Source: Streptomyces nodosus (GTDB taxonomy: Bacteria; Actinomycetota; Actinomycetes; Streptomycetales; Streptomycetaceae). From it: a DNA stretch of 64,000 nucleotides. Under the pieces are notes generated by a model. That model did not search any database. It had not been told where the DNA came from and worked only from the letters and a program-made list of their open reading frames with translations. How positions within the stretch are numbered: the stretch's first letter is position 1; every line of letters starts with the position of its first letter. The stretch covers positions 930,001-994,000 of the forward strand of contig NZ_CP023747.1 of assembly GCF_008704995.1 (NCBI RefSeq), read 5' to 3'. A program made the position numbers and the translations under genes. Of the stretch, positions 1 through 64,000 are shown piece after piece.

Positions 1-714
1 TTCCAGGATCTCCATGCCCTCGAACCAGGCCGCGACATCGCTCTGCCGCCGTACCCGCCCCCAGTTGCCCTGGGTCGCCTGGTCCATGAAGCCGGTGACG
101 AAGTCGCGGACCTCGGGGTCCTCGCTGACCAGCTGACACAGCACCATGAAGCTGCCGGGCGCGAGCCGTTCGGCGACCCGGCGGACCAGGGCGGGCGGCC
201 CGTCGGTCTCGCTGTCGGGAATGCAGTGCATCACCGAGTTGAAGAGCACCGCCACCGGCTGGGAGAAGTCGATCAGGCGCCGGGTCTCGGCATGGGAGAA
301 GATCTCTTCCGTGTGCCGCATGTCCGCCTGGATGACGGCGGTGCGCTCGTCCTGCTCCAGCAGGGCCCGGCCGTGCACCAGGACCATCGGGTCGATGTCC
401 ACGTACATCACATGGGCGGTGGGGTCCACGCGCTGGGCGACCTGGTGGACATTGTCCTGGGTGGGCAGGCCGGATCCATGGTCGAGGAACTGCCGGATCC
501 CGTGGTCCTGCGTCAGCGTCCGCACCACCCGTTGCAGAAAGCGCCGGTTGTTCAGGGCGAGGGCACGGGTGCTGGGCACGACCCTGTCCAGCTCCTCGCA
601 GGCCGCCCGGTCGGCCGCGTAGTTGTCCTTGCCGCCCAGGTAGTGGTCGTACATACGGGCGGCCGTCGGCACCGTGGCGTCGATGGATGTGGAGACCTGC
701 CTGCCAGACTGCAT
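1..714 (-). CDS. SAM-dependent methyltransferase, DUF574/SAV2177 type (3' end outside window)
   Basis: The frame is open from an ATG at 714 to the window edge, giving 238 residues without a stop, so the C-terminus is missing. The N-terminus carries the family hallmark RMYDYYLGGKDNY (residues 20-32). It is followed by a Rossmann segment with FLDHGSGLPTQDN and then VMYVDIDPMVL, the usual SAM-binding acidic loop. These features match the S-adenosyl methyltransferase family common in Streptomyces (about 270 residues), so perhaps 30 residues are lost. The substrate is not known for most members. The gene lies downstream of the SGNH hydrolase gene on the same strand, 192 bp away, so shared transcription is possible but not shown. 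Confidence 0.85.
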   Translation of the reverse strand, partial: MQSGRQVSTSIDATVPTAARMYDHYLGGKDNYAADRAACEELDRVVPSTRALALNNRRFLQRVVRTLTQDHGIRQFLDHGSGLPTQDNVHQVAQRVDPTAHVMYVDIDPMVLVHGRALLEQDERTAVIQADMRHTEEIFSHAETRRLIDFSQPVAVLFNSVMHCIPDSETDGPPALVRRVAERLAPGSFMVLCQLVSEDPEVRDFVTGFMDQATQGNWGRVRRQSDVAAWFEGMEILE

Positions 715-906
715 CGTTCTCCCAGATCCGGGCCGCGCCGTCGAAACCGGCTCGGCGGGCGCCCCATCCTAGAGAGCCGGGGAATGCCCGTGCCAGTCCC
801 CGAACGAAGGACACCGGCCGGGCGGCACAGCCGGATCGGGCGTCAACTCGCGTACGGACCACGAGAGTCGGAGCTCCCGCGGCCGTACGCCGGACCTTCG
901 GCGGAC

Positions 907-2256
907 CTATGAGGTCTTCGCCGTGCGGAAGAGCTGGAGGGGCACCGCGGCGGCCAGCTTGCGGTAGCCCTCCGGGGTGAGGTGCAGCCAGTCCCCCACC
1001 TGGAGGCCGGGGCTCAGCCGCCGGACGTCGGAGGGGTCGCGGACCGCGCGGTCGAAGTCGAGGACCGCGTCGAAACGGCCGCTGGTGCGGATCCAGTTGT
1101 TGACCGTCCGCCGGGTGGCCTCCCGCAGCCCGGCCGGATCGTCGTAGCCTTCGTTGCCGCCGAACGGCAGCAGGGTGGCGCCGTACACCTGGATGTCCTG
1201 GGCATGGGCGCGGACGATGATCTGCTCATAGGCGGCGATCAGGTCGTCGGCGACGGCTCGCTGGTCCTTGGCGGTGGCCGGGGCCGTGCCGATGTCGTTG
1301 ACGCCCTCGAAGACGATCAGCCAGTCGACGCCGCTGTGCGCGAGGATGTCACGGTCGAGGCGGGCGAGGGCGTTCGGGCCGAGCCCGTCGTTGAGCACCC
1401 GGTTGCCGCCGGCCGCCTGGTTGAGGACCGCGAGGCCCGCGGTGCCGGAGCCGGTCCGGAAACGGTCGTAGAGCTGGTCGGGCCAGCGGTCGTTGCCGTT
1501 GGTGGTGGAACCCCGGCCGTCCGTGAGGGAGTCACCGAGGACCGCGGCGGCCGCGCCGGCGCGGCCGGGGACGACCTCGACGTCGCTGAGCAGATACCAG
1601 TGGTCCACCGGGGTGGCCCCGGGCAGGTCCTTGTCCCGGGTGTGGTCGCCCGTCACCAGGTACGAGGTGGTGCGGGAACCCGGGTGGGAGGTGAGGTCGA
1701 GAGACTGCTGCCCGGTGGCCAGATAGGCCGTCACCGTCAGATTGGAACCGGGCCGCAGGGTGAAGTCGAGGGGGTCGGACACCATCTGGGCCCCGGCCGG
1801 GACGGTGACCGACTGCCGCCCGGAGAACGTCACCTGCCGTGTCGTGGCCGGCTGGATCGCGTCGACGCCCGCCCGGCCGTTCAGCGGCAGCGCCACGGAC
1901 ACCCGGGTGATCGGCAGCGCGGTGGTGCCGAAGGCGTTGGAGAAGCGGAGCCGGATCCGGGAGCCTCCGGCGGTGACATGCACCGTCTGCCGCAGAGTGG
2001 TGTCCACCAGGACGGAGTCCCGGCCCGTGAAGGGCTCGGGCGGCATGTTGCCGGGCTCCGTGAGCTGCGGCATCGCCGTCCAGGTGTCGACCCAGCCGCG
2101 GTCGGCCCGGGAGGCGGCGGCAGGGGTGTCGGTGTGCCGTTCCGCGGCGCCGACCACGCCCGACGTGGTGACGAGCGAGAGCGCGAGGACGCTCGCGGCG
2201 ACCAGTTGGCCTCGGGAGACTCGGCTCCACGACGACACGGTTCTCAGCGGGTTCAC
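907..2256 (-). CDS. Secreted SGNH/GDSL-family hydrolase
   Basis: A 449-residue esterase/lipase-like protein. I chose the GTG at 2256 because AGAGGAAAGG lies about 10 nt upstream; the frame stays open to 2325. Residues 1-38 form a Sec signal peptide (hydrophobic core LVAASVLALSLV, cleavage near GAA). After a beta-rich N-terminal domain comes SGNH block I, GDSLTDG (Ser243), then block III GVNDIGT and block V DWLHLTPEGY, which supplies the Asp/His pair. The length fits the two-domain secreted Streptomyces SGNH hydrolases that act on acyl or acetyl esters, possibly polysaccharide side chains. Pectate lyases nearby would fit a role in plant cell-wall deacetylation, but that is inference. Confidence 0.88.
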   Translation of the reverse strand: MNPLRTVSSWSRVSRGQLVAASVLALSLVTTSGVVGAAERHTDTPAAASRADRGWVDTWTAMPQLTEPGNMPPEPFTGRDSVLVDTTLRQTVHVTAGGSRIRLRFSNAFGTTALPITRVSVALPLNGRAGVDAIQPATTRQVTFSGRQSVTVPAGAQMVSDPLDFTLRPGSNLTVTAYLATGQQSLDLTSHPGSRTTSYLVTGDHTRDKDLPGATPVDHWYLLSDVEVVPGRAGAAAAVLGDSLTDGRGSTTNGNDRWPDQLYDRFRTGSGTAGLAVLNQAAGGNRVLNDGLGPNALARLDRDILAHSGVDWLIVFEGVNDIGTAPATAKDQRAVADDLIAAYEQIIVRAHAQDIQVYGATLLPFGGNEGYDDPAGLREATRRTVNNWIRTSGRFDAVLDFDRAVRDPSDVRRLSPGLQVGDWLHLTPEGYRKLAAAVPLQLFRTAKTS

Positions 2257-2349
2257 GGGCAAGGTGCCTTTCCTCTGGGAGACGGTGTACCGGAGGTGCG
2301 TGCCGGAGGTTGCCCGCGCGCGCATCCGGGGTGGTGCGGTTCCGTTCGG

Positions 2350-2543
2350 TCAGCCGAGCATGCCGGACGTGCCGTCGGGCGCGAAGGACATGCGGCGGCG
2401 GCGCCCCGGCAGCCGGCCTGACACCCGATGCTCACGCCGGTGTCCGGGGCGATGGTGCCGTCGTACGAGACGTTCACCGCGGTCACGGTCGAGCCGGAGG
2501 AGGTGGAGGTGGAGGTGGCGTTCCGGCCCGAGGTGACCCGCGG
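2350..2543 (-). pseudogene. Decayed C-terminal fragment of a CBM2 (cellulose-binding) domain
   Basis: On the minus strand one frame reads GSTVTAVNVSYDGTIAPDTG (from about 2488), then VSIGCQA. This closely follows the CBM2 pattern of SGSTVTA, then SYNGTIAPG, then SFGFQ. The frame then breaks within a GCC/CGC run near 2400. The next frame continues as MSFAPDGTSGMLG and stop, the expected CBM2 ending (SFALNGTAC-like). Near residues normally FGFQA and GTAC, conserved aromatic and cysteine positions have changed, so the fragment looks unselected. No catalytic domain remains upstream, so this is a truncated and frameshifted relic. The match is by eye; a profile search would settle it. Confidence 0.6.
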
Positions 2544-2661
2544 GCCGCGGTGAGAGGACGGGCGTCATGGTCGACCGGCTCGGCGCCGATGCGCACGGCA
2601 CATCGGCGTCGAGGACCATCGGGCGTCGACGGGAAGCATCGTGGCATGAACACGCTCCCCA

Positions 2662-2675
2662 TGGAAGCGCTCCCA
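2662..2675. promoter_or_regulatory. CebR-type operator (one mismatch)
   Basis: TGGAAGCGCTCCCA differs by one base from the 14-bp CebR box TGGGAGCGCTCCCA, which governs cellulase and cellobiose-uptake genes in Streptomyces. It sits upstream of the CBM2 relic when read on the minus strand, as expected for a lost cellulase gene. No intact gene clearly uses it now; the VOC gene starts 180 bp away on the other strand. Confidence 0.6.
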
Positions 2676-2735
2676 CTTCATTGGGCGGAGGGACTTCCCC
2701 ACCCGCGCCGACCACCCGCACCCGGGCCCTGACCT

Positions 2736-2746
2736 CGAAAGTTTCG
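2736..2746. promoter_or_regulatory. CGAAAGTTTCG palindrome (xylan-regulon type)
   Basis: Perfect 11-bp palindrome identical to the element at the bxlE promoter (35152-35162). Here it lies upstream of the CebR box and CBM2 relic on the minus strand and about 110 bp before the VOC gene on the plus strand. It is probably a leftover operator of the deleted glycoside hydrolase gene. Confidence 0.5.
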
Positions 2747-2854
2747 CCCGGAGCCTTCCCTGCGGCCCTCCTGCGCGGCATGGCCGCGAAGCTCGTCATC
2801 ACCAGCGGCAAGAAGAGGGGCCGGCACCCACCGGTCCTGTCTATGCTCAGGCTC

Positions 2855-3208
2855 ATGGCACTGGAATGGGAACAGATCATCGTCGACTCCGCCGACCCCG
2901 TCGCTCTCGGGCGCTGGTGGGCCGAGGCTCTCGGCTGGGTGGTGGTCGACGAATCCGAGGAGATCATCGAGATCCGGCCTGAACCGGACCGGATGCCGGG
3001 GCTGCTCTTCGTGCCTGTCCCCGAGGGCAAGACGTCGAAGAACCGGCTCCACCCCGACTTCCGCCCCGACGACCAGGAGGCCGAGGTCACCCGGCTGCTC
3101 TCCCTCGGCGCCCGGCGTGCCGACACCGTGCAGGACGAGCAGCACTGGGTGACCCTCCTCGACCCGGAGGGCAACGAGTTCTGCGTACTGAGTGAGCGGA
3201 AGAGCTGA
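2855..3208 (+). CDS. VOC-family (glyoxalase/bleomycin resistance-like) protein
   Basis: A 117-residue single-domain protein. It opens with WEQIIVDSADPVALGRWWAE, a typical first beta-alpha-beta unit of the glyoxalase-like fold. It ends with HWVTLLDPEGNEFCVLSE, the conserved metal-site strand (Glu in NEFC). These small Streptomyces proteins are annotated as glyoxalase-like with no known substrate. An alternative ATG lies 12 bases earlier (2843); no strong ribosome site separates the two. The conserved family sequence begins at or just after MALEWEQ, which favours 2855. Confidence 0.85.
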   Translation: MALEWEQIIVDSADPVALGRWWAEALGWVVVDESEEIIEIRPEPDRMPGLLFVPVPEGKTSKNRLHPDFRPDDQEAEVTRLLSLGARRADTVQDEQHWVTLLDPEGNEFCVLSERKS

Positions 3209-3654
3209 GCGGAAGCACTGGCGGAAGCACTGAGCGGAGCCCGGGCAGTCGTCCGGGGCCCCGACGTCCCACACGGCAACACGGACGGCATTGACACGGA
3301 AGCCGGATGGCGGTGGCGCCGCGCACCGGAGCGGGTCGGCACCGCCGGGTTCGTGCCGCGCGAGTTCCCGTTCTCCTGCCCGGACCGTCCTGCGGTTCTC
3401 TGACCTACGCGGCACGACGCCGCGACGGCCCAGCCCGAGATCATCTCATGGCGGGTTCGGAGCGTGCCCGGGTCACACCCCTCCTTCCGGCGAGGCACGG
3501 CACCCCCTTTCGCGGCCATGGGTCGCGGCGTCCGGGGCTGCCGTGCGGCCGGACCACACTTCGCCGACGTAGCGGGTCATCAGTCGGCACCTGCCGCACT
3601 CACGGCATCCTCCTCGCGCTCCGGGAGCGACCGAAAAGCGTTCTGCGCAAAGCG
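3209..3654. other. Gene-free stretch
   Basis: I see no convincing gene, RNA or repeat in these bases. The open frames here have no recognisable domain and no ribosome site. The stretch leads into the pectate lyase promoter. Confidence 0.5.
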
Positions 3655-3683
3655 TTGACCAGAAAGCGCTTACCCCTTACGTT
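3655..3683 (+). promoter_or_regulatory. Pectate lyase operon promoter with operator in the spacer
   Basis: TTGACC (3655-3660) and TACGTT (3678-3683) are separated by exactly 17 bp, a good match to the Streptomyces principal sigma consensus. The spacer contains AAGCGCTT (3664-3671), a perfect 8-bp palindrome with the CG core typical of LacI-family operators. A repressor bound there would block the polymerase directly. The predicted start site is near 3690, which leaves a leader of about 190 nt before the PL1 start. Confidence 0.6.
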
Positions 3684-3714
3684 CCCGTTCAGCAGCGTGA
3701 CCCAACTGCCGTAC

Positions 3715-3726
3715 CTCGTATACGAG
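3715..3726. promoter_or_regulatory. CTCGTATACGAG palindrome, candidate GntR-type operator
   Basis: Perfect 12-bp palindrome with a GTATAC core, about 25 bp downstream of the predicted transcription start of the pectate lyase operon. GntR regulators of the FadR/UxuR type, which often respond to uronates, favour such cores. No GntR gene is in the window, so the regulator would act from elsewhere. Confidence 0.5.
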
Positions 3727-3883
3727 ATGACAGATATCGGAACCCGAGCGACCTGGGGAAGTGCACTCCTCGGGGCGTTGCATCCGCTTGATCCCCCCAC
3801 GCTGTATGCGCGCAAGGTTCCACATGACGTACGTCGTTCACACTCCTGACCATCGGAACGCTTCCCGAAGGGACACCCCCCGC

Positions 3884-4861
3884 ATGCGTACCGTGCCCTC
3901 ACGTACACCTTCCCGCCGAGGAGTTCTCACGGCTGCGGCCTCGGTCGCCCTCGCCGTCACCGTCGGGCTCGCCCTGCCGCAGTCCGCCGGTGCGGCCGAG
4001 TCCGCTCCGATCGGGTTCGGCGCGGGGACGACCGGCGGCGGCAGCGCCTCCGCCGTCACCGTCTCCACGCTCGACGCCTTCAAGTCCGCCGTCACCGGCA
4101 GCTCGGCCAAGGTGGTCAAGGTCAACGGACTGATCTCGCTGAGCGGTCAGGTCGACATCGGCGCCAACACCACGGTCCTGGGCGTCGGTTCGTCCTCCGG
4201 ATTCACCGGCGGCGGACTGCGGCTGAAGAACGTGTCCAATGTCGTCGTCCGCAACCTGAACCTCAGCAAGGCCGTCGGCACGGACTCCATCACCGTGCAG
4301 GCCTCGACCAAGGTGTGGATCGACCACAACACGCTGTCGTCCGACCGCGACCACGGCAAGGACTACTACGACGGGCTGGTCGACGTCAGCCACGGCTCCG
4401 ACTACGTCACCGTGTCCTGGAACGTCTTCAAGGACCACTACAAGGGCTCGCTCGTGGGCCACAGCGACAACAACGCGAGCGAGGACACCGGGCATCTGCG
4501 GGTGACGTACCACCACAACTACTTCGACAACGTCAACTCACGGATCCCCAGCCTGCGTTTCGGCACCGGGCACTTCTACGACAACTATGTCGTCGGGGCC
4601 GAGACCGCCGTGCACTCGCGGATGGGCGCCCAGATGCTCGTCGAGAACAACGTCTTCCGCAGCACCAAGGTCGCCGTGACGACCAACCGGGACAGCAAGG
4701 TGGACGGCTACGCGAATCTGACGGGCAACGACCTCGGCGGGGCCACGACCGAGATCTCCCAGGTGGGCACCTTCACCAAGGCGCCCTACAGCTACACCGC
4801 CGAGCCCGCCTCCTCCGTCGTCACCTCGGTGACCTCCGGCGCCGGCACCGGAAAGCTCTGA
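3884..4861 (+). CDS. Secreted pectate lyase, polysaccharide lyase family 1
   Basis: A 325-residue secreted enzyme that cleaves polygalacturonate by beta-elimination with Ca2+. The start at 3884 is preceded by GAAGGGA. The signal peptide contains a twin-arginine (PSRRGVLTAA, residues 9-18) and ends near AGAAES, so Tat export is plausible. The parallel beta-helix carries the PL1 hallmarks WIDHNTLSSD (145-154) and DGLVDVSHGSDYVTVSWN (163-180), which bind calcium, and RIPSLRFG (220-227), which holds the catalytic arginine region. The length is normal for the family. The PL3 gene follows 31 bp downstream, so the two are almost certainly cotranscribed from the promoter at 3655. Confidence 0.93.
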   Translation: MRTVPSRTPSRRGVLTAAASVALAVTVGLALPQSAGAAESAPIGFGAGTTGGGSASAVTVSTLDAFKSAVTGSSAKVVKVNGLISLSGQVDIGANTTVLGVGSSSGFTGGGLRLKNVSNVVVRNLNLSKAVGTDSITVQASTKVWIDHNTLSSDRDHGKDYYDGLVDVSHGSDYVTVSWNVFKDHYKGSLVGHSDNNASEDTGHLRVTYHHNYFDNVNSRIPSLRFGTGHFYDNYVVGAETAVHSRMGAQMLVENNVFRSTKVAVTTNRDSKVDGYANLTGNDLGGATTEISQVGTFTKAPYSYTAEPASSVVTSVTSGAGTGKL

Positions 4862-4892
4862 CCACCCCCACCGCACCAGAAGGAGTCGCCCC

Positions 4893-5705
4893 ATGAGGCC
4901 ACCCGTACGCCGGCGCGCCCGCACCCGCGCGCTGACCGGCACCCTCGCCGCCCTCGGCATCACCTGCGCCACCTTCATGGCCGACGGCATGGCCGGCACC
5001 GCCAGCGCCCTGCCCTCCTGGCCGACGGCCACCAAGAGCGTGGCTGTCAGCTCCACGATCGCCGTCTCGGGGACCTACGACGGCGGTCTCCAGCGCTACT
5101 ACGGCAGCGGAAGTCTCGGCGACGGCGGCCAGTCGGAGAGCCAGTCCCCGGTCTTCAACCTCGCCGACGGCGCGGTCCTCAAGAACGTCATCATCGGCGT
5201 CCCCGGGGCCGACGGCATCCACTGCGCGGGCAGCTGCACCCTGCAGAACGTCTGGTGGGAGGACGTCGGTGAGGACGCCGCCACCTTCAAGGGCACCTCG
5301 TCCTCGGCGACATACACCGTGACCGGCGGCGGCGCCCGGAAGGCCTCGGACAAGGTGTTCCAGTTCAACGGCGCCGGCAAGCTGACCGTGACCGGCGGAT
5401 TCCAGGTGTCGGACTTCGGCAAGCTGGTCCGCTCCTGCGGCAACTGCAAGACGCAGTACAAGCGCACCGTCGTCGTCAACGACGTCGATGTCACCGCTCC
5501 CGGCAAGATGATCGTCGGCGTCAACCAGAACTACGGCGACTCGGCCACGCTGACCAAGATCCGGATCCACGGAGACAGCAGCAAGAAGATCAAGATCTGT
5601 GCCCGCTACCAGGGCAACAACACCGGCGCCGAACCCACCGAGCTCGGCAACGGCGCCGACGGCACCTACTGCAAGTTCAACACGTCCGACATCACCTACG
5701 GCTGA
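4893..5705 (+). CDS. Secreted pectate lyase, polysaccharide lyase family 3
   Basis: A 270-residue secreted lyase. AGAAGGAG ten bases ahead of the ATG marks the start. Residues 1-39 form a Sec signal peptide. The mature part has the PL3 signatures GVPGADGIHCAGSCTLQNVW (108-127) and WWEDVGEDAATFKG, with many Asn/Asp ladders of the small right-handed beta-helix and paired cysteines (SCGNCKTQYK). PL3 enzymes are Ca2+-dependent endo-pectate lyases. Following the PL1 gene by 31 bp, it forms an operon encoding two structurally distinct lyases that attack the same polymer. A strong hairpin terminator follows the stop. Confidence 0.93.
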   Translation: MRPPVRRRARTRALTGTLAALGITCATFMADGMAGTASALPSWPTATKSVAVSSTIAVSGTYDGGLQRYYGSGSLGDGGQSESQSPVFNLADGAVLKNVIIGVPGADGIHCAGSCTLQNVWWEDVGEDAATFKGTSSSATYTVTGGGARKASDKVFQFNGAGKLTVTGGFQVSDFGKLVRSCGNCKTQYKRTVVVNDVDVTAPGKMIVGVNQNYGDSATLTKIRIHGDSSKKIKICARYQGNNTGAEPTELGNGADGTYCKFNTSDITYG

Positions 5706-5712
5706 GCCCGGC

Positions 5713-5756
5713 GGACGGTGGTACGCGGCACCCGGCACGGGCCCGTACCACCGTCC
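5713..5756 (+). terminator. Hairpin terminator after the pectate lyase operon
   Basis: Perfect 13-bp stem (5713-5725 with 5744-5756) and an 18-nt loop, 8 nt after the PL3 stop codon. It lies between convergent genes and could serve both strands. Confidence 0.7.
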
Positions 5757-5822
5757 TCGGCCGTCCCGGCCCGGACCGCGGCCGGACCGGGCGACCGGCC
5801 GCCGCGGGTACCGGAAGGCGCT

Positions 5823-6380
5823 TCAGCTCTGTCCTCGCTCCGCCTGTTCACGCAGGAACACGGCGATCTGGCCCATCAGGCCCTCGGGGGCGCCGTCGGC
5901 GCGGGTGTCCGTGCCGGGCGGGCCGTCCGGCGCGGGCAGACCGCCGGACCACAGATATCGGTCGGCCCAGTCGTCGTCCGCCTTCAGCTGCACCTGGATG
6001 TCGACGACGTTCAGGGAGGACTCCGGCGCGGCGGCGTACAGCACGGCGGTCACGCGCCGCAGCGGATAGAGGTCGAAGCCCTCGACGAACCGTGAGTTGC
6101 GCCAGTCCAGGAATGCGCTCTCACCGTCCGTGCCGACCCGGATGTCGAACTGGCCGTCCTCCAGATGGACACCGACCGGTTTTCCCATGCGGTTCTCCAC
6201 GGTCACCCGGAAGCGGAAATAGGTCAGACCCTCGGCGGCCCCGTCACGCCCGTGCGGCGGCTCGGCCTTTTCCAGGCCATGGACACGGACACGCAGACCG
6301 GCATGCTCGTCCGCATATTCCTGCCAGTCGCCGATCACATTGGGCTCGCGCACTGTCCACCTCTCCGCTTCCGCCGCCAT
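5823..6380 (-). CDS. Conserved hypothetical protein, beta-rich
   Basis: A 185-residue protein that I do not recognise. I chose the ATG at 6380 (MAAEAERWTVRE) because GATAGGAAAC precedes it and the added upstream residues look non-coding; the open frame reaches 6458. The centre has alternating hydrophobic strands (YFRFRVTVENRMGKPVGVHL, FDLYPLRRVTAVLYAA) resembling the immunoglobulin-like DUF4352 fold, but there is no lipobox or signal peptide. The C-terminus reads GLMGQIAVFLREQAERG. The gene is convergent with the pectate lyase operon and divergent from the membrane protein at 6596. A 29-bp dyad (6444-6472) lies in the shared upstream region. Confidence 0.75.
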   Translation of the reverse strand: MAAEAERWTVREPNVIGDWQEYADEHAGLRVRVHGLEKAEPPHGRDGAAEGLTYFRFRVTVENRMGKPVGVHLEDGQFDIRVGTDGESAFLDWRNSRFVEGFDLYPLRRVTAVLYAAAPESSLNVVDIQVQLKADDDWADRYLWSGGLPAPDGPPGTDTRADGAPEGLMGQIAVFLREQAERGQS

Positions 6381-6443
6381 GTTTCCTATCCACGCGTGCA
6401 ACACAGTGTCAAATGCGTCGTACACCCCATGGGCAGCGGATTT

Positions 6444-6472
6444 GCATCGCTTGATCACCGATCAAGCGATGC
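6444..6472. promoter_or_regulatory. 29-bp perfect dyad between divergent genes
   Basis: GCATCGCTTGATC (6444-6456), three bases, then its exact reverse complement (6460-6472). The site lies 64 bp before the 5823-6380 gene and 124 bp before the gene at 6596, with lower GC than its surroundings. Size and symmetry suit a dimeric repressor such as a TetR-family protein. A short hairpin is the other reading. Confidence 0.5.
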
Positions 6473-6595
6473 GCAGCACCGATCCCCCCGAGGGGTTCCG
6501 ACGGGGCACGGCACACGTGTCGCAGATCACGTCCGCCCCGGCCCTGAGCTGGGGTCCGGCCGTACGCCTTGGTGACGGCTGGCACACTGCACGCC

Positions 6596-7096
6596 ATGAC
6601 CCCGATCACACCCGCCCGTGCCCTGCTGCTGCTCACCGTCGGCCTGGTCTGCCTGATCACCGCGAGCGGGGCACTGATCGGCGCGCTGTTCGGCGGTGTC
6701 CGGGGCGCCCTTCTCGCCGCGGGGTGCGCGGGTGCGGCGGGCACGCTAGGTGCCCTCTTCGTCCGCCGGCGTGCGCTGAGGCACTTCGCGGCGGCCCAGC
6801 GGGAGGCCGGCATCCGCGGCTACGCCGAGGGGATCGCACACGGGGTGCTGCTCCATGTCGCCGCCTACGAGGCCGCGGTCTTCCCGCGCACGGGGCCCAC
6901 CGGGGTCGCCGCCGAGGAGCGCGCCGCCCGACGCACCCTCGCCTATCGGATGGCGGCGCTGGACGAGGTGCCCCGGCTGGTCAGAGAGGCCGCCGCGGAC
7001 GCACTGGCCGTCCTCGACGCGGCCGACCGGGCCGGCGCCGAGCAGGCCCTGGCCCAACTCGCCACCGTCGTACGGCAGGAGTACACCCGCCCCTGA
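6596..7096 (+). CDS. Small membrane protein of unknown function
   Basis: A 166-residue protein starting MTPITPARALLLLTVGLVCL. Two adjacent hydrophobic helices (about residues 8-30 and 34-56) are followed by a charged, alanine-rich cytoplasmic region of helical character. I chose the ATG at 6596 because the first membrane helix follows immediately; the frame extends upstream to 6569. No family is recognised. The gene stands alone between a divergent hypothetical gene and the oxidoreductase gene 104 bp downstream. Confidence 0.65.
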   Translation: MTPITPARALLLLTVGLVCLITASGALIGALFGGVRGALLAAGCAGAAGTLGALFVRRRALRHFAAAQREAGIRGYAEGIAHGVLLHVAAYEAAVFPRTGPTGVAAEERAARRTLAYRMAALDEVPRLVREAAADALAVLDAADRAGAEQALAQLATVVRQEYTRP

Positions 7097-7200
7097 ACGG
7101 CAGGCCCCACGGTGCGACGGGGACCGGTCGGCCGTGTCCGGCCGGTCCCCTCGCCGAGGCGCTCTCGCCAAGTCCGTGAAGTCATGATGGAGTTCCCTCC

Positions 7201-8094
7201 ATGACGGACATCTCGCAGCCATGGAACGGGGAACCGGTGCGGGTCGGGCTGGTCGGGGCCGGCCCCTGGGCGCGCGCCGTGCACGCACGGGTGCTGGCGG
7301 CCGGACCCGAGACCCGGCTGACGGCGGTGTGGGCGCGCCGCGAGGAGGCGGCCCGCGAGATCGCCACGCCGTACGGTGCCGCGGTGGCCGCCGGGTTCGA
7401 GGAACTCCTCGACAGCTGTGAGGCGGTGGCCTTCTCGGTCCCCCCGGCGGTCCAGGCGGAGTTGGCGTTGCGGGCGGCCAAGGCGGGCAAGGCCCTGCTG
7501 CTGGAGAAGCCGCTCGGCGCGGATCTGCCGTCGGCGCGACGGCTGGCCGACGCGATCGAGGAGGCCGGGCTCGTCAGTCAGCTCGTCCTGAGCAACCGTT
7601 ACCATCCGGCCGCGCGACGGTTCCTGGCCGCCGCACATGACCTGGAGATCTACGGTGCGCGCTCGCAGGGGCTGAGCGCCGCCTTCCTGGGCGGGGACTT
7701 CACCACCCCCTGGCGGCTGGAGCACGGGGCGCTGCTCGATGTGGGGCCGCATCTGCTCGATCTGCTGGACGCGGCGATCGGTCCCATCGAGCGGGTGCGG
7801 GGCGTCGGCGACCCCCGCCGATGGATCGAACTCACCTGCGAACACGCCAGCGGGGCGGTCAGTCAGTGCTCGTTGTCCGGCTCGGTGAACGTCCCGGACG
7901 GCGGCACCCGTATCGAGCTCTTCGGACCGCAGCCCCCGCTGGTGTACGACACGGCCGAGCTGGGCCCCGAGGAGCCCTGGCCGGTACTGCGCCGGGAGTT
8001 CGCCACCGCCGTGCGCAGCGGGGTGTCCGGTGAGCTGGACGCTCGGCGCGGGCTACGGCTCCAGGAGCTGATCGCGCAGGCCGCCCCGGCCTAG
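7201..8094 (+). CDS. Gfo/Idh/MocA-family NAD(P)-dependent oxidoreductase
   Basis: A 297-residue dehydrogenase of the inositol/glucose-fructose oxidoreductase superfamily. The Rossmann motif VGLVGAGPWARAVHARVL is at residues 14-31, and LLLEKPLGADL holds the family EKP motif with the catalytic lysine. Substrates are usually sugars, inositols or their derivatives. The C-terminal beta-sheet domain is a little shorter than usual (members are typically 330-380 residues), but the reading frame is intact. The second half contains the expected HGALLDVGPHLLDLLDAAIG segment. The neighbours give no pathway link. Confidence 0.85.
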   Translation: MTDISQPWNGEPVRVGLVGAGPWARAVHARVLAAGPETRLTAVWARREEAAREIATPYGAAVAAGFEELLDSCEAVAFSVPPAVQAELALRAAKAGKALLLEKPLGADLPSARRLADAIEEAGLVSQLVLSNRYHPAARRFLAAAHDLEIYGARSQGLSAAFLGGDFTTPWRLEHGALLDVGPHLLDLLDAAIGPIERVRGVGDPRRWIELTCEHASGAVSQCSLSGSVNVPDGGTRIELFGPQPPLVYDTAELGPEEPWPVLRREFATAVRSGVSGELDARRGLRLQELIAQAAPA

Positions 8095-8190
8095 GACGAC
8101 CGGCCGGGTGGGGTGGCGCGGGGGCGCCGTTCAGGGGAAAACGACCGGTCGGGACGCGTGAGGACCGGCGGCACCGTCCACAAGTGACCC

Positions 8191-9156
8191 GTGAGACTGC
8201 CGCTGATCGCCCCCATGCTCGCCACCCCAGGCTCCCTGCCGCCCGTCCGGCAGGACGCACAGTGGGCCTACGAGACCAAACAGGACGGCCAGCGGGTGGT
8301 GGTGTATCTGCCCGGAGACGGCAGCCTGGAGCTGCGCGCCCGGTCGGGCGAGATCATCACCGGCGCCTATCCGGAGCTCGGACCGCTGGGCGGCGCCCTG
8401 GGCGAGACACCGGCCGTGCTGGACGGGGAGGTGGTGGCCCTGGACGAGCGGGGGCGCGGTGACTTCCAGCGGCTCCAGTCGCGTATGGGGCTGGCCCACT
8501 CCCCCGCGCTGGCGGCGCGCCGTGCCGCGGGGACACCGGTGCACCTGGTGCTGTTCGACGTGATGTTCCTGGAACACCCCCTGACCGGTCTGCCCTACAC
8601 CCGTCGGCGCACGGAACTGGAGGCGCTCCGGCTGGAGGGGCCGAACTGGTCGACGCCGGGCGCGCTCGTCGGTCATGGTGCCGAGGCCCTGGAGGCGACC
8701 CGGGTACAGGGCCTGGAGGGGTTGGTGTGCAAGAGGCTCGACTCGGTGTACGAGCCCGGCGTGCGCTCCCGCCACTGGATCAAGATCCGCAATGTACAGG
8801 CCGTGGATGTGATCGTCGGCGGCTGGCTGCCGGGCCAGGGGCGGCTGACCGGGCTGCCCGGAGCGCTGCTGGTGGGGCAGCGGGAGGCGGGACGGCTGCA
8901 CTATGTCGGCCGGGTCGGCACCGGCTGGAGCGAGACCGAGCGGACCGAGCTCGCCCGGCTGCTGCACGTCATGGAGACGCGTAAGTGCCCCTTCGACCGC
9001 GACCCGAGGATTCCCGGGTCCCACTGGGTCCTGCCGAGACTGGTCGGCGAGGTCCGCTACCACACCCGTACCCGGTCAGGTCTGCTGCGTCAGCCGTCCT
9101 GGCTGCGGCTGCGCCCGGACCTCGCGCCGGAGGACTCGGCGGCGGATCTGCCGTGA
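8191..9156 (+). CDS. ATP-dependent DNA ligase (LigC-like)
   Basis: A 321-residue ligase starting at GTG 8191. Motif I ETKQDGQR carries the AMP-accepting Lys30 (KxDG). Further nucleotidyltransferase motifs are DGEVVALDE, LVLFDVMFLEH, EGLVCKR and HWIKIRN, followed by an OB-fold C-terminal domain (WLPGQGRLTGLPGALLVGQ). The size fits the stand-alone LigC-type ligases of actinobacteria, which act beside the NAD-dependent LigA in repair. No Ku or polymerase domain gene is adjacent, so participation in end-joining cannot be claimed from this window. Confidence 0.9.
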   Translation: MRLPLIAPMLATPGSLPPVRQDAQWAYETKQDGQRVVVYLPGDGSLELRARSGEIITGAYPELGPLGGALGETPAVLDGEVVALDERGRGDFQRLQSRMGLAHSPALAARRAAGTPVHLVLFDVMFLEHPLTGLPYTRRRTELEALRLEGPNWSTPGALVGHGAEALEATRVQGLEGLVCKRLDSVYEPGVRSRHWIKIRNVQAVDVIVGGWLPGQGRLTGLPGALLVGQREAGRLHYVGRVGTGWSETERTELARLLHVMETRKCPFDRDPRIPGSHWVLPRLVGEVRYHTRTRSGLLRQPSWLRLRPDLAPEDSAADLP

Positions 9157-9199
9157 GGGCGCGGGCCCGGACGCGTCGGTGTCCCCCGTCGCCCGGGCC

Positions 9200-9571
9200 T
9201 CACACATGGCCCGGGCCGCCACTGCCGAACGCACCGCTGGAGCCGGGGAGCCAGCGCTTGCGGTGCTGGTCGTCGCCGCGTCTGCTCGCCGCGTGGTGGA
9301 GCTGGTACGGCATGAGCCGTTCGCTCTCCTGCGCCGCGTGCGGCACCTCCTCGGGCTCCCGAACCTCCCGTTCCTCCCGCACCGCGCCGCCCTCGGGCAG
9401 ATGGGGCTGCTCCTCGGGTCGGGGTGCGTCCGGCTCACGGTCCCGTACGGCCATTCCGAGCCGCACGGCCCAGATCAGCGCGCCCGAGACCACCATGCCG
9501 CCGATAAAGGCCAAGAACACGTTGAGTTGCTGATGCGAGACAGCCAGTACCACAAAGCTCGCCGTATTCAT
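9200..9571 (-). CDS. DUF6479-like small membrane protein
   Basis: A 123-residue protein with one N-terminal membrane helix (LNVFLAFIGGMVVSGALIWAV, about residues 16-36). A charged, proline/glutamate-rich tail follows (PEEQPHLPEGGAVREEREVR) and ends in a basic segment. The arrangement resembles the DUF6479 proteins found widely in Streptomyces, whose function is unknown. The ATG at 9571 is the only sensible start. It is convergent with the ligase gene (43 bp between stops). Confidence 0.75.
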   Translation of the reverse strand: MNTASFVVLAVSHQQLNVFLAFIGGMVVSGALIWAVRLGMAVRDREPDAPRPEEQPHLPEGGAVREEREVREPEEVPHAAQESERLMPYQLHHAASRRGDDQHRKRWLPGSSGAFGSGGPGHV

Positions 9572-9706
9572 GTCACGACCATACCGCCGTTGTTCAGGAA
9601 CGGCTCCCGGAGAATTCCACGGGAATCCGAATTCGATGTCCCCGGGGATTTCGGGCGGCCGGGAATCCTCCGGGCCGGGCGGATACGGGCATGAATCGGG
9701 GGCGGG

Positions 9707-11017
9707 TCAGATCCGGTACTCGCGCAGGGCCGGAGTGGCCAGCGCGAGAACGAGGGTCGCCAGGACGACGAGGAGGCCGCCGCCCGCGATGGCCGCGCGG
9801 GGGCCGAGAGCCGAGCCGGCCGTGCCGTGCAGGACGTCCGCGAGGCGCGGGCCGCCCGCGACGACGACGGTGAACACGCCCTGCATCCGGCCCCTCATCT
9901 CATCGGTGGCGGCGGACAGCAGGATCGCGCCGCGGAAGACCATGGAGACCATGTCGGCGACTCCGGCGGCGGCCAGGAAGACCACGGCGACCCAGAGATT
10001 GCTGGTCAGGCCGAGGCCCATGATCGCGACGCCCCAGACGATCACCGCCGCGATGACCATCGGTCCATGGCGGCGGGCGCGGGAGAACGTGCCGGACATC
10101 AGGCCGCCGAGCACCGCGCCGATCGGGATCGCCGCGAACAGCAGGCCGAGCGCCAGACCTTCGCCGTAGGGCGCGTAGGTCCGGGCGGCGAGCTGGGGGA
10201 ACAGGGCGCGCGGCATGCCGAACACCATGGCGATGATGTCGGCGACGAAGGACAGCAGCAGGACCTTGTGCAGCGAGATGTAGCGGAAGCCCTCGGCGAT
10301 CGCCCGCCAGCCCGCCCGGTTCTTCGCCGCCTCGGTCAGCGGGGGGAGGGCGGGCAGCCGGACGACCGCCCAGAGGGTGGCGCACAGGGCCACGGCGTCG
10401 ATCAGATAGAGCTCCGAGAGGCCGATGACGGGGATGAGCACGCCGGCCAGCAGGGGACCCGCCACCATTCCGGTCTGCATGACCGTGGAGCCGAGCGCAT
10501 TGGCCGCCGGGAGCTCCTCCGGCGGGACCAGCCGGGCGATGGAGGCGTTGCGGGCCGGGGAGTTGAGGCCGAAGAAGGCCTGCTGGACGGCGAGCAGCAC
10601 CATCAGCACCAGGACCGAGCCGAGCCCGGTGGCGGCCTGCACCCAGAAGAGCACGGAGGTCACGGCGAGACCGGAGTTCGTGATCAGCAGGAGCCTGCGG
10701 CGGTCCATGCGGTCGGCGATCGCACCGCCCCACAGCGCGAAGACCACGAGCGGCAGCAGACCGGCGAGGCTCGCATAGCCCACCCATGCCGAGGAGCCCG
10801 TGAGGTCGTAGATCTGTTTGGGCACGGCGACCGCGGTGAGCTGGCTGCCGACCGCGGTGACGATCGTCGAGGACCACAGCCGGCGGTAGGCGGGGCGGCG
10901 CAGCGGCCGGGTGTCCATGGCCCAGCGGCGCCAGCCCCTGCCTCCGGCTCCCGCCCCGTCCGGCCGGGTGTCGTCAGGTGCCTCGCCGCTGTGGGCCGTA
11001 CGGTCGCTGGTGTCCAC
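9707..11017 (-). CDS. MFS transporter, EntS/MFS_3 type
   Basis: A 436-residue major facilitator with about 12 membrane helices after a polar 35-residue N-terminus. The GTG start at 11017 follows AAGGAAGTCC. Family landmarks are DRMDRRRLLLITN between helices 2 and 3 (the loop motif of MFS), FFGLNSPARNASIARLVPPE in the first half, and DEMRGRMQGVFTVVVAGGP in the second half. These are shared with the enterobactin-exporter-like group, so efflux of a siderophore or drug-like molecule is likely. No regulator gene is adjacent. The 306-bp stretch upstream may carry its promoter. Confidence 0.88.
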   Translation of the reverse strand: MDTSDRTAHSGEAPDDTRPDGAGAGGRGWRRWAMDTRPLRRPAYRRLWSSTIVTAVGSQLTAVAVPKQIYDLTGSSAWVGYASLAGLLPLVVFALWGGAIADRMDRRRLLLITNSGLAVTSVLFWVQAATGLGSVLVLMVLLAVQQAFFGLNSPARNASIARLVPPEELPAANALGSTVMQTGMVAGPLLAGVLIPVIGLSELYLIDAVALCATLWAVVRLPALPPLTEAAKNRAGWRAIAEGFRYISLHKVLLLSFVADIIAMVFGMPRALFPQLAARTYAPYGEGLALGLLFAAIPIGAVLGGLMSGTFSRARRHGPMVIAAVIVWGVAIMGLGLTSNLWVAVVFLAAAGVADMVSMVFRGAILLSAATDEMRGRMQGVFTVVVAGGPRLADVLHGTAGSALGPRAAIAGGGLLVVLATLVLALATPALREYRI

Positions 11018-11323
11018 GGACTTCCTTGGGTGCTCGATACATCTTTCCGGGTCGGTTCACTATCACCGATCCGGTGTCGATCCCGGTACCCAGGGAGCAG
11101 CCCTCATGGGCCGGGGGTCGACCGTCAGTCACCCTCGACCGTGATTCCTCTGTGATTCCTGTCACCCCGCGATGTTCTTCGGCGGGGGGTATCCGATCAC
11201 TCCGCGTCCGCATTGCGACGCGCCATCACCATTTCACTCATGGGGAGATCGGGCGGGGAAATGCGGGGACATTCGAAGACCGTGTGAATCTTTTTCCACG
11301 GCATTCTCGCGGTGTCCGTCCGG
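11018..11323. other. Gene-free stretch upstream of the MFS gene
   Basis: No gene is supported. The minus strand shows a weak promoter-like pair (TCGACA and GATAGT) overlapping a small dyad CACCGATCCGGTG (11067-11079), about 50-60 bp before the MFS start. Nothing else stands out. Confidence 0.3.
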
Positions 11324-12178
11324 TCAGTTCTCCGGTATGACCAGAACGAGCGGGATGTCGTCGCACGGGACCAGCCGCAGCTCGCCGTGGCGCCCGGGTC
11401 GCGCCCCGGCGAGCAGTGCGCCGAAATCGGGGCCTTTGGTGAGGGAACCGGCCAGATGGGCCGGGTCGGCCGAGGCGGCCACCCGGCCGCGGGCGTTGAC
11501 CAGATGAGCCGGCGCGGGCAGCGCCCGCAGCAGCGGCATGACGGCCGCCTCGAAGTGCCGTAGATACACGTCCGCGGCGGCGACCCCGACGAACCTTCCC
11601 CCGATGTGGACGGGAGCGGACAGGGTCAGGCTGTACTCGTCGGAGCAGAGGTAGTCGACATACGGCCCGGCGACCGCACGGCGGCCGGTGTCACGGGGCA
11701 GGGCGAACCAGTCCCAGTGCGTGTAGTCGGAGTACGCGGAGCTACGGGGGTCGAGGTCCAGCAGCAGCGGCCGTACGGCCCCGTCGGAGCCGCTCTGCCA
11801 CCACTCCAGCCAGGCCGGTACGTCGTCGAGCAGCCCGGGGGCCGCGATGAAGCCGACGCCGGAGACCAGTTCCTGCCGGGCCAGATGCAGATGGAGCCCC
11901 GGGCGCAGCGCCGCGAGGTCGGCGCTGACCGGTCGGCGCCCCTGCGCCGTGACCCGGTTCAGCAGCGCCGTGCTGGCGGCCCGGATCTCGGCGACGGTGC
12001 CGAAGACGGCCTCCAGCGTCCAGCGCACCCGGGCGGCCACGCCCGCTTCCGTGTCCGGGTCGAGCATCGCCGTCGCGGCCCACGGGGCGCCGCCTCTCGC
12101 GGCTGCGTCCGGGCCCGCGGGAACGAGCCCCGGGACGAGGCCGGAGGAGAAGAGGGGCTGCTGCGGGGAGGAGAACAT
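11324..12178 (-). CDS. Cache (PDC)-domain sensor-like protein
   Basis: A 284-residue protein starting at ATG 12178. The C-terminal half reads as a Cache/PDC fold: the strand segment DYTHWDWFALPRDTGRRAV, then GPYVDYLCSDEYSLTLSAPV, then FVGVAAADVYL, the usual ligand-binding core of bacterial extracytoplasmic sensors. No signal peptide or membrane helix is evident and no kinase or chemotaxis output domain follows, so it probably acts as a cytoplasmic ligand binder. It is divergent from a solute-binding lipoprotein gene. A shared ligand with that transporter component is a reasonable guess. Confidence 0.75.
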   Translation of the reverse strand: MFSSPQQPLFSSGLVPGLVPAGPDAAARGGAPWAATAMLDPDTEAGVAARVRWTLEAVFGTVAEIRAASTALLNRVTAQGRRPVSADLAALRPGLHLHLARQELVSGVGFIAAPGLLDDVPAWLEWWQSGSDGAVRPLLLDLDPRSSAYSDYTHWDWFALPRDTGRRAVAGPYVDYLCSDEYSLTLSAPVHIGGRFVGVAAADVYLRHFEAAVMPLLRALPAPAHLVNARGRVAASADPAHLAGSLTKGPDFGALLAGARPGRHGELRLVPCDDIPLVLVIPEN

Positions 12179-12570
12179 GACCGCGACGGTATACGCCTCG
12201 CTCGCTTCACCGCATCTTGACGCATCATCAACCTCCCTTCCACAGAGGCAAGTTGATCGCCACTGCGACGCTCCGTAAGGTGATGGCCACGCGGTTCGCC
12301 CGACGACGTGACTCGTCCTGTGGGCGGACCCTCGACGGGCCCGCCGGCCTGTCGGCCGACCTGGAGCCTCGTCCGAGCCCATGCCGTACAACCACGGCTG
12401 CCGCCCGGGCTGTTCCGGTCACCACACCCCTCGGTGCCGGGCGCCGGCCGCGGCGACACCGTCGTGTCCGACACCCGTATCGCATCCTGCGCGTCCCGCG
12501 CGCTCATTGCCATACAACGCCACAACCCTGCCCCCGATCCTCCCCATCCCCCCACACCGTGGAGATTCCT
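12179..12570. other. Divergent intergenic region (Cache protein / solute-binding protein)
   Basis: No gene is supported. A short inverted pair ATCAAC (12227-12232) and GTTGAT (12252-12257) is the only dyad noticed and could be chance. GGAG at 12561 is the ribosome site for the downstream TTG start. Confidence 0.35.
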
Positions 12571-13770
12571 TTGCACGTGTACAGAACTTTCAAAGCGACA
12601 GCCGCCGCCTGTTCTCTCCTGCTGATCACCGGCTGCGGATTGTTCGAGGACACCAAGGCGTCCTCGTCGTCCGGCTTCAGCCCCCCGAACCTCACGGCGC
12701 AGTCGAGGCTCGGTGCGACGGAGGGGCGGGTGAACCTGGTCTCCTGGGCGGGGTATGTGGAGGACGGGACCACGGACCCGGCGGTCGACTGGGTCTCGGC
12801 CTTCGAGAAGCAGACGGGCTGTCAGGTCAACAACAAGGTCGCCGCCAGCTCGGACGAGATGGTCTCGCTGATGAAGACCGGTGACTACGACGCGGTCTCC
12901 GCGTCGGGTGACGCCTCCCTCAGGCTCATCGGCTCCGGTGAAGCGGCCCCCGTGAACACCAGCCTGGTGCCCAACTACAAGGACGTCTTCTTCGGACTGA
13001 AGCGGCAGACCTGGAACTCCTACGACGGCACCGCCTACGGCATTCCGCACGGCCGTGGCGCCAACCTGCTGATGTACAACACGGAGGAGGTCTCCCCCGC
13101 ACCCGTGTCGTGGTCCGCGGTCTTCGACGACGCGCCCGAGCACAAGGGGAAGGTCACGGCGTACGACTCCCCGATCTATATCGCGGACGCGGCGCTGTAT
13201 CTGAGCGCCAGCCGTCCGGGGCTGCGCATCAGGAACCCGTACGCCCTGGACCAGCAGCAGTTCACCATGGCCGTGAACCTGCTGAAGAAGCAGCGCGGCA
13301 ACATCGGCGAGTACTGGAACGACTACCTCAAGGAGGTCGCCGCCTTCAAGAGCGGTGACTCGGTCGTCGGTACCACCTGGCAGGTGATCGCGAGCCTCGC
13401 CAAGAGCGAGGGCGCGAAGGTCAAGGCGGTGCTGCCCGTCGAGGGCGCCACCGGCTGGTCCGACACCTGGATGCTGTCCGCCAAGGCCAAGCACCCCAAC
13501 TGCGCCTACAAGTGGATGAACTGGATCATCTCTCCGAAGGTCAACGCCCAGGTGGCCGAGTACTTCGGTGAGGCTCCCGCCAACATCCACTCGTGCTTCG
13601 AGACCAGCGACCCGACGTTCTGTGACACCTACCACGCCACGGACGAGGCGTACTGGAAGGACGTCAAGTTCTGGACGACGCCGATCGAGCAGTGCCTCGA
13701 CGGACGTACGGCGGTCAAGTGCGTGCCGTATTCCGAATGGGTCCAGGCCTGGACCGAGATCAAGGGCTGA
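12571..13770 (+). CDS. ABC transporter solute-binding lipoprotein, PotD-like
   Basis: A 399-residue lipoprotein. The TTG at 12571 is chosen because GGAG sits six bases upstream; a GTG two codons later is possible. The lipobox is LLLITGC with Cys22 as the lipidated residue. The mature part matches spermidine/putrescine-type binding proteins: VNLVSWAGYVEDG, ASSDEMVSLMKTGDYDAVSA, then YGIPHGRGANLLMYN. Four C-terminal cysteines (CFETSDPTFCDTYH and CLDGRTAVKC) are unusual and may form disulfides. No permease or ATPase genes adjoin it, so it must work with a transporter encoded elsewhere. It is convergent with the kinase gene. Confidence 0.87.
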   Translation: MHVYRTFKATAAACSLLLITGCGLFEDTKASSSSGFSPPNLTAQSRLGATEGRVNLVSWAGYVEDGTTDPAVDWVSAFEKQTGCQVNNKVAASSDEMVSLMKTGDYDAVSASGDASLRLIGSGEAAPVNTSLVPNYKDVFFGLKRQTWNSYDGTAYGIPHGRGANLLMYNTEEVSPAPVSWSAVFDDAPEHKGKVTAYDSPIYIADAALYLSASRPGLRIRNPYALDQQQFTMAVNLLKKQRGNIGEYWNDYLKEVAAFKSGDSVVGTTWQVIASLAKSEGAKVKAVLPVEGATGWSDTWMLSAKAKHPNCAYKWMNWIISPKVNAQVAEYFGEAPANIHSCFETSDPTFCDTYHATDEAYWKDVKFWTTPIEQCLDGRTAVKCVPYSEWVQAWTEIKG

Positions 13771-13780
13771 GCCCACCGCA

Positions 13781-13824
13781 CGGACGGGGTCTGCGGTGCC
13801 GTCGGGCACCACGGGCCCCGTCCG
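13781..13824. terminator. Bidirectional hairpin terminator
   Basis: Stem CGGACGGGG (13781-13789) pairs with CCCCGTCCG (13816-13824). A nested GGTGCC/GGCACC stem sits in the loop. It lies between the convergent solute-binding protein and kinase genes. Confidence 0.6.
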
Positions 13825-13849
13825 CGTAGGGCGTGACCGCCGACGGGGC

Positions 13850-15337
13850 TCATCGGGGCGGATCGTCCGCCAGGGCGTGTTGCCGGCGGGCGAGGGCATG
13901 GGCGATGTCCCGGGTCGCCGGATACAGCCGTAGATAGAGGTCGTACAGATCGTCGTAGCGGGACCGCAGCCGGGCATCGGGCACGACGCGCTCACGCACC
14001 GGATTCCACAGGTCGATGTCCGCGTCGCCGATCGCACTCGCGGCGAGGAACGCGGCGCCGTAGCTCGCGCCGAGCATCACGGATCTGATCTCCTGTTCCA
14101 GGCCGGTGACATCGGAGACGACACGGGTCCACAGTCCGCCGCGGGTACCACCGCCCACCGCGACCACGCGCCGGACGTCGGCGCCGGCCGCGCGCATCGC
14201 CTCGACGTTGTGCCGGACACCGAGAGCGGTGGCCTCCAGTGCGGCGCGGTAGAGATCGCCGCGGGTGTGCTCCACGGTCAGTCCGGCGATCATCCCCCGG
14301 GCGTCCGGATCGGCGACCGGGGTCCGCTCCCCCGCGAAGTAGGGAAGCATCAGCAGGCCCTTCGCGCCGGGTCCTGACGCCTCGGCCTCGGCGAGGAGCG
14401 CCCGGTGGTCCGGGGCCCCGAAGAGGTCCCTCAGCCAGTCGGTGATCATCCCCGAGGTGGCCATGCCGCCCGCGAGACTGCGGGTCCCGGGCAGTACGCC
14501 GACCGTGCTCCACAGCTGAGGCACCAGCAGCCGTTCCGACACCGTGTTGATCAGGAACATGGTGCTGCCATACATGAGCATCAAATCGCCGGTGTGCCGG
14601 GCGCCTACGCTCAGCGCCTCCGACCAGGCGTCGATGGTGCCCGTGACGACCGGAACGCCGACGGGCAGCCCGGTGGCCGCGGCCGCGTCGGCCGTGACCC
14701 CTCCTGCGATCTCACCGGGCAGGCGAAGGAGCGGCAGCTCGATGTCCGGTGCGATACAGCGCGCCCAGGGCCGGTACCACTCCTGCGCCATGGAGTCGTA
14801 CAGCGGCACGGACTGGCTCGCCGAGTGGTGGTCGAGAACATAGGCGCCGGTGAGCCGCCGCACCAGGTAGGAGCTGGGCATATACAGCCGGCGTGCGCGG
14901 GCGGTGACCTCGGGGCGGTGCTCGGCCAGCCAGAGGATCTTGGGACCGACCGCCTGGGTGGACAGCAGGGAGCCGCAGCGTCCCAGGACGGTCTCGCGGC
15001 CCAGTTCGGCGTCGAGCCGGGCGATCTGGGCGGTGGCGCGGGTGTCCACGCCATAGAGGATGGCCGGGTGCAGCGGGGTGTCCGACTCGTCGGCCAGGGC
15101 GACGCACGGGCCCATGCCACTGACCCCGACCGCGTCCACGGCGGTGCCGGACGCCGTCAACTCCCGGGCGAGCGAGACGAACTCGTCCCACCACAGGCCC
15201 GCGTCCATCTCGACATGACCGGGCCGGGGACGGCTGACCGTGTGCGGGCGCACCGCGGTGGCGAGCACCGTCCCGTCCGCGGCGACCAGCACACCCTTGC
15301 TGCTGGACGTACCGATGTCGACACCGAGCACCGTCAT
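13850..15337 (-). CDS. FGGY-family carbohydrate kinase (xylulokinase-like)
   Basis: A 495-residue sugar kinase of the usual family length. The ATG at 15337 follows GGGGAGGACGGG. The N-terminal phosphate loop is GVDIGTSSSKGVLVA (residues 5-19); MDAGLWWDE follows. Substrate-side DAWSEALSVGA carries the likely catalytic Asp. The second domain has GKG-like GGTRGGLWTRVVSDVTG and GASYGAAFLA. These features fit xylulokinase-like or other pentulose kinases, but the substrate cannot be told from sequence alone. It stands alone, divergent from the AIM24 gene. With a xylan locus 14 kb away, xylulose is a candidate, though distance makes this weak. Confidence 0.88.
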   Translation of the reverse strand: MTVLGVDIGTSSSKGVLVAADGTVLATAVRPHTVSRPRPGHVEMDAGLWWDEFVSLARELTASGTAVDAVGVSGMGPCVALADESDTPLHPAILYGVDTRATAQIARLDAELGRETVLGRCGSLLSTQAVGPKILWLAEHRPEVTARARRLYMPSSYLVRRLTGAYVLDHHSASQSVPLYDSMAQEWYRPWARCIAPDIELPLLRLPGEIAGGVTADAAAATGLPVGVPVVTGTIDAWSEALSVGARHTGDLMLMYGSTMFLINTVSERLLVPQLWSTVGVLPGTRSLAGGMATSGMITDWLRDLFGAPDHRALLAEAEASGPGAKGLLMLPYFAGERTPVADPDARGMIAGLTVEHTRGDLYRAALEATALGVRHNVEAMRAAGADVRRVVAVGGGTRGGLWTRVVSDVTGLEQEIRSVMLGASYGAAFLAASAIGDADIDLWNPVRERVVPDARLRSRYDDLYDLYLRLYPATRDIAHALARRQHALADDPPR

Positions 15338-15499
15338 GCGATCCCGTCCTCCCCGCTGGGGCCTCCGGGACATGGTTCCCCGCCGGGAGGGGACGATCAC
15401 CGGGCGGAACGGAGGAAATCGGCGCCGGTCCCCGCGCGTTGCCGTTTCCTGATCCAGCCGATCTTGGCGCGGCCGTCCTCGCCGGGACAGGATGCGCAT

Positions 15500-16168
15500 A
15501 TGAAGGGTGACCTCTTTTCCAGTGACCACATGGTGGGGCCCGCCTCGGCGCCGGGCATGTCCGTACAGAACGAGAAATCCATCCGATACGTCGTGAACGG
15601 CGAGATGCTGGCCCGGCAGGGGGCGATGGTCGCCTACCGCGGGGACCTGCAGTTCGAACGCAAGGGCCAGGGCGTGGGTGGCATGCTCAAACGGGTGGTC
15701 ACCGGCGAGGGGCTGCCGCTGATGGCGGTGCGCGGCCAGGGCGAGGCATGGTTCGCGCACCAGGCGCAGAACTGCTTCATCGTGGAGATCGAACCGGGCG
15801 ACGAGTTCACCGTCGACGGACGCAATGTCCTGTGCTTCGATGCGACCCTGTCGTACCGGATCCAGACCGTGAAGGGCGCCGGCATCACCGGCGGAGGGCT
15901 GTTCAACAGCGTGTTCTCCGGGCACGGCAGGCTGGGGCTGACCTGTGCGGGCAGTCCGCTGGTCATCCCCGTCACCCCGCAGCAGCCGCTGTATGTCGAC
16001 ACCGACGCGGTGGTGGGCTGGACCGCCCGGCTGCACACCTCCCTGCACCGCTCGCAGACCTTCGGCTCGATGCTGCGCGGCGGCTCCGGCGAGGTCGTTC
16101 AGCTGAAGCTGGAGGGCGAGGGGTATGTGGTCGTACGGCCCAGCGAGCTGAGCTCACAGGAGCGCTGA
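15500..16168 (+). CDS. AIM24-family protein
   Basis: A 222-residue protein of the AIM24/TerB-linked double-stranded beta-helix family. Typical sections are YVVNGEMLARQGAMVAYRGD near the N-terminus, LPLMAVRGQGEAWFAHQAQN, and GLTCAGSPLVIPVTPQQPLY. No enzyme activity is known; the yeast namesake affects mitochondrial organisation, and bacterial members are often near tellurite-resistance genes, which are not seen here. The ATG at 15500 has only a weak AGGA site upstream. It is divergent from the kinase gene. A hairpin terminator follows 7 bp after the stop. Confidence 0.88.
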   Translation: MKGDLFSSDHMVGPASAPGMSVQNEKSIRYVVNGEMLARQGAMVAYRGDLQFERKGQGVGGMLKRVVTGEGLPLMAVRGQGEAWFAHQAQNCFIVEIEPGDEFTVDGRNVLCFDATLSYRIQTVKGAGITGGGLFNSVFSGHGRLGLTCAGSPLVIPVTPQQPLYVDTDAVVGWTARLHTSLHRSQTFGSMLRGGSGEVVQLKLEGEGYVVVRPSELSSQER

Positions 16169-16175
16169 ACGACCG

Positions 16176-16197
16176 GGCCCCGTTGCATGACGGGGCC
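16176..16197 (+). terminator. Hairpin terminator after AIM24 gene
   Basis: GGCCCCGT (16176-16183), a six-base loop, and ACGGGGCC (16190-16197), followed by TCTTCC. It begins 7 nt past the stop codon. Confidence 0.65.
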
Positions 16198-16285
16198 TCT
16201 TCCGCACCCTTGACTTGGCATGCTCACACCACGGGGAAGGAGCTTGATCAGAACATACTTTCGAATGCCGGAGTACGCTGCCCCC

Positions 16286-16912
16286 ATGGCCACGCACTTC
16301 CAGGGCTCTCTGTTCGACCAGACCGACGACATCCGGCTCGCGCCCCTCGACGGACTACGGCGGACCCGGCTCGGTGCGGGGGCATGGATCGATCTGCTGC
16401 CGGGCTGGCTGAGCGGAGCCGACGCCCTGTTCGAGAGGCTGGCCGCCGAGGTGCCGTGGTACGCCGAGCGGCGGCAGATGTACGAGCAGACGGTGGCCGT
16501 GCCACGGCTGCTCTCGCACTATCGTGCGGGCGAGCCGCTGCCGCACCCCGTGCTCGAGGAGGCACGCGAAGCCCTCTCCGCGCACTATGCGGGCGAACTC
16601 GGGGAACCCTTCGTCACGGCCGGGCTCTGCTACTACCGCGACGGCCGGGACAGCGTGGCCTGGCACGGGGACCGCATCGGCCGCGGCGCACACGAGGACA
16701 CCCTGGTCGCCATCCTCTCCGTGGGAACACCCCGCGATCTGGCGCTGAGGCCGCGCGGCGGCGGACCTTCGCTGAGGCACCCTCTCGGGCACGGCGATCT
16801 GATCGTGATGGGCGGCTCCTGCCAGCGGACCTGGGAACACGCGGTCCCGAAGAGCAGCCGGGCGATCGGACCCCGGATCAGCATCCAGTTCCGCCCGCGG
16901 GGCGTCAGCTGA
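16286..16912 (+). CDS. AlkB-like Fe(II)/2-oxoglutarate dioxygenase
   Basis: A 208-residue oxygenase related to the DNA/RNA-dealkylating AlkB group. The iron ligands are His127 and Asp129 (AWHGDRIG) and His185 (TWEHAVP). The 2-oxoglutarate-binding arginine region is IGPRISIQFRPR near the C-terminus. The spacing and order H-x-D...H...R fit family members that repair alkylated nucleic acids. The ATG at 16286 is preferred because MATHFQGSLFDQ matches the normal family N-terminus; an upstream in-frame ATG at 16220 would add 22 atypical residues. The gene is convergent with the RNase H gene. Confidence 0.88.
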   Translation: MATHFQGSLFDQTDDIRLAPLDGLRRTRLGAGAWIDLLPGWLSGADALFERLAAEVPWYAERRQMYEQTVAVPRLLSHYRAGEPLPHPVLEEAREALSAHYAGELGEPFVTAGLCYYRDGRDSVAWHGDRIGRGAHEDTLVAILSVGTPRDLALRPRGGGPSLRHPLGHGDLIVMGGSCQRTWEHAVPKSSRAIGPRISIQFRPRGVS

Positions 16913-16963
16913 GCCACGCCACGGCCCGGGAACCGCACCGCCTCACATCGCCCCGCGCAACCG

Positions 16964-17653
16964 CTATCCGTCGCCGTCCGTGCGGCACTCCGGGTGGCCC
17001 CAGCCCTGGGGGTTCTTGGCGATGGGGTCGCCCGCCGCATAGGGGCGGCCGCAGGTGCAGCGGCCGGGGAACTTCGCCTTGATGGTGCGGCCGGTGGTAC
17101 GACCGGCGGTGCGCTTCCTCGCGGGTGCGGCGCGGCGGGCGGAGGCGGAACCAGGGGTGTCGGGGGACGGCGGGGGCTCCGGGGAGCTGTAGGCACTGCC
17201 GGCCGGTTCCTGGACGCTCGCCGCCTGGCTGGCGGCGCGGTCCGCGAAGTCGTTGAGGCGGTCGCCGCCGACCTGGTGCGCGGGGACGTAGCGGAACTCC
17301 ACCTCACGGCCGGCCAGCAGTTCGTCGATGCGCACCACCAGCTCCTGGTTGGCGACGGGCTTGCCGGCGGCGGTCTTCCAGCCGTTGCGCTTCCAGTTGG
17401 GCAGCCAGGTGGTGACGGCCTTCATCGCATACTGGGAGTCCATCCGGATCTCCAGCGGGACATCCGCCGCGACAGCGGTCAACAGACGTTCCAGCGCGGT
17501 GAGTTCGGCGACGTTGTTGGTGGCTCTGCCCAGCGGGCCTGCCTCCCAGCGGTTCGGGACCTCGTCGTCGTCGGCGACCACCCAGGCCCATCCGGCAGGT
17601 CCGGGGTTCCCCTTCGAAGCCCCGTCGCAGGCGGCCACAACACGTTCAGGCAT
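16964..17653 (-). CDS. rnhA: Ribonuclease HI with C-terminal Cys/His extension
   Basis: A 229-residue protein. The N-terminal 145 residues are RNase HI, which cleaves the RNA strand of RNA-DNA hybrids. The four metal-binding acids are Asp10 ([11 protein letters not shown]), Glu50 (NNVAELTAL), Asp72 (RMDSQYA) and Asp138 (NDFADRAA), with the helpful His126 (VPAH). A Ser/Pro/Arg-rich linker leads to a short C-terminal module, [16 protein letters not shown]...GWGHPECR, that could bind zinc through three Cys and a His. Such extensions occur in other Streptomyces RNases H. The frame opens at 17704, but [11 protein letters not shown] is the natural start. Confidence 0.92.
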
Positions 17654-17860
17654 GCCCCTGATCATGCCACGCCCGGGACGCCCTCCGGGCCCGGGGGCGA
17701 TCACTCACCGGCGGGACCGGGCGGCCGTTCCCTCCGTGCCCGGCCTGCCGTGTGCCGCGCGCCGGACGCCGGTTGCGGCCCACACTGGAGACACAGGGCG
17801 AAAGAAGGACGAAGAAGGACACGGACGAGACAGTCGTGGGACGGGACGGGGGCGCAGGCT

Positions 17861-18865
17861 ATGCGCGCATGGGTGGTGGACCGGCCGGGACCCGTCGGGT
17901 GCGAGCCGCTGCGGTTCGTGGGGCGGCCCATCCCCGAGCCGGGGCCCGACGAGCTTCTGGTGCAGATGCGGGCCTGTGGGGTGTGCCGTACGGATCTGCA
18001 TGTCACCGAGGGTGACCTGCCGGTGCACAGGACCGGGGTGACACCCGGGCATGAGGTCGTGGGCGAGGTGGCCGGGATCGGAGCCGCCGTGAGCGGGTGG
18101 GCCCTCGGCGACCGGGTGGGGGTGGCATGGCTGCGCCGCACGGACGGCACCTGCCGGTACTGTCTGCGCGGGTCCGAGAACCTCTGCCCGGCCTCGGAGT
18201 ACACCGGCTGGGACGCCGACGGAGGGTACGCGGAGTACACGACCGTGCCCGCCGGTTTCGCCTACCGCCTGCCCCCGGACGTGGACGATGTGGCGCTGGC
18301 GCCGCTGCTGTGCGCGGGCATCATCGGGTACCGGGCGCTGCTGCGCACATCACTGCCGAGCGGCGGGCGCCTCGGGCTGTACGGGTTCGGCGGCAGCGCC
18401 CATCTGTGCGCACAGGTCGCCCTGGCGCAGGGTGCCACGGTGCATGTGCTGACGCGGGAAGAGGCCTCCCGGCGGCTCGCGCTCGAACTGGGTTGCGCCT
18501 CGGCGGGCGATGCCTATGACATGCCCCCGGAGCCGCTGGACGGGGCGATCCTGTTCGCACCGGTCGGCGATCTCGTACCGGTGGCGCTGCGGGCGCTGGA
18601 CCGTGGCGGTGTGCTGGCGGTCGCCGGCATCCATCTGAGCGACGTCCCGGTGCTGCGCTATGAGAAGGAGCTCTTCTACGAGAAGGAGTTGCGCAGCGTC
18701 ACCTCGAACACGCGCGACGACGGCCGGGAGTTCCTGGAGCTCGCGGCCCGGTACGGCGTACGGGCGACGACGCACCCGTATCCGCTGTCGGGGGCGCTGC
18801 GGGCGCTCGGCGACCTCGAGGCGGGACGTTTCGACGGGGCGGCCGTGCTGGTGAACGATCTCTGA
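17861..18865 (+). CDS. Zinc-dependent alcohol dehydrogenase, CAD-like MDR family
   Basis: A 334-residue medium-chain dehydrogenase. Catalytic zinc ligands are present: CGVCRTDLH (first Cys near residue 39) and GHEVVGEV (His about 63). The NAD(P)-binding site is [16 protein letters not shown]. In the structural zinc lobe the sequence [16 protein letters not shown] keeps three cysteines. The position usually held by the first Cys (CGxCxYC) is Asp, so the structural zinc site may use Asp or be weaker. The family reduces or oxidises medium-chain alcohols and aldehydes. ATG 17861 fits the MRAWVV family start. The gene stands between the divergent RNase H gene and the convergent HAD gene. Confidence 0.88.
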
Positions 18866-18901
18866 GCGCGACGGCGCCCCGCCGGTGCGGGCCTTCGGCG
18901 C

Positions 18902-19765
18902 TCAGCCGGTGGGCAGGCCCAGCAGTCGGGCGACGGTGCGCAGCACACCGTTCTCGGTGTGGGGCGGCGCCACATGGCGGGCCCGGCGGAGCACGTCCGG
19001 GTGGGCGTTGGCCATGGCGAAGGACCAGTCGGCGGTGTCGAGCATCTCCAGGTCGTTGAGGTAGTCGCCGAACACCAGGGTCTGTGCGGGGGTGATGCCC
19101 AGGTCGTGCTGGAGCCTGCGGACGGCGGCGCCCTTGTTCGCGGTGGGGTTCATGATGTCCACCCAGTGCGCTCCCGAGACGACGACCTGGTGGGTCGAGG
19201 TGAACGGCTCGAGCGCGGGCGCGGTGGTCCGGTCGACGGGCCCGAAGTCGTAGAGGGCGACCTTGAGGAACTCGTCCTCGACGGCGGTGAGGTCCTCGAC
19301 GGTGCGCAGCAGTGCGTAGTACTTGCTCGCCTCGGTCACGAAGGCGTCGTCGGTCCGCTCCACATAGGCGGACTTCTTGCCGCACAGCACCGCCCCGACG
19401 TCCACGCCGTCGGCCACGAGTCCGCGGGTGGTGGCGACGATCCGGGCGGCCACCGCCGGGTCCAGGGGGTCGGAGCTGAGCTCCCGGCCGTCGCGTACGA
19501 CATAGGTGCCGTTCTCGGCGACGAACACCATGCCGTCGGCCGCCGCTGCGAACTGCCGTGCCAGGGTGGCGTACTGGCGACCGCTGGCCGGGCTGAACAG
19601 CACCCCACGCCGGCGCAGTTCCGCGAGCAGCGGCCACAGCCCGTCGGGGACGCGTCCGGCGGCGTCGAGCAGTGTGCCGTCCATGTCGGTGACGACCAGC
19701 CGGATGTCGACGGGCTCCCCGGGCAGCTCGGGGGCAGTGAGGGGGCACGAGGGCGTGGTGGACAT
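18902..19765 (-). CDS. Cof-type HAD-IIB family phosphatase
   Basis: A 287-residue sugar-phosphatase-like protein. HAD motif I is VVTDMDGTLLD (nucleophile Asp27, acid/base Asp29). Motif II lies in LFSPASGRQYATLARQ. Motif III/IV is NKGAAVRRLQHDLGI followed by VFGDYLNDLEMLDTA. The C2B cap between them has the mixed alpha/beta length of the HAD-IIB group. Such enzymes dephosphorylate sugar phosphates and related metabolites; the substrate here is unknown. An 18-residue polar N-terminal extension precedes the core. It is convergent with the alcohol dehydrogenase gene. Confidence 0.9.
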   Translation of the reverse strand: MSTTPSCPLTAPELPGEPVDIRLVVTDMDGTLLDAAGRVPDGLWPLLAELRRRGVLFSPASGRQYATLARQFAAAADGMVFVAENGTYVVRDGRELSSDPLDPAVAARIVATTRGLVADGVDVGAVLCGKKSAYVERTDDAFVTEASKYYALLRTVEDLTAVEDEFLKVALYDFGPVDRTTAPALEPFTSTHQVVVSGAHWVDIMNPTANKGAAVRRLQHDLGITPAQTLVFGDYLNDLEMLDTADWSFAMANAHPDVLRRARHVAPPHTENGVLRTVARLLGLPTG

Positions 19766-19912
19766 GGGGTGCTTTCCGATCGGGGGCGCGGGAAGGTGCG
19801 GCGGCGGCCTGTCCGGTGTGTTCGTCCCGATCAGTCTCCCTGGGCGGGGTCGCGCCGGGTGACGCGGGGTCGCGTCTGTTCACGAAGGGGGGCGGGCCGC
19901 ACCGCGAATTAC

Positions 19913-19953
19913 GGGGGCCGGCCGGACGGCCCCACTCCGTCCGGCCGGCCCCC
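19913..19953 (-). terminator. Strong hairpin terminator downstream of the SSI gene
   Basis: Perfect 17-bp GC-only-like stem (19913-19929 with 19937-19953) with a 7-nt loop. It lies about 90 nt after the inhibitor's stop codon when read on the minus strand. Confidence 0.75.
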
Positions 19954-19960
19954 GAGGCGA

Positions 19961-20036
19961 GATCGCGCGGACCGCGAAGGGGCTGGCGCTCCCCAGCCAC
20001 CAGCCCCGGCTCACCATGCACGAGGTCCGCGCGATC
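19961..20036 (-). other. Large branched hairpin in the SSI mRNA 3' region
   Basis: Perfect 13-bp arms GATCGCGCGGACC (19961-19973) and its complement (20024-20036) enclose a loop that holds a second stem (GGGGCTGG with CCAGCC). It starts 7 nt after the inhibitor stop codon and directly precedes the terminator. Protection of an abundant secreted-protein mRNA from 3' decay is a plausible role. Confidence 0.5.
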
Positions 20037-20043
20037 CGCGTCC

Positions 20044-20466
20044 TCAGAACGCGAAGACCGCGGCCCCATGGGCGTTCTTCACGCACTCGTTGGAGAAGGT
20101 GCGCTGATAGTCGACGCGTCGGCCCTCCCAGACACCCTGCACGGTGACGACCACCGGGTCGTACTGCCGGGTGCACAGGGCCCCTCCCTCGGCCGGCAGT
20201 GCGTCGAGGTCACCCCCGGCGGCCTTCAGTGCGGCGCAGGCCGCGACGGCGTCCGGGTGACTGCCCGAGGCGGTCGGGGCGCAGCTCAGGGTGACCGCGC
20301 GCTGGGGTGCGGCAAGGGCGGCGTCCTCGCCGTGCCCCAGGGTCAGGACGAGCGCCGACGGTGCGTGGAGCGAGGCGGGGGCGGCGAGGGCGGCCCCGGA
20401 GAGGGGGCCGCAGACGGCGGTGGCCGTCAGGGTGAGGGTTGCTGCCCAGCGCGCGATGTTCGGCAT
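20044..20466 (-). CDS. Subtilisin inhibitor-like (SSI) secreted protease inhibitor
   Basis: A 140-residue precursor. GGAAGG nine bases upstream selects the third in-frame ATG (20466) over those at 20475 and 20487. Residues 1-29 form a signal peptide ending ALA. The mature protein has the four SSI cysteines (C62, C77, C98, C128) and the C-terminal signature [18 protein letters not shown]. By alignment with SSI (CPMVYDP) the reactive loop is CTRQYDP, so P1 is Arg100 and P1' is Gln. An Arg P1 predicts inhibition of trypsin-like as well as subtilisin-like proteases. It probably controls the cell's own secreted proteases. A complex 3' structure follows. Confidence 0.95.
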
Positions 20467-20834
20467 GGTGTGCATCCTTCCGCTCATGTCGACGTCACGG
20501 TCCGGCTCCGGCGTGGGATGGGCCGGGGACGGACCGGTCGGGTGCCGGTCCGGCGAGCGGGAGTCTGCCGAGTCCGGGCGGGAATCTCATATCGACCCCC
20601 CGGGATTCGGTAACTTTGAGTGTTGAATCAGTGGCGTGAAGTGACCAATCGGTTCGTGGCCCGGCCCGGAACGGCACGGCTGTCGATCACGGGAAGCGGC
20701 CCACTGGCCGGAATCCCACGGTTCGGCAATCGTCCGGAAACGTTCCGTCCGCCCTCCGGGGCACGCGCGGTCCCCGGACGCATCGCTCCGGTCGTGCTCG
20801 TGTGCTGCCGCGTACCCGGCGCGGCAGCGGAGTG
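20467..20834. other. Gene-free stretch upstream of the SSI gene
   Basis: It contains the SSI ribosome site and presumably its promoter. No dyad or clear -35/-10 pair was found. The lower-GC patch near 20600-20650 is the most likely promoter zone. Confidence 0.35.
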
Positions 20835-21356
20835 TCAGGGACACAGGCCGGGCTGTTCCCGGGGTGCGCCGCCGTCGTGGCTCCGCGGCGCGTCCCCGGT
20901 GCCGGCGGGCGGGGGCGGTCCGGTGACCACCACGCGGGCGGCACGCAGCAGCCGGTCGCCCGCCCGGTATCCGGGGCTGAGGATCTCGGTGCAGGTCAGC
21001 CGGTCGGTGCCCGGGGAGACGACATGGGTCACCGCCTCGTGCCGGGTGGGGTCGAAGGGCTCGCCCTCCTGTCCGAACGTGCGCAGCCCCAGGGAACCCA
21101 GCTGGGTCTCCAGCACATCGGCGACGGCCTTCAGCCCGGGTTCCACGGTTCCCTGCCGCCGGGCGCTCTCCACGGCGTCCAGCACGGGCAGCAGCGCCCG
21201 CAGCACGTTCTGCGCGGCGATCTCCCGTACCGCCATGCGGTCGCGGCGCACCTGCTTGCGGTAGTTGTCGTACTCGGCCTTCACCCGTTGAAGGTCGGCG
21301 GTGCGCTCGTCCAGCAGACGCCTCGTCTCCATGCTCCCCGGCCGGGTCGGATCCAT
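20835..21356 (-). CDS. grpE: GrpE nucleotide exchange factor (paralog)
   Basis: A 173-residue cochaperone that releases ADP from DnaK. The N-terminal helix reads LLDERTADLQRVKAEYDNYR, followed by the dimer-helix segment VLRALLPVLDAVESARRQG. The beta-wing keeps FDPTRHEAVTHV and ILSPGYRAGDRLLRAARVVV, the GrpE C-terminal signature. The N-terminal acidic tail of main GrpE proteins is short or missing. It starts two bases after the dnaK stop and is therefore translated from the same message. Streptomyces genomes have a main dnaK-grpE-dnaJ-hspR operon; this two-gene set lacks dnaJ and hspR and is probably a second copy. Confidence 0.9.
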   Translation of the reverse strand: MDPTRPGSMETRRLLDERTADLQRVKAEYDNYRKQVRRDRMAVREIAAQNVLRALLPVLDAVESARRQGTVEPGLKAVADVLETQLGSLGLRTFGQEGEPFDPTRHEAVTHVVSPGTDRLTCTEILSPGYRAGDRLLRAARVVVTGPPPPAGTGDAPRSHDGGAPREQPGLCP

Positions 21357-21358
21357 GG

Positions 21359-23218
<1,860 letters not shown>

Positions 23219-23293
23219 GGGGGTTCTCCCTCCTCGTCGTCCACATCTCCACGGTCCCACCTCCTGGCGGGACCGCGATCTGCCTCTCATGCC

Positions 23294-23323
23294 TGAATAA
23301 AACTTGAGTGCCCCTTTGTCAAG
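23294..23323 (-). promoter_or_regulatory. dnaK promoter with HAIR-type HspR operator
   Basis: Read on the minus strand, TTGACA (23317-23322) and TATTCA (23294-23299) are 17 bp apart. The same bases form CTTGACA-N7-ACTCAAG (23303-23323). This matches the HspR inverted repeat CTTGAGT-N7-ACTCAAG at 12 of 14 positions. The first half-site is the -35 box itself, so HspR binding would exclude RNA polymerase. Confidence 0.75.
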
Positions 23324-23362
23324 GTTAGCCGGGCAGACGGGCGGCAAGACCGCGAAGATTTC

Positions 23363-23404
23363 TTCGCAAAGAACCCTTCGCGAAGAACTCTTTGCGGATA
23401 GCGT
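23363..23404 (+). promoter_or_regulatory. Three 14-bp direct repeats at the promoter of the ArsR-like gene
   Basis: TTCGCAAAGAACCC, TTCGCGAAGAACTC and the weaker TTTGCGGATAGCGT start at 23363, 23377 and 23391, exactly 14 bp apart. Each contains a near-palindrome TTCGCRAAGAA. The last holds TAGCGT (23399-23404), a -10-like hexamer about 7 bp before the ATG. The transcript would begin at or next to the start codon (leaderless), and bound repressor would cover the promoter. Confidence 0.6.
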
Positions 23405-23411
23405 GTGCGGT

Positions 23412-24080
23412 ATGACCGACGCATCGAAGGGGCCGTCGAACGGTCCCCACGTCCCGGAGGACGCCATCGCCCTGGACGCCAAGGGGCTGCGCGCCCTGGC
23501 GCACCCGGTACGTGTCCAGCTGGTGGGGTTGCTGCGCAAGTACGGCCCGTCGACGGCCACCCGCCTCGCGGAGCGGCTGGGGGTGAACTCCGGGACGGCC
23601 AGCTACCACCTGCGGCAGCTCGGGGCGGCCGGTTTCGTCGAGGAGGACAGGGAACGCGGCAATGCGCGTGAGCGCTGGTGGCGTGCCGTGCATCAGACGA
23701 CGGAGCTCAACGACCGGGACCTGGCCGTTCGGGAGCCCGAGGCCACCCTGGCCTTTCTCCAGTCCGTCGCCGCCACCTACACCCTGCGCACCCAGCGCGC
23801 GCTGAACGAGCTGCAGACGATGCCCACCGCCTGGCGGGACGCCTTCGAGATGAGCGACTGGGCTCTGCGACTCACCCCCGAAGAAGCCGTCGCCCTGCGG
23901 CAGGACCTGAGAGCCGTCATCGCCCGCTACCGGAAGGACACACCCGAGTCGGCGGCGAGCGCCCCCGACGGCGCCGAGCGTATCGGCGTCATCACGCATC
24001 TCCTGCCCGAGCTGGACGTGCCCGCCGCCGAGTCCGCCCCGCCCCGTCCGCAGCAGGCGCCCGGAACGGAGACCTCATGA
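23412..24080 (+). CDS. ArsR-type winged-helix transcriptional regulator
   Basis: A 222-residue DNA-binding protein. The N-terminal ArsR/HTH_20 domain runs from about residue 20: [40 protein letters not shown] (recognition helix), then [20 protein letters not shown]. It lacks a metal-binding Cys box, so it is a member of the larger non-metal group common in Streptomyces. A helical C-terminal region ([21 protein letters not shown]) may bind a ligand or dimerise. No Shine-Dalgarno sequence precedes the ATG, consistent with a leaderless mRNA. Its stop overlaps the start of the MFS gene, so it probably regulates that pump and itself. Confidence 0.88.
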
Positions 24081-25414
24081 GGGAGGACGTCCCGGGCGCC
24101 GACGGCATACCCCGCACGCGGTCGTCACGGCCGCTGGTCGGAGTGCTGGCGGCCATGGCCGTGTCGCTGACCGGTACCCGGATCTCGGCCGTGGCACTGC
24201 CCTGGTTCGTGCTCGTCACCACCGGCAGCGCCACCCAGACCGGGCTGGTCGCCTTCTGTGAGATGACCCCCTATGTGGTGGTCAAGGCGCTCACCGGTCC
24301 GCTGGTCGACCGATGGGGCCCGCGGACCGTCTCCTGGACCACCGATCTGGCCAGTGCGACCGCCGCCGCGGCGGTTCCCCTGCTCCACGCCCTGGGCCTC
24401 CTCTCCTTTCCGCTGCTGCTGGTCCTGGTCACGCTGATCGGTGCGGTCCGCGGCCCCGGCGATCTCGCCAAGCACGTCATGGTCCCGGAGGCGTCCGAGC
24501 GCGCCGGGGTGCCGCTGGAACGGGCCACCGGTCTCTCCGGTGTGACCGAGCGGCTCGCCTCCACCATCGGCCCGGCGGCCGGCGGCTCGCTGGTGGCGCT
24601 GCTCGGCCCCTTGGCGGGGCTGGCCGTCAACGCGGGCTGCTTCGCGCTCGGATCGTTGATCATCAAACTGGCGCTGCCTCGCGATATGGGGCACGCGGCC
24701 GATGACGCCCCGGCGCAGGACGGGACGGCGGAACCGGGCTACTGGCGACGATTCGGCGAGGGCTTCACCTTCCTGCGCGGCGAGCCGCTGCTGCTCACCG
24801 TGACCGTCACGGTCGGGATCATCAATCTGCTGGACGCGGGTTTCACCACCGTGCTGCTGCCCGTCTGGGCCAAGGACTCCGGCAGCGGGCCGACCGCTAT
24901 CGGGCTGGTGGGCAGCGTGACGGGAGCCGCGGCGGTCGGCGGGAGCCTGATCGCCGCGATGGCCGCGCACCGGCTGCGACGCCGGTTGGTGTTCTTCGCC
25001 GGGTTCCTCCTGGCCGGGGCGCCGCGGTTCCTGGTGCTCGCCTCCGGTGCGCCGATGGGGGCGGTACTGGCCGTCTTCGCCGTCAGCGGGTTCGGCGCGG
25101 GGTTCCTCAATCCGGTGCTGGGGGCCGTCCTCTTCGAGCGGGTGCCGCGCCGGATGCTGGGCCGGGTCAACGCGCTGGGCGACTCCCTCGCCTGGGCCGG
25201 TATCCCGCTCGGCGGGCTGGTCGCCGGGGCGGTGGTGGCCTCCTTCGGGCTTGTGCCGGCGCTGCTCGCCGGCGGGTCCGCGTACTTCCTCACCACGACC
25301 TTGGCCGGACTGCGGCCCGAATGGCGCGAGATGGACCGCACGGCCGGGCGAGCCGTCCCGCGGCGGAACCCCGAGAACGACGCCCCACCGAGCGAGGCGG
25401 ACGTCACCACATGA
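24077..25414 (+). CDS. MFS transporter paired with the ArsR-like regulator
   Basis: A 445-residue 12-helix transporter. The ATG overlaps the regulator's stop codon (ATGA), indicating translational coupling. The helix 2-3 loop is GPLVDRWGPRTVSW, close to the general MFS motif GxLaDrxGrkxxl. ARVNALGDSLAWAGIPLGG-like sequence (GRVNALGDSLAWAG) marks the second half. It belongs to the same broad drug/siderophore exporter group as the protein at 9707-11017. With an adjacent repressor, inducible efflux of a toxic compound is the likely role. Its substrate is unknown. Confidence 0.88.
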   Translation: MREDVPGADGIPRTRSSRPLVGVLAAMAVSLTGTRISAVALPWFVLVTTGSATQTGLVAFCEMTPYVVVKALTGPLVDRWGPRTVSWTTDLASATAAAAVPLLHALGLLSFPLLLVLVTLIGAVRGPGDLAKHVMVPEASERAGVPLERATGLSGVTERLASTIGPAAGGSLVALLGPLAGLAVNAGCFALGSLIIKLALPRDMGHAADDAPAQDGTAEPGYWRRFGEGFTFLRGEPLLLTVTVTVGIINLLDAGFTTVLLPVWAKDSGSGPTAIGLVGSVTGAAAVGGSLIAAMAAHRLRRRLVFFAGFLLAGAPRFLVLASGAPMGAVLAVFAVSGFGAGFLNPVLGAVLFERVPRRMLGRVNALGDSLAWAGIPLGGLVAGAVVASFGLVPALLAGGSAYFLTTTLAGLRPEWREMDRTAGRAVPRRNPENDAPPSEADVTT

Positions 25415-25472
25415 CGCGGGGCCGTGCGGCAGTCAGGATGCGTTCAGGTGTCCGGTGGCACGGTCACTGTCC

Positions 25473-26312
25473 ATGACCTATGAAACGTCGCAGACTTCCG
25501 CCGTCCCCGCGGCCGATGGGCCCGCCCCTCATGCGCAGCGATGGCTGCGCGGGAACAAGGTGCCCGAGGTCACGGTCTACTTCTGGATCATCAAGGTGCT
25601 CTGCACCACCGTCGGCGAGACCGCGGCCGACCTGCTGAACGAGAAGGCGGGCCTCGGTCTGACCGGTGTGTCGGTGCTGATGAGCGCGCTGCTGGCGGTG
25701 ACGCTGGTCGTGCAGTTCCGCACCAGCGCGTACCGGCCGGGCGTGTACTGGCTCGCCGTAGCCCTGATCAGCGTCGTCGGTACGCTGATCAGCGACAACC
25801 TGACCGACAACATGGGCGTACCGCTGGAGCTGAGCACCACGGTGTTCGCCGTCGCTCTCGCGGTCGTGTTCGTCGTCTGGTACCGCCGGGAGCGGACGCT
25901 GTCCATCCACAGCATCGACACGCCGAGCCGCGAGTCCTTCTACTGGCTCGCCGTTCTGTTCACCTTCGCCCTGGGCACCGCGGCCGGTGACCTGGTCTCC
26001 GAGCGCATGGATCTCGGCTACTGGCTGTCCGCCGTGCTGTTCGCCCTGGCCATCGCCGCGGTGGCCGTGGCGCGCTTCTCGCTCGGTCTCCACGCGGTAT
26101 GGGGCTTCTGGATCGCGTACATCCTCACGCGGCCGCTCGGAGCTTCGATCGGCGACTACCTCTCACAGCCGGGCGGAGACGGTGGCCTGGGCCTGGGAAC
26201 CGTGATCACCAGCGCGCTGTTCCTGACGGTCGTCCTCGGGCTGGTGGTGTACCTGGCCGTCACCCGCAAGGACGTCATCGAACCGGAGCGAACCAGCCGA
26301 CACGCAGCGTGA
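25473..26312 (+). CDS. COG4705 membrane-anchored protein, copy 1
   Basis: A 279-residue integral membrane protein with about eight helices, of unknown function. Its body consists of four related segments, each with a tryptophan/aromatic helix followed by a GT/GExxxD motif: WIIKVLCTTVGETAADLLNE, WLAVALISVVGTLISDNL, WLAVLFTFALGTAAGDLVSE and WIAYILTRPLGASIGDYLSQ. The repeated glycine and aspartate in the membrane hint at an ion or metal path. The start follows MTYETSQTS at 25473. A paralog follows after 154 bp on the same strand and a two-component system lies next to it. Confidence 0.8.
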   Translation: MTYETSQTSAVPAADGPAPHAQRWLRGNKVPEVTVYFWIIKVLCTTVGETAADLLNEKAGLGLTGVSVLMSALLAVTLVVQFRTSAYRPGVYWLAVALISVVGTLISDNLTDNMGVPLELSTTVFAVALAVVFVVWYRRERTLSIHSIDTPSRESFYWLAVLFTFALGTAAGDLVSERMDLGYWLSAVLFALAIAAVAVARFSLGLHAVWGFWIAYILTRPLGASIGDYLSQPGGDGGLGLGTVITSALFLTVVLGLVVYLAVTRKDVIEPERTSRHAA

Positions 26313-26466
26313 CCTGCGACCTGTCTGCGTTCACCGGGCGGTCGGGCGTGCTGTGTCACGGTCGGAGTTCTCGGCCACCACCGGCGGCCGGCTCATCCCG
26401 CAGGGGCGCTCGTCCCGGTTCCCGGAGGCGAGCGCCCCGTCGTTCGACCGGACAGGAGACGCTGAG

Positions 26467-27333
26467 GTGGAGAAATCGGAGGTCCTCCCCGACCTCGACG
26501 TAGCAGTCACGTCGAGTACCACCAGGTCGGTGATGAAGAAGCTGCCCGAGGTCACGGCGGCCTTCTGGATCATGAAGATCGCCGCGACGACCTTGGGGGA
26601 GACGGCCGGCGACCTCTTCGCGCAGACCCTGAGACTGGGCTACTTCCTCACCACGATCGCGCTGTTCCTGATCTTCGTGGTGACTCTGGTGGTCCAGCTG
26701 CGATCCAGGCGCTACAACCCGTTCTTCTACTGGACGGTGATCCTTTCGACCAGCATGGCCGGCACCACGATGTCCGACTTCATGAACCGCGACGCCGGCG
26801 CCGAGTACCTCTCGAACGGCGCGACCGAGCTGGGCCGGGGTCCGCAGGGCCTCGGCCTCGGCTACCCGGCCGGAGCGGCTCTTCTGATCTCGGTCCTGCT
26901 GGCGATCTTCCTCGTCTGGAAGCTGAGCGGGATGACCTTCCAGATCCGCGACATCGTCACCTTCAGGGGCGAGGCCCTGTTCTGGTCGGCGATCCTCGTG
27001 TCGAACACCCTCGGCACCTCGATGGGCGACTTCCTGTCCGACAGTTCCGGCCTCGGCTATGCCGGTGGTGCGCTGCTGGTGACCGGGGTGCTCGTCGTAC
27101 TCATGGCGCTGATGAAGGCGCCGGCGGTGCCGAACGTGCTGCTGTTCTGGATCGCCTTCGTCCTCACCCGCCCGCTGGGCGCCACCGCGGGCGACTTTCT
27201 CACCAAGCCGGCCGCCAAGGGCGGCCTGGATCTCGGGACCGTGGGCTCCTCCGCCGTCCTGCTCGTCGTCCTGTTCGGTCTGATGGCCCACGCCCAGGTG
27301 CGGGAGCGCCGGACCTCCGCCGCACGGGCGTAG
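26467..27333 (+). CDS. COG4705 membrane-anchored protein, copy 2
   Basis: A 288-residue paralog of the preceding gene product. The GTG at 26467 is preferred (AGGAG lies upstream); the frame is open to 26353. The same four-part layout is seen: KLPEVTAAFWIMKIAATTLG then GETAGDLFAQ; FFYWTVILSTSMAGTTMSDF; LFWSAILVSNTLGTSMGDFL; and LFWIAFVLTRPLGATAGDFL. The second and third units are separated by an insert rich in glycine. Tandem duplication followed by divergence is evident. It is convergent with the two-component system genes (16 bp between stops), and COG4705 genes are often near sensor kinases, so a functional tie is possible. Confidence 0.8.
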   Translation: MEKSEVLPDLDVAVTSSTTRSVMKKLPEVTAAFWIMKIAATTLGETAGDLFAQTLRLGYFLTTIALFLIFVVTLVVQLRSRRYNPFFYWTVILSTSMAGTTMSDFMNRDAGAEYLSNGATELGRGPQGLGLGYPAGAALLISVLLAIFLVWKLSGMTFQIRDIVTFRGEALFWSAILVSNTLGTSMGDFLSDSSGLGYAGGALLVTGVLVVLMALMKAPAVPNVLLFWIAFVLTRPLGATAGDFLTKPAAKGGLDLGTVGSSAVLLVVLFGLMAHAQVRERRTSAARA

Positions 27334-27349
27334 TCGGAGCGGGAGCGGG

Positions 27350-28729
27350 TCACCCGGCGGGGATGCTGATCGTGAACCTGGCCCCGGGCGCTTGTCCGGG
27401 GTCGAAGGAGACCTCACCGCCGACGGCGCGGGCCAGACGTCGTGCGAGCGGCAGTCCGAGGCCCGCGCCGTCGTGCCCGTCGCCGGTGTCGGCGCGCCGG
27501 CCGGGCTGGAACAACTCCTGGACGAACGCCTCGGGCACACCGGGGCCGTCGTCGACGACATCGATCCGCACGACACCGGGCAGGCGCCGCGCGGACACGA
27601 TCACGCGGGAGCGGGCGTAGCGGACGGCGTTGGCGAGCAGCGGGCTGAGGATGCGTTCGAGGAGAGCGGGTGCGACCCCCGCCTCCAGCGCCCGCGCCTC
27701 CGTCTCCATCGTGACGTCCACCCGGTCCGGTGGGCCGACGTGCTCGAGCAGGCGGCCCAGGACGGGCACGACGTCGGTCGTCGCGGGGGCCGACGCCGGG
27801 TGCAGCGCATACTCGCGGGCGTCGTCGAGGAGTGTGTCGCAGATCGTGCGCATGGACCGCGCGGCCTCGGCGATCACCTCTTGGGTGGCGCGGGTCTGGG
27901 TGTCCGTGCGGGGGCGGGCCCGCCACCAGTCGAGTTCCATGACGATCCGGGTGAGCGGCGTGCGAAGTTCATGGGACAGCTCTCCCGTCAGCTGCTGTTC
28001 GTGGACCAGTACGGTGCGTATGCGGTCGAGGAGCGCGTCCAGTGAGGCACCCAGACGGGCGAGTTCCACCGGGTGGTCCTCCGTGCCGAAGCGGTCGTCG
28101 GAGCCCACGGCGCTCCACTGGGTGGCCTGGTCGGTCATGGTGCGCACCGGTCGCAGCGCCCGGCCGACGGCCAGGCGGGTGAGTACATAGGTGCATCCGA
28201 GCATCACGGCGTCCAGGACGAGCGACCCCAGCAGCAGGGTGTCGGCCGAACTGCGGTACGGAGCCAGGTCCAGGGCGGTGACGACAGTGGCACCGACAGC
28301 GCGCCCGGGGATCGGCTGTGAGCACAGCCGGACGGGCCGGTGACCGTCGGCGGTCGCGCAGACATGCCCCCGCTGTGCGGCCAGCCGGTCGACGGCCCGG
28401 GTCAGCGGGCTCCCGACGGTGGCGGACGGCGGCTTCTCCAGCAGGCGGCTTCCGGCGTAGATCCACACGTTCGTGTCGAGGAGCCGGTCGTTGACGGTTT
28501 CCAGGACGCGTACCCGCGGACCGCTGGTGTCGACGGTCGTGGTCACCGCTGCCGCCCTGTTGCGCAGTTCGGCGTCCGCCTGGTGTTGCAGGTGCTCGTC
28601 CATCACGGCGTTGAACGCCACGGTCAGGACCGTCATCAGCAGCGCGGCGGTGGTCAGCGCCACCAGGGAGAGCCGGCCCCGCAGGGTGCGCGGAGTCAGG
28701 CGACGAAGGGCACGGCGGGCACGGTTCAT
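27350..28729 (-). CDS. Sensor histidine kinase
   Basis: A 459-residue membrane kinase. Helix 1 (about 21-42) and helix 2 (about 165-187) flank an extracellular sensor region of about 120 residues that contains two cysteines (HVCATADGH and VRLCSQP). After a HAMP-like segment comes the phosphorylated His253 in LSHELRTPLTRI. The ATPase part has the N box LLANAVRYARS, DVVDDGPGVPE (G1) and GAGLGLPLARRLARAVGG (G2). Its start overlaps the stop of the response regulator gene (ATGA), so the two form one transcription unit. The signal is unknown. Confidence 0.92.
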   Translation of the reverse strand: MNRARRALRRLTPRTLRGRLSLVALTTAALLMTVLTVAFNAVMDEHLQHQADAELRNRAAAVTTTVDTSGPRVRVLETVNDRLLDTNVWIYAGSRLLEKPPSATVGSPLTRAVDRLAAQRGHVCATADGHRPVRLCSQPIPGRAVGATVVTALDLAPYRSSADTLLLGSLVLDAVMLGCTYVLTRLAVGRALRPVRTMTDQATQWSAVGSDDRFGTEDHPVELARLGASLDALLDRIRTVLVHEQQLTGELSHELRTPLTRIVMELDWWRARPRTDTQTRATQEVIAEAARSMRTICDTLLDDAREYALHPASAPATTDVVPVLGRLLEHVGPPDRVDVTMETEARALEAGVAPALLERILSPLLANAVRYARSRVIVSARRLPGVVRIDVVDDGPGVPEAFVQELFQPGRRADTGDGHDGAGLGLPLARRLARAVGGEVSFDPGQAPGARFTISIPAG

Positions 28730-29388
28730 GTCAGGCGGTGTCCGACGCCGCGCGCCGTGTCGATCGTCAGACGGCTGCTCGCCGCACGCAGTTTGCGGCG
28801 CAGCCGGCTCAGATACTGGTCCAGGGTGTTGTCGCTGACCTGGGCGCCCTCGGGCCAGCCGGCCCGCACCAGGTCGCGGCGGCGCACCAGCGTCCCGTCG
28901 GCGGCGACGAGCGTCGCCAGCAGCCGGAACTCCGTCGGGGAGAGGGCGATATGTGAACCGTGCACGGTCGCACGGTGATCCACCGCGTCCAGGACCAGAT
29001 CACCGTGGGTGGCATCGGGTCGGGGGGCGACCCGTCTGAGTGCGGCGCGCAGCCTGGCGGCGAGTTCGGCGAGGTGGAAGGGCTTGGGCAGATAGTCGTC
29101 GCCCCCGGCCGAGAAGCCGGACAGTCGGTCGGTGAGCCGGTGCCGGGCGGTCAGGAAGATCACGGGGGCGAGGAAGCCGTTGGCGCGCATCGCCTGGCAG
29201 ACGTCCCGTCCGTCCGAGTCGGGCAGGCCGACGTCCAGCACGGCCGCCGCGATGCCGTCGGTCGCCAGCCGTAGGGCGGTGGCGCCGTCGGCGGCGAGGA
29301 CCGGCTCGAACTCCTCGTCCTGCAGGCCCCGCCGCAGCACGTCCCGCAGGGCGTGATCGTCCTCGACGACCAGGATCCTGGGTCGCAT
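28726..29388 (-). CDS. OmpR/PhoB-family response regulator
   Basis: A 220-residue regulator. The receiver domain has the acidic pocket VVEDDHALR, the phosphorylated Asp52 (AAVLDVGLPDSDG), Thr80 and Lys102 (DDYLPKPFHL). The C-terminal winged helix shows LSPTEFRLLATLVAADG and the recognition region VSDNTLDQYLSRLRRKLRAA. It is the partner of the overlapping kinase gene. A 20-bp dyad, CGTCTAC-N6-GTAGACG, lies 79 bp upstream of its start and may control the operon. Target genes are unknown; the convergent COG4705 pair is one candidate. Confidence 0.92.
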   Translation of the reverse strand: MRPRILVVEDDHALRDVLRRGLQDEEFEPVLAADGATALRLATDGIAAAVLDVGLPDSDGRDVCQAMRANGFLAPVIFLTARHRLTDRLSGFSAGGDDYLPKPFHLAELAARLRAALRRVAPRPDATHGDLVLDAVDHRATVHGSHIALSPTEFRLLATLVAADGTLVRRRDLVRAGWPEGAQVSDNTLDQYLSRLRRKLRAASSRLTIDTARGVGHRLT

Positions 29389-29466
29389 GATCCTCCGTCG
29401 GCCTCCGGCGGGGGTCGTACCCGCGGTGAACGGATCGGGCAGTCACCGGGTCCCAGAATCGGGAAC

Positions 29467-29486
29467 CGTCTACGTCACTGTAGACG
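29467..29486. promoter_or_regulatory. Dyad upstream of the two-component operon
   Basis: CGTCTAC (29467-29473), six bases, GTAGACG (29480-29486): perfect 7-bp arms. An OmpR-type protein would normally bind direct repeats, so a dimeric repressor such as TetR is a better fit for this symmetry. Confidence 0.45.
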
Positions 29487-29594
29487 ACCGGCGGCCGAGG
29501 AGCGTTCCCCACCCGACGGCGGCGGGCGTACCTCGCGACCGGAGCTCCGCAGCAGGTCGGTACACCCCGGCTCCGACATCGTCTGCCGACGGCC

Positions 29595-29638
29595 GCGGCC
29601 CGGCGCCCCCGATGGATCTCGGACGGGCGCCGGGCCGC
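29595..29638 (-). terminator. Hairpin terminator after the bxl operon
   Basis: Perfect 14-bp stem (29595-29608 with 29625-29638), 16-nt loop, 44 nt beyond the bxlA stop on the minus strand. Confidence 0.65.
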
Positions 29639-29681
29639 AGGGTGAGGGGGGCTCGGACCGGTCGGTCCTGGCCGGGCCGCC

Positions 29682-32063
29682 TCAGTCGTCCGACTCGGTC
29701 TCCTGCTCGAAGACCGCGTGGAACCGCCTGGTGTGGTCGACCTGCCGGTCGGGCCCGGTCAGGGTGACCGAGGCGGTCAGCCGCGCATCGGCGCTGGACG
29801 CGGACAGCCGCAGCTCCAGATCGCCCGCTTCGACCACGCGCCGCCCGTCCCGGCCGGTGAACGAGGCCAGGTCGGCCGGCACCGTCACCCGCACCCGCCG
29901 TGCCTCGCCGGGGGCCAGCGGCACCCGGGTGTAGCCGACCAGGCGCTGCACCGGCTGGACCACCGGGGCGACCGGGTCGTGCAGATACAGCTGGACGACC
30001 TCGGTGCCCTGCCGCTGCCCCGTGTTGCGCACCGTGAACTCCAGACGGAACTCGCCGTCCGTGCCCGTCTCCTTCTCGTCGACCAGGAGGTCGCTCCAGG
30101 CGAAGGAGGTGTACGACAGGCCGTGCCCGAAGCCGAAGGCCGCGGTCGGGTCGATGTTGGAGACGTCGCTGGCCTGGGCGAGCGGCGCGCCGAGGTAGCT
30201 GGTGGGCTGGGCGCCGGGGCCCCGGGGCACGCTGACGGGCAGCCGTCCCGAGGGGTTGGTCCGGCCGCTGAGCACACCGGCGAGGGCGCCGGTGCCCTCG
30301 ACACCCGGGAAGAAGGACTGCACCAGAGCGGCGGCCTCCTGCACGGCGCGGCCGAGGGCGTACGGCCTTCCCGCGAGCAGCACGGTCACCACCGGTGTGC
30401 CCGCGTCCAGGAGCGCGTCCAGGAGTTGCTGCTGGGCGCCGGGCAGCTCCAGCGACTCGGCGTCGCAGCCCTCGCCGCTGGTGCCGCGTCCGAAGAGTCC
30501 CGCGCGGTCGCCCAGCACCGCGATCACCACATCGGCCTCGCCCGCCGCGCGAACGGCGTCCTCGATGCCGGAGGTGTCGCCGTCGTCGACGCCGGTGCCC
30601 CGCGCCACGGTGATCTCCGCGTCGGGGAACTCGCGTGCCACGGCGTCGCGGAGGGTGGGCAGTTCGAGCCCCAGCGGGACCTCGGGGTGGTGGACCCCGA
30701 CGTGCAGGGGGAAGGAGTAGCAGCCCAGCACGGCCGTCGGCTGCTCCGCGTTGGGGCCGACCAGGGCGATGCGGCGGGGCCGGTCCAGCGGCAGCGTGCC
30801 GTCGTTGGAGAGCAGCACCACCGCCTGCTCGGCGACCTCCCGGGCCAGTTCCCGGTTCTCGGGGGTGTCCAGGTCCACCGTGCCGCGCAGCACGTCCGGG
30901 TCGCTGAGGTCGGCGCCGGTGAGCACCGCCGGGACCGGCGTCCAGTCCGGGTCCAGCAGACCGAGCCTGGCCTTGTCGGTGAGCACCCGGCGCAGGGCGC
31001 GGTCGACGACGGACTCCGGCACCCGGCCGCTGGTGACGGCCTCGACGAGGGGGGCGCCGAACGTCTTGACGGTGGGCAGTTCGACGTCGACACCGGCGTG
31101 CAGTGCGGCCCCCGCGGCGCCGGCCCAGTCGCCGGCGATCCCGTGCAGGACCTTGAGGAAGGCGATGCCGAAGTAGTCGGCCACGACCGTGCCGTCGAAG
31201 CCCCAGGTGTCGCGCAGCAGCCCGGTGAGCAGTTCCTCGTCGGCCGCCGCCGGCACGCCATCGTTGTCATTGTAGGCACTCATGACGGACCGGGCGCCGC
31301 CCTCCCGCACGGCCATCTCGAAGGGCGGGAGCAGGACGTCGGCGCGCTCGCGGGGGCCCACGCTGACGGGGGCGAGGTTGCGCCCGGCCCGCGAGGCCGA
31401 GTAGCCGACGAAGTGCTTGAGGGTGGCGATGACGTCCGCGGACTGGAGCCCCTGCACATAGGCCGTGGCGACGGTGCCGACCAGGTACGGGTCCTCACCG
31501 ATGGTCTCCTCGACGCGGCCCCAGCGGGCGTCGCGCGTCACGTCGAGTACGGGCGCGAGGCCCTGGTGCACCCCGACGGACCGCATGTCACGGCCGATGG
31601 CGGCGGCCATGCGGCGGATCAGACCGGGGTCGAAGGTGGCGCCCCAGGACAGCGGCACCGGATAGGCGGTGGCCTTCCAGGTCGCGAAGCCGGCCAGGCA
31701 TTCCTCATGGGCGACGGCGGGAATGCCGAAACGGTTCGCCGAGGCGATGTTCTGCTGGGTGCGCAGCAGGGAGAGCGCGCCGAGCGCGGGGTCGACGGGC
31801 GCGGTGCCGAAGGGACGCGTCAGCTGGCCGAGGCCGGACGGCAGGAGGCCCTCGAGGTCGACGGCCTCCTCCATGTCGTGCTGGTGGGGGGCCACTTGGC
31901 CCCCGTCCTCGGACGCGCCGACCCAGACCCCGTAGAGCTGGGCGATCTTCTCCTCGAGCGTCATGGCCTCGATCAGGGCGGACACCCGGGTGTCCGTGTC
32001 GCGGCCGGGGTCGTTCCAGACGGGGCTTTCGGGGGTGGTCTCAACTGCCACGATGGCGGTCAC
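29682..32063 (-). CDS. bxlA: GH3 beta-xylosidase (BxlA-like)
   Basis: A 793-residue intracellular glycosidase (no signal peptide) that would release xylose from imported xylo-oligosaccharides. The GTG at 32063 overlaps the bxlG stop; a second GTG at 32051 is possible. GH3 features: barrel motif RFGIPAVAHEECLAGF, VTRDARWGRVEETIGEDPYL, KHFVGYSASRAGRN, and the nucleophile region GTVVADYFGIAF with Asp296. The alpha/beta sandwich (from about 390) and a C-terminal fibronectin-III-like domain (FRLEFTVRNTGQRQGTEVVQ) follow. The assignment as xylosidase rather than glucosidase rests on the bxlEFG-bxlA gene order, the adjacent xylanase, and the match to the Streptomyces bxl operon. Confidence 0.88.
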   Translation of the reverse strand: MTAIVAVETTPESPVWNDPGRDTDTRVSALIEAMTLEEKIAQLYGVWVGASEDGGQVAPHQHDMEEAVDLEGLLPSGLGQLTRPFGTAPVDPALGALSLLRTQQNIASANRFGIPAVAHEECLAGFATWKATAYPVPLSWGATFDPGLIRRMAAAIGRDMRSVGVHQGLAPVLDVTRDARWGRVEETIGEDPYLVGTVATAYVQGLQSADVIATLKHFVGYSASRAGRNLAPVSVGPRERADVLLPPFEMAVREGGARSVMSAYNDNDGVPAAADEELLTGLLRDTWGFDGTVVADYFGIAFLKVLHGIAGDWAGAAGAALHAGVDVELPTVKTFGAPLVEAVTSGRVPESVVDRALRRVLTDKARLGLLDPDWTPVPAVLTGADLSDPDVLRGTVDLDTPENRELAREVAEQAVVLLSNDGTLPLDRPRRIALVGPNAEQPTAVLGCYSFPLHVGVHHPEVPLGLELPTLRDAVAREFPDAEITVARGTGVDDGDTSGIEDAVRAAGEADVVIAVLGDRAGLFGRGTSGEGCDAESLELPGAQQQLLDALLDAGTPVVTVLLAGRPYALGRAVQEAAALVQSFFPGVEGTGALAGVLSGRTNPSGRLPVSVPRGPGAQPTSYLGAPLAQASDVSNIDPTAAFGFGHGLSYTSFAWSDLLVDEKETGTDGEFRLEFTVRNTGQRQGTEVVQLYLHDPVAPVVQPVQRLVGYTRVPLAPGEARRVRVTVPADLASFTGRDGRRVVEAGDLELRLSASSADARLTASVTLTGPDRQVDHTRRFHAVFEQETESDD

Positions 32064-32878
32064 TTTCCTCCGACGCCCATGAGGCCCTGGACCAGGGCAC
32101 GACGGGCGAACAGGTAGACGAGCAGGACGGGCACCATGGACAACACCACTGCTGCCAGCAGTCCGGGGATGTTGATGCCGTGTTCGGTTTGGAAGTTGTA
32201 GAGACCCAGGGTGATCAGCTTGGTGGATTCGGACTGGGTCAGGACCAGGGGGAACAGGAAGCCGTTCCATGCCTGGAGGGCGGAGAACACCACGATCGTG
32301 GACAGCCCGCCCCCGGAGAGCGGCACCACGAGCTGGAAGAACATCCGCCGCGGGCTGGCGCCGTCCATCGCCATGGCCTCGAACAGCTCCGGGGAGATGT
32401 CCCGCATGGCGCCGCTGAGTATCAGTGCCGACATCGGCAGACAGAAGGCCGCGGTCGGCAGGATGACGCCGAGGAGGTTGTCGTACAGGCCGGCCTTGCT
32501 GATCAGATAGAACATCGGGACGATCACGGCCTGCGCCGGGATCGCGAGTCCCAGCAGGAACAGCCGGAAGATCTGCGAGGTGACCCTGGAGCGGCTGCGC
32601 ACGATCGCATAGGCGAGCGGCGGCACCAGCAGCAGCACCAGTCCGATCACGCACACCGTGACGATCAGCGTGTTCAGGAAGTACTGGCCGAAGCCGCTGT
32701 TGAACGCCCCGGTGTAGTTCTCGAGCGTGAAGCTGCGCGGGAACGACACCGGGCCGTTCTGGGAGTACTTGGACTGGGGCTGCACCGTGGCCACGAGCAT
32801 CACGTACAGCGGCAGGCCGATCAGGAAGAGCCAGATCAGTGAGCCCACGCCGGCCAGGTAGTTGGGGCGTCGCCTCAT
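32060..32878 (-). CDS. bxlG: Xylo-oligosaccharide ABC importer permease, MalG type
   Basis: A 272-residue inner-membrane subunit with six helices. The EAA loop that contacts the ATPase is EAMAMDGASPRRMFFQLVVP. The start codon overlaps the stop of bxlF (ATGA), and its stop overlaps bxlA's GTG, so all four genes are translationally linked. No ATP-binding gene is in the operon; Streptomyces sugar importers of this class share the MsiK ATPase encoded elsewhere (established knowledge), which fits here. Confidence 0.9.
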   Translation of the reverse strand: MRRRPNYLAGVGSLIWLFLIGLPLYVMLVATVQPQSKYSQNGPVSFPRSFTLENYTGAFNSGFGQYFLNTLIVTVCVIGLVLLLVPPLAYAIVRSRSRVTSQIFRLFLLGLAIPAQAVIVPMFYLISKAGLYDNLLGVILPTAAFCLPMSALILSGAMRDISPELFEAMAMDGASPRRMFFQLVVPLSGGGLSTIVVFSALQAWNGFLFPLVLTQSESTKLITLGLYNFQTEHGINIPGLLAAVVLSMVPVLLVYLFARRALVQGLMGVGGK

Positions 32879-33831
32879 GACAGGCCCTCCATGGTTCCGC
32901 GCATCTTGTCGTAGCCGGACACCCGCACGACGATCAGCGAGATGATCGTCGCCGCGACGACCAGGGCGAGGGCGATGGCGGCAGCGGCGCCGAAGTCGAA
33001 GCTCTTGAACGCCTTTTGGTACATGTAGTAGGCGCTGATCGTGGTGTCCGTCCCCGGTCCGCCCTGGGTGAGGATCAGGACCGTCTCGAACGTGGTGAGC
33101 CCGCCGACGATCATCAGGATCATCGAGGTGACGATCGAGTTGCGCAGCTGCGGCAGGGTGATGTGGAAGAACTTCCGGTAGCGCCCCGCGCCGTCGATCT
33201 CCGCCGCCTGGTAGAGCACGGAGGGGATCGCGCGGGCGGCGCCCTGGTAGATCAGCGTGTGGAAGGGGGTGAACTGCCAGGTGGCCACGAACGCCAGCAC
33301 GCCGATCGCGGAGGCCTGCTTGCCGAACAGGTTGCCGTCGCCGAACAGCCAGGTGGCCTGCGCCGGGATGCCGAAGTTCGGGTCGAGCAGCGCCCGCCAC
33401 AGCACCGAGACGGCGGTGGAGGACAGCAGCAGCGGGATGAAGTAGATCACCGACAGCACCGCTCGGTTGCGCTGCTGCCCCGCGGCCCAGACGCCGAGCA
33501 GAATGCTCAGCGGGGTCTGGATGGCCACGCCGAGCACGGTGACCAGCAGGGTCAGCCAGATGCTCTTGATCATCACCGGGTCGTCCAGGACCCGGGACCA
33601 GTTGTCCGTCCCCACCCACTGGGGCGAGCCGAGGCCGTTCCAGCTCATGAAGGACAGCACCGCCACCATGATCAGCGGGGCGATGGCGAAGACGGCGAAG
33701 AAGAACGTGGCGGGGAGCGCCCAGGCGAAGCCCGGACGCCCCACCTGGGCGACATAGGAGCCGTCCGGCCGCCGCCGGGCGGTCTTACCGTTCCCGGCGG
33801 CGGGGGGAGTGCTCGTCATCTGTGTGGTCAT
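32875..33831 (-). CDS. bxlF: Xylo-oligosaccharide ABC importer permease, MalF type
   Basis: A 318-residue permease with six predicted helices after a polar N-terminus of about 35 residues. The EAA-type loop is AAEIDGAGRYRKFFHITLPQ. SWNGLGSPQWVGTDNW is the typical periplasmic segment before helix 2. An ATG four codons further in is an alternative start. It begins 7 bp after the bxlE stop. Together with BxlG it forms the channel for xylobiose or larger xylo-oligosaccharides delivered by BxlE. Confidence 0.9.
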   Translation of the reverse strand: MTTQMTSTPPAAGNGKTARRRPDGSYVAQVGRPGFAWALPATFFFAVFAIAPLIMVAVLSFMSWNGLGSPQWVGTDNWSRVLDDPVMIKSIWLTLLVTVLGVAIQTPLSILLGVWAAGQQRNRAVLSVIYFIPLLLSSTAVSVLWRALLDPNFGIPAQATWLFGDGNLFGKQASAIGVLAFVATWQFTPFHTLIYQGAARAIPSVLYQAAEIDGAGRYRKFFHITLPQLRNSIVTSMILMIVGGLTTFETVLILTQGGPGTDTTISAYYMYQKAFKSFDFGAAAAIALALVVAATIISLIVVRVSGYDKMRGTMEGLS

Positions 33832-33838
33832 GAGGGTT

Positions 33839-35140
33839 TCATTCGTTCGGCAGGGCCTGCATGGCCTTGATGAACCCGTCGGCGTCGAGCTGGCCGTTCA
33901 GGAACTGCTGCACGGCCTGGTGCATGGGCGTGCTGGCCGACTGCGGGTACGCCTGGTCCCAGGAGAGCTGGAAGGACGGGGCCTTCTTCACCACGTCGTA
34001 CTGGAAGTGCGCGTACTCGGGGCTGGCCGCGGTGTCCAGGAACTTCTCCGTGTTGGCGGTGGTCGTCAGGTTGCCGACGGCCATCTGCGCCTTGACGAAC
34101 TCGTCGGAGTACATCAGCTTCAGGAACTTCTCGACGGCCTCGGGGTGCTTGGTCTTCTTCAGCACCGAGTAGAAGTTGTTGGTGTTGCCGACGATGTCGT
34201 TCGGGTCGCCCTTGCCGCCGTCGATGGTCGGGAAGGTGGTGTAGCCCAGGTCCTTCTCGGCGAACTCCTTGGCGTCCTGCTGCTGCTGGGAGTAGTACCA
34301 GGACCCCATCAGCTCGAAGCCGGCCTTGCCGCGGGACACCAGGGCGACCGAGGCGCCGTTGGTGTACTTCACGGAGTCGAAGTTGGTGCCGAAGGCGCCG
34401 GCGTCGGCGAGCTGCTTCAGCATGCTCAGCGCCTTCTTGCTCTCGGGCGCCTCCCAGGCGCTCTTGTCGCCGCTCAGGGCCTTCTGGAAGAGCTCAGGGC
34501 CCGCGATGCGGTCGTAGAGGTACTCGAACCACATCAGCGTCGGCCACTGGTCGCCGGCGCCGAGGGCGATCGGGGTGTACCCCTTGGCCTTGAGCTTCTT
34601 GACCGCGTCGAGCAGCTCGTCCCAGGTCTTGGGCGGCTGCACCCCGGCGTCGGCCAGCACCTTGCTGTTGTGGAAGAGCAGCACCGGCTGGGTGCCGCGC
34701 ATCGGAATGCCGTACGGCTTCCCGTCCACGACGGCGCTGTTGAACACCGACGGCAGGAAGTTGTCCTTCAGGCCCGGGTCGTCCTTGATGAAGTCGTCCA
34801 GCGGCATCAGCAGATCGGCCTTGACGAACGGCTGGATGCTGCCGGCGCCCCAGTTGAAGAAGACGTCCGGGGCCTGCGGGGTGCTGATGATGGTCTGGAG
34901 CTTCTGCTGGTAGTCGGCGCCGGGGATGGTGTCCAGGACGGCCTTGACGTCCGAGGTCTTGTTGAAGGTCTCGATGATCTGCTTCTCGACCTTGTTGGTG
35001 GCGTCGCCGTAGACGAGGACGTGGATCTTCCCGTCGTTCGAGGATCCCCCGCTCTCGCTCCCACAGGCCGAAAGGCTCAGCGTCAGGCCAAGCGTCACGC
35101 CACCGGCAATCAGACGGGGCAACCGCGCGCGTATCGTCAT
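33839..35140 (-). CDS. bxlE: Xylo-oligosaccharide-binding lipoprotein
   Basis: A 433-residue solute-binding lipoprotein. GAGAGG lies 6 bases before the ATG at 35140. The signal ends in lipobox LSLSAC (Cys26). The mature part is a CUT1-type oligosaccharide receptor: DGKIHVLVYGDATNKVEKQI, APDVFFNWGAGSIQPF, YGIPMRGTQPVLLFHN and FELMGSWYYSQQQ. It leads the bxlEFG-bxlA operon. A TTGACC-17-TACTGT promoter and the palindrome TCGAAAGTTTCGA lie between it and the divergent bxlR, so BxlR repression relieved by xylo-oligosaccharides is expected. The homology to BxlE of Streptomyces is by gene order and features, not a computed alignment. Confidence 0.88.
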   Translation of the reverse strand: MTIRARLPRLIAGGVTLGLTLSLSACGSESGGSSNDGKIHVLVYGDATNKVEKQIIETFNKTSDVKAVLDTIPGADYQQKLQTIISTPQAPDVFFNWGAGSIQPFVKADLLMPLDDFIKDDPGLKDNFLPSVFNSAVVDGKPYGIPMRGTQPVLLFHNSKVLADAGVQPPKTWDELLDAVKKLKAKGYTPIALGAGDQWPTLMWFEYLYDRIAGPELFQKALSGDKSAWEAPESKKALSMLKQLADAGAFGTNFDSVKYTNGASVALVSRGKAGFELMGSWYYSQQQQDAKEFAEKDLGYTTFPTIDGGKGDPNDIVGNTNNFYSVLKKTKHPEAVEKFLKLMYSDEFVKAQMAVGNLTTTANTEKFLDTAASPEYAHFQYDVVKKAPSFQLSWDQAYPQSASTPMHQAVQQFLNGQLDADGFIKAMQALPNE

Positions 35141-35150
35141 CGCATACCTC

Positions 35151-35163
35151 TCGAAAGTTTCGA
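35151..35163. promoter_or_regulatory. BxlR-type operator at bxlE
   Basis: TCGAAAGTTTCGA, a perfect 13-bp palindrome (central G) 11 bp before the bxlE start codon and about 25 bp downstream of the predicted transcription start. It probably acts as a roadblock site for the LacI-family regulator encoded next door. Confidence 0.75.
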
Positions 35164-35191
35164 CACCATCGCCGAAAGTCGCTGCTGTCGG

Positions 35192-35220
35192 ACAGTAGGG
35201 GAGGCACCCCGGGCGGTCAA
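35192..35220 (-). promoter_or_regulatory. bxlE promoter
   Basis: On the minus strand TTGACC (35215-35220) and TACTGT (35192-35197) are separated by 17 bp. The hexamers and spacing match the Streptomyces principal sigma pattern. Transcription is expected to start near 35185. Confidence 0.65.
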
Positions 35221-35279
35221 CGGCCCGGTACGCGCGCGACCAAACCGTTACCAGTATCCGGTGCCCTATTCTTCGAAAC

Positions 35280-36302
35280 ATGCGCGATGACCACGAGGTG
35301 AACGGTCGAGTGACCCTGGCGGCGGTGGCCGAACAGGCCGGGGTGTCGCTGTCGACGGTTTCGAAAGTCCTCAACGGCCGTTCCGATGTCGCCGAGGCGA
35401 CCCGCACCAGGGTGGAGCGGCTACTGGACACGCACGGCTACCGCCGCCGGGCCCAGGGCGCGCCCCGGGCCCCGCTGATCGAGCTGGTCTTCCACGAGCT
35501 GGAGAGCGTCTGGGCGATGGAGCTCATCCGCGGGGTGGAGAACGTCGCCAAGGAGACCAAGGCGAGTGTGGTGCTCACCGAGAGCGGCACCCGGCACGCG
35601 CCCTCGCCCGACTGGATCGAAGGGGTGCTGCGGCGCCGTCCGCTGGGCGTGGTCCTGGTCTTCTCCGCCCTCCCGGACAAGGTCAAGAAGCAACTGCGCT
35701 CGCGGGCCATACCGTTCGTCATCGTGGACCCGGCAGGTGATCCGGATCCCGATGTGCCCTCCGTCGGGTCCGCCAACTGGGCCGGCGGCCTCGCGGCCAC
35801 CCGCCATCTCACCGACTACCGGCACGAGCGCATCGCCATCATCACCGGGCCCGAGGACATGATGTGCTCCCTCGCCCGGCTCGACGGCTACCGCTCGGCC
35901 ATGGCGATGGCCGATCTGACGGTCGATCCGCGGCTGATCCGGTTCGGCGACTTCCATGTGCAGGGCGGCTTCGAACACGCCATGGACCTGCTGGACGGAC
36001 CGGACCGGCCGACCGCCATCTTCGCCGGCAGCGACCTCCAGGCGCTCGGTGTGCTGGAGGCGGCGCGGGTGAAGGGCCTGAGCGTGCCCGGAGACCTCTC
36101 GGTCGTCGGATACGACGACGTCCCGCTGGCCCAGTGGTCGAGCCCGGCGCTGACCACCATCCACCAGCCGCTGCGTCAGATGGCCGAGGAGGCGGCCCGG
36201 ATGCTGCTGCGCCCGGCCGGCCCCCGCGCCTCGTCCCTGCGCATCGAACTCGCCAGTCATCTGGTGGTGCGGCAGAGCACGGCGCCGCCGAAGAGCGCCT
36301 GA
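35280..36302 (+). CDS. bxlR: LacI-family regulator of xylan use (BxlR-like)
   Basis: A 340-residue repressor. The N-terminal HTH reads VTLAAVAEQAGVSLSTVSKV, LNGRSDVAEATRTRVERLL then DTHGYR; the hinge helix follows. The C-terminal periplasmic-binding-like effector domain includes VLVFSALPDKVKKQL, HERIAIITGPEDM and SVVGYDDVPLAQWSSPALTT, the family signature. The ATG at 35280 is followed by a possible GTG at codon 7. It is divergent from bxlE and upstream of the xylanase gene. Perfect CGAAANTTTCG palindromes flank both targets, which makes it the likely binder. A half-site TTCGAAA lies just before its own start. Confidence 0.87.
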   Translation: MRDDHEVNGRVTLAAVAEQAGVSLSTVSKVLNGRSDVAEATRTRVERLLDTHGYRRRAQGAPRAPLIELVFHELESVWAMELIRGVENVAKETKASVVLTESGTRHAPSPDWIEGVLRRRPLGVVLVFSALPDKVKKQLRSRAIPFVIVDPAGDPDPDVPSVGSANWAGGLAATRHLTDYRHERIAIITGPEDMMCSLARLDGYRSAMAMADLTVDPRLIRFGDFHVQGGFEHAMDLLDGPDRPTAIFAGSDLQALGVLEAARVKGLSVPGDLSVVGYDDVPLAQWSSPALTTIHQPLRQMAEEAARMLLRPAGPRASSLRIELASHLVVRQSTAPPKSA

Positions 36303-36369
36303 GCGCTCGACGGGAGGGGGCCGGCGCCAGCCGCCCACCCGCGTACGGGCTCGGGAGACCTTGCGGCGA

Positions 36370-36384
36370 GCCGAAAGTTTCGGC
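36370..36384. promoter_or_regulatory. BxlR-type palindrome between bxlR and the xylanase gene
   Basis: GCCGAAAGTTTCGGC, a perfect 15-bp palindrome 68 bp after the bxlR stop and 113 bp before the xylanase -35 box. It may act as an auxiliary site for looping to 36551. Confidence 0.6.
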
Positions 36385-36496
36385 ACTTTTCGGCCGTTGT
36401 CGCGGCACGGTAGGGGCCGGGGCTCCGCGGCGTCAACCGCCATGACAGAGGAGAACCGGAAAGCCACCCTCCGTACGGCGATCTTCGCACAACCGG

Positions 36497-38072
<1,576 letters not shown>

Positions 38073-38080
38073 CAGGCGAC

Positions 38081-38124
38081 GGACCGGGGGGGCGGACCGG
38101 GGGGGCGGACCGGGGGGACCGGGG
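38081..38124 (+). other. G-quadruplex-like run in the xylanase mRNA 3' region
   Basis: Tandem GGACCGGGGGGGC units (38081-38093, 38094-38106) and a partial third give G-runs of 7, 7, 6 and 4 separated by loops of 6, 6 and 3 nt. This is a canonical intramolecular four-tract motif on the coding strand, 9 nt after the xylanase stop codon. Confidence 0.55.
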
Positions 38125-38158
38125 CCGTCCGTGGGGCTCACCCCTCACGGACGGCCCC
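38121..38158 (+). terminator. Hairpin terminator of the xylanase gene
   Basis: Perfect 13-bp stem GGGGCCGTCCGTG (38121-38133) with 38146-38158 and a 12-nt loop that can form a further small stem. It overlaps the last G-run of the quadruplex-like motif. Confidence 0.7.
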
Positions 38159-38286
38159 TCACCGTGTCCGGCCCGGCCGGCGGGCGGATCGGGGCGATAC
38201 GGGGCGAGTGTTGACCACTGCGGCACTAGGCTGGAGCACGAGTGATGTACTCGGTCACGGGGAGTGTGTGCAAGGGAGTGGCGTCG

Positions 38287-40689
38287 ATGAGCCCCGTCCA
38301 TCCCTCCGGCGAGGCCGCCACGGCCCGGGCAGTCGTCGACGACCACGGCCTTCTGGTGGAGTGGAACGAGCCTGCGCGCCGGCTGCTGGGCTACGCCCCG
38401 GGTGAGGCCGAGGGCCGTCCCGCCGCCGAGTTGCTCGTGCCGGGTGGCCGGGTGCCGTCACCCGGACCGGGCGGGGCCCGCTGGAGCGGCACGGTCGAGC
38501 TGCGCCGCCGCGACGGACACCCCCTGTCCCTGTGGCTGCTCGCCCACCGCCGGCGACACGAGCCCGGCGGCGGCTGGCTGGTGCTCGCTCCGCTCGGCTC
38601 CGCTCCGCCCGCCGGGCACGACCGTCTGATGCGCATGGCGACGGCCCGTTCCCCTTGTGCCATCGCCGTCTGGGACGAGGATCTGCGGCTGCGCGACGTC
38701 AACGACGCCATGGGCGAGGTGATCGGGCTGCCTCTGGAGCGCATACGCGGTCTGCGGATGTCGGAGATCGGCGGCAAGCCCGAGGCCGATGCCCTGGAGC
38801 GCCGGGCGCGGGAGGTCCTGGACACCGGGCAGGCCCGGGACGTGCGCACCCGGCTGCGCGCCGGCGTGGAGGAGTACGCGCACGGCTGGCTGGTCCGGCT
38901 GACCCCGCTGACCGACGGCGACGGCCGGGTGTGCGGAGTGTCCGTGACCGCGCACGACCTGGCCGAACAGGATCTGGCCCAGGAACGGCTGCAGCTGGTC
39001 AACGAGGCGAGCGTACGCATCGGCACCACCCTGGACGTCAGACGCACCGCGCAGGAGCTGGCCGATGTGTGCGTGCCGGCGCTCGCCGACTTCGTGAGCG
39101 TGGACCTGCTGGATCCGCCGGCCGACGGGGCCGCGCCCCGTCCGGACACGCTCACCGCGCCGCTGACGCTGCGCCGGGCCGCCCATCGGTCGGTGACTCC
39201 CGGCTGCCCGCAGGCGCTGGTGGAGCCGGGGCAGTCCGGCCTCTACCCGGCCCACTCGCCCCAGGCGGCCTGTCTGGTGTCCGGCCGGACGACGGTCAGG
39301 ACGGACGTCCCCGGCCCGCTCACCGAGCCGCCCGGCCGGGGCCGTGCCCGTGCCGCACGGGCCGACGGGCTCGGTGTGCACTCCACCATGGCCGTGCCGA
39401 TCATGGCCCGCGGCGGAACACTCGGGGTGGCCGTGCTCACCCGGTACCGGCGTCCGGAGCCCTTCACCCCCGACGACGTCCTGCTGGCCGAGGAGATCAC
39501 GGCACGGGCCGCCGTCTGCATCGACAACGCCCGCCGGTTCTCCCGGGAACGCAGGACCGCGCTCGCCCTCCAGCGCAGCCTGCTGCCGCGCACCCTGCCG
39601 CGGACCGCCGCGCTGGAGGCCGCCTCCCGCTATCTGCCCGCGGCCCGGGCGGGGGTGGGCGGCGACTGGTTCGATGTGATCCCGCTGTCCGGGATGCGGG
39701 TCGCCATGGTGGTCGGCGACGTGGTGGGCCAGGGCGTCCCGGCCTCCGCGACGATGGGCCGGCTGCGCACCGCCGTACGGACCCTCGCCGACATCGATCT
39801 GGCGCCGGACGAGCTGCTCACCCATCTCGACGACCTCGTGGTGCGGCTCTCCCGGGACGCCGGGCAGGAGGGCACGACCGGCGAGATGGGGGCCACCTGT
39901 CTCTACGCCGTCTACGACCCGGTCTCACGCCGCTGCACGCTCGCGCGGGCGGGCCATCCGGCGCCGGTGATGATGGCGCCGGGCGAGCCGCCGCGGGAGA
40001 TCAAGCTGCCGAGCGGACCGCCGCTGGGTCTGGGCGGGCTGCCGTTCGAGTCGGCCGAGATCGACCTGCCCGAGGGCACGGTGCTCGGCCTGTACACCGA
40101 CGGTCTGATCGACAGCCCCGAGCGGGACGCCGACAGCAGCCGGAGACTGCTGTGCACGGCCCTCGCCGGGGCCCCGGCCGCCCCCGGCTCCGAGCCGGCG
40201 CCGTTCTCGCTCGACGACGCCTGCGCCCGCATTCTGCACACCCTGCTCCCCCGGGGCGGGGCCGCCGACGATGTGGCGCTGCTGCTCGCCCGCACCCATG
40301 GGCTGCCCGCCTCGCAGATCGTGACCTGGGAGATCCCCGCCGCGCCCGCGCTGGTGGCGGAGATCCGCAGACAGGTCGTCGAGCAGCTGGAGGTCCGGGG
40401 GCTGAGCGAGACCGCCTTCACCGCCGAACTGGTCGTCAGTGAGCTGGTCACCAACGCCATCCGGTACGGCGAGCACCCGATCCGGCTGCGGTTGGTCCAC
40501 GACTCCGCCACGCTGATCCTCGAGGTCTCCGACAGCAGTCACACCGCCCCGCACCTGCGCCGGGCCAGAACCTATGACGAGGGTGGCCGCGGCCTGCTGC
40601 TGGTGGCCCAGCTCACCCAGCGCTGGGGCAGCCGCCACACCACCGACGGCAAGACGATCTGGGCGGAGCTGAGCCTGCTGGAGGAGTGA
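38287..40689 (+). CDS. PAS-GAF-SpoIIE phosphatase with ATPase domain
   Basis: An 800-residue cytoplasmic signalling protein. AAGGGAG nine bases ahead favours the ATG at 38287; an ATG at 38242 is in frame. Domains in order: PAS (VVDDHGLLVEWNEPARRLLG), second PAS (IAVWDEDLRLRDVNDAMGEV), GAF (LVNEASVRIGTTLDVRRTAQ on), SpoIIE/PP2C phosphatase (QRSLLPRTLPRTAALEAASR, GGDWFDVIPLSGMRVAMVVG, LGLYTDGLID), and a HATPase_c anti-sigma-like end (ELVVSELVTNAIRYG, GRGLLLVAQL). Such proteins set sigma-factor activity by dephosphorylating an anti-anti-sigma factor and phosphorylating or binding it. It is convergent with the sigma-like lectin gene, 24 bp between stops. Confidence 0.9.
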   Translation: MSPVHPSGEAATARAVVDDHGLLVEWNEPARRLLGYAPGEAEGRPAAELLVPGGRVPSPGPGGARWSGTVELRRRDGHPLSLWLLAHRRRHEPGGGWLVLAPLGSAPPAGHDRLMRMATARSPCAIAVWDEDLRLRDVNDAMGEVIGLPLERIRGLRMSEIGGKPEADALERRAREVLDTGQARDVRTRLRAGVEEYAHGWLVRLTPLTDGDGRVCGVSVTAHDLAEQDLAQERLQLVNEASVRIGTTLDVRRTAQELADVCVPALADFVSVDLLDPPADGAAPRPDTLTAPLTLRRAAHRSVTPGCPQALVEPGQSGLYPAHSPQAACLVSGRTTVRTDVPGPLTEPPGRGRARAARADGLGVHSTMAVPIMARGGTLGVAVLTRYRRPEPFTPDDVLLAEEITARAAVCIDNARRFSRERRTALALQRSLLPRTLPRTAALEAASRYLPAARAGVGGDWFDVIPLSGMRVAMVVGDVVGQGVPASATMGRLRTAVRTLADIDLAPDELLTHLDDLVVRLSRDAGQEGTTGEMGATCLYAVYDPVSRRCTLARAGHPAPVMMAPGEPPREIKLPSGPPLGLGGLPFESAEIDLPEGTVLGLYTDGLIDSPERDADSSRRLLCTALAGAPAAPGSEPAPFSLDDACARILHTLLPRGGAADDVALLLARTHGLPASQIVTWEIPAAPALVAEIRRQVVEQLEVRGLSETAFTAELVVSELVTNAIRYGEHPIRLRLVHDSATLILEVSDSSHTAPHLRRARTYDEGGRGLLLVAQLTQRWGSRHTTDGKTIWAELSLLEE

Positions 40690-40713
40690 GACCGCGGCCG
40701 GCCGCCGAGGGGA

Positions 40714-42486
40714 TCAGCGCCCGCCGTCCCGGGCGTCGTACCAGTCGTCCTCTCCGTCCGTGCCGTCGCCGTCGCCCAGGTCGCTCCGGTCGTCCGGGGC
40801 ACCGCGCTCGCCGGGCCGGGCAGAGCGCGGGCCCGTCTCGGAGCCGGTGCCCGTCGGCCCGGGGACCGGCGGCGAGGCGCTCCCGGCCGCCCGGGGCGGT
40901 TCGGTGCCCGGGGGCGTCGCGGCCGGCCCGTCGGCCGCCTTCGGTGCGTCCGCGGTGTCGGCGGTGTCGGCGATCCAGCGCTGGGCGGGGTCCTCCGTAC
41001 GGTTCCGGAGCACCAGCCCGGCGTCGCGCTCCGGCGAGGCGGGGGTGAGGGCCAGCTGCCGGTTCCCGCGCGGGACGATCACGCCCCGGTCGGTGACGTC
41101 GTAGCGGTCGGTCTCCGCCCCGGGCCCGGACCGTTCCGCGCAGGCGACCAGCTGGACCGCGTAGCCGAGGCGGGAGTCGAGACACAGATCGGGGGCGGCG
41201 GCGCTGCGCAGCGGTCCCTCGGTGGCGTACATCCATCGCTGGGTCGTGGCGGCGGCGCAGGGGACCAGTACCGCTTCGGCGCCCACGACCGCCTTGTCCC
41301 GGTCGAGGCCGACGCACAGACCGTTGCCCTCGTTGCGCAGCCGGCCCTCGAAGCCGGCCATGGGCACGGCGGCACCGTGCTTCGGGGACGCGCCGGGGGA
41401 AGTCGACGATGCCGGGGCGGACTTCCCGGAGGGCGCGGGCGCCCCCACCACGGCCGGCCCCTCCGAGCGGACGCCGGACCACAGGGCGAGCGGTACCAGG
41501 ACGAACACCCCCACCGCGGCCACGGCGAGCACCGTCCTGCGACGGGAGGGACTGGCCTCCTTGCTCCCTTCCGAGCCGGGACCGGCGTCGCCGGCCGGCG
41601 GCTCCGCTCCGAGAGGCTCCGGCTCCGGCGGCTCCCCGGCCCCGATGCTCCGCGCGTCCTTGGTGTCCAGGTACTCCTGCGCTCCCCAGCCGAGCACCCC
41701 CTCGGCAAGCAGGAGCGAAAGCCGGTCGCGGAATCCCTCCAGCTGCCCGGCGGCGTCCCGGCAGTGCGGGCAGCCGTCCAGGTGGAGACGGAGATCGGGA
41801 TCGAGGGCACGGTCCGCCCGGCGCAGCGAGACATCGAGCAGACCGGAGTAGTGGCGGCACTCCTCGTCGGGGGCCGATTCGCGGTGGACGTCCAGACAGA
41901 CCTCGCGCAGCCGTTCCCGCACCCGTTCCAGCCGCACCGCCGCTTCGGCGAGGTCGATCCCCAACAGGGCCGCGGGAACGGCGACTTCCTCGCGTTCGAC
42001 CTCGACATGCCACAGCAGGCAGCGGTCAGGCTCGGCCATCCGCCGGAAGGCGAGGGACATCAGCCGCCGGTTCCGGGCCGGCAGCAGCCGGGCCGCGGCG
42101 CTCTCTTCCTCTCCCGGGCCGGACCGCAACGCGGGATGCAGCAGCGCCCGACGGTGGTCGGTGTCCCACTCCCCGGCCAGCTGCCGCACGGTGACCAGCA
42201 GTTCGGGTCGCCATGCGGCCGTCGGTCCGCTCCCGCGCCCGGACTCCTCGAAGAGCCGGGTGAACGCCGCGGTGGTGAGCATTCCGGCGGGGTGCGCCCC
42301 GTCGGCGCACAGCCGGGCATAGGAGTGAACGGCCTCCCAGTGCCGGCCGAGCAGTTCACCGACCGGACGGTGCACAGGTTTCTTCCCGGCGGACGACTTC
42401 AGCTCGGCGGCGAGCTGTTCGTCCGTCATGTCGTACGGCGGAACAGGGTCGGGGGAATTCCGCCGGTCCCCAGCAGGTACGTCCAC
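40714..42486 (-). CDS. Transmembrane protein with sigma-factor-like, zinc-finger and ricin-lectin domains
   Basis: A 590-residue protein; GTG 42486 follows GGAGAACC. The cytoplasmic N-terminus resembles an ECF-type sigma factor: a region-2-like helix (LGRHWEAVHSYARLC, 46-60) and a region-4-like part (MAEPDRCLLWHVEVEREEVA, 150-169, then LAEAAVRLERVRERLRE). Next comes an anti-sigma-type zinc motif HLDGCPHC (235-242), one membrane helix (about 318-338), a Ser/Pro linker, a ricin-type beta-trefoil (about 378-505; CAAATTQRW, CLDSRLGYAVQLVAC, DPAQRW) and a low-complexity tail. By topology the lectin lies outside. Similar proteins exist in Streptomyces without a defined role. A CCGAAAGTTTCGG palindrome lies 185 bp upstream. 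Confidence 0.8.
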   Translation of the reverse strand: MDVPAGDRRNSPDPVPPYDMTDEQLAAELKSSAGKKPVHRPVGELLGRHWEAVHSYARLCADGAHPAGMLTTAAFTRLFEESGRGSGPTAAWRPELLVTVRQLAGEWDTDHRRALLHPALRSGPGEEESAAARLLPARNRRLMSLAFRRMAEPDRCLLWHVEVEREEVAVPAALLGIDLAEAAVRLERVRERLREVCLDVHRESAPDEECRHYSGLLDVSLRRADRALDPDLRLHLDGCPHCRDAAGQLEGFRDRLSLLLAEGVLGWGAQEYLDTKDARSIGAGEPPEPEPLGAEPPAGDAGPGSEGSKEASPSRRRTVLAVAAVGVFVLVPLALWSGVRSEGPAVVGAPAPSGKSAPASSTSPGASPKHGAAVPMAGFEGRLRNEGNGLCVGLDRDKAVVGAEAVLVPCAAATTQRWMYATEGPLRSAAAPDLCLDSRLGYAVQLVACAERSGPGAETDRYDVTDRGVIVPRGNRQLALTPASPERDAGLVLRNRTEDPAQRWIADTADTADAPKAADGPAATPPGTEPPRAAGSASPPVPGPTGTGSETGPRSARPGERGAPDDRSDLGDGDGTDGEDDWYDARDGGR

Positions 42487-42907
42487 GGTTCTCCAAAGCC
42501 CACGCAGAGGTTTTCAGTACATATCAATGGAGACAGGGAAACAGAAACAGACCCGACCACCCGTCAGGACGCGGCGAACGCCCACAAATTGCCCCGTATT
42601 TCGAACATCCACCCGAGACGGCTCTTTTTCGGCGGAAGACGCACGACGCCGCTGACCACACCGAGAAGTGCCGAAAGTTTCGGGCCGACGGGAACACCTT
42701 TGCACAGGCCACCGAGACCGAACAAGAGAGCTTCTCGGTTTCCTTTTCCCGTAGGGCGCCGACGACTTGAAGAGAAGTCAACCGGACACGGGGCGCCGGG
42801 AATTCCGGAAGACCGTCCGGACCGCTTCCCCGGGAAATTCACCTCTGTGCACGGCGTGCCGGGGCCGGTGATGCTCCGGGCAGATTCCGCAGGACCGGTC
42901 GGGCCGG
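42487..42907. other. Gene-free stretch upstream of the sigma-like lectin gene
   Basis: Lower GC than the surroundings, fitting a long promoter region for the minus-strand gene at 42486. The palindrome at 42671-42683 is its only strong feature. No credible gene is present. Confidence 0.5.
42671..42683. promoter_or_regulatory. BxlR-type palindrome upstream of the sigma-like lectin gene
   Basis: CCGAAAGTTTCGG, a perfect 13-bp palindrome whose 11-bp core is identical to that of the bxlE operator. It is 185 bp upstream of the lectin protein's start, with no other gene promoter in the interval. Confidence 0.6.
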
Positions 42908-43795
42908 TCAGGCGGTGAAGGCGAGTACCGCGTCCGCGACCGCCCTCGGGTTCTCCAGCAGCATCGCGTGGGTGGCGTCGATCCCGGCGACGGTCACCTG
43001 CTCGCGTTCCTCGGCCAGCGCGGCGAGATCGCGGGCGAGTCCCTTGGCGTAGGCGGCCATCATGGGCTCGAACCAGTCGGGGCCGGTGACCGCGGGCACC
43101 GCCCGCCGGGCGCGGCCCAGCAGCAGCGGTGTGGTCATCCTGCGGAACAGGGCGAAGAGGTCGAGTCCCGCCACGGCCCCGAGCATCTGCAGGGCGTCCC
43201 GCCGTCCGGGCCGTACCTCCAGGGCGCCGTCGTCGCGCCGGCGCACGGCGCGCAGCACACCGGCCTCCAGCAGCTCGTACGGGATGCCCAGTCGGTCGGA
43301 GATCTCCCGCTGCTCGGCGAGCAGGTCCTTGAGCCCCTCCGCGGACAGTTCCCTGCCCTGCCCGGCGACGCTCAGCTCGCGCATCTTGACGAGGTGTCCG
43401 GCGACGACGTCCGGATCGAGGCCCACATACTGGTCGGGGCGTCCCCAGCCGAATCCGTCGAGGTCGACCGCGCCGGGAGTGACATCCGGGTGCTCCAGCG
43501 CGTACAGCACGGCGAGCATCCCGCCGAGGGAGTGACCGACGGGCAGGGCGCCCGGGATCCCGTGTGCCGTCAGCACCTGCTCGATGTCACCGAGGACCTC
43601 GGGCAGCCGCCAGGGCCCCGACGGCGAGCGGCCGTGGCCGCGCAGGTCCACGGACAGCACCCGGTGCCGTACCACGAGGAGGGGCGCCACGGCGGCCCAG
43701 TCGGCGAGCGTGCGTCCGGCGCCGTGCAGAAGGATCAGGGGCGGCCCCTCACCGCCGTGCTCGTGAACGGCCAGCGCGAAACGGTCTCCGGTCAT
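42908..43795 (-). CDS. Alpha/beta hydrolase
   Basis: A 295-residue hydrolase. The oxyanion-hole motif is LILLHGAGRTLADW (residues 20-33). The nucleophile elbow is PVGHSLGGMLA with Ser near 98. The late acid and histidine are in VTVAGIDATHAMLLENP near the C-terminus. No signal peptide is present, so the enzyme is cytoplasmic. The substrate cannot be deduced; the group includes esterases, epoxide hydrolases and haloperoxidase-like enzymes. It reads toward the sigma-like lectin gene's upstream region on the same strand and has no clear partner. Confidence 0.88.
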   Translation of the reverse strand: MTGDRFALAVHEHGGEGPPLILLHGAGRTLADWAAVAPLLVVRHRVLSVDLRGHGRSPSGPWRLPEVLGDIEQVLTAHGIPGALPVGHSLGGMLAVLYALEHPDVTPGAVDLDGFGWGRPDQYVGLDPDVVAGHLVKMRELSVAGQGRELSAEGLKDLLAEQREISDRLGIPYELLEAGVLRAVRRRDDGALEVRPGRRDALQMLGAVAGLDLFALFRRMTTPLLLGRARRAVPAVTGPDWFEPMMAAYAKGLARDLAALAEEREQVTVAGIDATHAMLLENPRAVADAVLAFTA

Positions 43796-43938
43796 GGGAC
43801 GACAGTAGAACGCCGGGTCGCGGCTGACGCGGGATCCCGGGCGGGCGTTCCGCCGCTCACCCGCCGCGCAGGGCCCCGCCGGGCCCCGGGGCCGTCCCGC
43901 CGTTCACCCCGTGGGCCGTCCGTGCGCCGCGGCCGGGG

Positions 43939-44469
43939 TCAGCCGTGGGGTGTGAGCAGGTCCAGAGCCCCTTCCCAGTGGAACTCCCGCCGGTCCCCCT
44001 GGTCCGTCCCGCCCGCGTAGGGGTCGCCGAACCGGACTCCCATGCCGCTGAGCCGTTCGAGGCCGGCGCGGTAGGCCGGGTGGGCCGCCAGCGCCTCGCC
44101 CACACAGGGCAGCACGGCGATCGGGACGCCCAGCCCGTACGCCTCGCACAGGGTGCCGAGGGCCAGGGTGTCGGCTATGCCGGCGGCCCATTTGTTGAGG
44201 GTGTTGAAGGTGGCGGGGGCCACGACCACCGCATCGGGGTCAGGGAACGGACGCGGGTCGCCCGGGGAGCGCCAGGCGGACCGGATCGGGCGGCCGGTCC
44301 GCGCCTCGACCTCGGAGGTGTCGAAGAAGCGGAGCGCGAGCGGTGTGGCGATCACGCCCACCTCCCAGCCGCGCGCCTGGGCGGCCGTGATCAGCTTGCC
44401 GACGTCCTGGGCGATGCCCGCGGCGCAGACGACGGCGTAGAGAAAGGGTTTGGGGGCGTCTTCGGTCAC
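43939..44469 (-). CDS. Flavoprotein (HFCD family)
   Basis: A 176-residue flavin-dependent protein similar to cysteine decarboxylases such as the Dfp/EpiD fold. Signatures are FLYAVVCAAGIAQDVGKLIT (9-28), the adenine/flavin-binding PDAVVVAPATFNTLNKWAAG with the PATxNT core, and IADTLALGTLCEAYG. The family binds FMN and may decarboxylate peptidyl or small-molecule cysteines, but many actinobacterial members are uncharacterised. A pair of 16-bp inverted repeats lies just upstream of its start, between it and the ferredoxin gene on the same strand. Confidence 0.85.
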   Translation of the reverse strand: MTEDAPKPFLYAVVCAAGIAQDVGKLITAAQARGWEVGVIATPLALRFFDTSEVEARTGRPIRSAWRSPGDPRPFPDPDAVVVAPATFNTLNKWAAGIADTLALGTLCEAYGLGVPIAVLPCVGEALAAHPAYRAGLERLSGMGVRFGDPYAGGTDQGDRREFHWEGALDLLTPHG

Positions 44470-44493
44470 GCGTGCACTGTAGGGGGTGGAGAA

Positions 44494-44586
44494 CGCTCAT
44501 CGAGAACGGGAAGGACGCCTCCCGTGAGGCGGTCGCCGTTCCCGTACGGCCGCACGGGCGCGCCGCCTCGCCGTTCTCGATGAGCG
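44494..44586. repeat. 16-bp perfect inverted repeats framing a 61-bp loop
   Basis: CGCTCATCGAGAACGG (44494-44509) and its exact complement (44571-44586). Within the loop, TTCCCGT (44539-44545) can pair with ACGGGAA at the inner edge of the left arm, giving an alternative fold. Placed between the ferredoxin stop and the flavoprotein start, it may end the P450 transcript or act as an attenuator. Confidence 0.55.
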
Positions 44587-44615
44587 AGGTTGTGGTGCCA
44601 CCGTGCCGGGCGGGT

Positions 44616-44834
44616 TCAGCTTCCCTTCTCGGAGACGGTGATCGCGCCCACCGGGCAGGCACGTGCCGCCTCCCGTACCAGCGGGTCGCCGCCGCCGTCC
44701 TCCTTGCCGGGCAGCAGTTCGCTGTAGCCGTCGTCGTCCTGGGTGAAGACGTCGGGCGCGGTGAGGGCGCACTGGCCCGATCCGATGCAGACGTCCTTGT
44801 CGATCGAGATGGCGAGGGAGGTGTCGTTGGTCAT
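44616..44834 (-). CDS. [3Fe-4S] ferredoxin, P450 partner
   Basis: A 72-residue ferredoxin. Cluster ligands are Cys16 and Cys22 (CIGSGQC) and Cys60 (RACPVGAI). The missing fourth Cys in the first motif implies a 3Fe-4S cluster, as in the Fdx proteins that serve CYP105 enzymes. DVFTQDDDGYSELLP is the common acidic middle. It begins 12 bp after the P450 stop codon, so the two are cotranscribed and the ferredoxin most likely passes electrons to that P450. A reductase gene is not nearby. Confidence 0.92.
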   Translation of the reverse strand: MTNDTSLAISIDKDVCIGSGQCALTAPDVFTQDDDGYSELLPGKEDGGGDPLVREAARACPVGAITVSEKGS

Positions 44835-44846
44835 GGTCGCAGCCTC

Positions 44847-46055
44847 TTACCAGGTCACGGGGAGTTCCAGCATCCCCTGGATCGTGTCGCCCGGCTTGAA
44901 GGGGATCTCGTCCGCCGGGACGGCGAGGCGCAGTCCGGGCAGCCTTTCGAAGAGGGTGCGCAGGGCGATCTCCAGCTCGGTCCTGGCCAGGTTCTGGCCG
45001 AGGCACTGGTGGATCCCGAACCCGAAGGCGACATGGTGACGGGCCGACCGGTGCCAGTCGAGGGTGTCCGGCTCCGGGAAGGTGGTGGTGTCACGGTTGA
45101 TGACGGAGGTGGAGAAGAGGACGCCCTCGCCGGCCCGGATGGTGGTGCCCCCGATGGGGATGTCCTCGGTGGCCACCCGCACCAGCCCGTCGGCGATGGA
45201 CAGGAAGCGCAGCAGTTCCTCGACCGCGGTGGACATCAGCCCCGGGTCGGATCGCAGCTCGGACAGCTGTTCGGGGTGGCGGAGCAGGGTGAAGGTGCCG
45301 AGGGAGATCATGTTGGCGGTGGTCTCATGCCCGGCGATCAGCAGGATCGTGGCCAGCGAGACCAGTTCTTCCCGGTCCAGCGCCCCTTGGCGGAGCTGCT
45401 CCTCGATCAGTTCGTCGAGCAGCCCGTCGCCCGGCTCCTTGCGCTTGCGGTCGATCAGCTCGCCCAGGTAGGCGTCCAGTCGGTCCCGGGCACCCAGGCT
45501 GTCGTCCGCGGTGGGGCCGCGCAGCAGTTTGCGGGACTGCTCCTCGAAGAACTCGTGGTCGGCGTAGGGGACGCCGAGCAGCATGCAGATGACCATGGAG
45601 GGCAGGGGCAGCGCGAAGGAGCTCACCAGCTCGGCGGGCGGCCCGGCGGCCTCCATGGCGTCCAGCAGCCGGTCGGTGGTCTCCTGGATGCGCGGGCGCA
45701 GGGAGTTGGCCCGTTTGAGGGTGAAGCTCGGCACCAGCATGCGGCGCTGGGTGTGATGCGCGGGGTCGTCCTGGCCGAGCAGCGCGACCCTGCGGCGGCG
45801 GAAGGCCGCGAAGCGTTCGTTGGTGACCGGGAAGCCGGGCCGGTCCCGGTTGGTGGACAGCCGCGGGTCGGCCAGCAGCTCACGGGCGGCGGAGTGCCCG
45901 GTGACCACCCAGACGTCACGCCCGTCGTACAGGGTGACCCGGCTCAGGGGCCGCTCCTCACGCAAGGGCTCATAGGCGGTGGGCGGGTGGTACGGACAGG
46001 TGCGGTCCTGGGGGAAGGCGACGGGTTCCGAGACGATCGTATCAGGTTTTGTCAT
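44847..46055 (-). CDS. Cytochrome P450, CYP105-like
   Basis: A 402-residue monooxygenase. GAGG lies 7 bases before the ATG at 46055. Family features: LSTNRDRPGFPV in the N-terminal half, the oxygen-activating I-helix AGHETT (241-246), ExxR (280-283) and the heme-ligand loop FGFGIHQCLGQNLAR with Cys351. Sequence habits (RPLSRVTLYDG, DDPAHHTQRRMLVPSFT) resemble CYP105, which hydroxylates macrolides, vitamins or xenobiotics. A 19-bp dyad lies 43-61 bp upstream, suggesting its own repressor, which is not encoded adjacent. Substrate unknown. Confidence 0.92.
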   Translation of the reverse strand: MTKPDTIVSEPVAFPQDRTCPYHPPTAYEPLREERPLSRVTLYDGRDVWVVTGHSAARELLADPRLSTNRDRPGFPVTNERFAAFRRRRVALLGQDDPAHHTQRRMLVPSFTLKRANSLRPRIQETTDRLLDAMEAAGPPAELVSSFALPLPSMVICMLLGVPYADHEFFEEQSRKLLRGPTADDSLGARDRLDAYLGELIDRKRKEPGDGLLDELIEEQLRQGALDREELVSLATILLIAGHETTANMISLGTFTLLRHPEQLSELRSDPGLMSTAVEELLRFLSIADGLVRVATEDIPIGGTTIRAGEGVLFSTSVINRDTTTFPEPDTLDWHRSARHHVAFGFGIHQCLGQNLARTELEIALRTLFERLPGLRLAVPADEIPFKPGDTIQGMLELPVTW

Positions 46056-46097
46056 GAATGACCTCGCACGCGACGATTCGCTCTTGCCGATCATCAT

Positions 46098-46116
46098 TAG
46101 ATGCCCGAGGCATCTA
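46098..46116. promoter_or_regulatory. 19-bp dyad at the P450 promoter
   Basis: TAGATGCC-CGA-GGCATCTA, perfect 8-bp arms. It lies 43 bp upstream of the P450 start codon, where a repressor would overlap or abut the promoter. The length and A/T ends suit a MarR-type dimer. Confidence 0.6.
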
Positions 46117-46531
46117 CGGAGCCACCCGAAGTCCGGCCAGATCCGCCGGATGCCGTATGTGGCCGAAGCATGTCGTCCGGCCGGGCGGCTCATGCCGCAC
46201 ACACATCACGGGGACGCAGGCTGCGCCCCCTCTCCGCTCATCGTAATTCGGTCGTGATGCGGTCGCCCGCGCATATGCCGCTCGCCGGCGGCGCGGACGG
46301 CGGTCGCGCCTCGCTGACGGAAACCGTTCCCCGGCGCGGGAGAGGTCTGGCCGGTCTCCGTACGAGGGCGGCAGGCGGGCCGGGGCCGGAAGGCGTGTGG
46401 TGTGGATGAAACCGTCGGCGGCTGGTGTTGAATCTTCGAGCGGTGCTCCCCCGCGGTCCCGGGCGGTCCCGGGCCGAGGAGGTACCCGCCATGCAGGTGA
46501 CGACAGAGTGAGCGATGAGGGGACGGATGCC
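46117..46531. other. Gene-free divergent region
   Basis: No gene is supported between the P450 operator and the F420-type oxidoreductase gene. A GTG at 46508 could be an alternative start of the latter. No other motif noticed. Confidence 0.4.
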
Positions 46532-46978
46532 ATGCCTCTTGAGGGCGAGTACGAGCCCAGCCCGACGCAGTGGGTGCGGGAACAGGTCGACCTGTACGAG
46601 AGCTCCGGCGGCACCCAGGGGACGACGCTGCTCGACACGGGACTGCCGGTGATCATCCTGACGACCCTGGGCTCCAGGAGCGGCAAGATCCGTAAGACTC
46701 CGCTCATGCGCGTCGAGCACCAGGGCCGGTACGCCGTGGTGGCCTCGCAGGGCGGCGCGCCCCAGCACCCGGTCTGGTACCACAACATCACCCGGAATCC
46801 CGGTGTGGAGCTCCAGGACGGGCCGGTGCGCCAGGAGATGACGGCCCGTGAGGTCACGGGCGAGGAGAAGGCCGAGTGGTGGCAGCGGGCGGTCGCGGCG
46901 TTCCCGCCGTACGCCGACTACCAGAAGAAGACGGACCGCGAGATCCCGGTGTTCGTGCTGGAGCCGTCCGGGAGGTGA
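46532..46978 (+). CDS. F420-dependent nitroreductase-family (DDN-like) oxidoreductase
   Basis: A 148-residue protein of the deazaflavin-dependent split-barrel group. Signatures are [20 protein letters not shown] then [38 protein letters not shown] and [10 protein letters not shown]. They form the F420-binding face in DDN/FGD-related reductases, which reduce nitro groups or quinones. The start at ATG 46532 follows GAGGGGACGG; a GTG 24 bases earlier is an alternative. A hairpin starts 4 nt after the stop. The gene is divergent from the P450, and shared redox chemistry with it would be speculation. Confidence 0.88.
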
Positions 46979-46982
46979 GCGC

Positions 46983-47027
46983 GCGGGCGCCGGGTCGTAC
47001 GACGGTCTCGTACGGCCCGGCGCCCGC
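46983..47027 (+). terminator. Long hairpin terminator of the F420-type oxidoreductase gene
   Basis: A stem of 12 bp, one T-G wobble and 7 bp (46983-47002 with 47008-47027) with a 5-nt loop, starting 4 nt after the stop codon. Confidence 0.7.
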
Positions 47028-47144
47028 CCCCGCTCGGACGATCCCGTGCGCACGGCTCGGATGTCCCGCCGGTCCCCGCGCCGGGCGCACCGGTTTCCGG
47101 GATCGGCACGCATGATCCGTGTACGTCCGGGCATTCGTCCGTCA

Positions 47145-47177
47145 GGCCCCGCCGTGTTCCCCCGTCACGGCGGGGCC
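47145..47177. terminator. Second hairpin in the same intergenic region
   Basis: GGCCCCGCCGTG (47145-47156) pairs with 47166-47177; 9-nt loop. It lies 166 bp past the oxidoreductase stop in a 346-bp gene-free stretch that otherwise shows nothing. It could be a reserve terminator. Confidence 0.5.
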
Positions 47178-47324
47178 CTTCTCGTCCCCGTCCCGTCGGC
47201 GGACCGCCGCGCGCGCCGGGGCGCCGGCGTCGCCCATGACAGTCCGGCCGGCCGCCGGCCGCCAGGTGGAGAACGGGGAACCCGAACGGTGTGCGGGCCG
47301 ACCGCCCGTGTGAGGAGGAGTCGT

Positions 47325-48335
47325 ATGACCGACGGCAACCGTGCGTACGGGAAGAAGAAGTTCAAGCGGTCCACGAGTCACTTCGCCGACCGCATCACGG
47401 CGGACGGGCGCGACGGCTGGCCGGTGGAGGCCGGCCGCTACCGGCTGGTGATCTCCCGGGCCTGTCCCTGGGCGAGCCGGGCCGTGATCTCACGGCGGCT
47501 CCTCGGGCTGGAGGACGCGCTGTCCATGGCCGTCGTCGATCCGATCCAGGACGACCGCAGCTGGCGCTTCACGCTCGACCCCGGCGACCGCGACCCCGTC
47601 CTCGGCATCCGCTTCCTCAGCGAGGCCTACGACGCCCGGGAGAAGGGCTACCCCGGCGGGGTCAGTGTGCCCGCGGTGGTGGACGTGCCCTCCGGACAGC
47701 TGGTCACCAACGACTTCCAGCAGCTGACCCTCGACCTGGCCACCGAGTGGTCGGCGCTGCACCGGGACGGGGCACCCGACCTGTATCCGGAGCGGCTGCG
47801 CGACGAGATGGACGACGTGATGCGCGCCGTGTACGTGGATGTCAACAACGGTGTCTACCGGGCGGGCTTCGCCACGGACCAGCAGGAGTACGACGGCGCC
47901 TGCACGGAGGTGTTCCGCCGGCTGGAACGGCTCTCGGAGCGGCTGGCGGCGCGGCGCTATCTCGTCGGGGACACGATCACCGAGGCCGACATCCGGCTGT
48001 TCACCACGCTGGTGCGGTTCGACGCCGTCTACCACGGCCACTTCAAGTGCAACCGCCACAAGCTGACGGAGGACCCGGTGCTGTGGGCGTACGCCCGGGA
48101 TCTCTACCAGACGCCCGGCTTCGGCGACACCGTCGACTTCGACCACATCAAGCGGCACTACTACCAGGTCCACACGGGCATCAACCCGACCGCCGTCGTG
48201 CCGCTCGGCCCCGACCTCGGCGGCTGGCTCACCCCGCACGGCCGGGAGCAGCTGGGCGGACGTCCGTTCGGTGACGGGACCCCGCCGGGGCCGGTGCGCG
48301 CGGAGGAGGAGGTGCCGGCCGCCGGGCGGCCCTGA
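47325..48335 (+). CDS. Xi-class glutathione S-transferase / glutathionyl-hydroquinone reductase-like
   Basis: A 336-residue thiol transferase. GAGGAGGAG precedes the ATG at 47325. The thioredoxin-fold domain has the catalytic CPWA motif with Cys47 (ISRACPWASRAV). The helical domain has YDGACTEVFRRLERLSERLA and YLVGDTITEADIRLFTTLVR. The pattern matches Ecm4/YqjG (Xi-class) enzymes that remove glutathione from hydroquinone conjugates. Streptomyces make mycothiol rather than glutathione, so the real thiol is probably mycothiol or another. A long bidirectional terminator follows the stop. Confidence 0.9.
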   Translation: MTDGNRAYGKKKFKRSTSHFADRITADGRDGWPVEAGRYRLVISRACPWASRAVISRRLLGLEDALSMAVVDPIQDDRSWRFTLDPGDRDPVLGIRFLSEAYDAREKGYPGGVSVPAVVDVPSGQLVTNDFQQLTLDLATEWSALHRDGAPDLYPERLRDEMDDVMRAVYVDVNNGVYRAGFATDQQEYDGACTEVFRRLERLSERLAARRYLVGDTITEADIRLFTTLVRFDAVYHGHFKCNRHKLTEDPVLWAYARDLYQTPGFGDTVDFDHIKRHYYQVHTGINPTAVVPLGPDLGGWLTPHGREQLGGRPFGDGTPPGPVRAEEEVPAAGRP

Positions 48336-48337
48336 GC

Positions 48338-48400
48338 ACCCGGGACGAGCGAAGGCGGCGGAGACCGTGTCGGTCCCCGCCGCCTTCGCTCGTCCCGGGT
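48338..48400. terminator. Bidirectional terminator with a 24-bp perfect stem
   Basis: Arms 48338-48361 and 48377-48400 are exact complements. The 15-nt loop holds a further GACC/GGTC pairing, making an almost continuous 28-bp helix. It sits between the convergent GST and DUF1996 genes, serving both. Confidence 0.85.
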
Positions 48401-48404
48401 GGTC

Positions 48405-50435
48405 CTACGCGCGCCGGCGGCGCAGAAGCAGCAGACCCGCGGTCACCAGCACCGCTCCCGCGGCAGCGGGCCACAGCCGGGCTCCGGTGTCGGCAAGTCC
48501 GCCCGTCACCGCCTGCGGCCGGGTCTCCGACGGGGTGGACGCGGCCTGCTCGGAGACCGCCTCGGTGTCGGTACCGGAGTCGTCCGCGGCGCTCTGCTCG
48601 ACCGTGGGCGCATCGCTCCGGGCGGCCTTGGGCGCGGTGTCCACCTCGGAGCCGGCCCCGGCGCGGTCGTCCTCGGCGCCGCCGTCACCCTTGGCACCGC
48701 CGTCCTTCGCACCGCCGTCCTTGGCGCCGTCACCCTTGGCAGCACCGTCCTTCGCGCCGTCACCCTTGGCGCCGCCGTCCTTCGCTCCCCCGTCCCCTGC
48801 ACCGTTCTGACCGGTGTCCGCCGTGCCGGCCGGAGGCTGCGGCGTCTGGGTGCCCGCGCCCTTGCCGGGGTCCTTCGGGGTGTCGCCGCCGGAGGAGGGT
48901 TCGTCCGAGGGAGCCGGCTCCTCCCGCGAGGGATCGTCGGCGCCGGCTCCGCACTGGCGGCCGCTGTTGATGCAGTCGACCACCTTGTCCATCAGGCCCT
49001 CGGTCATGACGTTGATGAAGTCGTCATGGTCGGTGATCGGCTTGTGCAGCTGCTCGGGGAAGCCGTCCACCGCATAGGGGTTCTCGACCTGGCCGTCGCG
49101 GACGACGGGCCGCGGGGCGTCGTACACCAGACGCATCGTCAGCTGCGGAATCGCCCGGAAACCTTCGGCGCAGTTGCCGGCCTCGTCGGCGAACGCCACA
49201 TGGGTGCGGTGGTTGGCGCTGTCGGTGTTCTGGCCGTCCCAGCAGCTCTGGAAGGCGAACGTCCGCACGACCTTGCTGCCCTGCGGGCAGAGCGGGTACG
49301 CGTCGGTCAGCTGGACCTTGTCCTCGAAACCGGTGCAGCTCCAGTGCGCGTTGGCGTTGGCCGTGCCATTGGTGAAGGCCTTGGCGTCACCGGTGATGAT
49401 GCGCAGGAACCGCGGCATCGCGACGACCTTGCCGGTCGGGCTGCCGATGAACTTGATCTGGGCCTGCTCGGCGCTCAGGATCCTGCCGACGTTGCCCTCC
49501 TTGCCGCCGCCGTCGGCCTCCTGGTCGAAGTCCTGGGTGCCGTCCTGCACCCGCACCACCGGCCAGTAGTACGAGGACTTGTCGTCCTGGTCGCGGCAGG
49601 TCGTCTGCGCCGCGGCGAAGGAGTCGTTGGTGGCGAAGGCGTCGTTCGACTGGTTGCCGACATAGTCGTGCAGATGGTGCGCGCCGTTGGACACGCCCGG
49701 CGCCACGATCACATTGTCGGTGTTGTGGTTCTTGTTCGCGTTCACCCCGCACTCGGTGACGAACCCGCCGGTCGAGGCGCCGGACTGCCGAGCGGGCTCC
49801 TTGACGTTGGGCTGCACGGTGGTGATGTCCACGAAGTCCGAGGCGACGGGGCCTGAGGCGGCCTGGCCGTCGTCGCCCTGCCCGGCTCCGTCGCCCGGCT
49901 GAGCACTGTCGTCGTTCTGCGCCGCGCCGTCGTCACCCGTGTCGGCGACGGGCTGCGCCTGCTCGGCGGGCATCCCGGTGCACGAGGCCAGTTCGTCGAT
50001 CCCGTCCGGTGCGGTGCCTCCCGCCCGTTCGAGGTCGGTCTTGATCCGGTCGATCACCGCGGTCCGCTTGTCCTTGAGCGGGCCGAGGATCGAGTTCTGG
50101 ACGAACCCGTCGTCCTCCGCCTGGGCCTCACGCGTACCGGCCAGTCTGCCGTACGCCTCGGTGATCTGCTGGTCCAGCAGGGCGAGTTCCTTGTCGACCT
50201 CCGCCCTCGCCGGCTCAGGCACCTCGGTCAGCCGGGTGCCGAGATCGGGGCAGTCGATGGTGACCGTCTCCGACGAGACGGTCTGCTCACCGTCGTTCGC
50301 CCCGCCCCAGCCGACTTCGGATGCCGAGGCGTAGACGTTCGCCGCTATCAGCCCCCCTCCGCCGACGATCAGCGCGACCGCTGCGAAGGTGGCGCGCCGT
50401 GCGCCTGTCGGTCGTCTGCGCGAATTGCGTTTCAA
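48405..50435 (-). CDS. DUF1996 surface protein with LAXTG sortase signal
   Basis: A 676-residue wall-anchored protein. GGAGGAG seven bases before the TTG at 50435 gives the start [15 protein letters not shown]; an ATG at 50456 is open but lacks a ribosome site. A signal helix (about 15-35) precedes a Gln/Asp-rich coil, then the DUF1996 domain (about 190-445; [40 protein letters not shown] and several cysteines). A repetitive [10 protein letters not shown]-type Gly/Asp/Ala/Lys region follows, and the tail is LADTG (647-651), a hydrophobic helix and RRRR. LADTG is the class E sortase signal. DUF1996 proteins occur in fungi and actinomycetes; their role in carbohydrate or wall binding is unproven. 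Confidence 0.86.
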
Positions 50436-50551
50436 GGGAGTACTCCTCCACGTCATGTCCGGGCGTGAATGACTGAACGGCCCCCATCCCGTACGGAGAT
50501 GAGTGCGGCCGCGTTCAATGCCGTCCCGACGTCGTGGTCTGTACCAGGTTC

Positions 50552-50585
50552 TTGACGTTCCCTTACTTCACCTCTTGAATCAAGA
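50552..50585 (+). promoter_or_regulatory. GH16 gene promoter with overlapping palindrome
   Basis: TTGACG (50552-50557) and TTGAAT (50575-50580) are 17 bp apart; the latter differs from TAGAAT by one base. The palindrome TCTTGAATCAAGA (50573-50585) covers the -10 box, so it is a candidate operator. Start to ATG distance is about 115 nt. Confidence 0.45.
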
Positions 50586-50700
50586 AGCGAAACAACACCC
50601 CACGGAACCTTCCGGCGCGGTCGGCGCTCTGCGCCGCGCCGGTGTCCCCCCACCTCGGTCGGCACGCCCGTGCTCGGGCGGCCGTACGGAAGGGAGCGCC

Positions 50701-51945
50701 ATGAACTCCCCACGTCTGTTGCGCAGATGCCTGATCGCCGCGTTCTCCGCGGTGCTCGCCGCGTCGGCCTTCACCGGTCCGGCCCAGGCCGCACCCCAGG
50801 CCGCGGAGGCGACCGTCTTCTCGGACACCTTCGACGGCCCCGCCGGTGCGGCCGTCAACTCCTCCAGGTGGCAGATCGAGACCGGCGACAACGTCAACAA
50901 CCACGAACGGCAGTACTACACGGCGGGCGCCAACAACGCGGCGCTGGACGGCCAGGGCCATCTGGTGATCACCGCCCGCCGCGAGAACCCGTCGAACTAC
51001 CAGTGCTGGTACGGCAGGTGTGAGTACACCTCGGCACGGCTGAACACCTCGGGCAAGTTCACCGCACAGTACGGCCATGTCGAGGCCCGGATGAAGATCC
51101 CGCGCGGCCAGGGGATGTGGCCCGCGTTCTGGATGCTGGGCAACGACATCGGGCAGATCGGCTGGCCCGCCAGCGGTGAGATCGATGTGATGGAGAACGT
51201 CGGCTTCGAGCCGTCGACCGTCCATGGCACCATCCACGGCCCGGGCTACTCGGGCTCCGACGGCATCGGCGCCGCGTACTCGCTGCCGAACGGCCAGGCA
51301 TTCGCCGACGCCTTCCACACCTACGCCGTCGACTGGGCGCCCGACTCGATCACCTGGTCCGTGGACGGCAACGTCTACCAGCGGCGCACCCCGGCCGATC
51401 TGGGCGGGCGGAGCTGGGCGTTCAACAAGCCGTTCTTCCTGATCCTCAACCTCGCCGTCGGCGGCTACTGGCCGGGCGACCCCGATGGTTCCACCTCGTT
51501 CCCGCAGCAGCTCGTCGTGGACTCGGTGACGGTGACGACGGGCTCCGACTCCGGCTCCGGCGGCTCCGGCCGTCCGATCACCGGGCTGGCGGGCAAGTGC
51601 GTGGACGTGGCGGCGGCGAACTCCGCCAACGGCACCCCCGTCCAGCTGTACGACTGCAACGGCACCGAGGCCCAGAAGTGGACCGTGGGCTCGGACGGCA
51701 CGCTGCGGGCGCTGGGCAAGTGCCTGGATGTGGTCGAGCGCGGCACCGCGGACGGTTCCAAGGTCCAGCTGTGGGACTGCAACGGTGGCGCCAACCAGAA
51801 ATGGACGGTCACCGCGGCCCATGACATCGTCAACCCCCAGGCCGACAAGTGCCTGGACGTGACGGACAACAACTCCGCCAACGGCAGCCGGCTGCAGATC
51901 TGGTCGTGCTCCGGCAACGCCAACCAGAAGTGGACCGTCGGCTGA
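50701..51945 (+). CDS. Secreted GH16 endo-beta-glucanase with CBM13
   Basis: A 414-residue secreted enzyme. GGAAGGGAG lies ahead of the ATG. Signal peptide 1-30 (FTGPAQA). The GH16 jelly roll (about 38-275) carries Glu160, Asp162 and Glu165 in GEIDVMENVG, the nucleophile and acid/base set of beta-1,3- and mixed-linkage glucanases. A Gly/Ser linker leads to a single ricin-type CBM13 (about 283-414) with three repeats, each ending QKW (ALGKCLDVVERG, CNGGANQKW, CSGNANQKW). It likely breaks laminarin or fungal/plant beta-glucan. A terminator follows. It is divergent from the DUF1996 gene. Confidence 0.93.
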   Translation: MNSPRLLRRCLIAAFSAVLAASAFTGPAQAAPQAAEATVFSDTFDGPAGAAVNSSRWQIETGDNVNNHERQYYTAGANNAALDGQGHLVITARRENPSNYQCWYGRCEYTSARLNTSGKFTAQYGHVEARMKIPRGQGMWPAFWMLGNDIGQIGWPASGEIDVMENVGFEPSTVHGTIHGPGYSGSDGIGAAYSLPNGQAFADAFHTYAVDWAPDSITWSVDGNVYQRRTPADLGGRSWAFNKPFFLILNLAVGGYWPGDPDGSTSFPQQLVVDSVTVTTGSDSGSGGSGRPITGLAGKCVDVAAANSANGTPVQLYDCNGTEAQKWTVGSDGTLRALGKCLDVVERGTADGSKVQLWDCNGGANQKWTVTAAHDIVNPQADKCLDVTDNNSANGSRLQIWSCSGNANQKWTVG

Positions 51946-51960
51946 CCGACCGTCCGACGC

Positions 51961-51992
51961 CTGTTGACCGCTCCGGACGGAGCGGTCAACAG
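51961..51992. terminator. Bidirectional hairpin terminator
   Basis: CTGTTGACCGCTCC (51961-51974), the loop GGAC, and its exact complement (51979-51992). A perfect 14-bp stem, between the converging GH16 and 52010-52246 genes. Confidence 0.8.
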
Positions 51993-52009
51993 GTCGTCCG
52001 CCGATCCGC

Positions 52010-52246
52010 CTAATGCGGATGCCAGCTGAGCTTGTCGCCGCCCACCCAGCGGACCACATCGGGATCGTCGAGGTCATGGACGAGGATTCCCACCTCGGCG
52101 GCGAACTCCAGCACATCGGTGAGCGATCTCGCCCGGCCGATCATCTCGCCGTCGACCTCCACGATCCGGAACGGCGGTGTACCCGGCTGGACCTTCAGCA
52201 CCGTGATCCGCGGTCGGGAGATGTAGGGACTCGCGATTTCGGTCAT
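52010..52246 (-). CDS. Small conserved hypothetical protein
   Basis: A 78-residue protein starting MTEIASPYISRPRITVLKVQ. It has alternating strand and helix segments (FRIVEVDGEMIGRARSLTDV, LEFAAEVGILVHDLDDPDVV) and no cysteine, membrane segment or signal. Similar short actinobacterial proteins exist, but I do not recognise a function. It is convergent with the GH16 gene across the shared terminator and divergent from the PHP gene. Confidence 0.7.
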   Translation of the reverse strand: MTEIASPYISRPRITVLKVQPGTPPFRIVEVDGEMIGRARSLTDVLEFAAEVGILVHDLDDPDVVRWVGGDKLSWHPH

Positions 52247-52406
52247 GCAACGAGCGTAAGGCGCATCGCACGACCGAGCGGGGAGAGAGCGCTTGCACGA
52301 ATGCCTCCCTCGCCACTGCCCCGGTGGCCCGGGTCGTGCGCTCCCGCCGTGCGGGCCGGGGGCGATGGGGGAACCCTGGGGTGAGGACCGGGGTCAGGAG
52401 GTGCCC

Positions 52407-53468
52407 ATGGAGCCCCTCGCAGCGCTGGACCGGATCGCGTTCCTGCTGGAACGGGCCGGGGCCCCGACCTATCGCGTACGGGCCTTCCGCACCGCGGCCG
52501 CCGTACTGTCCTCGCTGCCTCCTCGGGAGATCGGCGAGCGCGCGGCCGACGGGACGCTGCAGTCCCTCAAGGGCATCGGTCCCAGGACGGCCGAGGTGGT
52601 GCGGGAGGCGCTGGCCGGGCGCACCCCGGACTATCTGGAGAATCTGGAGCGGGAGGCCGAGTCCTCGACGGTGCGGGGCGGAGAGGCGCTGAGGGCCCTG
52701 CTGCGCGGCGACTGCCATCTGCACTCCGACTGGTCGGACGGCGGCAGCCCGATCGAGGAGATGGGCAGGACGGCGGCGCGGCTCGGGCACGAGTGGGCGG
52801 CGCTCACCGACCACTCGCCCCGGCTCACCGTCGCCCGTGGGCTCTCCGCCGACCGGCTGCGCGAGCAGCTGGAGGCGGTCGCCGCGCTGAACGCCCGATG
52901 GGCCCCGTTCCGGCTGCTCACCGGCATCGAGTGCGACATCCTGGACGACGGCTCGCTGGACCAGGAGCCGGAGCTGCTGGACCGGCTGGACGTCGTGGTG
53001 GTGTCGGTCCACTCCAAGCTGCGCATGGACGCACGGTCCATGACCCGGCGCATGGTCGCCGCCGTCCGCAATCCGCTGGCCGATGTGCTGGGCCACTGCA
53101 CGGGACGGCTGCTCACCGGGCGTGGTCGCCCGGAGTCGGAGTTCGACGCGGACGCGGTGTTCGCCGCGTGCGCCGAGTCCGGTACGGCCGTGGAGATCAA
53201 CAGCCGGCCCGAACGGCTGGACCCGCCCCGGCGGCTGCTGCGGCGGGCGGTCGGGGCGGGGGTGCTGTTCTCGATCGACACCGATGCGCACGCTCCGGGC
53301 CAGCTGGACTGGGGGATCAACGGCTGCGCCCGGGCCGAGGAGTGCGGGGTGCCCCCGGACCGTGTGATCACCACCTGGACCGCGGACGAACTGCTGGCCT
53401 GGACCCGCGAGCGGACGCCACCGGCGCGTGTGACGGGAAAGGACCGTGGTACCCGGTCCCGTGCCTGA
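52407..53468 (+). CDS. HhH-PHP phosphoesterase (PolX C-terminal-like)
   Basis: A 353-residue protein. TCAGGAGG precedes the ATG at 52407. The N-terminal part has helix-hairpin-helix DNA-binding sequence (LQSLKGIGPRTAEVVREALA). The PHP domain shows metal-binding GDCHLHSDWSDGG, HEWAALTDHSPRLTVARGL, GIECDIL, SVHSKLRMD and SIDTDAHAPGQLDWGI, a complete His/Asp set. PolX DNA polymerases carry this module at their C-terminus, but the polymerase domain is missing, so this is a stand-alone version, possibly a nuclease or 3'-phosphatase in repair. Its stop is 53 bp before the MITE-like element. Confidence 0.85.
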   Translation: MEPLAALDRIAFLLERAGAPTYRVRAFRTAAAVLSSLPPREIGERAADGTLQSLKGIGPRTAEVVREALAGRTPDYLENLEREAESSTVRGGEALRALLRGDCHLHSDWSDGGSPIEEMGRTAARLGHEWAALTDHSPRLTVARGLSADRLREQLEAVAALNARWAPFRLLTGIECDILDDGSLDQEPELLDRLDVVVVSVHSKLRMDARSMTRRMVAAVRNPLADVLGHCTGRLLTGRGRPESEFDADAVFAACAESGTAVEINSRPERLDPPRRLLRRAVGAGVLFSIDTDAHAPGQLDWGINGCARAEECGVPPDRVITTWTADELLAWTRERTPPARVTGKDRGTRSRA

Positions 53469-53521
53469 GGAGGCCCGGGGACGGGCGGCCGGGCTCGGCA
53501 GGGACGGTACGTCGGCACTGG

Positions 53522-53790
53522 GGCGTGTTTCGAAGGTGCCGTCCGCCCCGCGACGCTCCCCCAGCTACCGCTGGGGGTGCCCCCAGGCACGCTCGCCGCG
53601 TTGTCGGGATCGCCCACGTACACCCGGTACGAGGACGGCCCTCCGCCTCGCGATCGCACGCTCCCCCACGCTCGGCCACTCCCCCACGCTCGACTTCGCT
53701 CGAGCGGGGGACCCCCATGCGCGGGCGGTGCCCCCACGACGCCGCGGGACGCGCCCTCCGGGCGAACGACGCCGCTCTCGAAACACGCCC
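53522..53790. mobile_element. MITE-like element with 12-bp terminal inverted repeats and CTGG duplication
   Basis: GGCGTGTTTCGA (53522-53533) and TCGAAACACGCC (53779-53790) are exact inverted repeats ending the 269-bp segment. The four bases CTGG are directly repeated at 53518-53521 and 53791-53794, like a target-site duplication. Imperfect complementarity runs about 15 bp further inwards. The interior holds hairpins with five-base C or G runs and no gene. It lies between the ends of two convergent genes, a tolerated site. No transposase is present, so an element in trans would mobilise it. Confidence 0.65.
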
Positions 53791-53852
53791 TGGCCGCCCG
53801 GCCAGTCCGCCGGGCGCCCGCGAGGCTTCCGTGGCGTCGTGCCGGGCTGCGG

Positions 53853-54797
53853 TCAGGTCCGCTTCGTCTCGCGCTGGGGTACGACGGTGTACTTCGGGTC
53901 CTCGGCCGAGGCGATCCCCGCCGCGAACACCCCGAAGCGGGTGCAGGCCGAGCCTGCCAGCAGGGCGAGACCGGAGGCGATCGCGGCGCCCCGGTGACGG
54001 CCGAGTACGGCCGCGCCCACGGCGCCGGACACCGTCAGGACCCGGGCCGTGCGCAGCAGTGTGCCCGGCCTTCCCTCCCGCCAGGTCTCGGCGACCATGC
54101 CGAGGCGCCGCTCGGCGGCGGCCGCGACCGCGGTGTCGGCGAGCGCGGCGAGACCGGCCGCGCAGCGGGCCGGACGGTTCTCCCCGGTCGGGCCGGTGAC
54201 CAGGGCCATGCCCGCCGCCGCGGCGGTCGCGGACGCCACGAACAGATACGGCAGCTCGCGGTGGACCCCGTGCCAGGCGGGCACCGCGGTGTCCGCGGCC
54301 AGCACCCCCGTGTAGCTGGCGACGGCGGGGCCGACCAGCGCGGCGGCCCCGGTGCCGAGGGCGCCGATCCGGGGCGCCTTCCCGGTGACGGCGCTCGCCG
54401 CGGCCACGCCCGCCGCCGGTCCGTACGCCGACAGCAGCCAGGAGCCGACGCTCATCGGCGAGGTCGGCTTGAGCACCCTGAGCATGTTGGCGAACCGGCC
54501 CGGCCGGCCCAGGTCGTGGACGAGCGCGGCGGCCGACAGGGAGACCGCGGCGAGCGAGGAGACCTTCAGCGCGGTGGCCGTGCGCGGACGGCCCGTGAGA
54601 TGGGCGCCCGCGGCGAACACCGAGCCCGCTCCGGCGAGCCCGCCGAGGAAGAAGTACCCGGCGATGTCCGTCGCGGCCCAGGAGGGCGCCTTGATGACGG
54701 GCCGCCCGTAGTACGACTCGAACTCGGCCTTCGGGACCATGGGCCGGTCCCCGCGTCGTCCGCGTGTCCTCGGCGTCGAACTCCCGGCGCTGGTCAT
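53853..54797 (-). CDS. NrfD/PsrC-like membrane anchor of formate dehydrogenase
   Basis: A 314-residue membrane protein with about eight helices, of the polysulphide reductase NrfD family. The N-terminal cytoplasmic part (VPKAEFESYYGRPVIKAPSW) precedes GYFFLGGLAGAGSVFAAGAH, the typical first helix. HDLGRPGRFANMLRVLKPTS is the conserved loop. Its ATG overlaps the stop of the iron-sulphur gene. It would anchor the FdhAB complex in the membrane and exchange electrons with the quinone pool. Translation start at 54797; an earlier in-frame ATG exists but the overlap favours this one. Confidence 0.88.
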   Translation of the reverse strand: MTSAGSSTPRTRGRRGDRPMVPKAEFESYYGRPVIKAPSWAATDIAGYFFLGGLAGAGSVFAAGAHLTGRPRTATALKVSSLAAVSLSAAALVHDLGRPGRFANMLRVLKPTSPMSVGSWLLSAYGPAAGVAAASAVTGKAPRIGALGTGAAALVGPAVASYTGVLAADTAVPAWHGVHRELPYLFVASATAAAAGMALVTGPTGENRPARCAAGLAALADTAVAAAAERRLGMVAETWREGRPGTLLRTARVLTVSGAVGAAVLGRHRGAAIASGLALLAGSACTRFGVFAAGIASAEDPKYTVVPQRETKRT

Positions 54798-55633
54798 CGT
54801 CGCTCCCTTCCGGCCAGTACGAAGGTCAGCGCGATGCCGCCCAGCAGCGAGACGGCCGCGGCTCCTGCGTGCCGCCACATCGCCGGCAGATCACGGGTGG
54901 TGACCACGGGGTCGGGAGGCAGCCCGTACACCTCGGGTTCGTCCAGGAGGAGGAAGAACGCGCCGTCGCCGCCCACCCCGTTGTCCGGGTCGTGGCCGTA
55001 GAGCCGGGCGTCGGTGACCCCGGCCCGGTGCAGTTCGTCGACGCGCAGCGCGGCCCGCTCGCGCAGTTCCTCCAGGGGGCCGAACTGGATGGACTCGGTG
55101 GGGCAGGCCTTGGCGCACGCGGGTTCCAGTCCGGTGCCGAGCCGGTCGTAGCACAGGGTGCATTTGAAGGCCCGTCCGTCGGCCGGGCGTTGCTCGATGA
55201 CGCCGTACGGGCAGGCCGGCACGCAGTAGCCGCAGCCGTTGCAGATGTCCTGCTGGACGACGACGGTGCCGAACTCGGTGCGGAACAGCGAGCCCGTCGG
55301 GCAGACGTCCAGGCAGGCGGCATGGGTGCAGTGCTTGCACACGTCGGAGGACATCAGCCAGCGCACCTCCCCGCCGTCCGGGGCGGGCTCCTCGGCCGCC
55401 TGCTGCCCGTCCGCCAACGGGAGCCGGGTGCGTCCGTCCGGCCGCGGCTGCTCGACGAAGGCGACATGCCGCCAGGTGGAGGCGCCGAGCGCCCGGGTGT
55501 TGTCGTACGACATCCCGGTCAGCTCCAGCCCGTCCTCGGGGATCGCGTTCCACTCCTTGCAGGCCACCTCGCACGCCTTGCAGCCGATGCAGACGGAGGT
55601 GTCGGTGAAGAATCCGACCCGCTCCTCGCTCAT
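54794..55633 (-). CDS. fdhB: Formate dehydrogenase iron-sulphur (beta) subunit
   Basis: A 279-residue ferredoxin-like electron-transfer subunit. It has four cysteine clusters: CIGCKACEVACKEWN (Cys15, 18, 21, 25), CKHCTHAACLDVCP, CNGCGYCVPACPYG and the CTLCYDRLGTGLEPACAKAC group, enough for four 4Fe-4S centres. The C-terminus ends in a hydrophobic helix (AAVSLLGGIALTFVLAGR), as in FdoH/FdnH-type subunits. The start overlaps the fdhA stop codon, and its stop overlaps the NrfD-like gene. It conducts electrons from FdhA to the anchor. Confidence 0.93.
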   Translation of the reverse strand: MSEERVGFFTDTSVCIGCKACEVACKEWNAIPEDGLELTGMSYDNTRALGASTWRHVAFVEQPRPDGRTRLPLADGQQAAEEPAPDGGEVRWLMSSDVCKHCTHAACLDVCPTGSLFRTEFGTVVVQQDICNGCGYCVPACPYGVIEQRPADGRAFKCTLCYDRLGTGLEPACAKACPTESIQFGPLEELRERAALRVDELHRAGVTDARLYGHDPDNGVGGDGAFFLLLDEPEVYGLPPDPVVTTRDLPAMWRHAGAAAVSLLGGIALTFVLAGRERR

Positions 55634-58600
55634 GTCGTGACCTCCGTCCCGGTGGTGTCGGTGATCCCCGCGCGCCTGCGGTACTCGGCGACCAGCCTCG
55701 GCAGGTCCGGGCCTCGGGGCCGGCGCCCGGGGCGGATGTCGGCGGTGAGCGCCTTGTCCTCCTGGATATGGGCGTTGGGGTCGAGGGCGATGTGCACCAG
55801 TTCATTGGCGGCGTCACCGGTGGAGAGGCCGTTGGGGCCCCAGTGGAAGGGCAGTCCGATCTGATGGACGGTGCGGCCCTGTACCGTCAGGGGCCGGATC
55901 CGGTCCGTGACCAGCACCCGTGCCTCCACCGCGTTGCGGGCGGTGACGATGGTGGCCCAGCCGCCGTGCTCCAGGCCCCGTTCGCGGGCCAGCGCGGGCG
56001 AGACCTCGCAGAAGAACTCCGGCTGGAGTTCGGACAGATACTCCGACCAGCGGCTCATGCCACCGGCCGTGAAGTGCTCGGTGAGCCGGTAGGTGGTGAC
56101 GACGTACGGGAACACCTCGGCGCCCTTCTCGTCGCCGCTGGGGTGGTAGAGGTTGCCCTCGCGGGGCAGCAGCCGCCGTACCGGGTTGCGCGGGACCTCC
56201 GGGTAGAGGGCGTTGGGGAGCGGGGAGTCCTGGGGTTCGTAGTGCGTGGGCAGCGGCCCGTCCTCCAGGCCGGCGGGCGCGTACAGCCAGCCCTTGCCGT
56301 CCGCCTGCATGACGAACGGGTCGTCGCCGCGCAGCGCGTCGGGTCCGGTCGCGTCGCCGTCGGGCACATGGTCGGGGGCGCGGTCCGGTACGAAGTCGGG
56401 GCGGTCGTAGCCGGTCCACCTGCCGGCCTCCGGGTCCCACCAGAGGTACTTCTTGCGCTCGCTCCACGGGGTGCCGTCGGGGGCCGCGGAGGCACGGTTG
56501 TAGAGGATGCGGCGGTTGTCGGGCCAGGCCCAGGCCCATTCGGCGGCCACCCAGTCCTGTTCGGTGTGCGGCTTCTTGCGGGCCGCCTGGTTGACGCCGT
56601 CCGCGTAGACGCCGCAGTAGATCCAGCAGCCGCAGTCGGTGGAACCGTCGTCCTTCAGCTCCGTGTGTCCGCTGAGCGGGGCGCCGTTCGGACCGTGGCC
56701 GTTGATCTCGGCGAGCACGGAGTCCGCGACGGGTTCCCGCAGCGGTCCGCTGAGCGGGTAGTCCCAGGTCAGATCGAGGAACGGCCGGTCCATGGGGTCG
56801 GCGGAGCCGGCCAGCGCCTCCTTGATGCGGCGGCCCAGGTGGTACATGAACCACAGGTCGCTGCGTGCCTCGCCCTCCGGTTCGACGGCCTGGTGGCGCC
56901 ACTGCACCCAGCGGTTGGTGTTGGTGAAGGAGCCGGACTTCTCGGTGTGCGCGGCGGCGGGGAAGAAGAACACCTCGGTGGCGATGTCCTCGGTGCGCAG
57001 TTCGCCGCTCTCGATCTCCGGTCCGTCCTTCCACCAGGTGGCGGACTCGATCAGGGAGAAGTCCCGTACCACCAGCCAGTCGAGCCGGGCCATGCCGAGG
57101 CGTTGCAGCCGGGTGTTGGCGGATCCGACGGCAGGGTTCTCGCCCATCAGGAAGTAGCCCTTGCAGACGCCGTCCAGTTGGGCCATCACCGTGTCGTAGT
57201 GGCCGTGGGACCCGGTCAGTCGTGGCAGGTGGTCGAAGCAGAAGTCGTTCTCGGGGGTGGCCGCGTCGCCGTAGTAGGCCTTCAGCAGGCTGACGAAGTA
57301 CGCCCGTGCGTCCGCCCAGTAGCCCTTCTCGGTGCGGGTGGCCTCCACCCAGTCGTCGAGGCTCAGATGGGCGTGGGCGTGCGGCATCGGCAGATAACCG
57401 GGCAGCAGGTTGAAGAGGGTCGGGATGTCGCTGGAGCCCTGGATGGAGGCGTGTCCGCGCAGCGCCTGGATGCCGCCGCCCGGGCGCCCGATGTTGCCGA
57501 GCAGCAGTTGGAGGATGCTCGCGGCGCGGATGAACTGCGAGCCGGTCGAGTGCTGGGTCCAGCCGACCGCGTAGACGAACGAGCTGGTCCTGTCGCGGCC
57601 CGAGTTGGCGGTCAGTTCCGCGCACACCCGCAGGAACGTCTCCTTCGGGACACCGCAGATCTCCTCGACCGCTTCGGGGGTGTAGCGGGCGAAGTGGCGT
57701 TTGAGGACCTGGTAGACGCAGCGGGGGTGGCGCAGCGTGGGGTCGGCGGGCGCGTGCTGGCCGGTGCGGGCGCCGCCGGAGCCGTACGCCTCGGAGCCGG
57801 CGGTGCGGTGCAGGCTCTCCTCGTACTGCTGGTCGACGTCGCCCAGGGGCTGCCGCACCTCCACACCCTCGTACTGCCAGCTGCACGGGTCGTAGTGCCG
57901 GGTGTCCTGGTGGAGCCCGGAGAAGACGCCGTCGAGGTCCTCGGTGTCGCGGAAGTCCTCGCCGACCAGGGTGGCCGCGTTGGTGTAGTGGAGGACGTAC
58001 TCGCGGAAGTCCTTCTCCTCGGTGAGGACATGGTTGATGATCCCGCCGAGGAAGACGATGTCGCTGCCCACGCGGATCGGGACGTGCAGGTCGGCGAGCG
58101 CGCTGGTGCGGGTGTAACGGGGGTCGACATGGATGACGGTGGCGCCGCGCAGCTTGGCCTCCATCACCCACTGGAAGCCGACCGGATGGCATTCGGCGTA
58201 GTTGGAGCCCTGGATGACGATGCAGTCGGAGTGCTGGAGGTCCTGCATGAAGGTGGTGGCGCCGCCGCGGCCGAAGGAGGTGCCGAGGCCGGCGACCGTG
58301 GAGCTGTGGCAGACCCGGGCCTGGTTCTCCACCTGGACCACGCCGAGGCCGGTCAGCAGCTTCTTGATGAGGTAGTTCTCCTCGTTGTCCAGGGTCGCGC
58401 CGCCCAGGCTGGCGATGCCCATGGTGCGCACCGTGCGGACGCCCTCCTGCTCCCACTGCCAGGTCTCCCGGCGGGTGCGGATCACCCGTTCGGCGACCAT
58501 GTCCATCGCGGTCTCCAGGTCCAGGGGCTCCCAGTCGGTGGCGTACGGGCGCCGGTGGAGGACCTGGTGGCGGCGGGCCGGTCCGGTGGTGAGCTGAAGG

Positions 58601-58875
58601 CTGGCGGCGCCCTTGGGGCAGAGCCGGCCACGGCTGATCGGGGAGGCGGGGTCGCCCTCGATCTGGACGACCTTGTCGTCCTTCACATACACCTGCTGGC
58701 CGCAACCGACCGCGCAGTACGGGCAGATGGAGGACACCACCCGTTCGGCGGTGTCCGTGCGCGGCCTGAGGCGTTCGGTGGCGGAGGACTTCACCGCGTT
58801 CCCCCGGCCGGTGGGGTCGTCTCCGGTGAGCTGGCGGTGGACGGGCCAGCGGCGCAGCCGGTCTGCCAGGGACAT
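55630..58875 (-). CDS. fdhA: Formate dehydrogenase molybdopterin (alpha) subunit, Cys form
   Basis: A 1081-residue molybdo/tungsto-bis-PGD oxidoreductase that converts formate to CO2. AGGAGG stands five bases before the ATG. The 4Fe-4S motif is CPYCAVGCGQ with Cys51, 54, 58 and 86 (RLCPKGA). The residue binding Mo is Cys189 (QARVCHSSTV), in place of selenocysteine; no in-frame TGA occurs. Further landmarks are QGSNYAECHPVGFQWVMEAK, IQGSSDIPTLFNLLPGYL and the C-terminal LPFHWGPNGLSTGDAANELV. No Tat signal is obvious, so the enzyme probably faces the cytoplasm. It is the second gene of a four-gene operon. Confidence 0.95.
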   Translation of the reverse strand: MSLADRLRRWPVHRQLTGDDPTGRGNAVKSSATERLRPRTDTAERVVSSICPYCAVGCGQQVYVKDDKVVQIEGDPASPISRGRLCPKGAASLQLTTGPARRHQVLHRRPYATDWEPLDLETAMDMVAERVIRTRRETWQWEQEGVRTVRTMGIASLGGATLDNEENYLIKKLLTGLGVVQVENQARVCHSSTVAGLGTSFGRGGATTFMQDLQHSDCIVIQGSNYAECHPVGFQWVMEAKLRGATVIHVDPRYTRTSALADLHVPIRVGSDIVFLGGIINHVLTEEKDFREYVLHYTNAATLVGEDFRDTEDLDGVFSGLHQDTRHYDPCSWQYEGVEVRQPLGDVDQQYEESLHRTAGSEAYGSGGARTGQHAPADPTLRHPRCVYQVLKRHFARYTPEAVEEICGVPKETFLRVCAELTANSGRDRTSSFVYAVGWTQHSTGSQFIRAASILQLLLGNIGRPGGGIQALRGHASIQGSSDIPTLFNLLPGYLPMPHAHAHLSLDDWVEATRTEKGYWADARAYFVSLLKAYYGDAATPENDFCFDHLPRLTGSHGHYDTVMAQLDGVCKGYFLMGENPAVGSANTRLQRLGMARLDWLVVRDFSLIESATWWKDGPEIESGELRTEDIATEVFFFPAAAHTEKSGSFTNTNRWVQWRHQAVEPEGEARSDLWFMYHLGRRIKEALAGSADPMDRPFLDLTWDYPLSGPLREPVADSVLAEINGHGPNGAPLSGHTELKDDGSTDCGCWIYCGVYADGVNQAARKKPHTEQDWVAAEWAWAWPDNRRILYNRASAAPDGTPWSERKKYLWWDPEAGRWTGYDRPDFVPDRAPDHVPDGDATGPDALRGDDPFVMQADGKGWLYAPAGLEDGPLPTHYEPQDSPLPNALYPEVPRNPVRRLLPREGNLYHPSGDEKGAEVFPYVVTTYRLTEHFTAGGMSRWSEYLSELQPEFFCEVSPALARERGLEHGGWATIVTARNAVEARVLVTDRIRPLTVQGRTVHQIGLPFHWGPNGLSTGDAANELVHIALDPNAHIQEDKALTADIRPGRRPRGPDLPRLVAEYRRRAGITDTTGTEVTT

Positions 58876-58892
58876 GGGGCCTCCTGTACGGG

Positions 58893-59126
58893 TCAGGCGG
58901 GGGGCTCGTCCGGTACGGGGTGTTCGGGGTGGACCGCGCCCGACCGGGGGGCGCCCTTTCTGCCCGTGCCCGCCTCGTCCGTGTCGGGGACGTCCGTGGC
59001 GGCTTCGTCCCCGGTGTGCCGACGGGCGTCCCATGGGTCTTGACCCGTGCGGGCCTGCTGGTCCGGCATGTCCCGCGGGATCGGGCCGGCCTTCCCGCCG
59101 CGCTGCCGGTGCCGGTGGTGGGTCAC
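58893..59126 (-). CDS. Small conserved protein leading the formate dehydrogenase operon
   Basis: A 77-residue basic-then-acidic protein. GGAGG five bases ahead picks the GTG at 59126 (VTHHRHRQRGGKAGPIPRDM); an ATG at 59138 has no ribosome site. The middle (DQQARTGQDPWDARRHTGDE) and the end (VHPEHPVPDEPPA) look like conserved, unstructured segments. It ends 17 bp before fdhA and shares its direction. I do not recognise a domain. A role in FdhA maturation or complex assembly is possible from position alone. Confidence 0.6.
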   Translation of the reverse strand: MTHHRHRQRGGKAGPIPRDMPDQQARTGQDPWDARRHTGDEAATDVPDTDEAGTGRKGAPRSGAVHPEHPVPDEPPA

Positions 59127-59430
59127 GGCGTCCTCCATTGTTCGTCAGGGCCAGAGGTCCCGCGAGCGCAACGCGGACCCCGGTGAGCGAGGCCGCGAGT
59201 ACCGCGACGGACTTACGCGAAACCCCGGGCCGCCGCCCGGGCCCCGCCCTCGCCCGTGGGGCGACCCCGCCTGGGCGCTGCGGCGTCGAGGCCCACGGGC
59301 CGGGCCGGTCGTACGGCGTCCGAGCGCCTGCCGACGGCGGCGCCATCGGGGCACGCGCTTCCGGGCACGCCGTACGAGGGCCACGGGTACCGCGGCTCGG
59401 CGGGGCGGTGGCGCGCGGCATCCCCGGGCG

Positions 59431-59690
59431 CCGGGCGCACGACCAGTCGAGGCCCGGAAGCCGAGCGGGCGCCCGACACATGGGGTGAGAGCCAGCACGT
59501 CGTCCCCACGCCGGGCGCACGACCAGCCGAGGCCCGGAAGCCGGGCGGGCGCCCCACACATGGGGTGAGAGCCAGCCCCCGGGGAGATCGGCCGGGCGGC
59601 GGGGGCACGTCGTCCCCGCGCCGGGCGCACGACCAGCCGAGGCCCGGAAGCCGGGCCGGGGCCCGACCCATGGACGAGGGCCAGGCCCCG
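59431..59690. repeat. Three imperfect tandem repeats of about 80 bp
   Basis: Units start at 59431, 59511 and 59621, each with CCGGGCGCACGACCAG, AGGCCCGGAAGCC and TGGGGTGAGAGCCAGC-like parts. Unit 1 is 80 bp. Unit 2 is 110 bp because of a 30-bp G/C-rich insertion before ACGTCGTCCCC. Unit 3 diverges after about 70 bp. The surrounding 59127-59747 is a gene-free 621-bp stretch. It is not a CRISPR: units abut with no regular spacers. Confidence 0.75.
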
Positions 59691-59711
59691 CGAGGTCGGC
59701 CCTCGTCCATG
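59669..59711 (-). terminator. Hairpin terminator after the ROK gene
   Basis: CATGGACGAGGGCC (59669-59682) and its exact complement (59698-59711), loop 15 nt, 37 bp beyond the ROK stop codon on the minus strand. It overlaps the end of the third tandem repeat. Confidence 0.65.
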
Positions 59712-59747
59712 TCAGGGTCCGCGCCCTGTCACGCGGGACATCGCCCG

Positions 59748-61037
59748 TCAGCGTGGGGTGCGTTCCTCCAGGGCCGTGCGCCAGGCCGGGGGCTGCCCCT
59801 CGCTCACGGGCTCCGCGCGACGGCCGCCGCGGGCGAAGAAGTCGGCGAGCGGCAGGATCGCGGCGCCGACCGTGACGGCGTCCGGGCCGAGCCTGCCGAG
59901 GTCGATCGAGACCCGGTCGGCCGGATAGCGCAGCGCGTACGAGGTCGCGTACCGGCGCACCACGGACAGGAACCGGGAGCCGAGCTGGAGGCCCGCCCAG
60001 CCGCCGATCAGGATCCGCTCGGGCTGGAACAGGTTGATCAGGTCGGACAGCCCCGCGCCCAGATACTCGGCGGTCTCCTCCACCACGGCCTGCGCCACCG
60101 GGTCGGCCTCGGCGCCCTCGGGCGGATAGGCGGCGGCCAGCAGGGCGGTCAGCGCGGTCTCCTCGTCGGCGTCCCTCGGCGGCCGTCCACCCTGCTCGCG
60201 CCAGCGGCCGAGGAGGGCCTCCGCGCCCGCGTACGCCTCCAGGCAGCCGAGCGCGCCGCAGCGGCAACGGCGCCCCCTGACCCGGACGGTCAGATGGCCC
60301 CACTCCACGGCCCGGCCGCTGCCGACCTCCTCGGTGACCAGGCAGGCGCCGACGCCGGAGCCGAAGAGGACCACGACCGCGTTGTGGGCGCCACGTCCGG
60401 CGCCGAACCACATCTCGGCCTGGCCGAGGGTCTTGGCCCCGTTGTCGATGAAGAACGGCACGGATTCGGGGAGCCGGCAGGTGGCCCGGAGCAGGGACTC
60501 GACCGGGACGGCGTCCCAGCCGATCGTCTGCCCGTGCACCACGGCGCCCCGGTCGGGGGTACGGGCGACGATGCCGGGCACGCCGATACCGACGCCGAGG
60601 AGCCGTTCGGGTGAGATGTCCGCCGTGGCCAGGACCTCCGCGATGCCGTCACGGATATGGCCGACGACGACCTCGACGTCGTACCGCTGATGTTCGAGCG
60701 GGCGTTCGGTACGGGCGAGTTCCGTGAGGGTCAGGTCGAACAGTTCGACGCGCACCCGGGTCTCGCCGACATCGACGCCGATCATGTGTCCGCTGGTGGG
60801 CGCGACCCGGAGCAGGGTGCGCGGGCGGCCGCCGTCGGAGTCCACGCTGCCCGCCTCCTCGACCAGGCCCTCCGCGACCAGTTCGGCGACCACATTGCTG
60901 ATCGAGCCGGAGCTCAGACCGGTCGCCGGACCCAGCTCGAAGCGGCTCATCGGGCCGTCGAAATAGAGCCGTCGCAGCACCTCGGCTCGATTGGCCCGGC
61001 GCAGATCACGCACCGTGCGCCCGTTCCGCCCCGCCAT
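59748..61037 (-). CDS. ROK-family transcriptional regulator
   Basis: A 429-residue regulator. GGAGGGAG precedes the ATG at 61037. The N-terminal winged helix reads VRDLRRANRAEVLRRLYFDG, MSRFELGPATGLSSGSISNV. The ROK/kinase-like domain has IGVDVGETRVRVELFDLTL and VVLFGSGVGACLVTEEVGSG, and the zinc motif CRCGALGCLEAYAG (GCxCGxxGCxE type). Sugars or sugar phosphates are typical ligands. The dyad TCTTAAAT-N9-ATTTAAGA, 72-96 bp upstream of its start, suggests autoregulation. No sugar transport gene adjoins it, so its targets lie elsewhere. Confidence 0.92.
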   Translation of the reverse strand: MAGRNGRTVRDLRRANRAEVLRRLYFDGPMSRFELGPATGLSSGSISNVVAELVAEGLVEEAGSVDSDGGRPRTLLRVAPTSGHMIGVDVGETRVRVELFDLTLTELARTERPLEHQRYDVEVVVGHIRDGIAEVLATADISPERLLGVGIGVPGIVARTPDRGAVVHGQTIGWDAVPVESLLRATCRLPESVPFFIDNGAKTLGQAEMWFGAGRGAHNAVVVLFGSGVGACLVTEEVGSGRAVEWGHLTVRVRGRRCRCGALGCLEAYAGAEALLGRWREQGGRPPRDADEETALTALLAAAYPPEGAEADPVAQAVVEETAEYLGAGLSDLINLFQPERILIGGWAGLQLGSRFLSVVRRYATSYALRYPADRVSIDLGRLGPDAVTVGAAILPLADFFARGGRRAEPVSEGQPPAWRTALEERTPR

Positions 61038-61108
61038 GTGGCTCCCTCCGAACCTGCTTGACCTGCACAATACCGCTGCGCCACCACCGAACGCGCGGTT
61101 CCTCCCAC

Positions 61109-61133
61109 TCTTAAATCAGACCCTAATTTAAGA
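61109..61133. promoter_or_regulatory. AT-rich dyad upstream of the ROK gene
   Basis: TCTTAAAT (61109-61116), nine bases, ATTTAAGA (61126-61133). Perfect 8-bp arms, almost all A/T in a GC-rich setting, so unlikely by chance. It begins 72 bp upstream of the ROK start codon. Likely a ROK or similar operator; the 310-bp stretch 61038-61347 holds nothing else evident. Confidence 0.65.
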
Positions 61134-61347
61134 CATGAGGACGCAAGGGCCCGGGCGGGTGCGCGATGTGGTCCGCACGGGGGCTTCGAGCGGGGTCACC
61201 GTACGCCCCGTTCGCCCGTTTCGGCGGCTCCGGGCACCAGGGTCCGCACCTCGAACGACCGCCTTCAGGGCCGACCGGTCGATCTCGGGGTCCGCCGTGC
61301 GGGTCGCGGAACCGGGCCCCCGGTGAGCCCGCCTAATATCCGGGGCC

Positions 61348-61626
61348 GTGGCGACGACGTTTGAGGAACTCGTGGAGATGCAGCGCGCGGCGAACGAGGC
61401 GGAGGCGCAGGCCGCCGAACTGCGCGAGCGCTACGGCCCTCCCACCCTCGCCTCGTGGACCAGGCAGCAGAGCGATCTGTACGAGACCGCCGTCCGCGCC
61501 TGGCGCGACCTCGACCGCGACCTCCAACTGGAGATCACCGAGTACGCCAAGGAGCACGACCGGACCCGCAGCGACGTCGAGGCGGAGATCCAGGCCCGGG
61601 CGGGCAAGCCGTCCGAGAGCGACTAG
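61348..61626 (+). CDS. Small helical protein, unknown function
   Basis: A 92-residue, Glu/Ala/Arg-rich protein. The GTG start at 61348 opens VATTFEELVEMQRAANEAEA. It is almost all helical and may form a coiled coil (about 3-30 and 40-80: SDLYETAVRAWRDLDRDLQL). It has no cysteines or membrane segment. Such proteins occur across Streptomyces, but I cannot name a family. The next gene starts 117 bp downstream with its own promoter-like region. Confidence 0.65.
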   Translation: MATTFEELVEMQRAANEAEAQAAELRERYGPPTLASWTRQQSDLYETAVRAWRDLDRDLQLEITEYAKEHDRTRSDVEAEIQARAGKPSESD

Positions 61627-61701
61627 CGCACCTCGCATCCGTGCGTGCGGGTGCCGGAAATTCATTGGCGTATCCCCTGGGAGCTGGATACCTTAGCTGG
61701 A

Positions 61702-61720
61702 AACCTAGGGCACCTAGGTT
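61702..61720. promoter_or_regulatory. Dyad ahead of the FBP-domain gene
   Basis: AACCTAG (61702-61708), five bases, CTAGGTT (61714-61720). Perfect 7-bp arms, 24 bp before the ATG. The position would block early transcription or translation, so it may be an operator or a leader structure. Confidence 0.45.
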
Positions 61721-61743
61721 GATAAGCGCCCAGAAGGATCCTC

Positions 61744-62238
61744 ATGAGACCACTCAGCGAGCAGGACATCCGCGCCTCGTTCATCAACTGCTCGAAGGGC
61801 GAGGCCAAACGCCTGTCGATACCACGTGACCTCGATGAACGCCCCTGGGGCGACCTGGACTTCCTCGGCTGGCGCGACCCCGGGGCACCCGATCGCAGCT
61901 ATCTGGTCACCGAGCACGCCGGCCGGCTGATCGGGGTCACCCTGCGCTTTCCCTCCTCGCAGCGCGGCTTTCTGCACCGGAGCATGTGCTCACTGTGCCT
62001 GACCACCCACCCCGGCAGCGGCGTCTCCCTGATGACGGCCCGCAAGGCGGGGGCCGCGGGACGCGAGGGAAACTCGGTGGGCGTCTATATGTGCACCGAC
62101 CTGGCGTGCTCCCTCTATGTACGCGGGAAGAAGGTGTCCGAGGCCGGGGGCCGCTTCGAGGAGAGCCTCACCACCGAGGAGCAGATCGCCCGGACGGTGG
62201 GCAATCTCTCCTCCTTCCTCGACACCCTGTTCGTCTGA
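61744..62238 (+). CDS. FBP-domain (EF-G-binding zinc-finger) protein
   Basis: A 164-residue protein. AGAAGGA precedes the ATG. It resembles the FusB/FBP group: an N-terminal helical part (LSEQDIRASFINCSKGEAKR) and a treble-clef zinc-binding fold with Cys82, Cys85 (MCSLC), Cys117 and Cys122 (MCTDLAC). FusB proteins bind elongation factor G and rescue it from fusidic acid; the actinobacterial FBP family is related, but its biological role is less clear. The C-terminal LTTEEQIARTVGNLSSFLDT helix is typical of the family. The gene is isolated. Confidence 0.85.
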   Translation: MRPLSEQDIRASFINCSKGEAKRLSIPRDLDERPWGDLDFLGWRDPGAPDRSYLVTEHAGRLIGVTLRFPSSQRGFLHRSMCSLCLTTHPGSGVSLMTARKAGAAGREGNSVGVYMCTDLACSLYVRGKKVSEAGGRFEESLTTEEQIARTVGNLSSFLDTLFV

Positions 62239-62349
62239 CCTCCCCACCCAGGTCAGGGGACATGCGCTCCCCCCTGTCCGGGAAACCCGTTCCTCGGATA
62301 CGTTCCTGCATACGTTCGTCGCCCACGTGGAACGGGAAGGCCCCCTGGG

Positions 62350-63630
62350 ATGCGAGATGTTCATGCTGCGTGGACGGGGGGCGTCTCCCGGATCGCGAAG
62401 TGGCGCCAGGAGCCCGAGGTCGTCCAGGCGGTGCGTTCGACGGGGGCCGCGACCATCGCCTATGTGGTCGCGCTGCACCTCAGCCCCGAACCGGCCCCGC
62501 TCACGGCCCCCCTGACGGCGCTGCTCGTGGTCCAGGTGACGCTCTATGCGACGCTCACCACGAGCGTGCGCCGGGTGAACGCCGTGGTGACCGGCGTCGT
62601 CATCGCCATCGGCTTCAGCATCCTGGTGGGTCTGACCTGGTGGAGCCTCGCCCTGATCATCCTGGCCTCACTGGCCGTCGGTCATCTCGTACGGGTCAGC
62701 GAGTTCGTGCCCGAGGTGGCGATCAGCGCCATGCTGGTGCTCGGGGTGACCCAGGTGGGCAGCACGGCCTGGGCGCGGGTGGTGGAGACCCTGATCGGCG
62801 CGGCGGTGGGCCTGGGCACCAACTTCGTCTTCGCTCCCCCGGTGTGGGTGAGCGCCGCCGGGGAGTCCATCGAGGGGCTGGCCCGTCGGATACGGCAGTT
62901 GATGCTGCGGGTCGCCGAGGAGACCGCGGGCCGCGGTGCCGCCACCCGGGCGACCGTGAACCTGTATGAGGCGCGCCGGCTCGACCATGAGATCGTCCTG
63001 GTGGACGCGGCCCTGCGGCAGGCCGAGGACAGTCTGAAGCTCAACCCCCGGGTCCGTGAGGGCCTGCTGCACCGCATCGTGCTGCGCACCGGACTGGACA
63101 CGCTGGAGATCGTCACGGTCGTGCTGCGGGTGATCGCACGCACCGTCGCCGACCTCGCGAAGGAGCGGGACCCCGAGCCGCTGTTCGAACCCGAGACGGG
63201 GGCGACGCTGGAGCGGCTGCTGTCCGAGATCGGTGACGCGGTGGTGAGCTTCGCGGTGCTCGTCACCACCGAGGTCAGCAGCAACGCCGAGTCCGCCGAG
63301 GCCCGGCTCGCCGAGCAGCTGACCACGGCGGGCGCGACCCGCGACAAGCTGGCCGGACTGCTTCTCGAGGACGCCCGGCGGGACGCACGGTGGTGGCACT
63401 TCCACGGCGCGGTCCTCACCGAGGTCAACCGCATCCTGGACGAGCTGGACACGGAGCACCGCGCTCGCCGGCTGCTGGAGGAGCTGGACCGCGGCACCCG
63501 GGAGGAGCGCGAGCGCAACCCGCGCCTGGCCAGACTGCGGGACCTGGTGCGCGACGGACGGGCGGCCCGGCTGCGCGCTCTGCTCCCGGGCGGCCGGAAC
63601 CGTCCGGCTCCCCGGCGTCGTTTCCGATGA
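62350..63630 (+). CDS. Aromatic acid exporter-family (FUSC-like) membrane protein
   Basis: A 426-residue protein. The N-terminal half has about five helices (AATIAYVVALHLSP, LTALLVVQVTLYATLTTSVR, VNAVVTGVVIAIGFSILVGL, ALIILASLAVGHLV and AISAMLVLGVTQVG), the ArAE_1/FUSC pattern. The C-terminal half is a long, charged helical region (about 170-426) ending in RRRFR, probably cytoplasmic. Family members export aromatic acids or related compounds. The ATG at 62350 is used; no clear ribosome site is visible. A nested hairpin lies 100 bp after the stop. Confidence 0.82.
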   Translation: MRDVHAAWTGGVSRIAKWRQEPEVVQAVRSTGAATIAYVVALHLSPEPAPLTAPLTALLVVQVTLYATLTTSVRRVNAVVTGVVIAIGFSILVGLTWWSLALIILASLAVGHLVRVSEFVPEVAISAMLVLGVTQVGSTAWARVVETLIGAAVGLGTNFVFAPPVWVSAAGESIEGLARRIRQLMLRVAEETAGRGAATRATVNLYEARRLDHEIVLVDAALRQAEDSLKLNPRVREGLLHRIVLRTGLDTLEIVTVVLRVIARTVADLAKERDPEPLFEPETGATLERLLSEIGDAVVSFAVLVTTEVSSNAESAEARLAEQLTTAGATRDKLAGLLLEDARRDARWWHFHGAVLTEVNRILDELDTEHRARRLLEELDRGTREERERNPRLARLRDLVRDGRAARLRALLPGGRNRPAPRRRFR

Positions 63631-63731
63631 CGACCGTCGCGATGACGACGGGCGCACGGCGGCGGGACCTCCCCGGTTCGACTGCTGCTCCACGGCGGGA
63701 CGCACCGGGCAAGCCCGCCCTGGTCGGCGAC

Positions 63732-63814
63732 TGACAGTCACCCCCGTTGCACCCCACGCAACGGGTATTGCTCACCTTGCACTCGGCGGTCGATCCGCGC
63801 CATGGTGACTGTCA
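63732..63814. other. Nested inverted repeats upstream of the Tat protein gene
   Basis: Outer arms TGACAGTCACC (63732-63742) and GGTGACTGTCA (63804-63814), perfect 11 bp. Inside, CCCGTTGC (63743-63750) and GCAACGGG (63758-63765) form an 8-bp hairpin with a 7-nt loop. The pair could terminate the exporter transcript or form a regulatory leader for the gene at 63847. Confidence 0.5.
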
Positions 63815-63846
63815 TAGCTGAGGTCGTCGATTTCCGAGGTACGGGC

Positions 63847-64000
63847 ATGGACACAGACGCGAAACCGGCACGGGGTTCGCTGGGCGACCGCTGGAGCAGA
63901 CGCCGTTTCCTCGGCGCCGCCACGGCCGTCACCGCGGTCGCGGCGATCCCGGCGCCCGTCACGTCCCGGAGCGCACCGACCGCGCCCCGGGAGGCTCCGG
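63847..64000 (+). CDS. Tat-exported protein, 5' end only
   Basis: Only 51 codons fall inside the window, and the frame is open at the edge. GAGG lies upstream of the ATG. The N-terminus has a twin-arginine motif, WSRRRFLGAATAVTAVAAIP (residues 17-36), followed by the hydrophobic core and a PVTSRSAPTAPRE neck, so the folded product leaves by the Tat route. The function cannot be told from this part. Confidence 0.75.
   Translation, partial: MDTDAKPARGSLGDRWSRRRFLGAATAVTAVAAIPAPVTSRSAPTAPREAP

What the first reader, a model, noticed from the sequence alone, without database searches (positions are those of the whole stretch)
40714..42683. Sigma-factor-like / zinc finger / transmembrane / ricin-lectin fusion as a possible carbohydrate-sensing regulator
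One protein joins a sigma region 2/4-like cytoplasmic part, an HxxxCxxC anti-sigma-type zinc motif, one membrane helix and an extracellular lectin trefoil. This would put sugar recognition outside and a transcription-type domain inside, reminiscent of the carbohydrate-sensing RsgI/SigI pairs of clostridia but in a single chain. It lies beside the xylan locus, has a bxl-type palindrome upstream, and is convergent with a PAS-GAF-SpoIIE phosphatase gene, a class that governs sigma factors. Domain calls are by eye; the function is inference.
Basis: partly seen in the sequence, partly recalled or inferred. Interest (0 to 1): 0.85.

Follow-up and report, generated by a model that had tools for sequence, protein, structure and literature searches.

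The report
Membrane lectin with repurposed sigma-factor domain
A Streptomyces membrane protein with a sugar-binding domain on the outside carries, on the inside, a transcription-factor-like fold that has lost the residues such factors normally use to grip RNA polymerase; it lies behind a promoter-like DNA element found almost only in front of this gene family, and in this genome also behind a xylan-regulator binding site.

Summary
ORF 40714-42486 (minus strand, 590 aa) has sigma2 and sigma4 folds, a four-ligand anti-sigma-type zinc motif, one membrane helix and a ricin/CBM13 trefoil. The layout is known: ECF52 sigma factors (SCO4117). What differs: this clade has lost the two acidic region-2.2 residues that grip RNA polymerase (83 of 83 aligned sequences), yet its sigma2-like part has the lowest dN/dS of the protein. 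Two DNA findings: (1) a perfect BxlR-type operator (CGAAACTTTCG; 11 sites in 7.77 Mb, 7 of the other 10 before xylan genes or LacI genes beside them) about 186 bp upstream suggests xylan control here, though 0 of 80 homolog loci share it; (2) a two-block promoter-like element, CTTGTT-N14-TGTGCAAAGGTG, occurs 94 times in 121 genomes of the genus (up to 2 mismatches), 90 times with a family member beginning 106-370 bp downstream. Likeliest: a sugar-sensing, membrane-tethered, ECF-derived regulator that reads mainly its own promoter; chief rival: a sigma mimic. Output, ligand, topology and proteolysis are untested.

The parts
40714..42486 (-). gene of the sigma-fold / zinc / membrane / ricin-lectin protein (590 aa, GTG start)
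   Evidence: start supported by GGAGAACC and by closest relatives that align from residue 1
42106..42429 (-). sigma2-like domain, residues 20-127; core-binding positions changed to M69 and A73
41875..42081 (-). sigma4-like domain, residues 136-204; recognition stretch net acidic
41737..41871 (-). anti-sigma-type zinc domain, residues 206-250, ligands C210 H235 C239 C242
41476..41547 (-). membrane helix, residues 314-337, N-side inside by positive charge (inferred)
40966..41352 (-). ricin-type trefoil (CBM13-like), residues 379-507, outside by inferred topology
42695..42726 (-). two-block promoter-like element CTTGTT-N14-TGTGCAAAGGTG, perfect copy, the only one in this genome at up to 2 mismatches
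42672..42682 (.). BxlR-type operator CGAAACTTTCG, 12 bp downstream of the element and about 186 bp upstream of the GTG
   Evidence: published BxlR site in PMC4743123 (passages)
38242..40689 (+). convergent PAS-GAF-SpoIIE-HATPase gene, conserved neighbour of the family
36639..38072 (+). GH10 xylanase with CBM2; BxlR-type sites at 36372 and 36551 in front
35280..36302 (+). LacI-family regulator; BxlR-type site at 35152 in front

Best explanation
It is a single-pass membrane receptor derived from a fused ECF sigma/anti-sigma factor. Outside, a CBM13-like trefoil binds a carbohydrate (inferred). Inside, the sigma fold is held by its own zinc anti-sigma-type domain (inferred from fold and conserved ligands). 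Ligand binding, probably through proteolysis or a conformational change as proposed for ECF52, frees the sigma-like part. That part no longer grips RNA polymerase in the standard way and acts as a highly specialised regulator whose main, perhaps only, direct target is the promoter-like element in front of its own gene and its paralogs (autoregulation; inferred from near-exclusive co-occurrence). In this genome a BxlR-type operator sits just downstream of that element, so expression is probably released by xylobiose. Shown: domain anatomy, predicted fold, loss of core-binding residues, constraint, the element and where it occurs, the operator sequence. Inferred: ligand, topology, release, autoregulation, repression.
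For: Fold. Zinc ligands in 83 of 83 sequences. Constraint strongest in the sigma2-like part (median dN/dS 0.10, against 0.44 for the lectin and 0.87 for the linker; 151 non-independent pairs). Element: best spacer 14 in 81 of the 82 upstreams that match, of 83 examined. 94 sites in 121 genomes, 90 followed on the same strand by a family member (26 of 26, 64 of 68); reversed-pattern control 3 hits in 121 genomes. Among 25 genomes of the genus the element is in 12 of 13 with a type-1 or type-2 gene and 0 of 12 without. An AraC-like gene (by eye) directly upstream in 41 of 75 loci has no ortholog in this genome, which still keeps a perfect element. Operator; PMC4743123 (passages). Autoregulation is called common in ECF factors in PMC5826349 (passage).
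Against: Both core-binding acidic residues are gone in 83 of 83, which argues against an RNA polymerase holoenzyme role. The sigma4 recognition stretch is net acidic (mean -3.0 in A3), poor for DNA binding. A sigma factor with one kind of target would be very unusual. No binding, transcription or ligand data exist. The lectin alpha-site Asp is mostly lost (G in 47, D in 5 of 68), although a beta-site Asp is kept (65 of 68). The BxlR-type site is in 0 of 80 relatives, and I did not identify which LacI protein of this genome is BxlR. The element was derived from these upstream regions, so its presence there is by construction; only its near-absence elsewhere is evidence, and at no more than 2 mismatches. 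A widespread regulator with no other close target is not excluded as reader.
Confidence: 0.45

Rival explanations
1. A sigma mimic: the domain binds neither polymerase nor DNA but an anti-sigma or zinc domain of another sigma factor (such as the intact ECF52-like paralog) and so releases that factor, as PhyR does for EcfG; the upstream element is read by another protein.
For: Loss of core-binding residues and acidic recognition stretch with a very conserved fold. A paralog with intact motif and ECF52-like layout exists in the same genome (L045). Sigma factor mimicry and PhyR are named in reviews (search listing only).
Against: No partner is identified; the zinc domain is already in the same chain; the near-exclusive element would need an unidentified reader with no other close target.
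Confidence: 0.27
2. An ordinary ECF52-like sigma factor with a normal regulon, merely diverged in sequence.
For: Same domain order as SCO4117; sigma fold kept; relatives with an intact motif (L010-L013) are annotated as sigma-70 family.
Against: The core-binding D and E are present in 16 of 34 members of A1 but in none of 83 of this clade; the clade lies on a separate branch, 99/98 support with the motif columns removed; no other site with the element at up to 2 mismatches in this genome.
Confidence: 0.16
3. A surface lectin or adhesin in which the cytoplasmic part is only a structural anchor.
For: Lectin in 68 of 68 homologs scanned; RNA polymerase contacts lost.
Against: The sigma2-like part has the lowest dN/dS of all segments (0.10 against 0.44 for the lectin); zinc ligands invariant in 83 of 83.
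Confidence: 0.07

Closest known systems
ECF52 sigma factors (SCO4117 of Streptomyces coelicolor; PMC5826349, passages read)
   Same: Order sigma domain, zinc finger, membrane helix, extension, carbohydrate-binding domain; actinobacterial; control by sugar binding and proteolysis proposed there.
   Different: SCO4117 carries a smart00776 module (NPCBM type, name recalled); this clade carries a ricin trefoil, lacks the core-binding acidic residues, forms a branch apart from relatives with an intact motif and has its own upstream element.
ECF53 and ECF48 groups (PMC8999054, PMC10766802, passages read)
   Same: C-terminal fusions with zinc finger and membrane helices; some ECF52/53 are predicted to carry carbohydrate modules.
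   Different: No group model was at hand, so membership could not be tested.
Plasmid-borne Streptomyces sigma-70 family proteins (L010-L013)
   Same: Sigma part and zinc finger; a membrane segment and trefoil-like C-terminus read by eye.
   Different: Core-binding D and E intact; 34-36% identical over the aligned part.
SigI/RsgI of clostridia (recalled; SigI named in PMC10766802)
   Same: Carbohydrate sensing outside, transcription control inside.
   Different: Two proteins, a different sigma class and an unrelated anti-sigma (recalled).
PhyR of alphaproteobacteria (recalled)
   Same: A sigma-like fold used for something other than transcription initiation, as one reading proposes here.
   Different: PhyR is a soluble response regulator with a receiver domain.

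Membership tests
ECF52 | ECF sigma domain recognised at family cut-off (TIGR02937) | tested here: not met
   11.6 bits against a cut-off of 42.9; in A4, Sigma70_r2 matches 0 of 68 and Sigma70_r4_2 6 of 68
ECF52 | sigma2 and sigma4 fold | tested here: met
   ECF sigma chains lead the Foldseek and VIA lists; best Z 10.3 for sigma2, 6.8 for SigL sigma4
ECF52 | acidic core-binding residues of region 2.2 (sigma70 D403 and E407 equivalents; numbering and role recalled) | tested here: not met
   M69 and A73 in the window; lost in 83 of 83 of A3, present in 16 of 34 of A1 including the ECF52-like paralog L045; register checked on M. tuberculosis SigE
ECF52 | zinc-finger anti-sigma domain | tested here: met
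   C210, H235, C239, C242 invariant in 83 of 83; profile score itself weak (NF052368, 14.3 bits against 50)
ECF52 | membrane helix | tested here: met
ECF52 | carbohydrate-binding domain at the C-terminal side | tested here: met
   Ricin_B_lectin 2.9e-14; S. lividans CBM13 1knl TMt 0.86; another family than the module of SCO4117; binding not tested
ECF52 | same branch as relatives with an intact sigma motif | tested here: not met
   16 intact and 18 eroded sequences lie on two sides of one branch, 99/98, motif columns removed; root unknown, long branches present, SCO4117 itself not in the tree
ECF53 | match to an ECF53 group model | not testable with these tools
   no model; the classification paper is not held
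BxlR regulon | published operator CGAAACTTTCG upstream | tested here: met
   site in PMC4743123 (passages)
BxlR regulon | repressed by BxlR and induced by xylobiose | not testable with these tools
   needs expression data
PhyR-type sigma mimic | receiver domain | tested here: not met
   no such domain in the Pfam scan at E up to 10

The most novel reading that the evidence does not exclude
A large Streptomyces family has turned the ECF sigma fold into a membrane-bound sugar-receptor output domain that no longer joins RNA polymerase in the standard way, yet is tied to a dedicated promoter-like element present almost nowhere else in these genomes. It would be a self-contained, self-addressing sensory switch that individual lineages wire into local regulons, here xylan through BxlR.
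Probability: 0.4. Interest if true: 0.82.

Novelty: new variant of a known kind. Interest (0 to 1): 0.66.

Why it matters
A review states that ECF52/53 proteins with carbohydrate modules await experimental validation (PMC10766802, passage). This family gives a clean test: a sigma fold without its core-binding residues, a promoter-like element found almost only beside it, and one genome where a known xylan repressor site sits right behind that element. If the domain reads the element, it shows how a sigma factor can shrink to a self-addressed promoter. If not, it may be a membrane sigma mimic. Either way it bears on how Streptomyces senses plant polysaccharides.

Tried and rejected
BxlR control as an ancestral feature of the family: rejected for the loci seen; 0 of 80 homolog loci have CGAAANTTTCG or GAAANTTTC within 600 bp upstream. 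Best near-matches within 400 bp are about as frequent as in random segments: 6 of 80 with 2 mismatches, against 42 of 1600 random segments.

Link to xylan genes in relatives: not found within the roughly 6 kb flanks; the window's LacI and xylanase fall in no cluster of more than two members. Common neighbours, named by eye except SpoIIE, are P450, flavoprotein, aldo/keto reductase, AraC and, beyond SpoIIE in 26 loci, a GH2-like enzyme.

The upstream AraC-like gene as reader of the element: unlikely here; this genome has only partial AraC matches (best 38% over 107 residues) yet a perfect element.

A CebR operator near the CBM2-type paralog: none with up to 2 mismatches in L044.

The first homolog scan with the single protein gave nothing; the alignment query worked. 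No paper held ECF sigma factor, ricin, Streptomyces and zinc finger together, nor ricin, anti-sigma, Streptomyces and beta-trefoil; these searches cover open-licence papers only. The weak DUF4307 hit (E 0.27) was set aside as chance.

Full report
What is there. The ORF runs from a GTG at 42486 to 40714 on the minus strand, 590 aa. Pfam sees only the ricin trefoil, 380-504, E 2.9e-14. NCBIfam adds two weak hits in the expected order: TIGR02937 sigma70-ECF over 44-195, E 0.15, and an anti-sigma family over 210-250, E 0.027.

Fold. I aligned residues 1-285 with 82 homologous stretches from the 80 loci (A3, 83 sequences) and predicted the structure: pLDDT 90.4, pTM 0.87, all but entirely helical. 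ECF sigma chains head the Foldseek list, but with modest E-values (best 0.015, none at or below 0.001), perhaps because the two sigma domains are packed differently. Aligned part by part, residues 17-127 match sigma2 (Z 10.3 to SigW, 91 residues, 2.7 A) and 136-204 match sigma4 of SigL (Z 6.8); the tool warns that middling Z is common for helical models. A profile of A3 finds M. tuberculosis SigE as its best PDB sequence hit, at E 0.24, over the sigma region. In the 34-member alignment A1, TIGR02937 matches 19 and Pfam Sigma70_r2 16 members at E up to 1; the tables do not say which. The full-length model (pLDDT 77.0) adds a helix at 314-337 and a trefoil at 379-507 with disordered linkers. The trefoil matches the S. 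lividans xylan-binding CBM13 (1knl, TMt 0.86) and other R-type lectins.

Known kind. The architecture is published. ECF52 sigma factors carry a sigma domain, zinc finger, membrane helix, proline-rich extension and carbohydrate-binding domain; SCO4117 is the studied member (PMC5826349, abstract and passages). PMC8999054 (passages) expects ECF48, ECF52 and ECF53 to be activated by proteolysis. PMC10766802 (passages) notes that ECF52/53 carbohydrate modules still need experimental validation. This genome also has a paralog with an intact motif and ECF52-like layout (L045) and one with CBM2 and a partly changed motif (L044: the D is lost, the E kept).

What differs. In A1 the positions equivalent to sigma70 D403 and E407 (numbering and role recalled; register checked against SigE) are D and E in 16 of 34 sequences and changed in 18. 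In A3 both are lost in 83 of 83: M/A 73, I/A 9, M/T 1. The sigma4 recognition stretch (178-187) has net charge 0 in all 16 sequences with the intact motif, a mean of -2.3 in the 18 others (range -4 to 0) and -3.0 in A3. A tree built without those columns puts the 16 and the 18 on two sides of one branch (99/98); the root is unknown and the program warns of long branches. The part is not decaying: over 151 non-independent pairs, median dN/dS is 0.10 for sigma2-like, 0.20 for sigma4-like, 0.25 for zinc (150 pairs), 0.44 for lectin and 0.87 for the poorly aligned linker (Nei-Gojobori). The pairs were chosen by 86-97% identity over residues 20-250, which may favour low values there. A4 holds 68 sequences (the window and 67 of 82 homologs; I left out 15 as truncated, very long or surplus); ricin matches 68 of 68.

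Distribution and neighbours. Among 25 genomes of the genus, own included, 11 have a close relative (type 1, E below 1e-130) and 13 have a type-1 or type-2 gene (the types are my split by score and tree). In 57 of 75 loci a PAS-GAF-SpoIIE gene lies downstream in convergent orientation; 5 further loci had no usable call. The xylanase is not part of the shared neighbourhood. The window shares P450-like and flavoprotein-like neighbours with relatives.

BxlR-type site. CGAAANTTTCG occurs 5 times in the window (0 in shuffles) and at 11 places in the genome (reversed pattern 0). CGAAACTTTCG is given as the binding site of BxlR, a xylobiose-responsive repressor (PMC4743123, passages); a similar motif is in PMC12772271 (passages). 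Of the 10 other sites, 7 precede xylan genes or LacI genes beside xylanases: window 35152 (LacI), 36372 and 36551 (GH10), and genome positions 4482592 (between LacI and GH10), 6018865 (GH11), 7247789 (GH43) and 7386023 (glucuronoyl esterase). Three (366071, 932736, 3755116) have no clear link. The copy at 42672-42682 most likely serves this gene: the upstream neighbour (42908-43795) is on the same strand and ends before it. None of 80 homolog loci has the site, so this wiring looks specific to this lineage. Which LacI protein is BxlR here was not settled; two paralogs beside xylanases are 60% identical.

Dedicated element. The upstream regions share CTTGTT-N14-TGTGCAAAGGTG. The best spacer is 14 in 81 and 13 in 1 of 83 upstreams, CTTGTT is invariant in the 81, and one upstream lacks the element. 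The distance to the start codon varies (74-247 bp) while the spacer does not, and orientation to the gene is constant in the matched sites, as for a promoter. With up to 2 mismatches it occurs 26 times in 41 genomes, 26 of 26 before a family member. In 121 genomes of the genus, 44 have it, with 94 sites: the same 26 plus 68 more. Of the 68, 64 have a family member whose match begins 106-370 bp downstream on the same strand; the four misses are two contig ends (L205, L225), one stretch holding 100 N (L240) and one apparent chance match (L253). So 90 of 94. The reversed pattern gives 3 hits in the 121 genomes. In the 25 genomes the element is in 12 of 13 with a type-1 or type-2 gene and 0 of 12 without; one type-1 gene (G024) and two type-2 genes (G001, G030) in genomes that have the element elsewhere show no site at this stringency. 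In the window the element is perfect and the only one in the genome. The BxlR-type box begins 12 bp downstream of it, about where transcription would start, which fits steric repression (inference).

Reading. Autoregulation is common in ECF factors (stated in PMC5826349). An element that exists almost only beside this family points to the family itself as reader, and the neighbouring AraC-like gene is unlikely as a general reader because this genome lacks its ortholog. A widespread regulator with no other close target is not excluded. Against autoregulation stands the loss of core-binding and DNA-contact character. I therefore put autoregulation first at moderate confidence and sigma mimicry second. 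Sugar specificity is open: the alpha-site Asp is mostly replaced, the beta-site Asp is kept in 65 of 68. Xylan binding is plausible from the CBM13 similarity but untested.

Noticed in passing
42695-42726 (minus); 94 sites in 121 genomes of the genus: Two-block promoter-like element CTTGTT-N14-TGTGCAAAGGTG found almost only upstream of this gene family; its reader is unknown.
   Followed up: yes
L044 6751-8271 (this genome C1 about 5925800) and L162-L171: A second eroded-sigma membrane family with a CBM2 domain (11 of 11 scanned); it occurs in the same 11 of 25 genomes as the close relatives of the window protein (not corrected for kinship).
   Followed up: partly
L065, L066, L068, L069, L123 about -288; L132 -208: Inverted repeat TTGAC-N9-GTCAA (N11 in L132) upstream of the gene; all 6 copies found in 1.04 Mb of loci lie there. 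In the window it reads TTGACTTCTCTTCAA.
   Followed up: partly
L065 11471-13096 and L095 12279-13574: A second copy of the gene nearby; in L065 it lies on the far side of the SpoIIE gene.
   Followed up: no
Genome C1:4481499-4482497 and window 35280-36302: Two LacI regulators, 60% identical, each beside a GH10-CBM2 xylanase and a BxlR-type site.
   Followed up: partly
Genome C1:366071 and C1:3755116: Perfect BxlR-type palindromes with no obvious xylan gene next to them; the first lies about 100 bp upstream of an ORF that looks ParB-like by eye (no Pfam hit).
   Followed up: no
L010-L013 (Streptomyces plasmids): Relatives of the fusion protein with an intact sigma motif lie on plasmids, one of them (L010) typed as conjugative.
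   Followed up: no
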